Part shown: piece by piece, positions 1-64,000 of the stretch
Numbering within the stretch: the first letter of the stretch is position 1
Layout of the letters: the number at the start of each line of letters is the position of its first letter
Assembly: GCF_001262715.1 (NCBI RefSeq)
Contig: NZ_CP012328.1
Coordinates: forward strand, 62,001 to 126,000
Reading direction: 5' to 3'
From: Spiroplasma turonicum
GTDB taxonomy: Bacteria > Bacillota_I > Bacilli_A > Mycoplasmatales > Mycoplasmataceae
Length of the DNA stretch: 64,000 bases
Translations under genes and position numbers: made by a program
Notes under the pieces: model-generated
What the model was told of the DNA's origin: nothing
The model's input: only the letters and a program-made list of their open reading frames with translations
The model's database searches: none

Positions 1-54
1 CTGATTTATCAAATTGCAAAAATGCCTTATGCGGACTATCAGGCACTATTGTAA
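1..54 (+). CDS. C-terminal end of an unidentified protein
   Basis: The first 17 codons of the window read open in frame 1 and end at TAA (52-54). The frame is followed at once by a short tandem repeat and an intrinsic terminator, as expected for the end of a transcription unit. The visible tail (about 17 residues ending YQALL) is too short to assign to a family. That it is coding at all is inferred from its position before the terminator. Confidence 0.5.
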   Translation: MIYQIAKMPYADYQALL

Positions 55-57
55 AGA

Positions 58-84
58 TTAAATAAATTAAATAAATTAAATAAA
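58..84. repeat. Three tandem copies of a 9-bp A/T repeat
   Basis: TTAAATAAA occurs three times head to tail directly after the stop codon of the upstream gene. In DNA this AT-rich it is probably simple slippage sequence. No function is inferred. Confidence 0.6.
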
Positions 85-94
85 ATAATAAAAT

Positions 95-118
95 CACAAA
101 GAAATTTGTGTTTTTTTT
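95..118 (+). terminator. Intrinsic terminator upstream of uvrB
   Basis: CACAAA (95-100) pairs with TTTGTG (105-110) across a GAAA tetraloop and is followed by eight T (111-118). It separates the gene ending at 54 from the uvrB transcription unit. Confidence 0.75.
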
Positions 119-137
119 AAAAAAATAGATAAATAAG

Positions 138-165
138 TTGATTTTAATATTTATTTATGTAAAAT
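138..165 (+). promoter_or_regulatory. Probable uvrB operon promoter
   Basis: TTGATT (138-143) and TAAAAT (160-165) are separated by 16 bp and resemble a sigma-A -35/-10 pair. It lies after the terminator and about 60 bp before the uvrB start, so it probably drives uvrB and the tightly packed genes after it. Inferred from sequence only. Confidence 0.5.
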
Positions 166-180
166 AGATTTTACTTATTA

Positions 181-204
181 CTAGGAAAAAAACCTAGATT
201 TTTT
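181..204 (+). terminator. Possible weak attenuator hairpin in the uvrB leader
   Basis: CTAGG (181-185) pairs with CCTAG (193-197) across a loop of seven A and is followed by A and six T. It sits between the presumed promoter and the uvrB RBS. The stem is only 5 bp, so it may be fortuitous; if real it would be a leaky leader terminator. Confidence 0.3.
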
Positions 205-225
205 AGTTTTAATGGCGGTGGAAAA

Positions 226-2208
226 ATGGAAAAAGAAAATAGATTATTTGATTTAGTAACAGAATACAAACCAGACGGAGACCAACCTAAGGCAATAAAA
301 AGTTTAGTTGAGGGTTTAAATGAAAATAAAAAACATCAAGTCCTTTTGGGAGCAACAGCAACTGGAAAAACATTTACAATGGCAAATGTTATCAAGGAAA
401 TAAACAAACCAACATTAATTCTGGCGCATAATAAAACTTTAGCAATGCAGTTATATATTGAGTTGAAAGAGTTTTTCCCAAGAAATAGAGTTGAATATTT
501 TGTATCTGATTTTGACTTTTACCAACCAGAGGCTTATGTTGCTGCAAGAGATTTATATATAGATAAAGATGCACGACGTAATAATGATTTAGCAATGCTA
601 AGATTAAGTGCAATGAATGCTTTGGTAACAAGAAAAGATGTCATTGTTGTAGCCAGTGTTGCTGCAATATATGCAAGTCAAGACCCAAATGAATATAGTA
701 AAGTATTTTTTGAATTAAAAGTGGGTCAACAAATATCTAAAAAAAACTTATTAACTTTTTTGGTTAGAACTGGTTACGTGCGAAATGATACATCTCTTGA
801 AATGGGATGTTTTAGTGCTAAAGGTAATGTTATAAAAATTGCTCCAAGTTGGACAGACAGTTATAATGTTAGAATATCTTTGTTTGGTGAAGAAATAGAA
901 GCAATTGAAATGGTAGATTCTCTAAACAATAATGTAATTGATAGATTAAGATTATTTACTGTATTCCCTGCTTCTGCTTATGTTACTAATTTTGACAAAC
1001 TTAAAATAGTTATTGAAAATATAAAAAATGAGTTGAAACACCGAGTTGATGAACTAAATAAGTTAGGAAAATTTATAGAGGCAGATAGGTTATTAAAAAG
1101 AACCAATTATGATTTAGAGACAATGGCAGAGTTTGGTGTATGTAATGGAATTGAAAACTATTCAGCTCATCTTGATTTTAGAATGCCAGGAGAAGCACCA
1201 TTTACAATTATTGATTATTTTGGTGATGATTTTTTAACTATAATTGATGAATCACACATGATGCTTCCACAAGTTAGAGGGATGTTTAACACAGATAGAA
1301 GCAGAAAAACAACTCTTGTGGAATATGGTTTTAGACTCCCTAGTGCTTTAGATAATAGACCACTAAACTTTGAGGAATTTTCATCAAGACTAAAAAATGT
1401 AATTTACACTTCAGCAACTCCAGGAGATTATGAGTTAGAACTTACAAATAATGAAGTCATACAACAAATAATTAGACCAACAGGTTTAGTCGATCCAATT
1501 ATTGAAATCAGACCAACACTTGAACAAATTGAAGATATTATAAAAGAAATACACTTGAGAGTAGAAAAAAAGCAAAAAGTATTAATTACTACTCTAACAA
1601 TTAAAAGTTCTGAAGATATATCATTTCATTTACAATCAAGAAATATTAAAGTTGCATACTTACATTCAGAATTAAAGACTCTTGAGCGTAATCAGGTAAT
1701 AAACGATTTAAGAAAAGGAGTTTATGATGTTGTAGTTGGTGTCAATCTTTTAAGAGAAGGTTTAGACATACCAGAGGTTAGTTTAGTTTGTATACTTGAT
1801 GCAGATAAGCAAGGATTTTTAAGAAACACAAGAAGTTTAATCCAAACAATAGGGAGAGCCGCAAGAAACTCAGAGGGAAGAGTTATTTTTTATGCTGACA
1901 CAATTTCAAATGCAATGAAAGAAGCAATTGAAGAAACTGAAAGAAGAAGAACTATACAGATTGAATACAATATTAAACACAACATTACTCCTAAAACTAT
2001 AAGTAAAAAAATAGTTGACATTGATGGAGAGTTTAATTTAAAAGACAAACTTAATAAATTATCAAGTGGTAAATCAAAACAAAAAAAACTTGAAAAAGAA
2101 AATATTATAAAAGATTTAAGAAAAAAAATGTTGAAAGCTGCAAAAGAGGAAAATTATGAAAAAGCAGCTGAGCTTAGAGATTTAATTATTGAAATCGAAG
2201 CTAGTTAG
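226..2208 (+). CDS. uvrB: Excinuclease ABC subunit B
   Basis: UvrB is the DNA-damage verification helicase of nucleotide excision repair; it is loaded by UvrA and recruits UvrC. The 660-residue length is normal. Residues 42-49 form the Walker A (GATATGKT), the beta-hairpin follows at about 91-105, helicase motifs V/VI (NLLREGLDIPE, QTIGRAARN) lie near residue 510-550, and the last ~34 residues form the UVR motif that binds UvrC. The start is ATG 226 after a G-rich RBS (214-221). It is followed 7 bp later by uvrA. Odd point: the hairpin reads SDFDFYQ instead of the usual SYYDYYQ, so several damage-probing tyrosines are replaced. Its Trp in SWTDSY is TGG and it has no in-frame TGA. Confidence 0.97.
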   Translation: MEKENRLFDLVTEYKPDGDQPKAIKSLVEGLNENKKHQVLLGATATGKTFTMANVIKEINKPTLILAHNKTLAMQLYIELKEFFPRNRVEYFVSDFDFYQPEAYVAARDLYIDKDARRNNDLAMLRLSAMNALVTRKDVIVVASVAAIYASQDPNEYSKVFFELKVGQQISKKNLLTFLVRTGYVRNDTSLEMGCFSAKGNVIKIAPSWTDSYNVRISLFGEEIEAIEMVDSLNNNVIDRLRLFTVFPASAYVTNFDKLKIVIENIKNELKHRVDELNKLGKFIEADRLLKRTNYDLETMAEFGVCNGIENYSAHLDFRMPGEAPFTIIDYFGDDFLTIIDESHMMLPQVRGMFNTDRSRKTTLVEYGFRLPSALDNRPLNFEEFSSRLKNVIYTSATPGDYELELTNNEVIQQIIRPTGLVDPIIEIRPTLEQIEDIIKEIHLRVEKKQKVLITTLTIKSSEDISFHLQSRNIKVAYLHSELKTLERNQVINDLRKGVYDVVVGVNLLREGLDIPEVSLVCILDADKQGFLRNTRSLIQTIGRAARNSEGRVIFYADTISNAMKEAIEETERRRTIQIEYNIKHNITPKTISKKIVDIDGEFNLKDKLNKLSSGKSKQKKLEKENIIKDLRKKMLKAAKEENYEKAAELRDLIIEIEAS

Positions 2209-2215
2209 GAGCAAA

Positions 2216-5056
2216 ATGCAAAATAAAATTATAGTCAAAGGTGCAAGAGAGCACAATTTAAAGAATGTTGATTTAGAAATACCTAAAGAAAAAATAGTTG
2301 TTTTTACAGGTTTATCTGGAAGTGGTAAGTCATCGCTTGCATTCAACACTATTTACGCTGAAGGTGAAAGAAGATATATTGAATCTTTATCTTCCTTTTC
2401 AAGACAGTTTTTAAAAACAGTTGAGAAACCAGATGTAGATGAAATTGAAGGCTTAAGTCCTGCAATTTCAATTGATCAAAAAACAACAAGTCATAATCCA
2501 AGATCAACAGTTGGAACAACAACTGAAATCCATGACCATTTAAGAATTCTTTATGCCAATATTGGAACACCATATTGTATTAATGGTCATGGACCAATCA
2601 AATCATCTTCATTAAAAGAAATTGTTGAATCAGTTAAGTTAGATTCTGACGAAAATGAACAACTTTATATATTAGCACCTGTTGTAAGAGACAAAAAAGG
2701 AACTCATAAAGAACTTTTTTTAAAGTTAAAAAGAGAAGGGTTTTTGAGAGTACAGATAAATGATGAAATTATCGGACTGGATAATGACATAGATTTGGAA
2801 CAAAACAAAAGACATAATATTGATATAGTAGTAGATAGAGTCGTTTTTAAAAAAAACGATGAAGAACTTCAGTCAAGAATTTATTCAGCAATAGAAGTTG
2901 GTTTAAATTATTCAAAAGGTTTAATCAAAACTTATTACCCAAATAAAAATAAAACATCAAAACTATTTTCAACAAATTATTCATGTAGAGAGTGTGGTTT
3001 TGCAATACCAAATCTAGAACCGAATTTATTTTCTTTTAATAAAAAAGTGGGAGCTTGTTATACTTGTTCAGGATTAGGTGTTAATTTAGAGGCTGATCCA
3101 GAATTGATAATGCCAGACACAAGTTTATCAATAAATGAGGGAGGAGTTTTATACTATAAAAATTTAGTTGGGACTCAAAACATAGAGTGACAAAAGTTTA
3201 AACTATTATGTTATCAATATTTAATCGATTTAGATGTACCATTAAATACATTAAGTAAAAGTCAAATAAAAAATATTTTGTATGGAAGTGATGAACCTAT
3301 AGAGACAAAAATTGTTACCTCATCTGGTAATATTTTAAGATCTTATGATTATATAGAAGGTGTAGCAAATTTAATTGAAAGAAGATATGTAGAGACAAAA
3401 TCAGAAGATAATAGAAAGTATTATGGAAAGTACATGATGTCCAGAGTATGTAAAACTTGTTCTGGAAAAAGACTAAATGAAATTGCTTTATGTGTGAAAA
3501 TAGATAAACTTTCAATATCAGATTTCACAGAATTAACTATCCAGGATAATCTAAATTTCTTGTTAGAAATTAAATTAACTGATAATCAAATGAAAATTGC
3601 AAGTTTGGTTTTAAATCAATTAATATCAAGAATAAGTTTTTTAAATGAGGTTGGTTTGGATTATCTTACATTAGCAAGATCTGCAACAACTTTATCTGGT
3701 GGTGAATCACAAAGAATAAGACTAGCCAAACAACTAGGTTCAAAACTATCTGGTGTTCTTTATGTTTTAGATGAACCTTCAATAGGTCTTCACCAAAGAG
3801 ATAATGATAAATTAATTCAAACTTTAAAAAAATTGAGAGATTTAGGAAATACTCTAATAGTTGTTGAACATGATGAAGATACAATGAAGGAAGCGGATTG
3901 AATTGTAGATATTGGTCCTAAAGCTGGTATAGACGGTGGTCAAATAATAGCTGAAGGTACATACCAAGATATTTGTAACAATCCTAATTCAATCACAGGT
4001 CAATATTTATCAAAAAAATTAACTATTCCTGTACCAAAAAAAAGACGTGGTGGAAATGGTTTAAAAATTGAAATTATTGGAGCTACAGAAAATAATTTAA
4101 AAAATATTGATGTAACTTTACCATTAGGTAAATTTATTACAGTCACTGGTGTTAGTGGTAGTGGTAAGTCTACTTTGGTAGAAGAAGTTATTTACAAAGG
4201 ATTAAAAAAAGAGCTACATAAAGAATTGATTAGAGCAGGTAAATATAAAAAAATAAAAGGATTTGAATATATAGATAAAATAATTTATGTTTCCCAAGAC
4301 CCTATTGGTAAAACGCCTCGTTCTAACCCTGCAACATATACATCAGTTTTTGATGATATAAGAGATTTGTATGCTGAAGTCCCAGAAGCAAAAATTAGAG
4401 GATATAAGAAAGGTAGATTTAGTTTTAATGTACCTGGAGGTAGATGTGATACCTGTCAAGGTGATGGTGTTATTAGAGTTGATATGCAGTTTCTAGGATT
4501 TGTTGAAGTAGTTTGTGAAACTTGTGATGGTAGAAAATATAATGAAGAAACTTTGCAAGTAAAGTATAAAGGTAAAAATATTTGAGACGTACTTAATATG
4601 ACTGTAAAAGAAGCAAATGACTTTTTTGAAAATATACCAAAGATAAAAGAGAAACTAGAAACTATATTAGCAGTTGGCCTAGGGTATATCAAATTAGGTC
4701 AAAATGCCACAACTTTATCTGGTGGAGAAGCACAAAGGGTTAAACTATCAACATTTTTACTAAAAAAACAAACTGGTAAAACATTATTTTTATTAGATGA
4801 ACCAACAACAGGATTACATATTGATGATGTAAAAAGATTAATAGAAGTTTTAAACATTTTAGTAGATCAAGGAAACACGGTATTAACAATCGAACATAAT
4901 CTAGATTTTATAAAAGTATCTGATTATGTAATTGATTTGGGACCTGAAGGTGGAAGTAATGGAGGTCAAGTACTTGTAACCGGTACACCAGAACAAATTA
5001 TTAATTGCGAAGAAAGTTTCACAGCAAAATATTTAAGGGAGTATTTAAATGATTAA
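2216..5056 (+). CDS. uvrA: Excinuclease ABC subunit A
   Basis: UvrA is the ABC-type ATPase dimer that finds DNA lesions and hands them to UvrB. The protein has 946 residues, the normal size, with two ATP sites (Walker A GLSGSGKS at 32-39 and GVSGSGKS from 645), two LSGGES/LSGGEA signature motifs, and CxxC zinc-binding pairs (CREC/CYTC and CDTC/CETC). Several in-frame TGA codons, including 3188, 3899 and 4583, must be read as Trp; under the standard code the gene would look broken into four pieces. ATG 2216 is chosen because AGGAG lies just before it. It follows uvrB by 7 bp and overlaps folC by 8 bp, so the three are probably co-transcribed. Confidence 0.97.
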
Positions 5057-6152
5057 GGTAGATGATATATTTATAAAAACAAACTCTCTATTCAGTAAAA
5101 AGTATAATTTAAAAAAGTTGTTATCAGATATCGGTAATCCACAAGATAATTTAAAAGTTATAAATGTAGTTGGTACTAATGGAAAAGGTTCGACTTCTAA
5201 ATTCATATATGATGGCTTATTAACAAAATATAAAAATGTTGGATTATTCACATCACCCGCCTTTCTTTATCAAAATGAAAGAATACAATTAAATAATAAT
5301 TTAATTGGAGATGATGAATTAAAAAGTATTTATGACTATTATGAAAAAAACTATTTGCAATACGAACTAACTTTTTTTGAGATATGGACATTTATTGCAA
5401 TACTGTTTTTCTCAAAATATAAAATGGACTATGTGGTTGTTGAAGCAGGTATTGGCGGTTTATTAGATTGCACAAATTTATTCAATAACCAAGTAGCTGT
5501 TTGTTTAACATCAGTCAGTATGGACCATGAGGAATTATTAGGTAACAGTATTGAAAGTATTATTAATCACAAAATAAAAATCACAAAAAAAAATAGTCCT
5601 GTATTTATAAGTGAAGACAATTTTATTTATAAAAATTTTATCGATAACTATAAGGATATTAAATTAATATATACAAATAAAATTAAAACAGAAGTTGATT
5701 ATCAATCTGCAAATGCTGGTTTAGCAAAAGAATTGTTAAAATACTTAAATGTTGATTTTACAAATTTTATCGCGCCAGTTGGAAGATTTACAATTTTAAA
5801 TGAAAACCCATTATTTTTAATAGATGGTTGTCATAATATTGATGGTGTAAAAAAGTTTGTTCAAGAAATTAAAAAATATGGGGATTTTATTTTTCTATAT
5901 GCTTCAAGTAAAGAAAAAGATCATAATCAAATCATTAATTATTTAAAGGAAAATGTTAGTAATCTATATATCACAGAATTCGACCACATTAAATCTTGAA
6001 AAATATCTAATGAAATAAAAGCAAGATTCAACTATGTTAATAATTGAAAAATATTTTTGAACAAAAACATATACAATAATATTGTAGTTTGTGGAAGTTT
6101 ATATTTTATCCCACAAGTTTTTGAATGATACAGGAGTGAATTAGATGAATAA
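5049..6152 (+). CDS. folC: Folylpolyglutamate synthase / Mur ligase family (FolC)
   Basis: FolC adds glutamates to folates by ATP-driven ligation, which traps them in the cell and makes them good cofactors. The 367-residue protein has the P-loop GTNGKGST near residue 40, the acidic [11 protein letters not shown] segment, and a SMDHEELLG motif, all typical of the family; the last third is the Mur-ligase C-terminal domain. TGA at 5997, 6045 and 6126 are read as Trp. The gene overlaps uvrA and folT by 8 bp each. The pairing with a folate-type transporter component suggests a salvage role (uptake, then polyglutamylation). Whether it also has dihydrofolate synthase activity cannot be told. Confidence 0.9.
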
Positions 6153-6837
6153 TTGATATGTCATAACTAATGTTATAGGTGCATTAGGTTTAGTAGTTTT
6201 ATTTATAGTAGCTTTATGAATGGAAGGTTTTACATTCAAAAAAATATCTGTTAAACACATTGCTGCATTGTCAATGTTATGTGCTGTTAGTGCAGTTTTA
6301 ACTGGTCTATCTTATAAAATCTCAGAAGCAATTTTTGGAGGTTTTAATATTAGATTAGCACTTGGAGATTGAATAATATTCTTAATAGGAATGCTTTTGG
6401 GGCCACTTTGTGGAGTAATCGCAGGAGTGTGTACAGATACATTAATGACATTATTAACTCCAAATAGTTTTGGGTATCATTGTGGTTATATGTTCTGTAA
6501 ATCTTTATTAGGGTTAGTTGGTGCACTTGTTTTCGTTTTTCGTAATCGTAAATATATACTTGCAAAAGTAATAGTTATATATTCTATTGTATTTATTTTT
6601 CAAAGTTTAGTGTTTAATCAAATATGAATGATGTCTTGAAAAGGTAATGCTGCGTGACTAGATCTAATTGGTAAGCTAATTAAATTACCAATATCATTAA
6701 GTATATATACTTTCTTAGTTTATACTTCATTCATTGCTCTACAGCCAATATTAAATAAATGGTCTACTCATGATGTATGATGTTATAGAAAATCTGATAA
6801 TAAAGAAATAAAAACTAATTTGAACGAGAAGGTATAA
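6145..6837 (+). CDS. folT: ECF transporter substrate-binding component, probably folate (FolT)
   Basis: This 230-residue integral membrane protein looks like the S component of an energy-coupling-factor vitamin transporter. The features are a first TM with Trp-coding TGA, a cytoplasmic stretch, then a typical S-component core (LSMLCAVSAVLTGLSYK, then LGDWIIFLIGMLLGP and CGVIAGVCTDTL) matching the FolT pattern of a short helix, a G-x-P loop and a DTL segment. The ATG at 6145 lies inside the 3' end of folC, so translation is probably coupled. Folate specificity is inferred from the fused gene order with folC. The EcfA/EcfT energising subunits are not in this window. Confidence 0.75.
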
Positions 6838-6838
6838 T

Positions 6839-7768
6839 ATGAGAATCTTAAAAGCAAAAGACATTATAACAAATTTTGGTTTAGAAACTTTATCAAGTAA
6901 CGAAGAACTTTTAGAAAATAAAGTTGAAGTTTATGGTGTTAATAGAGCAGGGCTTGAATTAGCAGGTTATTTTGAAGAAGGAAAAAAATCTCATAGAATA
7001 ATAATGATGTCTACAAAAGAATATCAGTATATTATGAACTTTAATGAATCTGAAAGAAAAGAAAGATACAAGAATTTATTTAAACTTAATGTTCCACTTA
7101 TAATAATTACTAAAAAGTTTGCTGATTCTTTATTAATTGATTGTGCAAAGTCTAATAAAGTTTTAGTTGCAAGATCTTCATCTGAATCTACAAGTAACTT
7201 CACACAAACTTTATTGGAATTTATGGATGATTATTTTGCTCCAACAACTGAACTACATGGTTCCTTAATAAATGTATTCGGTAAAGGAGTTTTACTAGTT
7301 GGTGAATCAGGAATAGGTAAGTCAGAGATTACTTTAGACCTTATAAAAGCAAACCATTTATTTGTTGGTGATGATAGAATTGTTGTAGTTAGAAAATACA
7401 ATGAGCTCTTTGGTAAAAGTCATGAAATTTTAAAAAATCTTGTTGAAGTTAGAGGTATAGGAATTGTAGATGTATCTAAGACAAACGGTTATCAGGTAAT
7501 TATGAATGATACAAAAATAGATATTGTAATTGAACTATCTCAATTTAAAAACAATGGCACAGATGATTATGATAGAATTGGAAGCGATTTTCAGACTTAC
7601 TCAATATTAGGTGCTAAATTACCCTACATCAAAATACCTGTTGCTACAGGTCGAAATATTCCAAATATCATTGAAGTAGCTGTAGCCAAATTAAAACTAA
7701 GACAAAACTCTAATTACCAAGACGAGATTGAACTTATCGCAGAAAGAACTCAAAACTATAATGATTAA
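6839..7768 (+). CDS. hprK: HPr kinase/phosphorylase
   Basis: HprK phosphorylates HPr on Ser46 and removes that phosphate again, linking glycolytic status to PTS uptake and carbon control. The 309-residue length is typical. GESGIGKS (155-162) is the Walker A-type site, followed by FVGDDRI, the RGIGIVDV motif and the C-terminal VATGRNI loop (usually PxRPGRN in Firmicutes; here the Arg-Pro is Ala-Thr). The ATG is 2 bp after the folT stop. Its substrate HPr is encoded at 40029 and keeps Ser46, so the pair is complete within this window. hprK-lgt linkage is common in Gram-positive bacteria. Confidence 0.95.
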   Translation: MRILKAKDIITNFGLETLSSNEELLENKVEVYGVNRAGLELAGYFEEGKKSHRIIMMSTKEYQYIMNFNESERKERYKNLFKLNVPLIIITKKFADSLLIDCAKSNKVLVARSSSESTSNFTQTLLEFMDDYFAPTTELHGSLINVFGKGVLLVGESGIGKSEITLDLIKANHLFVGDDRIVVVRKYNELFGKSHEILKNLVEVRGIGIVDVSKTNGYQVIMNDTKIDIVIELSQFKNNGTDDYDRIGSDFQTYSILGAKLPYIKIPVATGRNIPNIIEVAVAKLKLRQNSNYQDEIELIAERTQNYND

Positions 7769-9155
7769 TTTCTTAAAATCAGGGGAATGAGTAAATGGAA
7801 GTCCAATTCCCGAAAACATTTTCCCTATGGAAGATGGTAGGTATTCTGATAGTCTTTCTTTTTTGTACTCTATTTTTATATTTATAGGAGTAATTGCGGT
7901 TATTGCTTCTTCAATAGTTTGTCTAAGAATAAAAAAAATACCATTGAAAGAGTTTATAAATGGTATTTACATATCTATTCCTGTTGCAATAATAGGGGCT
8001 AGCATGTTCGGAAAACTAGGTTCAACAGGTGAGGATTGAAAAATATATAGATTATTTTTTTTCTGAGAACCTGGACTAAGTTTTTTTGGTGGTATGTTAT
8101 TTGGGAGTTCAGCTGCTTTTATTTGGTTTTGACATAAAAAAAGAACAACAAAAATATCTATATGGGTATATGCAGACGCCATAGTTCCAAATGTATTAAT
8201 TGGTCAGTCAATAGGTAGATGAGGAAATTTATTTAATCATGAAATAATGGGTAAACAAGTATCAGATTCACAAATGAATAAAATAACTTGATTACCTGAG
8301 TTTATATGACACAGACTTTTTTATTTTAGAAATCCACAAACTGGTGAGGAACTAACTTCATTACAATTTAGAGAACCACTATTTTTGTATGAATCAATTG
8401 CAACATTTTTATTTTGAATAATAATTATTTTTTTAATCCCTAACATTTGAAAATTAATTAATAAAAAACCTTACAATTTAGACCCTTATGCATTCCCATG
8501 TAAGCGTAATAAAACTGCGAAATGATTAGTACAAGAAAAGCTAATCAACTATAATACTCAAATACCAATTGTGTATTTAAAAAATAAAAATAATGAGTTT
8601 AGTATGAGTATGTCATGAGTATGAAAGAAAGCTTTCACATTGTATGAGGCTGATAATGTTAAAAATAAAGAATTTCAAAAAATAATCGATACAAGAAAGC
8701 AAGAAGTAATTAAGGCAGAAAAAAACTACACCAAGTTAAAAAAAGACATTAAGGAAAAAATTAAAAAACTTAAGCTGCTCAATAATTACAAAGATAAAAT
8801 TAAAGAATTAAAAAAAGATACTAACTTTATACAATGAAGAAAAAATAAATCAAGAATAAGAGAATTTGTAGGCAGAAACTCTAAAGAACTTTATAAAATA
8901 AACAATCCTTTAGACCTTAAAGTTTTACATTGTGGTGCAATAAGTTCAATTTATATAATATTTATATCCACATTAAGGATTTTGCTAGATTCATTCAGAG
9001 ATCCTTATGAGTTATCTGTTAAAATGTTACCTGTTTTAAATTATTTATCTTTAACAGGAATTTTAATTATGGGTATAATTTTGTTAATTTTTTCACAATT
9101 TATAACACCAAAAAAATGAAGAGAAAGTGGATGATTATATGAAAAATCATATTAA
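7761..9155 (+). CDS. lgt: Prolipoprotein diacylglyceryl transferase, divergent paralogue 1
   Basis: Lgt transfers diacylglycerol from phosphatidylglycerol to the lipobox Cys of prolipoproteins in the membrane. The signature GRWGNLFNHEIMG is present, as are several TM helices and a late TLRILLDSFRDP segment matching the conserved C-terminal Arg region. At 464 residues it is far longer than typical Lgt (about 260-300) because of a Lys/Glu-rich, probably coiled-coil insertion (about 293-358) in a cytoplasmic loop. The normally conserved SFHGG reads SFFGG, with Phe109 in place of the His, and RHP reads REP. ATG 7761 overlaps the hprK stop; an internal ATG at 7827 is less likely because the N-terminal SGEWVNG region fits the family. 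It may be a specialised or inactive paralogue. Confidence 0.85.
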
Positions 9156-10077
9156 AACAGATTACGACTTAGTTATAGTTGGCGAAGGTCCTGCTGGTTT
9201 ATCTGCAGCTATTTATGCATGCAGGGCAGGACTTAAAACAATTTTATTAGAAAATTCTACACCCGGTGGTAAAGTAATGAAAACAGATGAAATCGAAAAT
9301 TACCCAGGATTTAAAAACATCAAGGGGCCTGATTTAGGATTTCATTTTTATGAACAAGCTTTGAATCTAGGTGCTGAAGAAGCGGGAGCAGGTATAAAAG
9401 ATTTTGAAAAAAAGGATGATATTTTTTTCATAACTTTAAGTAATGATAAATTAATTACTTCTTTAACAATGATAATTGCAACCGGAACAAAAGAAAATCT
9501 ATTGAATATTCCTGGAGAAAAAGAATTATATGGAAAAGGTGTTTCTTACTGTGCTACTTGCGATGGAGCGTTTTATAATGAAAGTCAAGAAATAGTTGTT
9601 GTTGGTGGAGGATATTCTGCAATTGAGGAAGCAATTTATTTAACAAGATTTGCTGGTAAAGTTTACATAATTCATAGAAGAAAAGATTTCAGAGTTGATA
9701 AAAAAAGTTTAGAAAAAGCAAAAAGTAATCAAAAAATATCATTTTTATTAGATAGTGCAGTGGTTGCTATTAATGGAAACAAGTTTGTTGAATCTGTTAT
9801 TGTTAAAAATCTAATTACAGAACAAGTTCAATTACTTGAAGTTGCTGCAATTTTCCCATTTATTGGTCATAATCCAAATACTCACTTTATTAAAAATAAA
9901 GAGATTTTAAATAACGAAGGATATATTATTACAAATGAAAAAATGGAAACAAATATAGCAGGATTATTTGCTGCTGGTGATGTTAGGGAAACACCTTTTA
10001 GACAAATTGCGACTGCAGTATCTGATGGTGCTATTGCAGGACAATTTGCAGTAAAATATATAGAAAATATAAACTAA
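9139..10077 (+). CDS. trxB: Thioredoxin reductase
   Basis: TrxB passes electrons from NADPH through FAD to thioredoxin in the cytoplasm. The 312-residue chain starts with the FAD-binding GEGPAG (15-20), carries the redox-active CATC (Cys138/Cys141), then the NADPH-binding VVGGGYSAIEEA, and ends with GDVRETPFRQIATAVSDG, all diagnostic. A GTG at 9127 is also in frame, but ATG 9139 has a plausible GAAAGTGG RBS 8 bp upstream and better matches the family start. The gene overlaps lgt1 by 17 bp and is followed 50 bp later by a second lgt; the lgt-trxB neighbourhood is common in Gram-positive bacteria. Confidence 0.95.
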   Translation: MKNHIKTDYDLVIVGEGPAGLSAAIYACRAGLKTILLENSTPGGKVMKTDEIENYPGFKNIKGPDLGFHFYEQALNLGAEEAGAGIKDFEKKDDIFFITLSNDKLITSLTMIIATGTKENLLNIPGEKELYGKGVSYCATCDGAFYNESQEIVVVGGGYSAIEEAIYLTRFAGKVYIIHRRKDFRVDKKSLEKAKSNQKISFLLDSAVVAINGNKFVESVIVKNLITEQVQLLEVAAIFPFIGHNPNTHFIKNKEILNNEGYIITNEKMETNIAGLFAAGDVRETPFRQIATAVSDGAIAGQFAVKYIENIN

Positions 10078-10127
10078 TTTATTAATTACTTATGATAAAA
10101 TAACAAAGTTAAAGGTAGTGGTTATTA

Positions 10128-11450
10128 ATGTTATCAAGTTGATTACAAGGCAATAATTGGTCTGAAGAAAATGTAGGCACAAGAGTTTATAGTGATTATG
10201 GATTTGTTCATATTTATGCTTTGACCATGACACTTGGTGTTATATTATCAATAGCAGGATGTGCCGTTCAATTCTATAGAAAAAAATTGAATTTTAGAGA
10301 ACTTTGAATAGCGGCTGTTATTGTTGTACCAGTTGGTCTACTTGGAGCAAGCTTTTTTGGTAAATTAAATGCTCAAAATGGTAGTAATGCTGACGGCGTA
10401 GGCTTTTTTGGTTTATTTGCTTTTTGAAAGGCAGGAATGTCTATTCATGGTGCAATTTTTTCAACAGTTACAGTTGGTATAATCATGTTCAATATTGTTT
10501 CTGTACGTAACAAAGTTTCAGTTTGAGTATATGCTGATTCAATAGCTCCTAATGTACTTCTTGGTCAAGTAATTGGTAGATGAGGAAATTTTTTCAATCA
10601 CGAATTATTTGGAAAACCAGCAGGTCTTTATGAAGATAAAAATGTAATGTCTTGATTACCAGCTTTTATAAGAGATAATATGGCATTTAGATATACTGGA
10701 AGTAGTACAAATGATCTTATACAAGGTCAAGTTTATGTTATGCATCCAATATTCTTGTATGAATCTTTTTTCTTATTAGTAAGTTGATTAATAATTACCC
10801 TTGTTTTACCATTTATTGGAAGATGAATTGGTAAAAAACCCTGAAAATTAAATCCAGAAAAATATAGTTTTGATATAAAATACTCATATAAATATTTTTT
10901 TACTAGAAAAAAAGAAGAAGGTAAAAAAACATATTGAGATGTTTGAGAAGAAGCAACATCTTTAAATTTTGAAGAAAAACAAAAAGATAGATATATAAAA
11001 GAAATTGATAATATAAATGATAAGAACCCAATAATAAGAAGGTTTAAAAAAGGAAAATTATTAATTGATACTAACAACCCAAACAAATATCTATTAACAA
11101 GAAGCGGTGTTGAATTTGGAGGCTATTTCTTTGCTTGAAATTTTATTCGTTTTATGCTCGAATTAGATAGACCAGATGATCACTTATTTATAATGTATCA
11201 AAAAACTTTATCATTAACACTTATAGGGTTAACTGCATTTTCAGGTTTAGTCATAATCTTTTTAACACAGTGAATACTACCTTATTTTATAAGGAAACCT
11301 GGTTATATTTATGAACAGCATTATTTTTATGTTAATAATGTAAAAGATAAAAGTGAAAATAAACATATAGTTAAAAACACTGAACCAAATCCAAAAGTTC
11401 TAAAAGCACAAGAGAAGTTAAAAAAACAATTAGAAAAGAAAAATAAATAA
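10128..11450 (+). CDS. lgt: Prolipoprotein diacylglyceryl transferase, paralogue 2
   Basis: This second Lgt has 440 residues and keeps the key features: GMSIHG (His107, the His missing from the first copy), GRWGNFFNHELFG, MHPIFLYES, and the late FIRFMLELDRPD segment with the conserved Arg. The first TM lies near residue 28-48. Like its paralogue it has an inserted charged cytoplasmic segment (about 255-320) and a basic tail. It is therefore the better candidate for the working enzyme that anchors lipoproteins. ATG 10128 follows a purine-rich stretch; a TATGAT/GATAAAAT-like sequence at 10091-10100 may be a local promoter. Its TAA shares one base with the whiA start. Confidence 0.92.
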
Positions 11451-12409
11451 TGTCTTTTGCTCTTGAAGTAAAAAATGAAATTTTAAGTTTAAACTTTTCA
11501 AAAAAACAAATGCATATGCTTTTAGTTGGATTTTTGAAATTTAATGGTGAAATATTATATAATAATAATGAAGTCTTATTTCAAATATCAAGTAGTAATA
11601 ATAGTTTAATAAGAGGTATTTTTAAAATTCTGAAAAACTTTTACCTTGATGACTTTCAAACAGCTGTAATTGAGTTACCAAAAAACTCTAGCAACAAAAA
11701 GCTGTATAGAATTTTATTAACCAAAAATGTTAAGCAGTTTTTAACTGAAAATAATATATTTGATTTTAATAAAAATCATAAAATTATTGAGATCCCATAT
11801 TTTAATATTTTTAATACATTTGAATTACATCAAGATTTAATTAGAGCATATATATCCGGGGTATTTATTGCTGTTGGTAGTGTAAATTCCCCAGATACTT
11901 CTAATTATCATTTAGAACTACAATTTAAAACTATTGATGAAGCTAATTATTTTACAAAAATAATGAGTTTTTATAAGTTTGATTTTAGAATTGTATCAAG
12001 AAGAAAAAATTATGTAGCATATATAAAAAAATCAATGTTAGTGTCAGATTTTTTAAAATTTATAGATGCTTCAGAATCAGTTATGAATTTTGAGAACAGT
12101 AGAATTAATAGGGACTTGAAAAATAATCTTAATCGATATATGAATATTGAACTTTATAATCAGAAAAATTCTATTATAACAGGTAGTAGACAAATTAAAG
12201 AGATTACATTTATTAAAGAACAAGGTGCTTTCAATTTATTGTCAGAAAAAGCACGTACACTTGCTGATTTACGATTAGAAAACCCCGACGTTTCTTTTTC
12301 TGAACTAGTTGAGTTATTAGAAGAAAGAAATATAAAAATATCTAAATCAGGTGTTAGTAATTTATTTAAAAACATAAGCAAAATATCACAACAATTAAAG
12401 GAAGGTTAA
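11450..12409 (+). CDS. whiA: WhiA family DNA-binding protein
   Basis: WhiA proteins combine an N-terminal degenerate LAGLIDADG homing-endonuclease fold with a C-terminal helix-turn-helix. In Actinobacteria they regulate sporulation; in Firmicutes they affect division. The 319-residue length and the start (SFALEVKNEILSLNF) match the family, and the C-terminal part (KARTLADLRLENPDVSFSEL, then ISKSGVSNLFKNI) is the HTH. The homing nuclease active site is lost in the whole family, and no catalytic role is expected. The ATG overlaps the lgt2 stop (TAATG), and the XRE gene starts 2 bp after its stop. Its target in this cell is unknown. Confidence 0.92.
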   Translation: MSFALEVKNEILSLNFSKKQMHMLLVGFLKFNGEILYNNNEVLFQISSSNNSLIRGIFKILKNFYLDDFQTAVIELPKNSSNKKLYRILLTKNVKQFLTENNIFDFNKNHKIIEIPYFNIFNTFELHQDLIRAYISGVFIAVGSVNSPDTSNYHLELQFKTIDEANYFTKIMSFYKFDFRIVSRRKNYVAYIKKSMLVSDFLKFIDASESVMNFENSRINRDLKNNLNRYMNIELYNQKNSIITGSRQIKEITFIKEQGAFNLLSEKARTLADLRLENPDVSFSELVELLEERNIKISKSGVSNLFKNISKISQQLKEG

Positions 12410-12410
12410 C

Positions 12411-12632
12411 ATGGAAAGAAACAATATTTTAGAAATTTTTAGTTATAATATGAAACGTTTAAGACAAAATGCAAAAATCACTCAAGAAGAATTAAGTTTT
12501 AGATCAGGATTGCACAAAAATTATATATCAGATGCTGAAAGAGGTAAAAGAAATATATCACTAAAAGCAATTGAAAAGTTAGCAAAAGGTCTTGAAATAG
12601 AATTAACAGAATTCTTTTTATTAAATAATTAA
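12411..12632 (+). CDS. Small XRE-family helix-turn-helix regulator
   Basis: The 73-residue protein is essentially one Cro/C1-type HTH domain (residues ~12-68): ITQEELSFRSGLHKNYISDA is the recognition-helix region, followed by ERGKRNISLKAIEKLAKGL. There is no extra ligand or dimerisation domain. It is the last gene of the + strand run that begins with uvrB. It ends in a 4-bp convergent overlap with the rhodanese-like gene. Its target is not known; the phage-repressor-like fold is not in itself evidence of a prophage here. Confidence 0.85.
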   Translation: MERNNILEIFSYNMKRLRQNAKITQEELSFRSGLHKNYISDAERGKRNISLKAIEKLAKGLEIELTEFFLLNN

Positions 12633-13024
12633 TAAACAATTACTTTAGTATAATCATCATAAAAAGGATGATTTCTTATATTTTTATAACCAATATTTAA
12701 AAGTCTTACTTTGAATCCTTTTCTTTTAAGATTTTTATAAATATTCAAATTGCTTCTATAATCATTACTGATTAGAAGTATTTTTTTATTCTTATCAATT
12801 TTCTTAAAGTAATTAAAATTAAAAGTTCAATAAGGAATGTTTGTGGTGTTAATTAAATGATGTTCTTCGTACTCAACATTATTTCTTAAATCAACCACCT
12901 GTCAATTTTTATTATTAATTATACTTTTTAACTTTTTTGAATTAACAACCCTATACTTTTTATTAAAGGAATTTGATTTAAATATTTTTTGTAATAATTT
13001 AAAAATGATATCTAATCACTGCAT
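12629..13024 (-). CDS. Rhodanese-like domain protein without active-site Cys
   Basis: Read on the - strand with TGA as Trp, 131 codons are open from ATG (13022-13024) after an AGAGG RBS. The middle resembles a rhodanese domain: VVDLRNNVEYEEHHL followed by NIPYW corresponds to the family's DxRxxxEYxxGHIxxAxNIP core. Where active rhodaneses carry Cys in a CxxxxR loop, this protein has SNDYRS, and I find no Cys anywhere in it. A sulfurtransferase role is therefore unlikely; a binding or scaffold role is possible. The family assignment is moderately sure. Its stop codon overlaps that of the XRE gene, so the two transcripts converge. Confidence 0.7.
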
Positions 13025-13110
13025 ATACAAACCTCTTTGTTAAATCTATTTTAGCATATATGTAAAACTGTTAGTATATATAAAACAAGTTATAAATCAT
13101 TTATTTTTTG

Positions 13111-13116
13111 TATAAT
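13111..13116 (+). promoter_or_regulatory. Probable -10 box of secG
   Basis: TATAAT, preceded directly by TTG, lies 46 bp before secG in the divergent gap between the rhodanese-like gene and secG. I see no strong -35. A GCTAAAAT on the opposite strand (around 13047-13054) could be the -10 of the rhodanese-like gene. Confidence 0.4.
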
Positions 13117-13161
13117 TTTGCAATAATATAGTAAGATATATATATTGAATGGAGGTAAAGT

Positions 13162-13452
13162 ATGAATTTATTAGCATCAGCTTCTCAAAAAGAAATGTCT
13201 AATCAAATTATACTTGTTTTTGAAGTTATAGCATTAATTGTTTCTCTTCTTATGATAGTAGTTGGATTAATTCAAAATAAAAGTTCCCAAACAGGTTTAA
13301 GTGCTTTGAATGGTGGTAATGATGAATTGTTCTCTAACTCCAAAGAAAGAGGAACTGACAAAACAATGTCAATTTGAATGTTTAGTTTAGGTATAATTTT
13401 ATTTGTAGTAACAATAGTAATTGGTATAATAACAAACACTATTCTTAAATAG
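13162..13452 (+). CDS. secG: Preprotein translocase subunit SecG
   Basis: SecG is a small subunit of the SecYEG protein-export channel. The 96-residue protein has two hydrophobic helices (about 17-38 and 73-94) joined by the QNKSSQTGLSALNGGNDELF segment, the SecG hallmark. TGA 13375 is Trp at the start of the second helix. A strong GGAGG RBS precedes ATG 13162. A terminator hairpin overlaps the stop codon, so only a fraction of transcripts may continue into rnr. The order secG-rnr-smpB-ssrA is widely conserved in Firmicutes. Confidence 0.92.
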
Positions 13453-13460
13453 TGTTTTTT
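13435..13460 (+). terminator. Intrinsic terminator overlapping the secG stop
   Basis: AACACTATT (13435-13443) pairs with AATAGTGTT (13448-13456) across CTTA and runs into T residues. It overlaps the last four secG codons and its stop, only 17 bp before rnr, so it probably works as a partial terminator between the two genes. Confidence 0.7.
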
Positions 13461-13476
13461 CATAGAGGATAGAATT

Positions 13477-15573
13477 TTGGAAAATAAAATATTAAATTAC
13501 CTAAAAAAAAACGAATTGACAACCCTAACAGAAATCATAAACACATTTAATAATAAAGATGAAATAACAAATGTTTTAAAAAAATTAAAAGATGAATATA
13601 AAATCGGTTGGTCTAATGATAACAAAATTTATTATATTAATAACAAATATAAAATTGGTTCTATTAGAATTAATGACAAAGGTTTTGGATTCGTAAAAAA
13701 TTTTAATAATCTAGAAGAAGATTTTTTTGTTGCGCCTAATTCATTAAATGGTTGCATTTCAACAGATGAAGTTGTTTATACTGTCGAAAAAGAATCTGAT
13801 GATAGAATGAAAGCTAATATAGAAGCTATATCAAATAGAATTAAAAATTCTTTAGTTGGTGAACTTGTTAAAAGCAAGTGTGGAAGATTTATTGATTTAA
13901 TAATTAGTGAACAAGGTTTTAAAAATTATAGAATTGTTATGGTTAATCAAAAAGACTTTAAATTAAAACCCGATCTTATATTAAAAGTTAAAATACTTGA
14001 TGTTAGAGATAAAAAGTTATTTGTAAAAATACAAAAAATTATAGGTAATTCAAATAAGGCGATTGATCGCATAGTTTCAATTGCATATGAATTTAATATT
14101 AAACCTGAGTTTTCACCATTAGCTTTAAAACAAGCAGATGAAGTAGCTACTAAAATAGATTTTAATAATAATGAAATTAAAAGAAGATTAAAAAATTCAT
14201 TAACAAATAAATGCTTAGTTACAATTGATGGTGAAGACTCAAAGGATTTAGATGATGCTGTATATGTTGAGAAACTAGTCAATGGTTATAAATTAATTGT
14301 TGCAATTGCAGATGTTTCTTATTATGTAAGACCATTTAGTGAACTTGATAATAGTGCACTCTTCAAAGGAAACTCAGTTTATTTAGCAAATAAAGTTATT
14401 CCAATGTTGCCTGAAAAACTTTCAAATGGTGTTTGTAGTTTAAATCCAAATGAAGATAAATTATGTATGGTTGCAGAAATTGATTTTAGTAATGATGGTA
14501 AGGTAATTAAGAAAAAAGTTTACGAATCAATTATGAATTCCAAAGCAAGACTTACTTATAATGAGGTTAACGAAATTTATAATGGCAATAATCCAAATAA
14601 AAGAAATGATGAAATTTTGGATATGTTATTTGTAGCAAAAGAACTACATGATTTTATTGAAACAGAAAGACAAAATAGAGGTTCAATAGAGTTTGAAATT
14701 TCTGAACCAAAAATAATTTTAGATAAAGAATTTAATGTTATTGATATTGTAAAAAGAAATAGAGGAATAAGTGAAAAGTTAATTGAAAATTTTATGGTAA
14801 GTGCTAATGAGGCAGTTGCAACAATTGTATTTGATAAAGAGCTACCATTCATATATAGGAACCATGATATTCCAAAAGAAGAAAGTTTAAAAGAGTGATA
14901 TTCTTCTTTAAAAGCTTTGGGAATAAATGCAAAACTAAATGATAAAGAAAAATTAAACCCTAAAAAAATTCAAAGTGCATTAAACGAAATAGAATCACAA
15001 GTTAAAGATGAAACTGAGCGGGAAGTTATAAATATAACATTATTAAGATATATGGAAAAAGCAGAATATGGTCTTGATAATATTGGTCATTTTGGTTTAG
15101 CGAGTGAATGTTACACTCACTTTACTTCTCCAATCAGAAGATATAGTGATTTATTGGTTCATAGATATTTGAAACAATATATAATAGAGCATGATTTGAA
15201 AGAAAATAAACTTAAAAATAATGAGAAGTTTATCTCTAAAGCTTCAAGTATTATAAATGAAACTGAAAGAAATGCTGTTTCTGCTGAACGTGAAGTAAAT
15301 AAAGTTTGTATGTGTGAATTCATGAAAGATAAAATAAATTTTGAATATAGTGGTGTAATTTCAGCAGTGTTAAAGTTTGGTATTTTTGTCCAATTATCAA
15401 ATTGTGTAGAAGGATTGGTTCATATATCAGAACTTAAAGACTATGTTTATGACACTGAAAAAGGCATTATGATTAATAAGAACAATAATACTTTAAGACT
15501 TGGACAAATTGTTAAAGTTAAAGTAAAAAATGCAGATGTTAAAAAAAGAGTTATTGATTTTGTTTTAATTTAA
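13477..15573 (+). CDS. rnr: Ribonuclease R
   Basis: RNase R is a 3'-5' exoribonuclease that degrades structured RNA and, with SmpB and tmRNA, removes stalled mRNAs. The 698-residue protein contains an N-terminal winged-helix region, a cold-shock-type OB domain ([14 protein letters not shown]), the RNB catalytic domain with [14 protein letters not shown], and a C-terminal S1 domain ([10 protein letters not shown]). The start is TTG 13477, 8 bp after GAGG; no ATG lies nearby in frame. TGA 14896 is Trp. It is followed 11 bp later by smpB. In mollicutes RNase R is generally the main 3'-5' exonuclease. Confidence 0.96.
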
Positions 15574-15584
15574 AGGAGCATTTT

Positions 15585-16031
15585 ATGGGAGAGTATGTAA
15601 TATTAAAAAATAAAAAAGCATATTTTAACTATTTTATCCTTGAAACTTTTGAGGCTGGTTTGGTATTATCGGGACCAGAAATTAAATCGATAAGAGCAAA
15701 AAATGTATCAATTGATGAATCATTTATTCTTATTAGAAAAGGTATTCCTGAAATAATTAACATGAATATAAAGAAGTATGAATTCGCAAATAATATTTAT
15801 TTTGATGCAACCAGAAATAGAACTTTACTTTTACACAAAAAGCAAATTAAAAAAATTATTCAACAAGTCAAACTTGAAAAACTAACAATAGTTCCACTCA
15901 AACTGTATTTAAAAGGGAACTTTGCTAAACTTGAGATTGGGCTTGCAAAAGGTAAAAAATTATATGATAAAAGAGAGGTAATTAAAAAACGTGATGTTGA
16001 AAGAAAATTACAAAGATTTACAAAAAATTAA
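15585..16031 (+). CDS. smpB: SsrA-binding protein SmpB
   Basis: SmpB binds the tRNA-like part of tmRNA and brings it to stalled ribosomes. The 148-residue length and motifs ([15 protein letters not shown], then [13 protein letters not shown], and the C-terminal [19 protein letters not shown]) are characteristic. AAAGGAG precedes ATG 15585. Its partner RNA is encoded 38 bp downstream, so the pair is linked here. Confidence 0.97.
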
Positions 16032-16055
16032 TAAAAAAATTTTGGCAAAATGTTT

Positions 16056-16061
16056 TATAAT
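16056..16061 (+). promoter_or_regulatory. -10 box of the tmRNA gene
   Basis: TATAAT ends 8 bp before the mature tmRNA 5' end at 16070, so transcription may start at or very near it. A TTGGCA at 16042-16047 is too close (8 bp) to be the matching -35; no better -35 is obvious. Confidence 0.55.
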
Positions 16062-16069
16062 TATCTTAT

Positions 16070-16468
16070 GGGGGTGTCCTGGTTTCGACAGGATATTTTC
16101 ACTCATAGTTGCAGTGGTTTGGTAGACCTAAATACTTCTAGGTTTGATAAAATGCAAACGAAAATAAAAACGAGTTTGAAATGCCAGCATTCATGATCAA
16201 TAATGCATCAGCTGGAGTTGCATTAGCAGCTTAATAAGCAAAGGCTTATAGCATTCAACGTTAAAATGTGTTTTTGTGCTTCATATTTTAACGTATTACC
16301 TAGTACAATAGAGTTTAATTAGTGGGAATTAAACTTGAATCTCAAATCCACAAAAACTTGTAGAAGTTTTGTTAGTTTATTTCTACAAGTAAAACAAAAC
16401 TAAATAAACTGTAGAAGCTATGGGTCGGAGTATTTTGGACGCGGGTTCGATTCCCGCCATCTCCACCA
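16070..16468 (+). ncRNA. ssrA: Transfer-messenger RNA
   Basis: tmRNA rescues ribosomes stalled on broken mRNA and adds a degradation tag. GGGGGTG at 16070 pairs with CATCTCC (16458-16464) as the acceptor stem; the conserved GTCCTGGTTTCGACAGG block follows, and the 3' end holds GGGTTCGATTCCCGCC (T arm) and an encoded CCA (16466-16468). Length is 399 nt. The tag reading frame (16154-16234) lies in the middle, flanked by pseudoknot-like repeats (for example TTTAATTAGTGGGAATTAAA near 16315). The RNA is followed directly by seven T, so the acceptor-stem end may double as terminator. Confidence 0.97.
16154..16234 (+). other. tmRNA proteolysis-tag reading frame
   Basis: Starting at resume codon GCA 16154, 26 codons read ANENKNEFEM, then PAFMIN, NAS, and finally AGVALAA, followed by TAA TAA. 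The long tag with an EMPAFM core and an AA end resembles Spiroplasma tags as I remember them and differs from the short ANDENYALAA type of most bacteria. The VALAA end suits recognition by the Lon or ClpXP/FtsH proteases. Confidence 0.85.
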
Positions 16469-16512
16469 TTTTTTTATGTTCGATTAAAGAATAAGAAAGG
16501 TTTGTGATTATT

Positions 16513-18465
16513 ATGGATATATGATCTTCAATATTGATAATTCTTTCTTATTCCTTGATAATTTTTGTCTTTTATTTATTTACTTGAGGATTCTCAAGAC
16601 ATTTATTTGCTAAAATTAGTTTATATTATCAATTTTTTTTAGGAATCATTTTTGGTTTTTTATCAACATTTACAATAGCTATAAGTAGTATAATCATGGC
16701 AGATAAAACCAATTTGTTTTTAACAATATTTGTTCCAGTTATTTCATTTTGACTATTAGTGTTTTTTGTAAGTTGATATGCATCTATAGGAGTCGCTACT
16801 TGAAACATACTAAATCTATTTGTATTTTCAAGTTTATTTTCACAATATTTTGGTTCTATAAATGAAGGGTTTTCAAGAACTTTAATTATTATTTTTTATA
16901 CAGTTCCATTTATAACAAGTATTTTGAAAAGATATTTTTTAAAGAAAACCTCTTTATGATTGTTGGTCTCATTAAACATACTAACTATTTTCATTGCTTT
17001 ATTATCATGAAACTTTATAGAAAACAATATAGAATCGTTAAATCTTAAAATGTTAATAGTTTTAATAACAACATTTGTTTCATACATAATTTATTTATTA
17101 GCTCAGACAGTAGACCAGATCTATATTCATGCTTTAAAATTACAAAATATTGTTGTCTATGAAAATGAACATTATTTAAACTTTTCATCTGCACATTTTC
17201 AAATACTTGATTTAATAATGCAAAAAAAAATTAGATATGCAATCTATTGTAACTTTTACATTGCTAGTTTTGAAAAGTTTGAAAACAAGGTTAGTAATGT
17301 AATTAGAGATTATATATTTAGCAGTGTAGCAAGCGATTGTTATAATAACATAACTAAAAACTTTGATAATGCAATTTTTTTTAAACCTAATTATAAAACG
17401 TTTGGTGTTTTTATCCCTCTAGGTAACGATGTCAATTTACAAATAGATAAAAATAAAGATTTATTAAAATTGTTTAAATTATTCCAAAGTATAAAAAATG
17501 TATTTACAATTAAAAATCATAAAATAAAAATAAATATTAGGAGTGCTAACAGCATTTATGGTATACATTCAAATGATTTAGATAAATTAAGTGATTTCAA
17601 TAATTATTTAATTAAGAATCAAGCAACAATTGTTGATGATTTTAATCTAATAGCTAAACCAAACGAAATTTTATTAGATAAAAATAAAATTAGAAAAATC
17701 GCTTCATTAAATGAGGTTGTTAATTTAAATTTACACACAACCTTATATGAACCTATTTATAATATTATTAATTGAAGTTTTGAAGGATATTATTTAAATG
17801 GGATGATTAATGGCGAAGAATTTGATTCATCCAATTTTAAACCAAATGAAAAATTAATTGATGATATGGGGTTATCAAGTTTATTTTTAAGATATATTAG
17901 TCTGAATTCTTTGAAAGATTTATCAAGAAAATATTCAAAAGAAATAATCCAAAAACTAATTTTTGTTAACTATGATAGTGACTATTTGTCAAGTTCGGAA
18001 TTTGATAAAGACGAATTTTTATTTAAATTAAAAAACCTTAAACTAAATTTAAAAAACATTGTATTAAATTTTAAAATGGATAAAGAAATCAATAATAAAG
18101 TTGTTTTAAAAAACAATATAATGTTTTTAAAGAGTAATAACTTTAAAATTTCAATATCAAACTTTGGAACCGAACTATCTGATTATGGTTTAATCCATTG
18201 TTATGAACCTGATTTTATTTTTTTAGTCGAAGAGGTTTCACAGCATATAAATGGAAATGAATTTTATAAACAAATCATATTAGAAGCAATAAAAATTTCA
18301 GAAAAAATTGAATCTAAGATTATTGCAACTGGCGTTAATAGTTATATAATATACAAAAGGTTAAAAGAATTAGGTATTAAAAATTTTATGGGAGACTTAA
18401 TTGGAAGCTCTTCAGAATTAAAATTAGAAGTACCAGAAGAACTTAATTATTTATTGAAAAAGTAA
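16513..18465 (+). CDS. Multi-TM protein with degenerate GGDEF/EAL-like output region
   Basis: The 650-residue protein starts with about seven hydrophobic helices (residues 5-205). A soluble region follows (about 225-400) that may be a decayed GGDEF fold, then from residue ~411 a segment laid out like an EAL domain: LYEPIYNII, FGTELSDYGLIHCYEPDFIF (551 onward), ATGVNSYIIYKRLKELGI and GDLIGSS. All usual catalytic residues are replaced: EAL reads YYL, DDFG reads SNFG, the Lys before the ID is Phe and AEGVE reads ATGVN. c-di-GMP hydrolysis is therefore not expected; ligand sensing or a scaffold is possible. ATG 16513 is 12 bp after AGAAAGG. mgtE follows 9 bp later. The family call is a judgement by eye. 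Confidence 0.6.
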
Positions 18466-18474
18466 AGGAAAAAT

Positions 18475-19929
18475 ATGAGTACGGATACGAAAAATCAAGA
18501 AATTATAGATAAAATAAATGAGTTTATTGACAAACATGATGTTAAAAGTTTAAGAGATTATGTAGATAAATATTATCCATATGACTTAGCAGAAGCTTTA
18601 TATGAATTAGAAGAGAATAAAATCATTCTTTTAATCAGACTTCTTACAACCGATCAAAGTGCGGAGTTATTTCCTTATCTTGATCCAGAAATTCAAGAAG
18701 AAGTAATTGCAGCAATGAACTCTAAAGAAATAAGTGAAATCTTTGAAAATTTATATAGTGATGATATTGTAGATATTCTCGAAGAAATGCCTTCAAACAT
18801 TGTTAAAAAAATATTAAGGTCATCAACACCTGAGTCTAGAGCTCAATTGAACACAATTTTAAAATATGATGATGACACTGTTGGTAGCATTATGAATGTT
18901 GAATATATTAGATTCAGAGATAATTGAACTATTAAGGAATGTATTGAAGAGTTAAAAAATAACATTGATTCATTAGAAGAGCAAAACACTTTTTTTGTTG
19001 TTGATAAACTAAATAACTTAAAAGGAGTTGTTGATCTTAAATCTTTACTATTTGAAAGTCACGAATTGAAAGTAAATGATGTAATGGACGAAAGATTTAT
19101 TTCAGCTTATACAAGAGATCATCAAGAAACAGTTATTGATTTATTTAAAAAATATGAATTATCAATAATACCTGTGACAAATAGTCAAAAAAAACTTGTA
19201 GGAGTTGTAACTTTTGATGATGTATTCGAAGTTATTGAAGAAGAAGTTACTGAAGATATTCATAAAATGGCTGCAATTACTCCTACTGAGGATGAATATT
19301 TTAAAACAAGCATATGAAAAATGATGAAGTCAAGATGTATATGACTAATATTGTTAATGACATTAGCAACATTTACTCAAGTGATTATATTTTTATTCTT
19401 AAAGGCTTTTATAAATTTAGACATTGATAATAACGGTTCATTAAATATAATGTCAGGATTTTTTTATATTGTAATTATGATTCTTCCCATTACAAATGTA
19501 ATATCAAGCACTTCAGGTAACAGTGTAATCCAATCATCAACTATGGTTGTTCGGGCAATGTCATTAAAAGAAGTAACAACAAAAGATTTTGGTAGAGTAC
19601 TTTGAAAAGAATTTAGAGTTTCAATCCTAACAGGTTTAGTTCTTGTTTTTATAAATTTAATACGATCACTTATAATTTATGCGATTCAATTTAAAGGTGA
19701 CTTATCAGGTGCAATTGTATGATATACTATCGCAATTACATCAATTGCTCTCTTTTTAAGTTTAATAATTTCAAAACTTGTCGGTGGATTATTACCATTA
19801 ATAGCAAAAAAAATGAAGTTAGATCCAGCTATAATGGCTTCACCAATTCTTTCAACCTTTATTGATATGGTTTCTGTAACTATATTTTTTGGAATAACAT
19901 ATGTATTTTATGTAAACGTAATACTATAG
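18475..19929 (+). CDS. mgtE: Magnesium transporter MgtE
   Basis: MgtE is a homodimeric Mg2+ channel gated by intracellular Mg2+. The 484-residue protein shows the three expected parts: an acidic N domain rich in helical repeats (LAEALYELEENK, SDDIVDILEEMPSN), two CBS domains (about 125-250, ending VVTFDDVFEVIEEE), and five TM helices from ~280 with the pore motif GNSVIQSSTMVVRAM. Several Trp are TGA (18925, 19315, 19342, 19603, 19720). AAAGGA lies before ATG 18475. The gene sits between the EAL-like protein and trmB in one co-directional run. Confidence 0.95.
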
Positions 19930-19936
19930 GAGAAAA

Positions 19937-20581
19937 ATGAGATTAAGAAATAAAAATTGAACGATTGATTTTATAAAAAACAACTCTATATGAATGTTAT
20001 CTAACAAAAACTATGAAGAATGTAATAACAAATTTGATAACAATAACGATATAAATATAGAGATAGGATGTGGCAAAGGAAATTTTATTATTCAAAAATC
20101 AACTACGAATGACTTAAATTTTATTGCTATTGAAAAAGAAAGAACAGTAATTGGTGTGGCTTTAAAAAAGGCTATTAGTAATTTTGAAACACCAAAAAAT
20201 AATTTAAGATTTCTAAATCTTGATGCACTAAGTCTGGATACTTTTTTTTCAAATGAATCTATATATAAAATTTATTTAAATTTTTCAGACCCTTGGCCAA
20301 AAAAAAGACATACAAAATATAGACTTACATTTATAAAATATTTAGATTTATATTATAGGTTATTGAAAAAAAATGGTTCAATAGAAATGAAAACAGATAA
20401 TGAAAATTTATATTTATTTACACTAGAAGAGGTTAAAAAAACTAATTTTAAAGTAATTTTAAATTGTGATGATTTGTATTCTAATCAAGAATTATTAACT
20501 GACAATATTGCTACAGAATATGAAACAAAATTTCATTCTGAAGGAAAAAAAATAAAAAAAATAGTCTTAATTAAAGAATAG
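19937..20581 (+). CDS. trmB: tRNA (guanine-N7-)-methyltransferase
   Basis: TrmB methylates G46 of tRNAs using S-adenosylmethionine. The 214-residue protein contains the SAM-binding IEIGCGKGNF (about 39-48) and the family signature FSDPWPKKRHTKYRLT. Three TGA-encoded Trp near the N-terminus (19958, 19967, 19991) mean a start at 19994 would miss the conserved first 19 residues; ATG 19937 after AGGAG is preferred. Its last 11 bp overlap the 3' end of the convergent - strand gene. Confidence 0.95.
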
Positions 20582-21113
20582 AGTTTTCTTTACTTTTCTT
20601 ATAGTACTCTATGTATTTAATTTTAAAGTCCTCAATTTGATTAATTAAGTAAGCAGTTACACCGAAGTACAATCAAAGGTAGACTGAATTTATACATAAT
20701 AAAATTAAATACACCCAAAAGGTTTTCTTAGCAACGCTTAATCATGAATCTTTAGTTATTATTGACCCACTAGATAGTTCAACAAAATAAGCTACTACAA
20801 CTAAAATTATTAAAAAAATATTTGAAAATGAAGATTTTATTACAGTTACTTCATAATCTGAATTATCATCTTCTTTTGTTATTTCAATTTTGTAAAATAA
20901 GCTTACTGAAGACTTACTTAAATTAATCATTGTTGCAATAAAATAAATTAATAGAAAATTAAGCTCAATTATGCAACAGTATACTACTTTATCTTTTTTT
21001 TCTAAGGGTAGTACTAAAATTATCACTAATGAAATTAATACCATAACAAAAGTTATTGAACCAAACCAAAGGATTGGCTTCTTTATTGGCTTCTTTATTA
21101 AGTTAAAATCCAT
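20571..21113 (-). CDS. Four-helix membrane protein of unknown function
   Basis: The 180-residue protein has two helices near the N-terminus (around residues 15-37 and 45-65), a hydrophilic stretch of about 35 residues (YKIEITKEDDNSDYEV), then two more helices (about 100-122 and 130-160) and a short charged tail. Trp residues are TGA codons on the - strand. ATG 21113 with TAGGTG 8 bp upstream is preferred over an in-frame GTG at 21122. No recognisable family. It is convergent with trmB (11-bp overlap) and divergent from deoD. Function not inferred. Confidence 0.7.
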
Positions 21114-21160
21114 ATATTTCACCTAAATTTAATTATATATAAATATTTAAATATTTTAAG

Positions 21161-21166
21161 TATAAT
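21161..21166 (+). promoter_or_regulatory. Probable -10 box of deoD
   Basis: TATAAT lies 86 bp before the deoD start. The leader holds a small hairpin, ACTAAA (21175-21180) with TTTAGT (21186-21191), of unclear meaning. I see no purine-riboswitch core in it. Confidence 0.4.
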
Positions 21167-21251
21167 AAATTTATACTAAAAAACATTTAGTTTAAATATG
21201 GGTTTTTAAAGTTTATAAATGGTTTATTTTTTATTAAAGAAAGGATTAATA

Positions 21252-21965
21252 ATGACACCACATATAAGTGCTAAAAAAGAGGAAATAGGGAGTATAGTTT
21301 TAATGCCCGGCGACCCTTTAAGAGCAAAAAAAATAGCAGAAACTTTTTTAGAAGATTATAAACTAGTAAATGAAACAAGAAATATGTATATATACACAGG
21401 TTTTTATAAAGGAAACAAAATCACTATTGCAGGTAGTGGAATGGGTTGCCCAAGCATCGGGATTTATTCATATGAACTTTTTAAGTTTTATGATGTTGAT
21501 TATATTATAAGGGTTGGGTCAGCTGGTAGTTATAATGAAAAGATAAATGTATATGATATTTATAATGTTAAAGATGCTTTTGGCGAAAATAATTATGCTA
21601 AACTTGCTGCAAACATAGATGAAACTATTATTCCAGCCAGTAAAGAAGTTTTTGAAAAAATAAATGATGTAGCTGAAAGACTTAAATATAATATATTTAC
21701 TGGAACAGCACACTCTTCTGATGTTTTTTACAGATTAGGGGACTCTCTTGAATTTGCTAATAAAAATAATTTAGATGTTGTTGAAATGGAGTCTTTTGCT
21801 TTATTTGCTAATGCAATAGTTACCAATAAGAAAGCAGGTTGTTTATTAACTGTCTCTGATAGTTTCATAACTAATCAAATAACAACTTCTGAAGAAAGAC
21901 AAAATAATTTTATGAAAATGTGTGAATTAGCATTGGAATCATCAATAGAATTACTAAACAATTAA
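21252..21965 (+). CDS. deoD: Purine-nucleoside phosphorylase, DeoD type
   Basis: DeoD splits purine (deoxy)nucleosides with phosphate into base and (deoxy)ribose-1-phosphate, which feeds nucleotide salvage. The 237-residue protein starts MTPHISAKK and contains MPGDPLRAKKIAETFLED, GSGMGCPSIGIYSYEL (phosphate site), RVGSAGS and VVEMESFALFANA (ribose/base site), with SDSFIT near the C-terminus. ATG 21252 after AAAGG is chosen; an upstream in-frame ATG at 21219 has no RBS and would add an unrelated hydrophobic leader. The gene lies just before nrdD, consistent with a nucleotide-supply neighbourhood. Confidence 0.95.
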   Translation: MTPHISAKKEEIGSIVLMPGDPLRAKKIAETFLEDYKLVNETRNMYIYTGFYKGNKITIAGSGMGCPSIGIYSYELFKFYDVDYIIRVGSAGSYNEKINVYDIYNVKDAFGENNYAKLAANIDETIIPASKEVFEKINDVAERLKYNIFTGTAHSSDVFYRLGDSLEFANKNNLDVVEMESFALFANAIVTNKKAGCLLTVSDSFITNQITTSEERQNNFMKMCELALESSIELLNN

Positions 21966-21971
21966 TTATGT

Positions 21972-21977
21972 TATAAT
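21972..21977 (+). promoter_or_regulatory. Probable -10 box of nrdD
   Basis: TATAAT just after the deoD stop (21963-21965) and 29 bp before nrdD, followed by a strong GGAGG RBS. The matching -35 would lie inside deoD and is not clear. Confidence 0.4.
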
Positions 21978-22005
21978 ATTAATCTATAAAAATGGAGGTA
22001 ATTGT

Positions 22006-24129
22006 ATGACAAACACAAAAAATTTATCTAATGAAATATCATCAATAATATCAGTTGAAAATAATGATTTAAAAAATGAAAATGCTAACATGAGTGGAGA
22101 TACTCCAAGTGGAAAAATGATGAAATTTGCATCAATTACTTCAAAAGAGTATGCTTTAGATAATTTACTTGAAAAAAAAATCGCAGATCTACATAGAAAA
22201 TCACTTATACATATTCATGATTTAGATTATTATGCTACAAAATCTGCAACTTGTGTTCAATATAATCTTGATGAAATCTTTAAAAATGGTTTTTACACAA
22301 GAAATGGTTACATTAGAGAACCCAAATCTATTGCTGTATATGCAGAACTTGCTGCAATTGTATTTCAAACTGCTCAAAATGAGATGCATGGTGGACAAGC
22401 AATACCAGCATTTGACTTTTTTATGGCAAAAGGAGTAGCTAAGTCATTTATAAAAAGATTATTTGAAAACATTATTTCATATCTTGAAATCTTAGATGTA
22501 AACTTTGAAAGCGAAGTATTAAGAAATATAATTGAAAGTGCTGATTATATTGGATTGAACAACACAAATGTGGATAAACTATATGAAGAACTTAAATCAT
22601 TTGAAATTCCTAAAAAAGTTGTTCAAAAACTTGTTAATAATGCAAACAAAAAAGTTATATCTGACACAGACCAAGCTATGGAAGGTTTTATTTACAACCT
22701 AAATACCCAGCATTCTAGAGGTGGAAATCAAGTTGTTTTCTCATCAATAAATTTAGGTACTGATACTTCAAATGAAGGTAGACAAGTTATAAAATCTTTA
22801 TTTAAAGCACTTAGAAACGGATTAGGAAATGGTGAAACATCAATATTTCCAATAGTTATTTTTAAAGTTAAAGAAGGTATTAACTTTTCAGACTTAGATA
22901 AAAAAAGAGCTGACAATTTGAACCAAAACGATTGAGATAGTATAAATGACTGAAATACTAGAAACTTTGACTTATTTTTAGATGCTTTAAAAACAACAAG
23001 TACAAGATTATTTCCTAATTTTATGTTTTTAGATCAACCTTATAATAAACATGAAAAATGAGATATTAATGATGAAAATAGATGAATGTTTGAACCTGCA
23101 ACCATGGGATGTAGAACAAGAGTTTTTGAAAATATTAATGGTGAAAAAACAAGCGTTGGTAGAGGAAATCTTTCATTCACATCTATAAATTTACCTTATT
23201 TAGCTTTAGAACTTTTAGAAGAAAAAGGATTATTGATTAATTCTTATATTGATAGAGAAAGAACTAATAGAGATGAAATAAAGTTTTTATTTCTTAACAA
23301 AGTAAATAAAATTTCAAATGATATTTGTCAACAATTATATAATAGATATAAATTTCAAATATCTGCAATTGCAAAAGAATTCCCATTTTTAATGAAAAAT
23401 AATGTTTTAACTGGTGGAGAATTGTTAAAGGTAAATGACAGTGTTGAAGAAGTGTTTTTAAAAGGAACTCTAACAATTGGATTTGTAGGTTTAGCAGAAA
23501 GTTTAAAGGCACTTATTGGATTGCATCATGGAGAAAGTGATGAAGCACAAGATCTTGGTTTAGAAGTCGTTAAAGAAATGAATAAAGTTGCACAGGAATG
23601 AAAAGAAAAGACACACTTAAATTATGGAGTTATAGCAACTCCTGCTGAATCAGTCGCAGGTAGAATGGCTAAAATTACAAAATCAAGATTTGGTACAATA
23701 AATGAAGTAACATCAAGAGATTACTTTACAAATTCTAATCACGTTCCAGTTTATTACAATTTGACAGCATATAAAAAAATTATAATTGAAGCTGCCTACC
23801 ACGAACTTACTTTGGGTGGAAATATTAGTTATATTGAATTAGATGGAGAAGCTAAAAAAAATCTACATGCAATCTTATCTGTTGTTGATTTTATGAAAAA
23901 AAGTGGTATAAATTATGGTAGCTTAAACCATCCAGTTGATAGATGTAAAAAATGCCATTACACATCATTAATTCAATTAAATTGTCCAAAATGTGGTGCA
24001 AATGACATTTCAAGAACTAGAAGAATTACTGGTTATTTAGTTGGTGATTTAGATGGATGAAACTCAGGAAAACAAGCCGAAGAAAGCGAGAGAGTAAAAC
24101 ATTTAAAACAATATAATGAAAATTCTTAA
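22006..24129 (+). CDS. nrdD: Anaerobic (class III) ribonucleoside-triphosphate reductase
   Basis: NrdD makes deoxynucleotides without oxygen, using a glycyl radical installed by NrdG. The 707-residue chain has the central catalytic region ([38 protein letters not shown] with the radical-accepting Cys), a C-terminal zinc site (CKKC and CPKC), and the radical loop [13 protein letters not shown]. Unlike E. coli NrdD, the ~90-residue N-terminal ATP-cone is missing: only ~25 residues precede the [12 protein letters not shown] start of the core. TGA codons (22933, 22951, 23059, 23083, 23599, 24058) are Trp. nrdG overlaps its end by 14 bp. Formate is the usual reductant for NrdD enzymes of this kind, and pyruvate formate-lyase is encoded downstream. 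Confidence 0.95.
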
Positions 24130-24631
24130 AATATTTAAGGAAACAATAAGCGATGGACCTGGAATTAGATATTCAATATATGTTGCTGGCTGTTTACACG
24201 CTTGCAAAGGCTGCCATAATTTATTAAGTTGAAGCTTTAAACTAGGTAAGGATTTTGATCAAAATTATGAAAAGCAAATAATTTCTGACTTGAAATCAAA
24301 CCCACTTTTGAGCGGTGTTACATTTTCTGGTGGCGACCCAATGTTTAGTGCAAAAGAAGTTTATAAATTAATAAAAAGAATAAAAAAAGAAACGGGTCTT
24401 AACATCTGATTGTATACAGGATTTACCATTGAGGAAATTTATAATCAAAGAAATAATGGTGAAGAAGAACTATATAGATTTAAAATATTACATGAAATTG
24501 ATATTTTAGTTGATGGTAGATGAGTTCAAGAACTTTATGACCCTTCATTAGATTTTCGTGGTAGTAGCAATCAACGCTTAATTGACACAAAAAAATGATT
24601 GATAGATATAAAAAACAATAAAAACCTTTAA
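24116..24631 (+). CDS. nrdG: Anaerobic ribonucleotide reductase activating protein
   Basis: NrdG is the radical-SAM enzyme that puts the glycyl radical on NrdD. The 171-residue protein has the Fe-S triad Cys26-x3-Cys30-x2-Cys33 ([11 protein letters not shown]), the FSGGDP motif and the LYTGFT strand typical of the family. Four TGA codons encode Trp, so standard-code prediction would miss it. ATG 24116 lies inside nrdD, giving translational coupling. A weak terminator follows directly. Confidence 0.93.
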
Positions 24632-24643
24632 TTGGTTTTTTTT
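24621..24643 (+). terminator. Terminator after nrdG
   Basis: AAAACC (24621-24626) pairs with GGTTTT (24634-24639) over a seven-base loop and leads into a run of eight T. The stem covers the nrdG stop and sits only 18 bp before tsaD, so it may be leaky. Confidence 0.5.
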
Positions 24644-24661
24644 ATGAAATGGGGTTTTTTA

Positions 24662-25618
24662 ATGCTAATATTAGCCATAGAGTCCAGTTGTGATGAGTTT
24701 AGTGTCTCTGTTATGGAAAATGGAATAATTAAGTCTAACATAATATCGAGTCAAATCAAAGATCACATAATACATGGTGGAGTCGTTCCTGAGTTAGCTT
24801 CCAGACTTCATACTAAAAACTTCCCATTTGTATTGATTGATGCTATAAATGAGAGTGGAATAAAAATAGAAGATGTTGATTATATTGCATATACTAATAA
24901 CCCAGGTTTAATAGGTAGTTTAATAATTGGTAGGTTAGTTGCAAATACAATTGGTTATTATTATAAAATTCCTACTATTCCTTTAAACCATATGGAAGGT
25001 CATATTTATTCTGCAAATATCGAGGAAAAATTTACTTATCCAGTTTTGTCTTTAGTTGTTAGTGGCGGTCACACACAAATACAATTTATAAAAAAACCAC
25101 TAAAATTTGATATAATAGGTTCAACTATTGATGATGCTATAGGTGAGTGTTTTGATAAAGTTGCAAGGGTACTAGGACTACCTTATCCAGGTGGTCCAGA
25201 AATTGATAAAAGAGCAAAACTTGGAAGAGATGATGCTTATATATTTCCTAAAATGAAAATCATTGATAAATTTAATTACTCCTTCTCTGGTTTAAAAACA
25301 GCAAGTATTAATCTAATAAGAAAAGCTATGTCAAATAATTCGTTAGAAATTAATGATTTTTGTGCTTCTTTTCAAAAAAGTGCTATTGATTATTTACTTG
25401 AAGGGTTTGAAAATGCAATAAATTATTTTAAACCTAAAACAATATCTTTAGCAGGTGGAGTTAGTGCTAATAATTTTTTAAGAAATAGAATTTTTTCCAT
25501 TGGAACCAAGTATAATATATTTAAGATACTAGTACCGAATCTTAAGTATTGTACAGATAATGCAGCCATGATTGCAGAATTATGTAATGAATATATAAAG
25601 AAAGAATTTAAAACATAA
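24662..25618 (+). CDS. tsaD: tRNA threonylcarbamoyladenosine transferase TsaD
   Basis: TsaD moves the threonylcarbamoyl group onto A37 of ANN-decoding tRNAs, with TsaB and TsaE. The 318-residue protein opens LAIESSCDE, has the metal-binding NHMEGH (His110, His114), GGHTQ, and the C-terminal GGVSANNFLR followed by the CTDNAAM segment. Earlier in-frame ATGs (24632, 24644) exist, but ATG 24662 sits 7 bp after GGGG and matches the family start. TsaB, TsaC and TsaE are not in this window. Confidence 0.95.
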   Translation: MLILAIESSCDEFSVSVMENGIIKSNIISSQIKDHIIHGGVVPELASRLHTKNFPFVLIDAINESGIKIEDVDYIAYTNNPGLIGSLIIGRLVANTIGYYYKIPTIPLNHMEGHIYSANIEEKFTYPVLSLVVSGGHTQIQFIKKPLKFDIIGSTIDDAIGECFDKVARVLGLPYPGGPEIDKRAKLGRDDAYIFPKMKIIDKFNYSFSGLKTASINLIRKAMSNNSLEINDFCASFQKSAIDYLLEGFENAINYFKPKTISLAGGVSANNFLRNRIFSIGTKYNIFKILVPNLKYCTDNAAMIAELCNEYIKKEFKT

Positions 25619-25629
25619 GGAGAGAAATA

Positions 25630-26409
25630 ATGAGGTCTTTTTTAAGTAAGTTAACTACTATTGATGAAAATGATTTGACAATTAAAGAAAAGAAAATTGT
25701 AGATTTTATAAAAAGTCATTTAAAAGAAATTGTCGATACAAATATGAAAATAGAAAGAATGGCACAAGAGGCCGGAACAGGATATAGTGCAATTTATGGT
25801 TTATTAAAAAAATTAAATATTAAAGGATTTAGAGATTTTGCAATTTCTCTTGCTAATGATGTTGAAAACCAAAAAATAAATGTTGCAAAAAACGATGAAA
25901 ATGTTGTTCAGGGTTATATTAATATAATCAAACAAAACTATGCATTAATTGAAAAAAAAGATATATTTCAAACATTAACTGTTATAAGAAATTCTTCAAG
26001 AGCTTTTATATGTTATTGAGAAAACTTATTATCAGGTCCTGCACAAGAATTATCAAACTTTTTTTATAAAAATAATTTAGATACTTTCTTATTGGATAGT
26101 GATCAAGATACTTTAAAAGAAAGAACAGATAGCTCTAAAGAAAATGATGTATTCATATTCTTTACAAGATATGGTAACTCAAGTAGATTAGATAAATTTA
26201 TAACTGAAATTGGACGTAAAAATAGAAAAATAATTTATATATCTGGTAAAGTTGCGTCACCAAATATAGTTCAATATTTATCATCAATACATACATTAAT
26301 TGTTGATAATCCTGACGAATCTATTTATAAAGGACATATATCTAATTCAGTTCCTTTTAATTATTTAAACGATTTATTAATATATCATTTTATGAATTCA
26401 GAGTCTTAG
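25630..26409 (+). CDS. RpiR/MurR-family transcriptional regulator
   Basis: RpiR regulators bind DNA through an N-terminal HTH and sense sugar phosphates with a C-terminal SIS domain. This 259-residue protein shows the HTH (LTIKEKKIVDFIKSHL, then YSAIYGLLKKLNIKGFRDF) in residues 15-80 and a SIS-like fold from ~100 (RYGNSSRLDKFITEIGRKN is the sugar-phosphate loop region; IIYISG is a core strand). TGA 26017 is Trp. AAGGAG precedes ATG 25630. It lies 8 bp before manA, so a role in sensing hexose phosphates is plausible; the true ligand is unknown. Confidence 0.88.
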
Positions 26410-26417
26410 GAGATATT

Positions 26418-27323
26418 ATGGCAGATATAATTAAAATTGAACCTTATTTTTCTAAAAAAATTTGGGGTGGTCAAAAATTAAAAGATTTTGGCTACAATAT
26501 TGGAAATGACAATATCGGAGAAGCGTGAGTTTTAAGTGCACATCCAAATGGTATGTCTTATTTGATGCTAGATGATAAAAAAGTATCTTTACTTGATTTT
26601 TACAATACAAATAGAACTTTTTTTGGAAATTATCCAGGAGAATTTCCAATTTTAGCTAAAATAATTACTGCTAATGATAATTTATCAGTCCAAGTTCACC
26701 CTACTGATGAGTATGCATTAAGAAAGCACAACTCTCTTGGTAAACCTGAAAGTTGATACATTATAGATTGTGAAGAAAACTCTAAATTAATTTATGGTCA
26801 TTCAGCAAAAAACATTGGTGAATTTAAAAAAGCTATAGAAGATAATAAATGAGATTCAATTTTAAATAAAGTAAGTATTAAAAAAGGGGATTTTTTATAT
26901 GTTGAACCAGGTAAAATTCACGCCATAACACCAAATGTAACTCTTTTTGAGTTACAAAGGTCTAGTGATATAACATATAGGCTTTATGATTATGATAGAA
27001 TTGATAATGGAAAAAAAAGAGAATTACATATAGAAGACTCTTTAAATAACATTGTCATACCTGATACTATGGAAAATATTATTACAGATAAAAAAGACTT
27101 TAATTTTGAATCTGAATTTTTTTCTATTAACAAAATAAATGTCCAAGAAAAATTTACTTACATAAAACCTTTAGATGCTAAATGAATGAACTTTACAATA
27201 CTAAGTGGTGAAGGTAAAATTAATAATGTAAAATTAAAAGCCGGGGATACAGCAATATGTGACTCGCTACTAGAATTTTTTGAGATTAAAGGTAAAATAG
27301 AGATAATATTTTATTGAGTTTAG
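26418..27323 (+). CDS. manA: Mannose-6-phosphate isomerase
   Basis: ManA interconverts mannose-6-phosphate and fructose-6-phosphate, bringing mannose into glycolysis. The 301-residue type I isomerase has KKIWGG near the start, the zinc-site segment SVQVHPTDEYA, and the second zinc ligand region EPGKIHAIT. TGA codons at 26526, 26754, 26850, 27183 and 27315 are Trp; the last makes the C-terminus YWV. It follows the RpiR regulator by 8 bp with TTAGGAG as RBS, so the two are probably one operon. Confidence 0.93.
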
Positions 27324-27396
27324 TTTTAATTTAAATAAAAGTAGCAACTAATTTAATTATTTAAACAATTATTATAAATTTAAAAAAGGAGACATC

Positions 27397-28761
27397 ATGG
27401 AAATTTATGAACTATTAAAAGGGAAAAATATCAAAAATGAACAAGAAGTTAAAGTCGTTGCAAGAGTTAGATCTAATAGACCTGGTAAAGCAGTAGGATT
27501 TTTAGTTATAAATGATGGTACAAGTTTACTTGATTTACAAGTTGTTTATAAAAGCAATCTTGATAATTTTAATGATATTTCTCAAGTTAGAGTTAGTTCT
27601 ATAATTGAAGTAATAGGTAAAATCCTTTTAACACCTGATAAAGAACAAAAACTTGAGATTCAAGCTGAAGACATAGTCATATTAGATGAAGCTTCACAAG
27701 ACTATCCCTTACAAAAGAAAGAACATTCACTAGAGTTTTTAAGAGAAATATCTCATCTTAGGTCAAGAACAAAAACTTTCCAATCTATATTTAAAATTAG
27801 ATCAGTTGCAGCATATGCAATTCATAGGTTTTTCCAGGAAGAAAACTATGTATATGTAACTACTCCAATAATTACTGAAAATGATGCAGAAGGTGCTGGG
27901 GAATCATTTATAGTTACAACATTGAAAAATGATGAATACGAAAAAGATTTCTTTGGTAAAAAAGCTTGTTTAACTGTTTCAGGCCAATTAAATGGTGAAG
28001 CATATGCTCAAGCATTTAAGAAAATTTACACATTTGGACCAACTTTTAGAGCAGAAAATTCTAATACTTCAAAACATGCAGCTGAGTTTTGGATGATTGA
28101 ACCTGAAATTGCGTTCGAAGATTTAAATTTTAATATTGCACTTATCGAAAAAATGATTAAATTTATAATAAATGAAGTGTTTAACAAATGTAGTGATGAA
28201 TTAGAGTTTTGTGACAAAAACTTAGAAAAAGGTTTAATAAATAAATTGAAGCACATTTCAAACTCTAATTTTGAGAGAATAACATATACAGATGCAATTG
28301 AAGTACTAAAAAAAGCTGTTGATAATGGCCAAAACTTTGAAGAAAAAAACATATTCTTTGGTTTAGATTTAGGCACAGAACATGAAAGATTTTTATGTGA
28401 AAAGCATTTTGAAAAACCAACATTTATCACAAACTACCCTAAAGAAATTAAAGCATTTTATATGAAACAAAACTCAGATGGAAAAACAGTTGCTGCAACT
28501 GATTTATTAGTTCCAGGTATTGGTGAATTAGTTGGTGGTAGTCAAAGAGAAGATAATTATGAAAAACTTGTTGCAAGATGTGAAGAATTGAAAATTGATG
28601 TTAAAGGTTTATCTTGATACAACGAATTAAGAAATTTTGGATATTATAAGTCATCAGGCTTTGGTTTGGGATTTGAAAGACTTATTATGTATATTACTGG
28701 TGCAAGCAACATTAGAGATGTTATTCCATTTCCAAGAACTCCAAGAAATTTATTATTTTAG
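27397..28761 (+). CDS. asnS: Asparaginyl-tRNA synthetase
   Basis: AsnRS charges tRNA-Asn with Asn. The 454-residue class II enzyme has an N-terminal OB anticodon-binding domain (to ~110), motif 2 ([20 protein letters not shown], ending near residue 230), GQLNGEAYA and motif 3 ([15 protein letters not shown]). The last Trp (28615) is TGA. A GGAG RBS precedes ATG 27397. In the 73-bp gap before it TATTAT/TATAAA-like elements around 27370 may be the promoter. The presence of asnS beside gatCA means the amidotransferase is likely needed only for Gln-tRNA. Confidence 0.95.
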
Positions 28762-28822
28762 AAATAAAAATATAATATAACTTAAAATAAATGAATTACT
28801 TAATGTTCATAAATAATATTTT

Positions 28823-28850
28823 AAATGTTCAATATTTTGAACATTTTTTT
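28823..28850 (+). terminator. Strong intrinsic terminator after asnS
   Basis: A 10-bp stem, AAATGTTCAA (28823-28832) with TTGAACATTT (28837-28846), encloses TATT and is followed by T residues. It ends the asnS transcript before the adhE promoter region. Confidence 0.85.
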
Positions 28851-28933
28851 ATTTTTGAATTGATATAAAACATAATAATTTTTATACTTTTTAATATAAA
28901 TAATGAACCCCAGTATTTTTATACAAGTAGAAC

Positions 28934-28958
28934 ATCTAAAGCACTATTAGATTTTTTA
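28934..28958 (+). promoter_or_regulatory. Inverted repeat with T-tail upstream of adhE
   Basis: ATCTAA (28934-28939) pairs with TTAGAT (28947-28952) over seven bases and is followed by six T. It could be an operator for a redox or carbon regulator, or a leader terminator if an upstream promoter is used. No Rex-type TTGTGA/TCACAA site was seen. The rest of the 28851-29018 gap holds the presumed promoter and no gene. Confidence 0.35.
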
Positions 28959-28985
28959 ACAAACAATGCAAAATTTTTAGAAAAT

Positions 28986-29014
28986 TTTACAATTTTAGTA
29001 AAAAGAATTATAAT
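28986..29014 (+). promoter_or_regulatory. Probable adhE promoter
   Basis: TTTACA (28986-28991) and TATAAT (29009-29014) are 17 bp apart, close to consensus. The expected start point falls just before the GGAGG RBS (29021-29025), giving a very short 5' leader. Confidence 0.6.
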
Positions 29015-29030
29015 AAAAATGGAGGAAATT

Positions 29031-31634
29031 ATGAAGGAATTAGAAGACTTATTTAAAAAAGTGCAAGTTGCATTTGAAGAATTTTCACATTTTTCACAAG
29101 AAAAGGTGGATTATATATTCAAAATGGCAGCTCTTGCAGCAAATGAAAATAGAATTTATTTAGCAAAGTTAGCAAAAGAAGAAACAAAAATGGGAATTGT
29201 CGAAGACAAAATATTAAAAAATCATTATGCCAGTGAGTTTATATATAACAAATACAAAAACTTGCAGACTGTTGGTACCTTTATGGAAAATGAACCTGGT
29301 GGATTAGAAAAGGTTTATGAACCTATAGGTGTTGTTGGAGCTGTTATTCCAACAACAAACCCTACAGCTACTGCAATTTTTAAGTGTTTATTGTGTTTAA
29401 AAACTAGAAATGCAATTATCATATCACCACATCCAGGTGCTAAAAAATGTACTGTTGAGGCAGCAAGAATTGTTCTTGAAGCAGCTGTAAAGGCAGGGGC
29501 ACCGAAAAATATTATAGGTTGGATTGAATCTCCTTCACTTGAAGGAACTGAGTATGTTATGAAAAACTCAAACATCATTCTTGCAACTGGTGGACCAGGA
29601 ATGGTAAAGGCTGCATATTCTTCTGGTGTCCCAGCAATTGGTGTTGGAGCTGGTAATGCACCCGCAATAATTGACGATACTGCTAATATTGAACTTGCAA
29701 CATCATCTATTGTACAATCAAACACATTTGATAACGGAGTTGTATGTGCAACAGAGAACTCGGTTATTGTACTGGAATCAATTTATGATAAGGTAGTTAA
29801 GTCTTTTGAAAAGAAAAATACTTATATAGTAACTAAAGAAGAAGAGAAAAATAAATTTAGAAAATCCATGTTTAAGGAAGGAAAGTTTGGTCTATTAAAT
29901 GCTGAATTAGTTGGTAGAAGTGCATTAGAGGTTGCAAATTTAGTTGGAATAAAAGTACCTGAAACTACAAGATTTATATTAGTTGAAGCAGAAAGAACTG
30001 ATCACGATGAAGCCTTAGCCCATGAAAAACTTTCAACATATGCAACATTATATAAAGCTAAAAACTTTGATGATGCAATTAAAAAAGCAGAGGATGTTCT
30101 GAAATTAGGTCCTGGGCACACAGCTTCTTTATTTATAAATAGAAAAAGCTCTGTAGAAAAAATAGATAAGTTTAAAACATTAAACCCTGGAAGATTATTA
30201 ATTAACTCTCCTTCCTCATTAGGTGGAGTAGGAGATATGTATAACTTTATTTTGGAACCAAGTTTAACTCTTGGATGTGGAACAAAAGGAGGTAATTCAT
30301 TTTCACAAAATGTTACACCCTTAAATTTATTAAATGTTAAATCACTTGTGGAAAGAAGAGAAAATATGCAATGACTAAGATTACCAGAAAAAATTTATCA
30401 TAAATATGGTTCATTAGAAGTGGCTCTTGAAGACCTTAAAGACTGAAATATAAATAATGTGTTTATAGTTACTGATAAAGTTATAAACAAATTATATGGA
30501 AAAAGATTAACTTCAAGATTAGATGAATTAAAAATAAAATATACCATTTTTGATGATGTTGAACCAAATCCAATGTTATCAACTACTTTAAAAGGAGCAA
30601 AATTACTTGAATCTTTAAAAGCCGATGCAATAATTGGTATCGGCGGAGGTTCTTCGATGGATGCTGCTAAATTAATGTGATTATATTATGAAAGTGAAGA
30701 AGAAATTGATTTCAAAGATTTGGCTGTAACATTTGCAGATATAAGAAAAAGAATTGTTAAATATCCATTGACAGGTAGAAAATCTAAAATGATTTGTATA
30801 CCAACAACTTCTGGTACTGGATCAGAAGTGACTCCATTCTCAGTTATAACTGATGATCAAGACCATAAAAAATACCCTCTTGCTGACTATTCATTAACAC
30901 CAAATATGGCAATAATAGACCCTTCATTAACAATGACAGTACCTAAAGGCGCTACTAATGCTCCTGCTTTAGATGCTTTAACTCACTGTATGGAATCATA
31001 TGTTTCGGTTATGTCTACTGATTATACAGATTCTTATGCCTTACAGGGGGCAAAAAACATTTTTGAATACCTACCAAGAGCATATAAAGACGGTTCAACA
31101 GATAAAGAAGCTAGAGAAAAAGTAATGAATGGTGCAGCGTTTGCAGGAATTTCATTTGCTAATGCATTTTTAGGTATTGTTCATTCACTTTCACATAAAG
31201 TCGGTGGTTATCATAATGTAATACATGGAGCTGCAAATGCTATACTTTTACCTTATGTAATAAGATATAATGCTGCATGTGTTATGGAGGGTGGAAAACA
31301 AGGTTACTTTTCACAATATGAGACACAAAACTCTATGGAAAAATATGCAAATATGGCCAAGTTTGTTGGTGTTAAAGGTAAAAGTGATGAAGAACTTGTT
31401 GATTCCTTAATAGAAAAAATACAAACTTTAACAAAAGAAGTAGAATTAAAGTCAAGCTTTAAAGATTATGGAGTAGATGAACAAGCATTTTTAAACTCTT
31501 TAGATAAGATGTCAGAAGATGCATTTGATGATCAATGCACTGGAGCAAATCCGAGATATCCATTAATAGAAGATATTAAAAAACTTTATTTAGATGCATA
31601 TTATGGTAAAGAAGTACAAAAACTTGCAAAATAA
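29031..31634 (+). CDS. adhE: Bifunctional acetaldehyde-CoA / alcohol dehydrogenase
   Basis: AdhE reduces acetyl-CoA to acetaldehyde and then ethanol, re-oxidising two NADH per acetyl-CoA; it often forms spirosomes. The 867-residue fusion has the aldehyde dehydrogenase half (residues 1-~440; catalytic Cys in FDNGVVCATEN) and the iron-dependent alcohol dehydrogenase half (GIGGGSSMDAAK, PTTSGTGSEVTPF, HSLSHKVGGYHNVIHG with the metal-binding His). TGA at 30372, 30444 and 30678 are Trp. ATG 29031 is preferred to the in-frame ATG at 29019, which overlaps the GGAGG RBS. It lies just before pyruvate formate-lyase, the likely source of its acetyl-CoA. Confidence 0.97.
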
Positions 31635-31635
31635 A

Positions 31636-31673
31636 AAATACTAAAATTTACTAAATAAATTTTAGTATTTTTT
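31636..31673 (+). terminator. Strong intrinsic terminator after adhE
   Basis: A 15-bp stem (31636-31650 with 31656-31670; arms begin AAATACTAAAATTTA) surrounds a five-base loop and runs into T. The adhE and pfl transcripts are therefore likely separate. Confidence 0.88.
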
Positions 31674-31725
31674 ATCAATAAACTATTCTCTATTTTATAA
31701 AATATATTAAAAAATACAACTTTTT

Positions 31726-31754
31726 TTAGAAAAAATTCTAATAAGGTTTATAAT
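31726..31754 (+). promoter_or_regulatory. Probable pfl promoter with an internal palindrome
   Basis: TATAAT (31749-31754) lies 22 bp before the pflB start. Just upstream, TTAGAAAAAATTCTAA (31726-31741) is a perfect inverted repeat with six-base arms, occupying the place where the -35 and spacer should be. This layout suits an operator, for a regulator I cannot name. Confidence 0.4.
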
Positions 31755-31775
31755 ATATATCAAAGGAGAGAAAAA

Positions 31776-33833
31776 ATGAAATTTAAAGAATGAGAAGGAT
31801 TTCAACCTGGTGAATGGGTTGATGAAGTTGATGTTAGAGACTTCATTCAAAAAAATTATACACCTTACATAGGTGATGACTCTTTCTTGAAAGGTCCTAC
31901 TGAAAATACAAATAAGTTGTGAGCAGAAATAATGGAACTTACTAAGAAGGAAAGAGAAGCTGGAGGTGTTTTAGATGTTGATGATGATGTTCCATCAACA
32001 ATAACATCACATGCTGCGGGATATATAAAAAAAGAACTTGAAAAAGTTGTGGGATTACAAACAGAAAAACCTTTTAAAAGAGCTCTTATGCCATGGGGAG
32101 GAATTAACATGGCAGTTCAAGCAAATGAATCATATGGTTTCACAGTTTCAGATAGAGTAAAAGAAATTTTTACTAAGTATAGAAAAACACATAACCAAGG
32201 GGTTTTTGATGCATATACTCCAGATATGAGAAAAATCCGTAAAAGCCATATTGTTACAGGTTTACCAGACACATATGGAAGAGGTAGAATAATTGGAGAT
32301 TATAGAAGATTAGCTCTATATGGATCAGATTTTCTAATAGAGCAAAAAATTAAAGATGCTACATTATATGATGGTGAAATGACAGAGGACAAAATAAAGC
32401 TAAGAGAAGAAATATCTGAACAAATTTCAGCATTAAAAGATATAACTAAAATGGCTTCAAGTTATGGTTTTGATGTTTCTAAGCCAGCTAAAAACGCCTT
32501 AGAAGCATTTAACTTTACATATTTAGCATATTTAGCAGCTATTAAACAAAATAATGGAGCAGCAGAATCATTTGGTAGAACTGCTACATTTCTAGATATT
32601 TATATAGAAAGAGATTTCAAAAAAGGAATCCTTACCGAAGAAGAAGCTCAAGAGCTGGTTGATCATTTAGTTATGAAATTAAGAATAGTAAAATTTGCTC
32701 GTACTCCTGCATACAATCAAATTTTTTCAGGAGACCCTGTCTGAGCTACTGAATCAATTGGTGGAATTGGTTTGGATGGACGTACATTAGTTACAAAAAA
32801 CTGTTATAGATATATACATACTTTATCTAACATGGGACCTTCACCAGAACCCAATTTAACTATTTTATGATCAACAAATCTTCCAAATAATTTTAAAGAA
32901 TTTTGTTCAAAATACTCAATTATGTTTTCATCAATGCAATATGAAAATGATGACATAATGAGAACTACTCATGGAGATGATTATGCTATTGCTTGTTGTG
33001 TTTCACCAATGAAAGTTGGTAAACAAATGCAATTTTTTGGAGCAAGAACAAACTTGGCTAAAACATTATTGTATGCAATAAATGGTGGAATTGATGAGAT
33101 ATCTAAGGAACAAATAACACCAATTTTTGAACCAGTTCAAACAGGTGATGGTCCATTAGACTTTGCCGAAGTTTGAAAAAAACTTGATAATATGATGTCG
33201 TGGGTTGCAGATAAATATGTAAATACACTAAATGTTATTCACTACATGCACGATAAATATTATTATGAAAGTGCAGAGATGTGTTTCTATGATACAGAGG
33301 TTCATAGGTTCTTTGCTACAGGTATTGCAGGACTATCAGTAGTTGCTGATTCATTATCAGCAATCAAATATGCTAAGGTTTATCCAGTAAGAGACGAAAA
33401 TGGTATTGTAGTTTCTTATAAAACTGAAGGAGATTTCCCAAAATATGGAAACGATGATGATAGAGTTGATAACTTAGCTAAGGATATTGTTAAAATATTT
33501 ATGAATAAGGTAAGATCTCATAAAACATACAGGGGTTCTGAGGCAACAATGTCAGTCTTAACTATTACATCAAATGTAGTATATGGTAAATCAACAGGTG
33601 ATACACCATGTGGAAGAAGATATCCAGAGGCTTTCGCACCTGGAGCAAATCCTATGCATGGAAGAGATTGTTCAGGAGCTGTTGCTTCATTAGCATCTGT
33701 TTCAAAAATACCTTTCAAACATGCTGCTGATGGTATATCAAATACATTCTCAGTAATTCCTAATGCATTAGGAAAAGATGAAGATATGATAATACCAGGA
33801 GAAATAAAAATTTCAGGCAAATTGCCTAAATAG
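31776..33833 (+). CDS. pflB: Pyruvate formate-lyase catalytic core lacking the radical domain
   Basis: Pyruvate formate-lyase converts pyruvate and CoA to acetyl-CoA and formate with a glycyl radical. This 685-residue protein matches PflB from its N-terminus ([19 protein letters not shown]) through the catalytic Cys407-Cys408 pair (ACCVSP) to [11 protein letters not shown], but then ends with about 15 unrelated residues at TAG 33831. The final ~80 residues of a normal ~760-residue PflB, including RVSGYA with the radical Gly, are absent and encoded by the next gene. TGA codons at 31791, 31920, 32742, 32868 and 33174 are Trp. RBS AAAGGAGAG precedes ATG 31776. The core alone should be inactive; it needs the separate domain in trans. 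Confidence 0.95.
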
Positions 33834-33862
33834 TTTAAAATAAACTTAAAAGATTATATAAT
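33834..33862 (+). promoter_or_regulatory. Possible separate promoter for the glycyl-radical domain gene
   Basis: TTTAAA (33834-33839) and TATAAT (33857-33862) are 17 bp apart, directly after the pflB stop and 25 bp before the next ATG. It would allow the radical domain to be made independently of the core. No terminator separates the genes, so read-through from pfl is also expected. Confidence 0.45.
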
Positions 33863-33887
33863 ATAAGTAAGAAAAGGAGAGATTGTT

Positions 33888-34136
33888 ATGAAAACAAAAG
33901 CATCACAACAACAAATAGAAAACTTAGTAAATATGTTAGATGGATATATGGGTCATGGTGGACATCACTTAAATGTAAATGTTCTGGATAGAGAAATTTT
34001 AAGAGATGCACAAAAACACCCTGAAAGCTACCCTCAATTAACTATAAGGGTTTCAGGATATGCAGTTAACTTTGTTAAATTAACAAAAGAACAACAAGAA
34101 GAAGTTATATCAAGAACCTTCCATGAATCTATGTAA
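33888..34136 (+). CDS. grcA: Stand-alone glycyl-radical domain of pyruvate formate-lyase (GrcA-like)
   Basis: The 82-residue protein equals the C-terminal domain of Pfl[35 protein letters not shown] with the radical Gly57, and [19 protein letters not shown]. coli YfiD/GrcA is a similar spare radical domain that repairs oxygen-cleaved PFL. Here the LDGY segment resembles PflB itself more than YfiD, and the frame is the same as pflB (distance 2112 bp), which points to gene fission. The RBS is AAAGGAGAG before ATG 33888. It is the only radical domain seen for PFL in this window, so it should be an obligate subunit, activated by PflA. Confidence 0.93.
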
Positions 34137-34139
34137 TTA

Positions 34140-34164
34140 AAGAGGAATATACTTCCTCTTTTTT
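34140..34164 (+). terminator. Terminator between the radical-domain gene and pflA
   Basis: AAGAGGAA (34140-34147) pairs with TTCCTCTT (34153-34160) over TATAC and runs into T. pflA starts only 9 bp later with no room for a promoter, so pflA must depend on read-through. Confidence 0.8.
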
Positions 34165-34172
34165 AGGTAAAA

Positions 34173-34925
34173 ATGATGATAACAGAAAATAATACAGTTG
34201 GATATTATAACAGTATCGAAACTTTTGGTGCTGTTGATGGTCCAGGGTTACGTTTAGTAATATTCTTGCAAGGTTGTTTGTTAAGGTGCAAGTATTGTCA
34301 TAATCCAGAAACACTTGAATTTACTAGAGATAAAATGATTACAATAGATGAAGTTGTAAATTTATATAATAAAAATAAGTCTTTTTATAAAAATGGTGGA
34401 GTCACTTTATCGGGTGGTGAAGCAACAACACAAATCGATTTTTGCATTTCATTATTTAAAAAATTAAAAGAATTAAACATAAACACATGCTTAGACACAT
34501 GTTTTGGAACATATAATTCAATTGATAAAGTAAAAAATAAATGAAAAGAACTTCTTGAATATACAGATTTAGTTTTAGCAGATTTAAAACACATAGATAA
34601 TGAAAAACACATTAATTTGACATCGCGACCAAACACTAATATATTAGAAGCCATTAAGTTTGTTGATGAATGCAATACAAAAATGTGAGTTAGACATGTT
34701 TTAGTACCTGGTTGAACAGATGACGAAGAAGATTTAAGAAGGATGGCAAGGTTTATGAAGGAACTTAATAATATGGAAAGATTTGAAATGTTACCATATC
34801 ACAATATGATGATTCCAAAGTACGAGAACCTGAAAATGAAGTTTTATTTAAGAGATGTTAACCCACCAACAAAAGATTATATTGTTCAATGTAGAAAAAT
34901 TATAGAAAATGAATTAAAAAAATAA
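34173..34925 (+). CDS. pflA: Pyruvate formate-lyase activating enzyme
   Basis: PflA is a radical-SAM enzyme that abstracts a hydrogen from the radical Gly of PFL. The 250-residue protein has Cys35-x3-Cys39-x2-Cys42 (GCLLRCKYCHN), VDGPGLRLVIF before it, LSGGEAT, and VRHVLVPGWTDD. TGA codons at 34542, 34686 and 34713 are Trp. ATG 34173 (or the adjacent 34176) follows an AGG RBS just downstream of a terminator, so it is probably made in small amounts, which suits a catalytic activator. Its target Gly would be on the separate domain protein. Confidence 0.95.
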
Positions 34926-34929
34926 TTAC

Positions 34930-34952
34930 ACACCAATTAATGGTGTTTTTTT
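34930..34952 (+). terminator. Terminator after pflA
   Basis: ACACCA (34930-34935) and TGGTGT (34941-34946) form a stem over ATTAA, followed by T. It closes the fermentation block. Confidence 0.7.
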
Positions 34953-35021
34953 GATTATAAATGTAATTTTTAAACTAATAAAATAGTGTAAAATTAAATT
35001 AAAGTAGAAAGAAGAATCACT

Positions 35022-35987
35022 ATGTTAATTTCATTTATAACAGTAATCCCTAATACAAGTGAAGAATTCAAAGAATCTATTGAAAGTGTTATTAAACAAA
35101 ATAATTATGAAGATTATGAGTTAATTGTTATACTTGATAAACTTAATCACGAAACAAATATGGACGAGTATTTTATTAATTTGTTTAAAAAATATAATAA
35201 CATAAAGTTAATTTTTAACAATGATAGACATGGATCTTCATATTCTTGAAACTTAGGTCTCGACATTTGTAGTGGAAAATATGTTAAGTTTATTTCTCAA
35301 GGAGATACAATTGATAATGATTTCATAAAATCTATTAAAAAGTATATTGAAGAGAATAAAAATAATATAGACATAATTGAATACAGCTTTTTGTTAAAAA
35401 GTGACAAAGACATACAGTCTAAATCTTATTTAGAACCTAATAAAGTTTATAATTTAAAAGAAGATTATAAGCCTTTTGCATATACAAATAATCTATTGTT
35501 TAATAAATTATTTAAACTTGAAATTATAAAAAATTTTAATTTCAATTTTAGAAACCAGGTAAGATTTGATATGTTGTTTATTTATAAATTATTGAGCCAG
35601 TCAAAAACATATTTATATTTAAACTCCAAAAACTATGAAAATATAATATTAAGACCAGTACAATACTCAATTTTTGATATTGTAAATCAATGAACACATA
35701 TTTTTAATTACTACAGACGTATAAAGAAATATAATGAAATTTCAGACTATTTAAAATATTCTTATTATAAAACCATACTTCATATTTGAATATGAACAAT
35801 CTCTAAAACTGATAATAAATTACTTATTAAAAAAGCATTAGAATTTGCAAATAGAAAATATGAAAACAAAAAATCAGATTTCATAAAAAATAATAAAGTA
35901 TTTTTAGAATCAGAAGATTTAACTTTTAAAACATTAGCTGAAAATTTTTCTAGTTATTATAAAGATAAGCTTAAGAATATTAAATAG
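35022..35987 (+). CDS. Family 2-like glycosyltransferase
   Basis: The 321-residue protein begins like GT-A fold family 2 enzymes: LISFITVIPNTSEEFKESIESVIKQ, then ELIVILDKLN, and RHGSSYSWNLGLDICSGKYVKFISQGD, where other family members have a DxD metal site; here the acidic pair is reduced to GD, which is unusual. The C-terminal half is rich in Lys, Tyr and Asn with no TM helix. Such enzymes add sugars to lipids or surface polymers, but the donor and acceptor cannot be told. TGA at 35247 and later are Trp. The next gene starts with no gap, suggesting one operon. Confidence 0.75.
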
Positions 35988-37799
35988 ATGAAGTCAACAA
36001 AAAAAAGTATTTATCAGTATGAAATTACATTTAAGGACCCTTCAGTTTTCTTATTATTGATTGCTAGATTAATTGATTTATTAATAGCTTCATTGCCTAT
36101 GATTATATTTTATATATTTTATAAAATAAATGATTTAAAAAGTGCGCTAATAGTTTTTTCTATATACCACTTAATAATCTTCTTTTATTTTGTTATGATT
36201 CCTTATTTTTCTAGTGGTAACACAGTGGGTAAGTGGATATTTAATCTTAGATTAAAACTTGATAATAAAAATAAGTATTTTTCAAAACTTTTGCTTAGAG
36301 AGTTTTATTATTTATATATACCTTTTATTGTTCAAATATTAGCAAACATAATATCAATTGTAATTTTTAAATATTATAATCCTGGTGAAAATGATTCTAA
36401 GTTAAATGGGTGAACACTTTCAATTATAGTAAGAAATATTGGAAATATCTTTTTATCCGTTTGATTTTTTTATATAGCTATCACTGTTTATTTAAACAAA
36501 AATAATAGATCTGCAATTGATTCAAGACTTGGAATTAATGTAAAGTTATTGTCTAAGAAACTTATTATCAATAATAAAAACGATAAAAAAATAATAGAAG
36601 TAAATCATCCGGGGGTTTTTAATATGGAAGATGTTTTAAAAAAAGATTTAGATAATTTTAGTAATATAAATAGTTTAATTAATAGTTGGGTAGATAGTTC
36701 TTTTATAAATGGTGCTGTATTAATTATCAAAAAAAATAATAAAGTAGTATTAGACAAACAGTATGGTTACAATGATACTTTTAATAAAGTTAAAATGAAA
36801 AGAGATCAAATATTTAGAGGATACTCAATAACAAAAATTTTAACAGCAATAGCAACTTTAATGCTTGTTGAAAAAAACTTATTAAGCCTTGAAGATGATG
36901 TAAGTATTTATTTACCCCATTTTAAAAAATTAAAGGTTATTGATAATGGTATTATTAAACCTATAACAAACAAAATAAAAATAAAAAACTTATTAACAAT
37001 GACAAGTGGTTTAGCGTATGGAGGTAAAAAAACACATACTGAAAAGGAGACAGAAAAATTACTTATAAAATTGAGAAATAAAGATTTGACCTATGATGAA
37101 TTTATAGAAGAGTTATCAACAATCCCATTAGAGTTTGAACCTGGTACAAATTGAAAATATGGAATATCATATGATGTTTTGAGCGCTATAATTGAAAAAG
37201 TATCTAAACAAAGCTTTAGAGATTTTGTAAAACAATCAATCCTTGATAAACTTAATATGCAAGACACAGATTTTTATATTAAAGATAAAGATCGTGAAGC
37301 ACTTGTTTATAAATTAATAACAGAAAATGAAAACAATAAATTAGAGGAACTTAAAAACTTTAATTTTCTGTTACAAGATTTGTATAATCAACCGATTATA
37401 TCAATGGGAGGTTCTGGACTATTTACTACATGTCCAGATTATTTAAACTTTCTTAGTTTTTTACTAACAGGAAAAGACAACCAAGGTCAAACAATTATAT
37501 CTAATAAAATGCTTGCTTTAATGAGAAGCGATCAAGTATTAAGTTTGAAAAAGTATCTTTATATGAACATCAATGATGATTATTCATATGGTTATGGTGT
37601 GAGGGTTAGATTAAATAATTCTATTGAACCACTTACTACAATAGGTCAATTTGGATGAGATGGTTTATTAGGATCTAGTTGTATTATCGATCCAAAAAAT
37701 GAAGTAATTTTATGTTTTATGACAAGTGTTAAACAAAATAATGATACTATTGTTAGGGAACTACAAAAAAGTCTTTACGAAGATTTAAAAAAAGCTTAG
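35988..37799 (+). CDS. RDD membrane domain fused to a serine beta-lactamase-like hydrolase
   Basis: The frame is open for 603 residues. Residues ~18-190 look like an RDD family membrane domain (ARLIDLLIASLPM, GKWIFNLRL, then RSAIDSRLGINVKLL), with about four helices. From ~212 a serine hydrolase of the beta-lactamase/class C penicillin-binding type follows: YSITK (Ser280-x-x-Lys283 catalytic pair), LLTMTSGLAYG, YGISYDVLSAIIEK, and GQFGWDGLLGSSCIIDP in place of the KTG box. Mollicutes have no peptidoglycan, so an esterase or peptidase role is more likely. An internal ATG at 36624 has a G-rich stretch before it and could give a separate hydrolase; a fusion is favoured because no stop intervenes. 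Confidence 0.78.
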
Positions 37800-37806
37800 A
37801 GGTAAT

Positions 37807-39969
37807 ATGGATAAATTTTTTATAAATTTGAATAATGAACAACTAGAAGCAGTAACAACTGTAGATGTACCTGTAAGAATTATCGCTGGTGCTGGTAGTG
37901 GTAAAACTAGAGTGATAACTTCAAAGATTGTTTATTTAATTGATAATGCTGGTATTGAACCAAAGAAAATTTTAGCAGTAACTTTTACTAATAAAGCTGC
38001 TTCTGAAATGAAAAATAGAGTTGAAAAAGCACTACCAAATTTATTAAATAAACCTATGATAACAACTTTTCACTCTTTATGTGTAAGAATATTAAGAGAA
38101 GATGGTAATTACATTGGTTTATCGAATGATTTTACAATAATTGACTCTGCAGACCAATCAAGGATTGTGAATAAAATAAAAAAAGATTTAAATATTAATG
38201 AGGAACTAACTTTTAGCACAAAAAAGATAATATCGAAATTAAGTGGTTGAAAATCTAAAAGATTATCAATTGATTATTTAATAGATAACTTAATTAATAA
38301 TGAAGAAAAAAAAATAATTAGAATATATGAAAAATATTTACAAGAATTAGAAGACAAAAACTATGTTGATTTTGATGACTTAATTTTAAAAACACATCTG
38401 TTGCTTAAAAATGATGAAGAAATTAAAAATAAATGGAGAAACAGATTTAATTATATTCTTGTTGATGAGTTTCAAGATACAAATTACGATCAATATGATT
38501 TAGTAAAATGGTTATCAAGTACTAACAATCTTACAGTTGTAGGAGACCCAGATCAAACAATTTATTCTTGAAGGGGAGCTAAAATAAAAATAATTCTTGA
38601 TTTTAATAATTATTTTAAAAATGCTAAGACCGTTTTTCTAAATCAAAATTATAGATCAACAAAAAATATACTTGATTTAGCAAATCATTTTATTGATAAA
38701 AATGAACAAAGAGAAAAAAAATACATTCATACTCAAAATGATACTGGTCAAATAATTAAAGTTAAAGAAGCAGCATCTAGAAATTATGAAGCTAAATTTG
38801 TAGCAAAAGAGATTAAAAGATTAATAAAAGAGGGAAATTACAACTTTTCTGATATTTTTGTTTTATACAGAGTTAATGCTTGATCTCAAGAATTCGAAAA
38901 AGAGTTTCATAACAATGGAATACCTTTCCAATTAATTGGAGGTTTCAAATTTAAAGATAGAAAAGTAATTAAAGATGTGACTGCTATGATTAAAGCCGTA
39001 ACATTTAAAGATAATTTATCAGTTGAACACTTTTTATCACTTATACCAAAGGTAGGTAAAGTTTCAATCGAAAAACTTGTTAATTTATCAGATGAACTTA
39101 ACATAAGTTTATATAATTTATTAACTGAAAATATTAATACTGCATTTTCTATAAATAAAAATTTAAATGATATACATAATGCACTTCTTAAAGGTTCAGA
39201 ACTTGTAGAAAAAAATATTTCAGTTTTAGAAACTTGTAATAAATTATTGGAATACTCTGGTTATTTAACTAGATTTAATCCAAGAGATAATGAGGATCGC
39301 GAATCAATTAGTAACATTAATGCTTTTTTAGATCAAATGTCTAACTATGATAAACAATATGTTCATACTAAGGAATCTAATATTTTAAAAGATTTTTTAT
39401 ATAATGAAGCATTAGTATCTGACCAAGATGATCTAGAAGTTGTAAATAAAGTAACATTACTCACTATTCATGCTGCTAAAGGTCTTGAGAATAAAGTGGT
39501 TTTCATCGTGGGTGTAAATAGAGATGTATTTCCTTCTTATATGAGTTTTATGTCTAAGGAATCATTGGAGGAAGAAAGAAGAGCATTTTATGTTGCTATG
39601 ACTAGAGCTCAAGAGTTATTATATGTTTCATATGTAAGCGGCGAGTATTCTAATATTTCAAAAGGCAGCTTAATACAGTCCAGATTTATTGAAGAACTTA
39701 ATCCTGATTTATATGAATTAGAGACAAACATTTTTTTCCATGATAGTAATACATATACAAGTAATAAACCAAAATATGATGTAAATACAAGTGAAATAAA
39801 AAAAGAAGCTATGAAACTTGCTAAAGGTGATAAAATAGAACATATAGTTTTTGGAGAAGGTTCAGTTATTAAGGTTCAAGATAAATACATATCTGTAGCA
39901 TTTATAAACCCAACACATGGAGTAAAAATGGTTCCAATTAATTCATCAACTTGAAAAAAATATAATTAA
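37807..39969 (+). CDS. pcrA: ATP-dependent DNA helicase, UvrD/PcrA type
   Basis: This superfamily 1 3'-5' helicase acts in repair, replication restart and removal of RecA. The 720-residue protein has the Walker A AGAGSGKT (27-34), TFTNKAASEM, the Walker B variant VDEFQDTN, GDPDQTIYSWRGA, and VTLLTIHAAKGLENKVVFI; the C-terminal HIVFGEGSVIKV region is the PcrA-type Tudor-like tail. TGA codons at 38248, 38569, 38881 and 39952 are Trp. AGAGG precedes ATG 37807. It fits with uvrAB in this window. uvrD and pcrA are not separable by eye; the tail favours pcrA. Confidence 0.93.
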
Positions 39970-39992
39970 CATAATTTTTATACAAATTTATG

Positions 39993-39998
39993 TATAAT
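39993..39998 (+). promoter_or_regulatory. Probable -10 box of ptsH
   Basis: TATAAT in the context TTTATGTATAATGAAAGAG, 30 bp before ptsH. The same ATGTATAAT string precedes ptsI (49410-49418), suggesting related promoters. No clear -35. Confidence 0.5.
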
Positions 39999-40028
39999 GA
40001 AAGAGTAAGAACAAGGAGGAAAAAACAT

Positions 40029-40292
40029 ATGACTTCATTTACAGCAAAAGTTATTGATCCAGTAGGGTTGCATGCTAGACCAGCTTCAGTCTTAACAAAA
40101 GAAGCTTCAAAATTTACATCAGAAATTAAAATTAAAACTGGTGATAAAGAAGGAAACCTTAAATCAATAATGAACGTTATGGCTTTGGCAGTTAAGTCAG
40201 GTGCAGAAATAACAATAGAAGCAACTGGTTCTGATGAAAAAGAAGCAATTTCAGCTATAGAACAAGCAATGAAAGATAACTCAATAATTTAA
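40029..40292 (+). CDS. ptsH: Phosphocarrier protein HPr
   Basis: HPr carries phosphate from enzyme I to the sugar-specific EIIA proteins, and in Gram-positive lineages Ser46 phosphorylation by HprK makes it a regulator. The 87-residue protein has the active GLHARPAS (His15) and LKSIMNVM (Ser46), with all spacing normal. ATG 40029 follows AAGGAGG; an upstream in-frame ATG at 39990 lies inside the promoter and is rejected. Enzyme I (49449), EIIA (51231) and HprK (6839) are all encoded in this window. Confidence 0.98.
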   Translation: MTSFTAKVIDPVGLHARPASVLTKEASKFTSEIKIKTGDKEGNLKSIMNVMALAVKSGAEITIEATGSDEKEAISAIEQAMKDNSII

Positions 40293-40306
40293 TAAAAAAT
40301 AAAAAT

Positions 40307-40348
40307 TATAATGTATATTTAAAAAATACAATATGGTATTTTTTTTTC
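40307..40348 (+). terminator. Promoter-like box and terminator hairpin before nrdF
   Basis: TATAAT (40307-40312) is followed by AAATAC (40324-40329) paired with GTATTT (40336-40341) and a run of T to 40348. The hairpin ends the ptsH transcript. If the TATAAT is used by nrdF it would also be a leader attenuator; alternatively nrdF starts from read-through. Confidence 0.55.
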
Positions 40349-40369
40349 TCTAAAAAAGGAAGGTATATT

Positions 40370-41392
40370 ATGGCAAAACAAAAAAACAACTATTATAGTG
40401 AGTCTTTATCTCCTATTGAATATGCAATGAATAAATTTGAAGGTAAAATGCGCTCAGTTAATTGAAATGTTATTAATGATGACAAAGATTTAGAGGTTTG
40501 AAATAGAGCAACTCAAAACTTTTGATTACCAGAAAAGATACCAGTTTCTAATGATTTAGTGTCTTGAAAAACTTTAGAACCAAATTGACAACAACTAATC
40601 ACAAGAACTTTTACTGGGTTAACACTGCTTGATACAATTCAAGCTACAATTGGAGATATAGCACAAATCCCAAACTCATTAACAGACCATGAACAAGTTG
40701 TTTATGCCAACTTTTCTTTTATGGTAGCAGTACATGCAAGATCGTATGGTACAATATTTTCTACTTTATGTTCAAGTGAACAAATTGAAGAAGCGCATGA
40801 GTGAGTAATAAACACAAAAAGTCTTCAAGATAGAGCAAGAATATTGATCCCATATTATACAGGAGATGATGTTCTTAAATCTAAGGTCGCTGCAGCATTA
40901 ATGCCAGGATTTTTACTATATGGTGGATTTTATTTACCATTTTACCTTTCTGCAAGGGGCAAACTCTCAAATACATCAGACATAATAAGATTAATTCTGA
41001 GGGATAAGGTTATACATAACTATTACAGTGGATATAAATATCAAAAAAAAGTTCAAAAATTAGACGTTAAAAAACAAGAAGAAATGAAAAAATTTGTTTT
41101 TGATTTATTATATGAATTAATAGATCTTGAAAAAAAATATCTATTAGAACTTTATGATGGGTTTGGTATAGCTGATGATGCTATTAGATTCAGTGTTTAT
41201 AACGCAGGAAAGTTTTTACAAAACCTTGGTTATGAATCTCCATTTACAGAAGAAGAAACAAGAATTGATCCAGAAATTTTTACTCAATTATCAGCAAGAG
41301 CGGATGAAAACCATGATTTCTTTTCTGGTAATGGTTCTTCTTATATTATGGGTATAACAGAGGAAACAGAAGATGAAGATTGAGAGTTTTAA
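40370..41392 (+). CDS. nrdF: Class Ie (metal-free) ribonucleotide reductase radical subunit
   Basis: NrdF supplies the radical that starts deoxynucleotide formation by NrdE. The 340-residue protein aligns with class I R2 proteins, but three of the four carboxylate metal ligands after Asp88 are changed: FMVAVHARSYG has Val119 for Glu, ALMPGF has Pro179 for Glu, and RDKVIHN has Lys213 for Glu, while His122 and His216 remain. This Val/Pro/Lys set is the signature of class Ie enzymes studied in Mesoplasma florum, which use no metal and a DOPA radical on a Tyr; Tyr126 is present here at the expected place. TGA codons are Trp. nrdI and nrdE follow with gaps of 4 and 1 bp. Confidence 0.96.
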
Positions 41393-41396
41393 CTAA

Positions 41397-41858
41397 ATGC
41401 ATAATGACATAATATTAGTAGATGATGAAAATGTCACAAAGCCAACTGGAGAAGTTCATGTAGTTTATTTCTCTTCTATCTCTAATAATACTCATAGATT
41501 TATTGAAAAGCTAAATATAAATAATTCAAGAATTCCATATGATTTAAATGAGGAATTAAAAATTAATATGGACTATGTTTTAATTACACCCACATACGGT
41601 GGAGGCGGAAGCGACACAGCTGGTGCAGTACCAAAACAAGTTATTAAATTTTTGAATAATGAAAATAATAGAAGTTATTGCAGAGGTGTTGTTGCATCTG
41701 GAAATACTAATTTCGGAGACTCTTTTGCAATAGCAGGTCCAATCTTATCAAAAAAATTAAGTGTACCTCTTCTATACCAATTTGAACTTTTAGGTACATC
41801 ACATGATGTTGAAACATTAAAAAATATATTAATAAAGTTTTGAAACAAAGGGGATTAG
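41397..41858 (+). CDS. nrdI: Flavodoxin-like ribonucleotide reductase activator NrdI
   Basis: NrdI is an FMN protein that reduces oxygen to superoxide or similar to activate NrdF. In class Ie it is needed to oxidise the Tyr to the DOPA radical. The 153-residue protein has [17 protein letters not shown] (phosphate loop), [19 protein letters not shown] and [10 protein letters not shown], all typical. TGA 41841 is Trp. It lies between nrdF and nrdE, so all three should be made together. Confidence 0.95.
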
Positions 41859-41859
41859 T

Positions 41860-43998
41860 ATGAATAATAATATATTAGACAATGAAGAGTATATAAAACT
41901 AAACGCAAGATCAAAAATTTTTGTTAAAGATAAAGATAATTTTATATTAGATAAAGAAGCAGCTAAATTATATATTGAACAACATGTTAAGCCTAATTCA
42001 ATGACTTTTAATAGTATCGACGAAAGAATTAAATATTTGATTGAAAATGATTACTATGATGAAGAAGTAATAAATAAATATAAAATGAATGAAATTATAG
42101 AGTTAACAAATTATGCATATACTTTTAATCATTCATTTCCAAGTTTTATGGGTGCTTTAAAGTTCTATAATGCATATGCATTAAAAACTTTTGATGGAAA
42201 GCTTTATTTAGAAAATTACGAAGAAAGAGTTCTAATGAATGCTTTATTTTTAGCGGGCGGAGACTTTAACAAGGCTGAAGATTTATTAAAACAAATTATA
42301 TTAAATAGATATCAACCAGCAACTCCAACATTCCTAAATGCAGGAAAAAAACAAAGAGGAGAATATGTATCTTGTTATTTGCTTAGAGTTGAAGACAATA
42401 TGGAATCTATAGCAAGAGCAGTAACTACATCGCTTCAACTTTCTAAAAGAGGTGGAGGTGTTGCGCTTTGTTTAACAAATCTAAGAGAGTTTGGTGCACC
42501 AATTAAAAATATTGATAATCAAGCTACAGGTGTAATACCTGTAATGAAAATTTTAGAAGATTCATTTTCTTATGCAAATCAACTTGGTCAAAGACAAGGT
42601 GCAGGAGCTGTATATTTAAATGTTCATCACCCAGATATTATTTCATTTTTAGATACAAAAAGAGAAAATGCTGATGAAAAAATAAGAATTAAATCTCTAT
42701 CTTTAGGTGTTGTGGTACCAGATATTACATTTGAGTTAGCAAGAGAAAATAAAGAAATGGCTTTATTTAGTCCATATGATGTTGAAAAAGTTTATGGAAA
42801 AGCCTTTTCTGATATTTCTGTTACAAAAGAATATGAAAACATGGTAAATAACCCTAAAATTAAAAAAACATACATAAATGCAAGAAAATTATTCCAAACA
42901 ATTGCAGAACTTCATTTTGAAAGTGGATATCCATACTTGTTATTTGATGATACAGTTAATAATAGAAATGCACACAATGGAAGAATTGTTATGAGTAATT
43001 TATGTAGTGAAATTGTTCAAGTAAGTACTCCAAGTACATTCAAAGATGATCTAAGCTTTGTAAAACTAGGAGAAGATATTTGTTGTAATTTAGGAAGTTT
43101 AAATATAGCAAAAGTTATGGAAAGTGGAAAAGAGTTTAAAGATGTTGTGTTTGATGCTGTTTATTCTCTAGACTACGTTTCAAGAAATTCTGATTTAAGA
43201 AGTGCGCCATCTATTGAAAATGGTAATAGAAACAATCATGCTATAGGACTTGGTGCTATGAACTTACACGGTTTTTTAGCAACTAATGAAATATATTATA
43301 ATTCTGAAGAAGCTGTAGATTTTACAAATATGTTTTTTTATGTAGTGGCTTATAATGCTTTCAAAGCTTCAAATAAACTTGCTAAAAAATATGGAGCTTT
43401 TAATAATTTTAAAACCACTAAGTTTGCAGACGGTTCTTACTTTAACAAATACACTGAATGTGAAGAAAATAAATGAACTCCAAGTACAAAAAAAGTTAGA
43501 GAAATATTTAACAAGTATAATGTTGAAATACCTTCTAAGGATGATTGAATTAATCTTGTTGAAAAAATTAAATCTAATGGTATAGCAAATTCACATTTAT
43601 TAGCAGTAGCACCAACAGGTTCAATTAGTTACTTGTCTTCTTGTACACCAAGCCTTCAACCTGTAGTTGCACCAGTTGAAGTTAGAAAAGAAGGTAAATT
43701 AGGTAGAGTTTATGTTCCTGCTTACAATATAAATTTTGATAATATGGAATATTATGCCATGGATGCTTATACAGTTGGACCAGACTGAATCATTGATATA
43801 GCAGCAGCAGCACAACAACATGTAGATCAAGCAATATCTTTAACATTATTTATGACTGATAAAGCGACTACAAGAGATTTAAATAAAGCATATATTAGAG
43901 CATTCAAAAAAGGATGTGCCTCTATTTATTATGTAAGAGTTAGACAAGAAGTATTAGAAGATAGTGAAAACTATGATTGTGATGCTTGTGTAATTTAA
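41860..43998 (+). CDS. nrdE: Ribonucleoside-diphosphate reductase catalytic subunit
   Basis: NrdE reduces ribonucleoside diphosphates with the radical from NrdF. The 712-residue length fits class Ib-type R1. It has [22 protein letters not shown] (the first half ends at a redox Cys), [15 protein letters not shown] with the radical Cys region, [21 protein letters not shown], and a C-terminal CDAC pair for thioredoxin-like reduction. The first such Trp is TGA 43474. AAAGGGG before ATG 41860, only 1 bp after nrdI. A long terminator follows. Confidence 0.96.
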
Positions 43999-44039
43999 AA
44001 TCTAAAAAACTTTTAAGTTTAAATTTAGATTTTTTTTTT
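43998..44039 (+). terminator. Terminator after nrdE
   Basis: AAATCT (43998-44003) and AGATTT (44027 onward) with an inner AAACTT/AAGTTT pair form a long hairpin followed by nine or more T. It ends the nrdFIE transcript. Confidence 0.75.
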
Positions 44040-44049
44040 ATTCTAATTT

Positions 44050-44058
44050 TGCTAAAAT
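44050..44058 (+). promoter_or_regulatory. Extended -10 promoter of the first ABC exporter
   Basis: TGCTAAAAT fits an extended -10 (TGnTAnnnT), 21 bp before the ATG at 44080, with a T-rich stretch where a -35 would lie. Confidence 0.4.
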
Positions 44059-44079
44059 TATTAAGAAAGGAATACATTT

Positions 44080-44829
44080 ATGATTGAAATCAAAAAAATA
44101 GCAAGAAAAATAGGTGGATTTAGTTTAAAAGAAGTAACTTTTAATATAAATGATGGTGATGTAGTTGCTTTTGTCGGTGATAACGGAGCAGGAAAAACCA
44201 CAACTATTAAAGCTTTATTTGGGGAGTTAAAAATTGATAGTGGGGAAATTTTAATAGATGGAGAAAGTATTTTTGCTAACAACAATCTAAGAAGAGTTGC
44301 ATTTTTCCCTGATTCAAACAATGTTCCTTTAAATATGAAGTTATCAGATTACTTAAAATACATTTGTGCTGCAAATGATTTATCAAAAGAAGAAACTGAA
44401 TTAAATACTGAGTTTGTATATAGACTATTAGAATTAAAACCATATAAAGATAAACTTATAAAAAAATTATCTTCTGGTTGAAAAAAGAAAGCTATAATGG
44501 CAAGTGTACTTATTAGAAAGCCTAAATACATTATTTTTGATGAGCCAACAGCAAATGTTGATGTAGAATCAAAACTTTATTTTATGGATATATTCAGATT
44601 ATTAGCAAAAGTCGGAATTACAATTCTTATAACTAGCCATATTATTGAAGAGTTACAAGAAGTGGCGAACCATTTAGTTTTAATAAAAAAAGGAACCATA
44701 GTTCACGATGAATTATTTGATAACAAAAAAGAAAAAATTATGGATGTTTATAAGAAACACATGAACAGTCCAATTAAGGATTTATCTATTTTAAATAAAC
44801 TATATAGTTCAAAAAGAAAGGAAAACTAG
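44080..44829 (+). CDS. ABC exporter ATP-binding protein (copy 1)
   Basis: The 249-residue ATPase has FVGDNGAGKTTTIKALFG (Walker A), the signature LSSGWKKKA (Trp from TGA 44479), FDEPTANVD (Walker B) and ITSHIIEEL (H-loop), the pattern of ABC-2 type exporters. It is paired with the permease that starts 1 bp after its stop. The copy at 46705 is clearly a paralogue with the same LRRVAFFPDSNNVP-like block after the P-loop. The substrate is unknown; drug, peptide or lipid export are all possible. Confidence 0.9.
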
Positions 44830-44830
44830 T

Positions 44831-46696
44831 ATGGATTCCAATTTATTAAAAAAAAGTAACAATCATAATTCTTATAAAAATTTTAACAATTTATATGCTA
44901 TAAACTTAAAAATAACTTTAAAGTCTCCTGGTATCTTAACAATGGGTATTATAATGGCAGCTCTATTATTTATACTATTTATTATTGAGTTTTCAGTAGA
45001 GTACTCAATAGAAGCAAGTTATTCTACATATAGAGATATTGTTTATATATTTATAAGCTTCACAGTATTGCTTTACACGCTTGTTTCAAGTTTTTATCTT
45101 TACAAAAAACAAAATAAAACAGGTATTCAAGCTATTGAATTACGAGCTGGATATACAGTATTAAAATCTTTCTTGATTAGACAATTCGTTCAATTAACTT
45201 CCTTTTTTATATATGTTTTACCAGTTATTATTTTGTCTTTTTCTTTTATTTACATTTTTAATATGACAATATCATTTTATTTTGGCACTGTTTTTTCACA
45301 AATATTTTTTATATTGTTTTTAGGTCTATTCTCAACAATAATTATAAATTCATTTGTATTATTGTTTAAAACCGCGATGTCAGCATGTTTATCAACAATT
45401 TTTATTATTATTTTATCTTTAGTACCTTTTATTTATAATTTATCTAAAATAATGAATAGCAATAAAGAAATACAAAGTTACATATCAACAAACTTAAAAT
45501 TAAAGTCAGGTTATGATTTTTATGATAATTTTAAAAATAATCAAGAAATAAATTATATTTTCAGTGATGAATCTAAAAATCAAAATTCTAGTACTCTTGA
45601 AAACATATATGAAAATTATAATAGTGCGTTATTTAATTTGGATAATGATAGTGTATATAATAGACTAAAAAGTGATGATATAAAATTATGAAGATTCAAT
45701 GAAAGAAATTCAAATGATCCTATTCTTGTTTATCCTATTAAAAAAGGTGCGGTTTTATTTAACTATATGTTAAAAAATGAAAATCAAGAAAATGATAACA
45801 AAAGTTGAACATTATTAAATAATACTAATATTGGAAAGCTATTATTAAATATTAATAAACAGCTATTGGATATAAATTTTGAAAGCTTACCAAAAAAATT
45901 TAGTAACATAAAACCAAATATTTATAACTCATATATATATTCAACAAACAATAAATTAAATGTTACATTAGAAAACTTATTAACAGCATTTAATAATTAT
46001 CTTCCCCAATATAATGATCTTGCAGAATTTATAAATAACTTTTATATAAGAAATTATGAATATTTAACAAATAATAATAGTGAAAACATTAAATTATTAG
46101 ATACCATAAGCACAAGTGGTGAAAATGGTAATAACAGTTGATTAAAATGAGATGAAGGTATAAAGAACATATCAGGTAGTCCGGACAAAGATATTGTTGA
46201 ACAAAATAATAATTATAAAAAAAAGTATGAAAAATTTCCTGAGTTATTGATTTTTAATTCAATATTATTAGGTTTATGAAAAAATAGTATGATTTTCAAT
46301 GTTTATGATAAGTTAGATGTAAGTTACTCATTAGATTCTTATGAAAATTTTAAACAAAAGTTCTCAGGAGCTTCTACAAACATTATTTTACATTTCCCAA
46401 TGATGTTTAGTGGTGTTTTTATGAACCCAGTCCAAGATGATAGTTTAAGCACTATAGCTACTTTATCGGTGTCAAAACCATCAGCCTATATAAGTAATAT
46501 TTTCAGTTTTGAAAAATATGCTCCAGAAAACAAAATTAATACAAATAATCCCGCTCTTGAACCAATATATAAAAATAGTAATTTAGAATATTCTTCTTAC
46601 TTTATAAAAGGGCTAGCATTCTTTATTTATTTATTACTTGTATCACCAATAGTTTATTTTAACTATATTTTATTTAAAAGAAAGGCAAAAATTTAG
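44831..46696 (+). CDS. ABC exporter permease with large extracytoplasmic domain (copy 1)
   Basis: The 621-residue protein has an N-terminal soluble stretch, about six hydrophobic helices in residues 30-215 (for example ILTMGIIMAALLFILFII and VFSQIFFILFLGLFSTIII), then a large hydrophilic Asn/Ser/Lys-rich region (220-580) and a last helix (GLAFFIYLLLVSPIVYF). This layout suggests an exporter with a big outer domain. Low-complexity content makes a family call unsafe. Trp codons are TGA (45689, 45806, 46139). It is encoded right after its ATPase. Confidence 0.78.
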
Positions 46697-46704
46697 GTAT
46701 ATAT

Positions 46705-47466
46705 ATGATTGAACTTAAAAACATTACTAGAGAAGTCGGTGGATTCTTACTAAATAAGGTTAGTTTTAAAATAAAAAAAGGTTCAGTTGTTGCATTTGTT
46801 GGCGATAATGGTGCCGGAAAGACAACAACTATTAAAGCTATGTTTGGCGAACTTAATTTGGATAGTGGTTCGATAACAATTGATGGTGAAGATATTTTTA
46901 AAAATAATAATCTCAGAAAAGTTGCATTTTTCCCTGATTCAAATAATGTTCCAATGGAATTGTCTTTGAGAGATTATGTTAATTATTTGTGTTCAGTTAA
47001 TGGAATGAGTAAAAAAGAAATTAAAAATAATTCAAAAGAAGTTTTTAAAATGTTGGGTTTAGAAAAGTTTGTAAATAAAAGATTGGGCCAATTGAGTGCG
47101 GGATGGAAAAAACGTGCTATAATGGCAAGTATTTTGGTTAGAACCCCAGATTACATAATACTTGATGAACCCACAGCAAATGTTGATGTAGAAGCTAAAC
47201 TATCATTTATGAATATATTACATGAGTTAAGAAATATAGGAGTTACAATTTTAATTACTAGTCATATCCTAGAAGAATTACAAGAAATGGCAAATTATTT
47301 AGTTTTAATAAATGAAGGCCAAATTGTTTATGAAAGTGATTTTGATAACAAGAAAGAAAGCATTGCAGATATATATAAAAAATTTAGACTAAATAAAGTT
47401 GATAAAGAAAAAATTCTTAAAGAACTTTATCAAAATGAAGGAGCAAGTACTAATGAGTTCAAATAA
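46705..47466 (+). CDS. ABC exporter ATP-binding protein (copy 2)
   Basis: The 253-residue ATPase parallels the copy at 44080 throughout: FVGDNGAGKTTTIKAMFG, VAFFPDSNNVPMEL, LSAGWKKRA (here Trp is TGG) and LDEPTANVDVE. This is the mark of a tandem duplication of ATPase plus permease. It overlaps the next permease by 14 bp. Substrate unknown. The two copies could form one heteromeric exporter or two separate ones. Confidence 0.9.
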   Translation: MIELKNITREVGGFLLNKVSFKIKKGSVVAFVGDNGAGKTTTIKAMFGELNLDSGSITIDGEDIFKNNNLRKVAFFPDSNNVPMELSLRDYVNYLCSVNGMSKKEIKNNSKEVFKMLGLEKFVNKRLGQLSAGWKKRAIMASILVRTPDYIILDEPTANVDVEAKLSFMNILHELRNIGVTILITSHILEELQEMANYLVLINEGQIVYESDFDNKKESIADIYKKFRLNKVDKEKILKELYQNEGASTNEFK

Positions 47467-49348
47467 TGGATTAGAAAATAAGGAAATTAAAATTCCTAAA
47501 AAAAATAAAAATAGAACTAAATCAAAAATTAGAACTTTATTCTTAATAAATTTAAAGAGAGTTTATTTTAATAAAGGTATAATTGCAATGGCTTGTGTTT
47601 TTTTGATTTTATCATTTATATTTGCACTCTCATTACCGACTACTGTCGATAGTTCGTTTTTTATTGGTTTTACAATTCAGTTTTTTTTATTAGTTTTCTT
47701 TTATATTGTTTTTATAACTCTGTTAATTAATGACTTGTTCAAAAGACAAATGATTGATGGAGTTCAAATTATAGAAATTCGATCTGGAATTAAAATTCAT
47801 AATTCTTATATGATGAGATATTTATTATATTTAACAGTTTCATTTGTAATATCTACATTAAATCTTATTATAAATATAATATTCAAATCAGGTGTGATGT
47901 TTTCAAATAATGAAGTTTCGAAATTAATATGGAGTACAATATTGTTCTTTTTCTTATTTACAATTATATGAGCCCCAATTATTATCTCTATTAATGTCTC
48001 AGTAAGTGTAGCTGGATCAATTGTTCTAAATTTATTCTTAGGAACAATTCTAATTTTTTCACAATTTATATCAGTAATAGCTTTTCAAATAGCAGTAAAC
48101 AACAATTTTAATGATGTGAAATTATCATCATTAACTGCTTGAACTGCAAAAACAGATATTTCTTATTCAATGTATGAAAATTTTAAAAATGATGGTTCAA
48201 TATCTAAATGATATGAGGATGAATATTTTATTGATACTATAAATAAAAACCTAGAAAATATTTATTCAAAAGTTGAAAATGACGAACAAAATCAAAATTA
48301 TAAATTCTCCTTTAATAATTGAAGTGAGCTTCATAATATTCAAAATAATAAGTTTTCTTCAAATAGTCAAAACATAAGTGCTGAAACTGCTTTGGGAGAA
48401 TCTTTAATTGGATTTAGAACAAATTATGCAATTAAAATAGATAACGAAGGAAAACCAATACATATTCTAGATAATACAAAGCTATTTATCTTATTTGATA
48501 AAATGTTTAATTTATTAAATGATAATTTTATTAGTAACGAATCAAGAGCACCTTATAATAACGCTGATAAAAAAACGTTTTTATCTGAAGAAAATGATAT
48601 AACTAGTTATATTGATATATCAAATTTAATAGACTGATTTATAAATCAAAATGAACTTAGGGAGTATAAAGAACTTTTGATTTGAGCAAATAAAGAATAT
48701 AACAAATATGCTACATCATTTGCAGCAGCTTCTAGTTCTAATTACTACTCATCAGAAATATACTACTTCCTACAAACTTATTCAAAAAATTATTTACTAT
48801 CTAATTGAAAAAAGAATATACCATATGATACAAATGATACAAAATTAATAAATTATAATAATAATGTTGATAAAGTTTATAATAGATACCCTGAATTAAT
48901 ATTAATAAATTGATTTATAATTAGTAATTATATAAATGGTATAAAAGCAGATATTACTACTCAAGAAAACACAACTTTTAAATCTTATTTAAATAAACTG
49001 GATAATAAAGCTATTAGCTCAACTTCTATGGTTTTATATAATCCGTTTAGTCATTTCTGAAATTTATATTTCAACTCATTTACTGAAGCAATACCAAATG
49101 ATTTATTTAACTCTTCATTAAATGATGTTTGACAAGGTCCAAGAAGTTCAATAAAAAACTTCAGCGAATTAGAAAAATATAATTCAAAAAGTAGAATTGA
49201 TGATAAATTATACCCTATTTATAAAGAGTATAAACCAAATTATACATTAACATTTAGCATTACTGGAGCTTATGCATTTTACATATTATTTTCTATTTTA
49301 ATAACTTTTATATCATTTTTAATATTTAGAAAGGTATCAAGAATCTAA
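47453..49348 (+). CDS. ABC exporter permease with large extracytoplasmic domain (copy 2)
   Basis: The 631-residue protein repeats the design of copy 1: a first helix after KRVYFNKG (about 45-65), further helices to ~235, a hydrophilic outer domain of about 350 residues, and one last helix (GAYAFYILFSILITFISFLIF). ATG 47453 lies inside the ATPase gene after GAAGGAG; the in-frame TTG/ATG upstream has no RBS. In-frame TGA codons are Trp. It ends with an intrinsic terminator that closes the four-gene exporter block. Confidence 0.78.
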
Positions 49349-49369
49349 AAACCATAAGTGGTTTTTTTT
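49347..49369 (+). terminator. Terminator after the ABC exporters
   Basis: AAAAACCA (49347-49354) pairs with TGGTTTTT (49359-49366) over TAAG, followed by T. The stem overlaps the stop codon of the second permease. Confidence 0.8.
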
Positions 49370-49412
49370 ATTTATTATTTTTAGGAGTTAATTAATCACC
49401 TTATTTTTTATG

Positions 49413-49418
49413 TATAAT
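49413..49418 (+). promoter_or_regulatory. Probable -10 box of ptsI
   Basis: TATAAT in the context TTTTTATGTATAAT, 30 bp before ptsI and with the same distance and ATGTATAAT string as at ptsH. A shared regulator or simply a shared strong promoter type is possible. Confidence 0.5.
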
Positions 49419-49448
49419 ATATATTGAATATTAGGAGGTAACAACAAT

Positions 49449-51167
49449 ATGAGCAATAAATACAGTGGTATTGGAGCAAGCAATGGTATTGCTCTTGCTA
49501 AAGTATATATATTAAAAGAAGAACCAATTGTAATTAATGATTCTCCTGTTAAAGATATTGATTCAGAAATTAATATTATTAATGAATCAATAGTAAAAGC
49601 AAAGAAAGATTTATTCGATTTAAAAAATATAGCACTTGAAAAACTTGGTGAAGAAAAGGCTGCTATATTTGAAGCTCATGCTTCAATATTAGAAGACCCA
49701 GAAATGGCAAATGAATTTGTTAGTTTAATTAAGGAAAAGAATTGTTCAGCTTCTAAGTCAATTAGTCAAGTTGCAGAAAAGTATATCGCATTATTTAAAG
49801 GTATGGAAGATGCTTATTTTCAAGAGAGAGCAGCAGATATTAAAGATGTAACTGAAAGACTTTTGAGATACGTTCTTAATTTACCAGTACTTGATTTAGC
49901 AACTATAAGTGAAGAAGTAATAATTGTTGCTGAAGATCTAACACCATCACAAACTGCTCAACTTAATCCATTATTTGTAAAAGGTTTTGCATGTAATGTT
50001 GGTGGTAGAACTAGTCACGCAGCAATTATGGCAAGAAGTCTTGAAATTCCTGCAGTATTAGGTCTTAAAAATATATTAACAAATGTTAAATTAAATGACC
50101 TTATTGCTATAAATGGTTCAAATGGTGAAGTCGAAGTTAATCCTAAGGATAAAAAAGTTTGAGAAGATTTAGCAAATAAATTTAAACAAGAACAAGAAGA
50201 ATTAAAAAAAATGAAAGAACAACCAACAATAACAAAAGATGGCTATGATAAGTTTATTCTTGAAGCAAATATAGGTAGCCCTAAAGATGTTGCCTCTGTC
50301 TTAGACAATGGTGGAGAAGGTATTGGTTTATTTAGAAGTGAATTCTTATATATGGATAATGATCACTTCCCAACCGAAGAAGAACAATTCCAAGCTTATA
50401 AAGAAGTTGTAGAAAAAATGAATGGCAAACTTGTTGTCATAAGAACATTAGACATAGGTGGGGATAAAAAATTATCTTACTTTAAGTTCCCTGAAGAAAT
50501 GAATCCTTTTTTAGGATATAGAGCAATAAGATTTACACTAGATAGAAAAGATATTTTCAAGGATCAAATACGTGCTTTATTAAGAGCAAGTGCTTATGGA
50601 CACATTGGAATAATGTTTCCAATGATAGCAACTGTTGATGAGTTTTTAGCTGCTAAAAATTTCACTTTAGATTGTAAAAAAGAATTAGAAAAAGAAGGCC
50701 ACAAAGTAGGTTCAGACTTAGAAATTGGTATGATGGTAGAAATACCTGCAGCAGCAGTTAATGCCGAGAACTTTGCTAAATATGCTGATTTCTTCTCAAT
50801 TGGAACTAATGACTTAATTCAATATACAATGGCAGCTGATAGAATGAGTGAAAATGTATCATATTTGTACCAACCTTTTAACCCTTCTATTTTAAAACTT
50901 TTAAAAATGACAATTGATGGAGGGCATAAACATAATCGATGAGTAGGGATGTGTGGTGAAATGGCTGGAGAACCTGATGCAATACCATTATTAATGGGTT
51001 TAGGTTTAGATGCTTATTCAATGTCTGCAACAAGTATTTTAAAAGCAAGAAGCATAATGTCAAAACTAACTTTGAATGAAACACAAAGTCTAGCTAAAAA
51101 GGCATTAGAATGTGAAAACACATCACAAGTTTTAGAATTAGTTAATCAATTAATGCAAAATAAATAA
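49449..51167 (+). CDS. ptsI: Phosphoenolpyruvate-protein phosphotransferase (enzyme I)
   Basis: Enzyme I takes phosphate from phosphoenolpyruvate and passes it to HPr as the first step of the PTS. The 572-residue protein has the N-terminal HPr-binding domain, the phospho-His in [10 protein letters not shown] (His190), and the C-terminal PEP-binding barrel with [19 protein letters not shown] and MCGEMAG (active Cys). TGA 50160 and 50940 are Trp. AGGAGG lies before ATG 49449. ptsH is not adjacent, unlike in many bacteria, but has a matching promoter. Confidence 0.97.
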
Positions 51168-51230
51168 TAATTTTTAATTCTTTATTTTTGAATTAATATT
51201 ATAAAATAATATTAGAAAGAAGGTACCTTA

Positions 51231-51707
51231 ATGGGTTTATTTACAAAAAACAAAAGTTTAGAAGTTTTTTCACCTGTAGATGGAGAAGTAATTAGCATAT
51301 CTGATGTTGAAGATGAAGTTTTTTCAGAAAAAATGTTAGGTGATGGTTTAGCTATTATTCCAAGTAACGGAAGTTTTTATGCTCCAATCGAAGGAAAACT
51401 TGTTACAGTTTTTCCAAGTGGACATGCTTATGGTATTTTAGCAAAAAATGGAGTAGAAATATTACTTCATATTGGTATAGATACTGTATCACTTGATGGT
51501 GAAGGTTTTGACATTAAAGTAAAACAAAATGATAGTGTTCAAGTAGGGGATTTACTTGCAATAGTAGATATTGAAAATGTATCTAAGAAAGTACCTTCTA
51601 TACAGACACCATTAATATTTACAACTGAATCAATGGATGGCAAAAAAATTGAAATCTTAAAAACAGGTAAAGTCAATAAAGGTGACTTAATAGCAGTTGT
51701 TAAATAA
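51231..51707 (+). CDS. crr: PTS glucose-type EIIA component
   Basis: A single-domain EIIA of the glucose family accepts phosphate from HPr and hands it to EIIB of a glucose, glucosamine or sucrose transporter. The 158-residue protein has FSPVDGEVI, then FPSGHAYGI (His65), and EILLHIGIDTV (phospho-His80), spaced as in Crr. It stands alone, so its EIIBC partner is elsewhere. AGAAAG precedes ATG 51231. It lies 63 bp after ptsI and probably belongs to the same unit. Confidence 0.95.
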   Translation: MGLFTKNKSLEVFSPVDGEVISISDVEDEVFSEKMLGDGLAIIPSNGSFYAPIEGKLVTVFPSGHAYGILAKNGVEILLHIGIDTVSLDGEGFDIKVKQNDSVQVGDLLAIVDIENVSKKVPSIQTPLIFTTESMDGKKIEILKTGKVNKGDLIAVVK

Positions 51708-51737
51708 AACAATAAACTTAAGTTTATTGTTTTTTTG
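51708..51737 (+). terminator. Long palindromic terminator after crr
   Basis: A near-perfect palindrome (arms AACAATAAACTT at 51708-51719 and AAGTTTATTGTT at 51720-51731) starts on the base after the crr stop and ends in T. guaA begins 14 bp further, so it must depend on its own start or on read-through. Confidence 0.8.
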
Positions 51738-51750
51738 TGAAAGGAAATTT

Positions 51751-53286
51751 ATGAGTAACACACAAATTATAATTTTAGACTATGGTAGTCAATATACTCA
51801 ACTTCTTGCAAGAAGAATTAGAGATTTAAATGTATATACAGAAGTAGTTGATCATAATATAAAAGCTACAGATATTCAAAAATACAAAAACATCAAAGGA
51901 ATAATTCTTTCTGGTGGACCTTCAAGTGTTTATGAATTTGAGTCATATGATATTGATGTTGATATATTTAAACTAGGTATACCAATCCTAGGAGTGTGTT
52001 ATGGTATGCAATTAATTGCTAAAAAATTTGGCGGTGTTGTTGAATTAGCTAATAATCAAGAGTTTGGTAAGTCAACTTTAGTTATTGAAAATACTGAATG
52101 TGTATTATTTAAAGACTTAAAAGAAAGTCAGGTTTGAATGAGTCATGCAGATCATATTGTAAAAATGCCTGAAAATTTTACAATTGTAGGAAAATCTGAA
52201 AACTCAATCGCTGCAATTGAAAACAAAAATCTAAAAATATATGGTATTCAATTTCATGCTGAGGTTACACATTCATTATGTGGTGAGACAATAATTTCAA
52301 ACTTCTTATTTAATGTTTGTGATTGTCAAAAAGATTGAACAATGACAAAGTTTATAAGCAGCTCTTTAACTGAAATTAAGTCTATTATAAAAGATGAAAA
52401 AGTAATATTAGGTCTTAGTGGTGGAGTAGATTCATCAGTATGTGCTGCATTACTATCAAAGTCAATTGGGAAAAATTTAACTTGTATTTTTGTGGACACT
52501 GGTTTATTAAGAAAAGATGAAGCAAAAAAAGTAATGCAAAACTACTCTAAATTTGAAATGAATATTAAATTAGTAGATGCAAGTAGTATATTTTTTGAAG
52601 CACTTAAAGGTGTTAAAGACCCTGAACAAAAAAGAAAAATCATTGGAAGCAAATTTATAGAAATTTTTAATGAAGAATCTATAAAATTAGAAGGGGTTAA
52701 GTTCTTGGCACAAGGTACCATATATCCAGATGTAATTGAATCATCATCTGATGGTCATACTTCAAAAACAATTAAGTCTCATCATAATGTGGGAGGATTA
52801 CCTAAAGAAATTAATTTTAAGTTAATAGAACCAATAAGAACTTTATTCAAAGACGAAGTAAGAAGAGTAGGTAGAGAACTTGGTTTAGAAGATTCTATAC
52901 TGAATAGACATCCATTTCCTGGTCCTGGATTAGGAATAAGAATTATTGGAGAAGTTTCAAAAGAAAAAGCTGATATTCTTAGAGAAGTTGACGATATTTT
53001 TATAGAAAAATTAATAGAAAAAAAATTATATAATAAAGTTAGTCAAGCCTTTGCAACAATTTTACCTGTTAAAACAGTTGGTGTAATGGGAGACAATAGA
53101 ACATATGAATATCTAGTTGCTTTAAGATCAGTCAATACAATTGATTTTATGACTGCATCTGCAAGTGAGTTACCTTGGGAATTTTTAAATGAAGTAACAA
53201 ATGAAATTATTAATAAAGTAAAAGGTGTTAATCGTGTTGTTTATGATATTACATCAAAACCACCAGGAACAATTGAGTGGGAATAA
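51751..53286 (+). CDS. guaA: GMP synthase (glutamine-hydrolysing)
   Basis: GuaA aminates XMP to GMP using Gln and ATP. The 511-residue enzyme has the glutaminase domain (SGGPSSVY, the nucleophile in GVCYGMQ at Cys83, FHAEVTHS), the ATP-PPase loop LSGGVDSSV, and the C-terminal dimer part ([23 protein letters not shown]). TGA at 52135 and 52336 are Trp. ATG 51751 follows AAAGGA; an in-frame ATG upstream (51697) overlaps crr and its terminator. guaB follows 17 bp later, giving the whole IMP-to-GMP branch. It depends on salvage of hypoxanthine or IMP. Confidence 0.97.
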
Positions 53287-53303
53287 AAAATTGAGGAGTT
53301 AAA

Positions 53304-54773
53304 ATGAGTTTAGAAAATTTAAACGGAAAAATAATAAGTGAAGGAATTACATTTGATGATGTATTAATAGTACCAAACTATTCAGAGGTTCTACCAAGTG
53401 AAGTTAACACAACTACAAAATTAACTAAAGATATAGAATTAAACATTCCTCTTATTAGTGCTGCTATGGATACAGTTACAGAATCTAAGTTAGCAATTGA
53501 GATGGCTAGAGCAGGTGGTATTGGTATAATACATAAAAATCTTTCTATTGAAGATCAAGCTATGGAAGTTCAAAAAGTAAAAAGAAATGTTTCTGGTTTT
53601 GTAACAGATCCAATAACAATTAAATCAGAAACAAAAGTTTCTAAAGCAAATGAATTAATGGGTATGTATAAAATATCAGGATTACCAGTTGTAGATGAAA
53701 ATAATAAACTTATTGGTATTGTAACCAATAGAGATTTAAAATACTTCTATGACTATGAAGAATCTGTAAGCAAAATTATGACAACAAAAAATCTTATTAC
53801 AGGTAATCCTCAAACATCTTTAGATGAAGCAAAAAATATAATGATTAAAAACAAAATTGAAAAGTTACCTATTGTAGATAATGATTACAAGATAGTTGGA
53901 TTAATAACTACAAAAGACATAGATAAAGCAATAGATTATCCAAATGCTTGCAAAGATAAAAAAGGTAGACTTAGAGTTGGTGCTGCTATTGGAGTTTCTG
54001 TAGACGTATTTGAAAGAGCAGAAGCATTAGTTAATGCACAAGTTGATGTATTGGTGATAGATTCTGCTCATGGAAATAGTAAAGGCATAATTGAAGTTGT
54101 AAAAAGATTAAGATCAACATACCCAAAATTAAATCTTATTGCTGGTAATATCTGTACTGCAGATGCTGCTAAAAATTTATATGAAGCAGGTGCAAATGCT
54201 GTAAAGGTTGGAGTGGGACCAGGAAGTATATGTACAACAAGAGTTGTCACTGGAGTTGGTGTTCCCCAAATAACTGCGATTAATAATATTTATAATTATG
54301 CAAAAGACAAAGATTTAACTGTAATTGCAGATGGTGGAATGAAATACTCAGGTGATATTGTAAAAGCATTAGTGGCAGGTGCAAATTGCGTTATGCTAGG
54401 TAGTATTTTCGCCGGGACTACCGAATCTCCTGGAGAAGAAATAATTCTAAATGGTAAAAAATATAAAAGTTATGTTGGAATGGGATCAATCGCTGCAATG
54501 AAAAGAGGAAGTAGCGATAGATACTTTCAGAAAGGTGCAAAAAAATTAGTTCCGGAAGGAATTGAAGGGCGAGTTGCATTTAAAGGTAAGGTTCGTGACG
54601 TTATTTTTCAATTAATTGGTGGTTTAAAAAGTGGAATGGGTTATGCAGGTGCAAAAACTATTGAAAACTTAATCAATGATACAAAGTTTGTAAAGGTGTC
54701 TTCAGCAAGTTTAGTCGAATCTCATCCCCATGATGTAGAAATAGCAAAAGAAGCTCCAAATTACAATAAGTAA
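53304..54773 (+). CDS. guaB: IMP dehydrogenase
   Basis: GuaB oxidises IMP to XMP with NAD+, the first step to guanine nucleotides. The 489-residue protein has a TIM barrel ([19 protein letters not shown]), two CBS domains inserted at about 100-215, the catalytic GPGSICTTR loop (nucleophile Cys) and GADGGMK-like [20 protein letters not shown] precedes ATG 53304. It contains no TGA Trp. The order guaA then guaB and the tight spacing suggest one transcript. Confidence 0.97.
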
Positions 54774-54786
54774 TAAGGTGGTAATT

Positions 54787-55755
54787 ATGAAATCTTTTTC
54801 TAAATACAGAGAAGAAAAATTTGGCTTAGAAGAAAGCTATAAATTTGATTTCAACAGTTTAAATTATAAAATTGATGGAATAATATTTATAACTACTTCT
54901 TTTATAATTCCATTTGTTTTCTCATTGTTTTTTAGAATCTTTTTTAATTTAAAGTCTAATATTACAGCACAAGAAATCTTTTTTTATGTTAATATGGCTT
55001 CAAATTTATTTGGACTAGTAATTTTTATTTTGAGAAATCCAAGAAAAATCTTAACAAATAGTTACTCATTATTTTATTTTTTTATTATTTTACCAAGTTT
55101 AATATATATTGTAATTGGTTCTATTACTAATCCATTAATTTCTGACTATGAGAATAAAGAATCTATCGGAAAAATAATTCAAGGCATAACACAAATTATT
55201 TCTGAAATTATTATTATAATATTAGCATTTTGTTTAGACAAAAAAATTGTAAAACGCATTTTTAATACATTCAAAAAATCGTATGTTCCTCTTATATTTT
55301 GGGTTGTCATAGGATTATTAACATTAATTATTATATCAACCGCCTTCTTTTCGATTCTTATTGAAAATAATCTATTAAAGTTTCCGCAATCTGATAATCA
55401 AGATAGTTTAATAAAAATGTTAGATCAAAACCAACCAAATTCAATAAGAATTACATATATAATTCTTCTAGTATTACTAACCATAATTGTCGCTCCAATC
55501 TGCGAAGAGCTTTGTATGAGAGAATCCTACTTTAGTAATTGTTCAAATGAATATATAGGACTTATTTTTAGTGCTTTAACATTTGGATTTATTCATTATG
55601 GTAACACAGGTGACTTTGAACACTTTATGTCATATACAATGGCAGGTATAATACTCGCTTCTATATTTTGATTTTCTAAGGGTAATATAACATATAGCTG
55701 ATTAGTTCACTTATTAAATAATTTATTTGCTTTAATCTTGGTTTTTGTTCTTTAA
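54787..55755 (+). CDS. CPBP-family intramembrane metalloprotease
   Basis: CPBP (Abi, type II CAAX) proteases are membrane zinc proteases; in bacteria they are linked to bacteriocin maturation or self-immunity. The 322-residue protein has about eight helices and the motifs EELCMR (Glu240, Glu241, Arg245), FGFIHY (His270) and HLLNN near the C-terminus, so the active site is complete. TGA 55669 and 55699 are Trp. ATG 54787 after AAGGTGG is preferred to the GTG at 54778. It abuts the next gene (stop and start adjacent). Substrate unknown. Confidence 0.88.
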
Positions 55756-56655
55756 ATGGCAAAGTTTAATGCAAACATTAATGATGCTAATCAAACTTTA
55801 TTAAAGTTTGTAAAAAAAGTTTATAAGAATACAAACCTTAGCATTATTTATAAATGATTTAGAAAAGGCAAGATTAAAGTAAATGACAAGAAAATCAAAG
55901 ATTTGAAATACATAGTTAAAGAAAATGATATTATAGATATTTATGACAAGGATAAACCAATTCAAAGAGATTCTTTCATACCAATTGATTACAGCTCTTT
56001 AAATGTACTATATGAAGATGAAAATGTTTTAATCGTTGATAAAGATCAAAATATAGAAATACATTCACCTGTTAATATATGCTTAGATATGTTAGTCAAG
56101 TCATACTTATTTTCAAAAAATAATTATATACCAGATAATGAAAATAGTTATGTAGTCAGTCATGTTCATAGAATAGATAAACTCACAAGAGGCATTGTTA
56201 TATATGCAAAAAATAAGATGGCACACACTCAATTAATCGAATCAATAAATGATAAAAGTAAGATTAAAAAATTATATCTTGTTAAAACTAACACTTCTAA
56301 TATACCTACTGGTTTATTAAGTGGTTTTCTAACATATGACAACTTTAATAAAAGATCATTTTTTTCAGAAACAAACATTAATCCTAACAAATACAAAAAG
56401 GTTCAACAAATCAATCAGTTAATTAATAATGAAGAGTTTATTTATGAAGTACAAATTTTAACAGGAAGAAAACATCAAATAAGAGCAATATTTTCTTTTT
56501 ATAATAGTCCAATTTTCAATGACCTAAGATATGGTGCTAGAAAACAAAAAGAAGACTTTTTTGGTTTAATAGCTTATAAAGTTGAGTTTAATAACCTACA
56601 AGGAAATTTAAAGAACCTAAACGGACTTATAATTGAGTCTAATTTTACTTTTTAA
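55756..56655 (+). CDS. RluA-family pseudouridine synthase
   Basis: The family isomerises uridine in 23S rRNA or tRNA. The 299-residue protein has an N-terminal S4 RNA-binding stretch (FRKGKIKVNDKKI), then the catalytic HRIDKLTRGIVIYAK with Asp141, and the C-terminal LTGRKHQIRAIFS. The spacing and the S4 domain suit RluC/RluD relatives. Its position after the CPBP protease, with no gap, suggests one unit. Substrate site cannot be told. Confidence 0.88.
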
Positions 56656-56685
56656 TGATAAAATAAAATTTAAATGGGGGGCAAA

Positions 56686-58590
56686 ATGTTATCTACAAGA
56701 CAAGGTATTATAAGTGCATTCATTGGGACAACAATTTCTCTCTTTAATGCAATTATACAATTTTTAACAATGTATTGAATATTGCAAAAGTTTGGAGCTG
56801 AATTTAACGGGTTCGTTAGATTAGTAAGTTCTTTTTCTGCATTAATATCAACATCAGAAAGTGCTTTAGGAATTGCAGCCACAATCCTTTTAATAAAACC
56901 AATAGTTAGAAATGACTGAATTTCAGCAAATGAAATTTATTCGACTACTAAAAAAAGTTTTAGAAGAGCTGCCATGACAGATATGATTTTAGTTATATCT
57001 TTGTGTATTGTGTACCCATTTTATGCTGGAGTTTCTGCAAGTGGAACACTTTTTGAACCAAACAGTTGAAAAGACTTGGGTATTAACTTAGTTGATGGCA
57101 CTAAAGCAACTTATTGAGAATTAGCAATTATTGCTTTCTTATTTGGATTTAAGAATTTTATAACATGTTATTTCTTTAGTGTATATGAAACTATTATTGC
57201 TGCTGATAACAAAAACTCTGTTAGAAGAATTATAATTCTTTTTATTGATGTTTTAACAAACGGAATATTCTTTTATTTACTTTCAATTGGCGGAATAAAA
57301 CCATTTATTACTTTCTTACCTATTCTTTTGTATGCTCCCATAAAAGGATTATTAATTTATTTTTACTCTAGAAAAAAATATTTGTGACTTAAATTTTATA
57401 ATGATTTTAATAGTTTTAAATTAGTATCGACCAAGAAAAAAATATCATTTTCAACACTTGGCACCACAATTTTAATTAACACAGATATTATAATTGCATC
57501 AATCATTTTAGGTTTGCAAGTTTCATCTGCTCTTTCATTATATTTAGTAGTTGCTGTTAATACTAGATTGATAATGACAAATTTCATAATATCTTTTAGA
57601 GAATTTTTCGTTGTATTAGTAACAAAAAGAGGAAGGATTAATTGAGAAAGCTATATTAAGTATGAGTTATATACATATTTAATTGCCGGTTTTACTTTTA
57701 TAAATATGTCGATTCTTTCACCATATTTTGTTAGCTCACTTTATGGTAATCTTGTAGAAAACTCATTAAAAACATCTGTAAACATGATGGCAAATTTAAA
57801 AGCTCTAAATTTTATGTTTTATTCACCATACTTTTCTTTGATATATGGCGCTATTACTTCATTAATAATTATGGCAGATGCTCAAATGACTTTAATACAA
57901 GCAAAAGGAAGATACTCTGAAGTTTCTAGGTTCCAAAATATACTAGGATTAACATACATTTTAGTTGTACCATTAATAACATTTATTCTAATTTCTACAA
58001 AGGCTGGAGGATTAAATTATTTAGTTTCTGGAATTTTAGCTATGTATATATTAAAACTTATTTTCTCAGTAATTAGATATAGTTATTTATGAATCTATGT
58101 TTATAAATATGTTACATATAATTCAAGAAGAGAAAAAATATTAAGTAATTTCCTGGTTTTAGTTTTACCATGCGTACTCATGACCATTTTTAATCTTTTA
58201 ATTTTAAATAATAAATTTAGTATTTATGAAAACACTGGTTATTATTCTTCATCACTAAACATATTGGGATTATTTTTTGGTAGCATAGTAGTCTCAATTA
58301 TTGTATTAATACTTTTTGCTTATATTTTTAATCCAATTGTAATGAATGGAATTTTTAAAAACCTTCCACTTATTAATCGCATTCTTTCAGCTAAAGTTAG
58401 AGCAGAAAGAAAAAAAAGACTTGATGAATATGGTGTAAAAGTAGAAGATATTGTCGATAATAGTAGTAGAATATCACAGGTAATGCTTGATGTTCAAGAG
58501 AATGTTACAATAAATGATTTAGCACTTGTTGATGAAAACCTAGAGGACGATGCTAAAACTCAAAACATTTATATCATAAAAGGAAAATAA
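56686..58590 (+). CDS. Large polytopic membrane protein resembling MOP-superfamily flippases
   Basis: The 634-residue protein has 12-14 hydrophobic helices from residue ~10 (for example AFIGTTISLFNAIIQFLTMY) to ~565 and an acidic soluble tail (about 575-634). The helix count, the N-terminal start and the paired six-helix halves resemble oligosaccharide or lipid flippases (MOP/MATE, MurJ-like), but no decisive motif is visible. In-frame TGA Trp are numerous. GGGG before ATG 56686. It is followed 40 bp later by another membrane protein. Substrate unknown. Confidence 0.6.
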
Positions 58591-58630
58591 AATTAGCAAT
58601 AGTAAATGTTATAATTTATTTGGTGGATAT

Positions 58631-60253
58631 ATGGATACAAAAATCTTAGCGGCATGTCTTGGCTTGTTAATCTTATTTATTTTTATGTTTTATGCTTCCG
58701 GGTTAATATTCGCGGAGTTTTTTAAATTAAAAATAAAAAATAACTTTTCTGCAATTGCAGTAGGATTTTTTTCTTATTTTACTTATATATCAATCCTTAC
58801 GTTCCCTCTTCAATTGATATCAATTTTGCCTTATGTTTTTTTTATTTATTTCATTCTTGCAATTAATATCTTATACTTATTATTTTGTTTTATTTTTGTT
58901 AGATTTTGATTCGATACAAGTTTTATAAAGATCGAATTGTTATTTTTTATATTAATAGCTGCTTGCTTTGTTGGTTTTAATTATTTTTTATATAACAACC
59001 CCGGAGATAAAAATTTTTTAAGACATAAAAGTACATTGTCAATTTTATATTGATTACGTGATAATCCTGTTTCATTTTTTAGTAATTCAACGTTATTTAA
59101 TTTTCTTGAGTTTAAGGCTTTTCAAGGCTGGGTCTCATTTCAGTTATCTTTAATAATGATGACTAATATAAATACTTATGAGTATGAATTATTATTAAAA
59201 CCATTTTTATTTATATTAGATGGATTTTTATATACAGCAATCGTTTTTACATTGATAGATTCTTTCACTAATGTTGAGAAAAAATATTTTAAAATTTTTA
59301 GTATTATAATAAGTGTTTTAATATCAATTGGTGCAAAATATACTGCTTATTATGTAGATTATGATTTTTGAAATGGAGAAGTAATTTTTGCTTATTTGAT
59401 AATATATTCGACAGTACTATTGATAAGATACACAAGTTTTAATATTAGAGAAAGGTTTCTTCCTTTATTTATAGGATTAATTTTAGGGGGTTATACTTCA
59501 TTTTCTTGAAGTAATTCTTATCATGTTCTCTTTTTACTTTATGCTTTCATATTTATTATTCAAAATAGTTATCCTAGAAATTTTACAAAGGATATCCTCA
59601 AATTGTCTATATTTCCGATTATAAATATTGCATTTTATAATCTTGTATCTAATTTATATTTACAATTTGCAATATTTGCAATATTGGTTTTATTTTTACT
59701 CATTCTTGCATCAATTATGACTAAAAAATATAGTATAACTAAAAAGTTTGAACTATTTGTAGAAGAAAAAACTATATTTACAATATTAATTATGCCAATA
59801 TTATTTTTAACTTTCTCTACAGCTTTAATATTAAGCGTTAACAAAGGTTTTATGTCACAAGAAGATAATTATTTAAATTTCCTATATGTATGAACATCAT
59901 TTATAGCAAATTATGAAATAAGATATTGAATAACCATAATTTTATCTTTAGGTACAATAGTTGGAGGGTTTGCTTGAGTTATATTTAGAAAAAATTATAA
60001 ATTTAATCAAGTTGTAAACATAATAGATCTTCTTTTAATTTGTTACATTACATTTTACAACCCAATAGTTGTTAAGTTTTTAAACGTTATTTATCCAAAA
60101 GTTACTGCTTTAAAGGGTATTGTAATGTTGTGTTTATTTTTAGTTTTAATCTATTCTATACCAAACTATTTATTAAACAAACTAGACAACAAAGTTCGTA
60201 AAGGTGATAAAGTTATTGTTATTAAAAAATATAAAAGATTTTACATTCAATAG
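58631..60253 (+). CDS. Polytopic membrane protein of unknown function
   Basis: The 540-residue protein is almost entirely hydrophobic, with 12 or more helices separated by short loops, Phe/Ile/Leu/Tyr-rich, and a basic C-terminal tail. The pattern recalls membrane glycosyltransferases (GT-C) or polysaccharide polymerases, but I see no DD or other signature that proves it. Trp codons are TGA (58908, 59052, 59370). GGTGG precedes ATG 58631. Its neighbour at 56686 is also a large membrane protein, so they may act together. Confidence 0.6.
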
Positions 60254-60260
60254 GAGATAT

Positions 60261-62252
<1,992 letters not shown>

Positions 62253-62254
62253 AA

Positions 62255-62545
62255 ATGAAAATTAATTTTGATATACTAAAAAGTTTAGAAGATGATGTAA
62301 TGTTAGATTTATCTGATAAAGAGTTGCAGGATGTATTAAAAGTGGAAAATGATATTCTAAATAAATTTGAAAAAGTTTTAAAAATAAACACTGATGGTAT
62401 AAGACAACTGCATTATTGTTTTGATTCATTAAATATTTATTTAAGAGAGGATGAAATCACTTATTCTTTAGATAAAAAAGATGTTCTAAGTAATGCACCA
62501 GAAAAAGATGAAGATTATATAATTTTAAAAAAGGTGGTTAAATAA
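62255..62545 (+). CDS. gatC: Glutamyl-tRNA(Gln) amidotransferase subunit C
   Basis: GatC stabilises the GatCAB complex that converts Glu-tRNA(Gln) to Gln-tRNA(Gln). The 96-residue protein is alpha-helical and acidic with a C-terminal end (NAPEKDEDYIILKKVVK) typical of the family (AP-x-x-x-x-FxVPKVV). It lies 2 bp after ligA and 1 bp before gatA. Mollicutes usually lack GlnRS, so the complex is likely essential; asnS at 27397 makes Asn-tRNA by a direct route. Confidence 0.85.
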   Translation: MKINFDILKSLEDDVMLDLSDKELQDVLKVENDILNKFEKVLKINTDGIRQLHYCFDSLNIYLREDEITYSLDKKDVLSNAPEKDEDYIILKKVVK

Positions 62546-62546
62546 T

Positions 62547-64000
62547 ATGGATTTTAGAACTATAACAATCAAACAGTTGCATGAAAAAATAAAAACCAAA
62601 GAAGTTGACCCAGAAAAGTTAATTGAAGAAACTATAAATTCTGCCAGAGATAATTTGAATAGTAATTTTTTAATTACTCTAACAGATAAATGAGCAGTTA
62701 AACAACTAAAATCTCTTGTAGGCAATGAAGAAAGTATACTTCATTGTATTCCGTTTATTAGTAAAGACAATATTTCAACAAAGGGTATTTTAACCACAGC
62801 AGGTTCAAAATATTTATCAAATTACATTCCTCCTTTTGATGCTACAATCAGTACTTTATTAAATGATTCTGGAGCAATATTAATTGGCAAGGCAGCTTTA
62901 GATGAATTAGGTATGGGTGGAACGGGCTTATTTTCATACAATGGTATTATAAAAAACCCATTTGATGAAGAAAGAATTGTTGGTGGAAGCTCAAGTGGTA
63001 GTGCATATGCTGTGTGTAAAGGTATTGTCCCATTCTCAATTGGAACTGACACTGGTGATTCAATAAGAAAACCAGCAAGTTTTGTTGGAATAGTTGGGTA
63101 TAAACCTACATATGGGTCTATATCAAGATATGGAGTTATACCTTATGCACCAAGTTTAGATCATGTCGGCTACTTTACCAATCATGTTGAAGATTTAATA
63201 TATTTAGCAAATGCTACATTTAAACAAGATAATAGAGACTTTACTTCAATTAATAATGAAAAAAACTATTTAAAAATTACTAATCAAGAACCTAAAGCTT
63301 TAAAAGTCGCATTTTTAAAAGATGTTTGAGATTTAATGGATGATGGTTTAAAAGTGGAATATAACACATTATTTAACGAATTAACAAAAGATAATCATAA
63401 AGTTGACTTTGTTGACTTTAGAAAAGACTTACTTGAGGCAGTTCCGGCTATGTATATGATGATATCTTTTGCAGAAGCCGTTTCAACAAGTTCAAATCTT
63501 GATGGTATCAATTTTGGAATAAGAAAAGATGGTGAAACATATGAGCAATTAATAAAAAATACAAGAAACAACGCTTTTGGAGAAACTGTAAAAAGAAGAT
63601 TTTTACTAGGTAGCTATCAATTAAAAAAAGAAAATCAAGAATTGTTACTTGCAAAATCTAAAAAAGTAAGAAGGTTAGTTGTTCAAGAACTTGAAAAACT
63701 CTATGAAGAATATGATATTTTAATTCTGCCACCATCTTTTGAACCTGCTCCATTAATTAATGAAGTTTACGGTACTGACATAGAAGAAAGATATGATGAC
63801 ACTACTGCTTTTATGAAAGATCTTTTAATACTTGCTAACTTAAATGGAATGCCTTCAATAACAATACCTTTCATTAAAGATAAAAAAACTAACCTACCCA
63901 TAGGTATAAATATAAATTCCAAACCATTTAGTGATGACTTGTTATTGAGTACGTCATTGTATCTAGAAAAATTAATAAAGAAAGTTTTTAATAAGGGGTA
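62547..64000 (+). CDS. gatA: Glutamyl-tRNA(Gln) amidotransferase subunit A, cut at the window edge
   Basis: GatA is the glutaminase of GatCAB. The open frame runs 484 codons to TA at the window edge, and usual GatA length is about 480-490, so the last two bases are probably the start of the stop codon. The amidase signature shows the catalytic Lys (SKDN), GGSSSGSA, and GTDTGDSIRKPASF with the reactive Ser172. In that last motif most GatA proteins have GG-Ser where this one has Gly170-Asp171-Ser172. TGA 62691 and 63327 are Trp. gatB should follow downstream of the window. Confidence 0.93.

Follow-up and report, generated by a model that had tools for sequence, protein, structure and literature searches.

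The fusion gene and its neighborhood

The window analyzed here is a stretch of 64,000 nucleotides from Spiroplasma turonicum, a wall-less bacterium of insects, whose genome comprises 1,261,374 bases in one contig. At 35988–37799 on the forward strand, it carries a gene of 603 codons, uninterrupted under translation table 4, in which an RDD membrane domain is joined to a serine hydrolase domain (Table 1). Both parts matched their Pfam families above the cut-offs, RDD at residues 24–178 (36.5 bits, cut-off 24.1) and Beta-lactamase at residues 240–585 (164.9 bits, cut-off 27). The initial annotation had proposed this combination of an RDD domain and an S-x-x-K hydrolase in one frame, and the positions it gave for the serine and lysine, Ser280 and Lys283, were correct. 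It had also named a stop or frameshift between the domains as evidence against a fusion; inspection of the frame from 35988 to 37799 revealed no TAA, TAG, or frameshift between them. Four tryptophans in the frame are encoded by TGA (W142, W159, W389, and W557). An artefact of misread stops was ruled out, as five relatives are fused alike and the neighboring genes likewise need table 4. The same single-frame fusion was present over about its full length in these five further genomes, with identities of 57–58% in two and 41–43% in three. The fusion is therefore real, being neither a chance joining nor an assembly error.

Table 1. Features of the fusion locus, in window coordinates.
Feature	Position	Strand	Basis
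GT2 glycosyltransferase gene, directly upstream	35022–35987	+	Pfam E 1.2e-11
RDD-hydrolase fusion gene	35988–37799	+	603 aa, table 4; Pfam; five fused relatives
RDD membrane domain, residues 20–169	36045–36494	+	Pfam, AlphaFold, conservation
RDD tail and flexible linker, residues 194–220, with invariant Pro208-Gly209	36567–36647	+	low pLDDT, alignment
GGGGG and ATG (Met213), possible internal ribosome-binding site/start	36611–36626	+	
Family VIII esterase/class C beta-lactamase-fold domain (predicted), residues 221–603	36648–37796	+	
Motif I, S280-I-T-K283	36825–36836	+	S, K invariant in 29/29
Motif II, W389-K-Y391	37152–37160	+	W, Y invariant in 29/29
Motif III, W557-D-G559	37656–37664	+	W, G invariant in 29/29
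Helicase gene, 7 nt downstream of the fusion	37807–39969	+	conserved neighbor

The adjacent glycosyltransferase that had been pointed out earlier does abut the fusion gene, its stop codon touching the fusion gene's ATG, and no other gene of this genome matched PF00535 at E ≤ 0.001. The gene downstream is presumably a UvrD/PcrA-like helicase. A GT2 gene lay immediately 5′ of the RDD gene in 29/29 loci, 20 from the genus and nine from 40 other genomes of the family. Each of the 29 stretches also contained the helicase gene further downstream, separated by other genes in G001 and G006. At the G001 locus (L043, 9566–12757), pflB–pflA lie between the fusion and the helicase, while in the window pflB–pflA precede the GT2 gene. 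Reading by eye also revealed two ABC ATPase-like genes at 44080–49348, each with the gene of a large membrane protein behind it (249/621 and 253/649 codons); this tandem pair of like transporters is also present in several relatives. Two Lgt-like prolipoprotein transferase genes (7728–9155 and 10128–11450, by eye) flank a thioredoxin-reductase-like gene.

Fused, overlapping, and separate forms

All 20 genomes of the genus contained at least one of the two parts. The fusion was found in six (G000, G005, G011, G018, G009, and G001), and RDD and hydrolase were adjacent separate genes in 11, so the pattern that had been named as refuting the fusion, a separate hydrolase in all homologues, was not seen. 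The remaining three lacked a neighboring hydrolase: G003 and G012 encoded one elsewhere, and G004 had the RDD gene only. In 10 of the 11 split pairs, the two genes overlapped by 8 nt, the hydrolase ATG lying inside the RDD gene in a different frame; in G006, the overlap exceeded 8 nt by an amount that depends on the start. One small indel can consequently join or separate the two genes, and the overlap in relatives points to a possible joint action of the two parts. Across the order, the hydrolase was detected in 32/298 genomes at E ≤ 1e-10, all within this family, and where the family hydrolase occurred outside the genus it lay away from the RDD gene. Given this, and the GT2–RDD loci of the genus that lack a neighboring hydrolase, the pair is not obligatory. 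Among 392 genomes of the phylum, no match spanning both domains was found outside the genus; only the same six were recovered.

The fused genomes did not form one clade (AU p 1.2e-9, tree of five neighboring proteins). Three changes between fused and split states were required on the five-protein tree and two on the hydrolase tree, and the fusion was thus seen in two or three lineages. In the hydrolase tree, the 17 fused or adjacent hydrolases formed one group (87/81), apart from 12 located elsewhere. From these two trees, the hydrolase arrived once beside the RDD gene and was then joined, or joined and parted, more than once. The exact order of events is unsure, since the G024 branch is long and several supports fall under 95.

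The junction itself carries GGGGG at 36611–36615, 8 nt before the ATG of Met213 at 36624. It had been suggested that this G-rich stretch leaves open a second start for a free hydrolase. Pairing of the stretch with the anti-Shine–Dalgarno sequence was estimated at −9.8 kcal/mol, which places this ATG fifth among 307 internal ATGs, against −1.4 at the main start; two analyses took slightly different upstream stretches, which is why their pairing energies differ. A junction ATG with an SD-like sequence was kept in 6/6 fused genes, and in G018 it sits exactly at the split-gene start. The fraction of control windows that were as good was 0.007 in G000, 0.000 in G018, and 0.019 in G009, and the junction was not significant singly in G005 (0.147), G011 (0.078), or G001 (0.064). 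Taking the six genomes as independent gave a Fisher p of 6.8e-6, which is overstated; combined by three lineages, p was 0.003 with medians and 0.008 with the least favorable member of each. The suggestion thus stands as far as the conserved start is concerned, and a second, free hydrolase product is plausible as a prediction from sequence. The G-run, for its part, contributes to the codons of Pro208-Gly209, a pair unchanged in the RDD tails of 29/29 sequences with or without a hydrolase; the codons used here are the rare CCG (10 of 467 Pro codons) and GGG (59 of 970 Gly codons; 42 window genes). Nor is Met213 the relic of an ancestral hydrolase start: its position aligns with the RDD tail, carries Met only in G000, G005, and G011 (0/26 other RDDs), and is followed about 8–11 residues later by the starts of the split hydrolase genes. 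Met213 may be a newer start.

Fusions of an RDD domain to other partners were looked for among the matches listed, where eight long RDD frames were read by eye, with L098 and two of the seven others scanned with Pfam. L098 (769–2334, minus strand, genome G445) encodes an RDD domain fused in one frame to a PHP phosphoesterase. The order, RDD and then a hydrolase domain, is the same as in the window; the hydrolase there is of the PHP type, and the fusion comes from a single genome, in a different family within the class. The other two scanned frames contained RDD only. By eye, L096, L097, and L099–L103 are RDD genes of 500–600 codons in which a long stretch separates the first membrane helix from the remaining RDD part, and they carry a long charged tail. 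In the literature searched, by title and opening of the abstract, we found no description of the RDD-hydrolase fusion, its cytosolic side, or the split–overlap–fused series. Each of the two parts is known.

The two domains and the membrane side

RDD proteins are widespread. The domain in the fusion carries the Arg and two Asp conserved in the family as R27, D30, and D178 and scores above the PF06271 cut-off, and all 29 mollicute RDDs compared matched PF06271 at E ≤ 0.1. The invariant residues among them were R27, D30, K82, R104, E105, and W159, plus D178 just after the domain. A profile comparison with an alignment of other RDDs of the class (20/21 rows RDDs) gave 98.8% in hhalign. A score above the curated cut-off, the R/D/D residues, and a G-x-T-x-G-K loop are shared with the RDD family at large; what differs is the soluble C-terminal hydrolase and the invariant Pro-Gly tail of the 29 mollicute sequences. 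One member of the family is reported to be a Na+/H+ antiporter (PMC5996927), and a conserved binding site accessible from the cytosolic side has been announced (PMC12419801).

An AlphaFold model built from an alignment of 48 rows had a mean pLDDT of 91.1, with a pTM of 0.68 that limits confidence in the relative arrangement of the domains. The RDD part was predicted to contain four long helices (20–44, 50–74, 94–129, and 142–169), followed by a linker predicted to be disordered at about 194–220 (pLDDT under 50 at 197–207) and a complete hydrolase fold beginning at residue 221. The top structural match of the RDD-part model (window 35988–36674) was 7t92_B, a chain of the peroxisomal Pex2/Pex10/Pex12 ubiquitin ligase, with a Foldseek probability of 0.98 but an E of 0.11; VIA gave a Z of 11.1 over 177 aligned residues at an rmsd of 7.0, the next row having a Z of 5.5. 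A Pex2/10/12 relationship was set aside as a likeness of structure only, with little support from sequence: the Pex2_Pex12 model matched 0/29 RDD sequences at E ≤ 0.1 and was not among the best 25 of the 29 families matched by the RDD alignment.

The hydrolase domain is, by sequence and model, of the family VIII carboxylesterase type, and esterase activity is predicted. That family is defined by S-x-x-K, a tyrosine, and W-x-G in place of K-T-G (PMC6995599), and the domain has motif I, the motif II tyrosine, a W-x-G motif III, and the class C beta-lactamase fold. S280, K283, Y391, W557, and G559 were invariant in 29/29 aligned hydrolases. The carboxylesterase EstU1 (4ivi) was the closest solved structure both by sequence (E 3.9e-47) and by fold (Foldseek E 1.7e-29, TM 0.83 by target), with EstG, EH7, and Est-Y29 next. 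The motifs, the fold, and a length of ~390 residues are common to the domain and to EstU1, Est-Y29, EH7, and PsEstA; here, in contrast to those enzymes, a membrane domain is joined at the N-terminus and the gene lies in an operon with a glycosyltransferase. A class C beta-lactamase was not indicated, with W-D-G instead of K-T-G and a score of 33.1 of 415 bits for the curated model. The same was true of a DD-peptidase of the PBP4B type (65 of 385 bits; predicted cytosolic topology). No PF00905 transpeptidase was found in the 1.26 Mb genome, while 10/14 control genomes contained one, which fits the premise of a wall-less cell. Of the membrane-anchored esterase or peptidase first proposed, the membrane-anchored serine hydrolase was upheld, and the W-x-G motif together with the EstU1 fold argues for an esterase rather than a peptidase.

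A prediction of topology, recommended in the initial annotation along with the search for related fusions, placed the hydrolase on the cytosolic side. In 29/29 RDDs, the segments taken as inner held 15–27 Lys and Arg and the outer loops 0–6, in accordance with the positive-inside rule, the inner segments also being longer. Hydrolases encoded as separate proteins lacked a hydrophobic N-terminal stretch in 23/23 cases (best 15-residue mean hydropathy 0.23–1.38). Given this charge pattern and the free relatives without a hydrophobic N-terminus or signal peptide, the hydrolase most likely faces the cytosol and not the host.

Candidate functions

The reading we favor, with about an even chance of being right, is that the gene encodes a carboxylesterase of family VIII type that faces the cytosol and that the RDD domain keeps at the inner membrane face beside a glycolipid-type transferase. 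Its predicted membrane side and catalytic apparatus are well supported by sequence and model. An ester may be offered at the inner leaflet by the RDD domain or by the neighboring glycosyltransferase; Ser280, which Lys283 and Tyr391 would activate, would then be acylated by it to give an acyl-enzyme. The likeliest substrate would be an acylated lipid or glycolipid intermediate, from which the acyl group would be released; a lipid is a guess from context, since family VIII enzymes are promiscuous. The two genes would have been neighbors with coupled translation before they were joined (or parted again) more than once, and a share of the hydrolase may still be made free, from the junction ATG, alongside the tethered protein.

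Two other accounts of the pairing appear unlikely to us. The RDD domain could be a sensor that restrains the serine hydrolase at the membrane, by analogy with SppI, an RDD protein encoded beside SppA in Bacillus subtilis that inhibits this protease through its C-terminus (PMC7568657). There too, an RDD protein is paired with a membrane-bound serine hydrolase, and the translation overlap in split genomes and the Pro-Gly tail, invariant in 29/29 RDDs and a possible control element, would suit such a regulatory pair. The tail, however, is equally invariant in RDDs without an adjacent hydrolase and is thus not specific to it, and SppA is a protease of a different family encoded by a separate gene, whereas the partner here is PF00144. 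The RDD domain could equally be a mere anchor or passenger, with a hydrolase that landed in a conserved operon and was fused by a frameshift over the 8-nt overlap, no joint function being implied. The overlap in 10/11 split pairs and the hydrolase absent or elsewhere in 3/20 genomes are consistent with this account, which is no less doubtful; against it, the fusion occurs in two or three lineages with the active site and the RDD signature residues both retained.

Readings that change the enzyme's task or its side fare worse. A detoxifying cytosolic esterase or beta-lactamase-like enzyme would agree with the class C fold and with the nitrocefin-opening activity reported for certain family VIII members (PMC6995599), but it is quite improbable given the missing wall target (no PF00905 in the genome), the W-D-G of motif III where K-T-G would be expected, and the class C score far under its cut-off. 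An esterase or peptidase that faces outward and attacks host molecules, one of the targets named in the initial annotation, draws on membrane anchoring alone and is contradicted by the RDD loops, which put the C-terminus inside, and by the free relatives without N-terminal hydrophobic segments. With the hydrolase predicted in the cytosol, we consider it highly improbable.

The favored membrane-held esterase may also bear on the minimal cell. In JCVI-syn3, the GT2 gene _0697 shares 20% identity with MG517 and on that basis is assumed to make Gal-DAG (PMC6609329). The RDD gene _0696 downstream of it is reported as essential; read-through into _0696 is required when _0697 carries an insertion, a case counted as driving an essential gene (PMC6755753). 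The loci analyzed here likewise have an RDD gene directly after a GT2 gene; the correspondence of the two gene kinds is one of order and family, and, as a difference, no hydrolase is reported in JCVI-syn3. On a broader and rather unlikely proposal, GT2, RDD, and esterase would form a lipid-remodeling unit of the inner leaflet, each fused gene would yield tethered and free esterase through its retained internal start, and the recurrent fusion would serve, in Rosetta-stone fashion, as a clue to what the essential RDD gene does in the minimal cell. Repeated joining of an RDD domain to an enzyme would offer a concrete hypothesis for the RDD partner, its membrane side, and its chemistry, and the split, overlapping, and fused forms make up a natural series in which this hypothesis can be tested. 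The main value of the finding would lie in the pointer it may give to the function of the essential RDD gene of JCVI-syn3.

Follow-up and report, generated by a model that had tools for sequence, protein, structure and literature searches.

The nrdFIE operon of Spiroplasma turonicum encodes a class Ie (VPK) ribonucleotide reductase R2 subunit

The window analyzed here is a 64,000-nucleotide stretch of the Spiroplasma turonicum genome, a single contig of 1,261,374 bases with an estimated completeness of 99.84%, in which TGA encodes tryptophan (genetic code 4). On the forward strand, nrdF occupies positions 40370–41392, where table 4 gives an open frame of 340 aa with seven TGA codons read as Trp; table 11 translation breaks this frame. 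The product matches PF00268 (267 bits) and the NCBIfam model NF010572 (623 bits), and the gene is preceded by AAGGAAGG (40356–40363, same strand), likely its ribosome-binding site. Two further genes follow on the same strand in the order nrdF-nrdI-nrdE. Starting 4 bases past nrdF, nrdI (41397–41858) encodes a flavodoxin-like activator of 153 aa that scores over the cut-offs of PF07972 and TIGR00333 and has the NrdI structure 6ebq as its best PDB relative, which agrees with the earlier note that nrdI is kept directly beside nrdF. The R1 catalytic subunit is encoded by nrdE (41860–43998; 712 aa; TIGR04170, 997 bits, well above the cut-off). Aligned to Salmonella NrdE (1pem), it has Cys172, Cys382, Cys409, a C-terminal Cys-x-x-Cys (Cys707/Cys710) and a Tyr690-Tyr691 pair, and judging from its sequence it carries the cysteines and tyrosine pair expected in an active R1. 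Comparison of the glycine-rich loop of NrdI across homologues revealed nothing remarkable, and promoter and terminator scans gave no signal above chance. Elsewhere in the window, inspection by eye picked out a 603-aa ORF (35988–37799) whose translation apparently combines an RDD-like membrane portion with a beta-lactamase/serine-hydrolase-like one, and, downstream of nrdE (44080–49348), two tandem units of an ABC ATPase plus a large membrane protein that look like a duplication.

The class Ib R2 site is built from three Glu, one Asp and two His ligands. In NrdF, translation and homologue alignment place Val119 (codon at 40724–40726, forward strand as for all codons given here), Pro179 (40904–40906) and Lys213 (41006–41008) at the three Glu positions, the Val/Pro/Lys (VPK) replacement that characterizes this type of class Ie enzyme. 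Asp88, His122, His216 and the radical-site Tyr126 (40745–40747) are retained. These substitutions, their spacing and the retained residues had all been proposed in the earlier note: the Val/Pro/Lys replacement is borne out by the table 4 translation and the alignment, the intervals of 60 positions from Val119 to Pro179 and 34 from Pro179 to Lys213 hold in the protein, and the four conserved residues stand at the numbers it gave. In class Ic R2 proteins, Phe or another residue replaces the radical tyrosine and the metal ligands are retained; NrdF does not fit this class, as Tyr126 is present and metal ligands are lost. The class Ib NrdF proteins of Salmonella (1r2f) and E. coli (3n37) share with it the fold, the NrdI and NrdE partners, Asp88, both histidines and the tyrosine, but they have the three Glu ligands that are absent here, and NrdF is therefore not a class Ib member.

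The best PDB match of NrdF is the class Ie (VPK) R2e of Mesoplasma florum (6gp2, 6gp3, 8bt3, 8bt4). Its alignment to 6gp2 is gapless over residues 1–340 with the same numbering, and 291 of the 340 residues (86%) are identical; the 49 substitutions spare every active-site and radical-path residue checked. We compared 120 homologous loci (48 VPK, 71 with three Glu and one QSK) at 14 positions, comprising the residues of the published mechanism (W52, L84, D88, V119, H122, Y126, L183, F187, I209, R211, D212 and K213; PMC8902622) together with P179 and H216. All 14 are invariant in the 48 VPK homologues, and all 71 class Ib homologues have Glu at each of the three ligand positions. A class Ib R2 still using a dimanganese or diiron site, with its Glu ligands displaced in the alignment, is accordingly very improbable. 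Although the NCBIfam models label NrdF as class 1b NrdF and the NrdI and NrdE partners are common to both classes, the alignment is ungapped, Val, Pro and Lys lie opposite Glu in 71/71 class Ib sequences so that ligands shifted by misalignment are excluded, and NrdF shares 86% of its residues with a protein whose lack of metal has been demonstrated (PMC7615503). The alignment to class Ie and class Ib proteins for which the earlier note had called thus left the Glu ligands unshifted.

In the R2 tree, a single branch with 100/100 support separates the 46 VPK rows from the QSK and EEE rows; NrdF sits among the VPK rows, and the lone QSK row falls outside their branch. The named closest relatives include Spiroplasma sp. 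AdecLV25b, Mesoplasma grammopterae and a Spiroplasma of Danaus, and the organism is taken here as a Spiroplasma-like entomoplasmatalean (order Entomoplasmatales). Comparisons of nrdF between neighbors give dN of 0.03–0.10 and dS of about 0.9–2.1, the latter partly saturated, a pattern of strong purifying selection on nrdF. Because this selection is accompanied by the conservation of 14 residues in 48/48 VPK homologues, the VPK pattern is not a product of chance. The loss of three catalytic ligands and the presence of an anaerobic reductase in the same genome could instead suggest a decaying, inactive R2 in a cell that relies on class III NrdD and salvage. This reading is highly unlikely, however, given that dN is far below dS, that the active-site residues are identical in all 48 VPK homologues, that the nrdFIE operon is intact and that six genomes of the same genus have nrdF without nrdD. 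Recruitment of an R2-like protein to another function, such as an R2lox-type oxidase, would account for the altered metal site, yet it is extremely improbable for a protein that keeps Tyr325 and the C-terminal tail, has nrdI and nrdE in its operon and shares 86% identity with a demonstrated RNR subunit.

Gene order points the same way as sequence and tree. The order nrdF-nrdI-nrdE, which occurs in virtually all VPK genomes and serves as a mark of the type (PMC11846895), is found here, and nrdI and nrdE lie downstream on the same strand in 48/48 VPK loci. As sequence, gene order and tree agree, the class Ie VPK assignment made in the earlier note is supported, and the nrdF product is almost certainly the R2 (beta) subunit of a class Ie (VPK) RNR, the sole class I RNR of this Spiroplasma-like mollicute. 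A profile search with PF00268 found nrdF alone in this 99.8% complete genome, so there is no metal-binding R2 able to replace its product. The family was already known, as the earlier note recognized, from the R2e described and solved in M. florum. Both species have the nrdFIE order of the VPK group, while the S. turonicum genome adds class III nrdDG; NrdD was not found in the seven genomes of group g7, within which Mesoplasma grammopterae falls in the R2 tree. The class Ie VPK proteins of the Aerococcus/Streptococcus type (6ebo, 7mmp) likewise have the VPK site and a NrdI partner (6ebq), but are more distant from NrdF (about 596 bits versus 677 for M. florum R2e). The class Ie QSK R2 of Gardnerella (Bifidobacterium) vaginalis is also metal-free, with DOPA and use of NrdI, and is also paired with a class III RNR (PMC11846895), but differs in its Gln, Ser and Lys residues and its nrdHIEF order.

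From M. florum, Aerococcus and Streptococcus we infer that S. turonicum NrdF is metal-free and carries a DOPA radical. In the mechanism drawn from studied homologues (PMC7615503, PMC8463856, PMC11846895, PMC8902622), reduced NrdI and O2 would generate superoxide (or HO2), which would pass through a channel to Tyr126, the residue at which DOPA is expected from its role in M. florum (PMC7615503). Tyr126 would be hydroxylated to DOPA and then oxidized to a stable DOPA radical without any metal. This radical would be hydrogen-bonded to Asp88, and Asp88 and Lys213 would tune and gate it, in line with the role proposed for Lys213 (PMC8902622). The radical path would then run through Lys213, His122, Asp212 and Trp52 to the C-terminal Tyr325, assigned as the tail tyrosine by its position in the C-terminal tail, and on through the Tyr690-Tyr691 pair to the thiyl cysteine of NrdE. 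Neither Nramp-type Mn import nor Fe/Mn superoxide dismutase was found in the host genome, negative results of little weight since Nramp was the one transporter family covered.

Without oxygen, NrdDG would take over from the class Ie enzyme. The anaerobic class III reductase is encoded by nrdD (22006–24129, forward strand; 707 aa), which scores over the TIGR02487 cut-off and has the glycyl-radical motif RRITGY and a CxxC...CxxC near its C-terminus. Its radical-SAM activase is encoded on the same strand by nrdG (24116–24631; TIGR02491, 175.5 bits, above the cut-off), which has the CxxxCxxC motif CLHACKGC, and the two motifs together identify a class III system. NrdG requires FeS assembly, and a Suf-type FeS assembly system is encoded in the genome. 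The possibility that NrdDG is a misread pyruvate formate-lyase (PFL) and PflA pair was rejected, as nrdD and nrdG are separate, real genes and PFL and PflA are additional ones. The match of NrdD starts at position 92 of PRK07111, leaving no N-terminal ATP cone, so that dATP would not be expected to shut off its overall activity.

Among 60 genomes of the family searched for class I R2 and NrdD, R2 was found in 40 as a single match each, and all 40 are VPK. NrdD matches occur in 19 of the 60: 14 of the 20 genomes of the same genus, G016, G019 (broken) and three genomes of g9. R2e and an intact-looking nrdD occur together in 15 of the 40 R2e genomes. The earlier note had considered the pairing of class Ie with class III NrdDG in one genome worth noting; the pairing is real but ordinary, being common in both the genus (14/20) and the R2e genomes of the family (15/40). 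Gardnerella also combines class Ie (QSK) with class III, and in a survey of VPK enzymes 65 of 128 species rely on class Ie alone (PMC11846895). Other combinations were observed in the family. The three g9 genomes (G047, G048 and G049), nearly complete, have NrdD and no class I R2 match, and may make deoxynucleotides only without oxygen. In G019 (C1:136562-138460), nrdD is broken by many TAA/TAG stops and the VPK nrdF is intact, apparently a class III loss in progress. In genus g8, 11 of 14 genomes have no class I R2 and NrdD was found in none of these 11; with classes I and III as the two covered by the search, these genomes may depend on deoxynucleoside salvage. The regulator NrdR was not found in any of the 60 family genomes.

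A second glycyl radical enzyme in the window is divided between two genes. The PFL gene at 31776–33833 covers positions 1–667 of the 744 in TIGR01255, followed by a new tail, and the 82-aa GrcA-like ORF at 33888–34136, preceded by the ribosome-binding-like AAAAGGAGAG, covers positions 661–744 with the glycyl-radical motif RVSGY; NCBIfam names this small protein GrcA3. A family search found no full-length PFL in the genome. All genomes of the family that have a PFL show the split, the replacement tail is conserved wherever it was read in the family, and in three genomes (G016, G023 and G024) the truncated PFL and the small gene lie about 97–470 kb apart. Both split and contiguous forms exist in the wider order, the split one in many of its genomes. 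Nine genomes of family f3 (L163–L171) keep the glycyl-radical region of PFL contiguous (model positions 1–106) and others of the same genus-level group have the split form, so that the split either emerged or was lost again within the order. The 82-aa protein and the truncated PFL seem to be the two obligatory parts of one glycyl radical enzyme, an arrangement that looks more unusual than the class Ie finding. An engineered truncated PFL with YfiD works in E. coli, but more poorly (PMC8683613), while S. turonicum would have no form other than the two-part enzyme. One mollicute paper treats the small glycyl-radical protein as a spare part (PMC5476646), and we found no publication describing the arrangement as a genome-encoded split.

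It is conceivable, though rather unlikely, that the radical enzymes of this mollicute lineage form one oxygen-switching set, made up of an O2-needing metal-free R2e, an NrdDG that is sensitive to O2 and lacks an ATP cone, and a split PFL, with no NrdR coordinating them. In such a set the PFL glycyl-radical domain would be a separate, replaceable protein, and, if this were true, oxygen and cofactor supply, and not metal or NrdR, would govern the switch.

NrdF itself is a new but ordinary member of the already known class Ie (VPK), to which it adds a clear and well-supported case; as this family has been published along with its structure and radical, no concept is changed. Every R2-bearing genome of the bacterial family (40/40) has the VPK enzyme, with or without class III, and these organisms are therefore predicted to make DNA precursors aerobically with an R2 that requires no Mn and no Fe.
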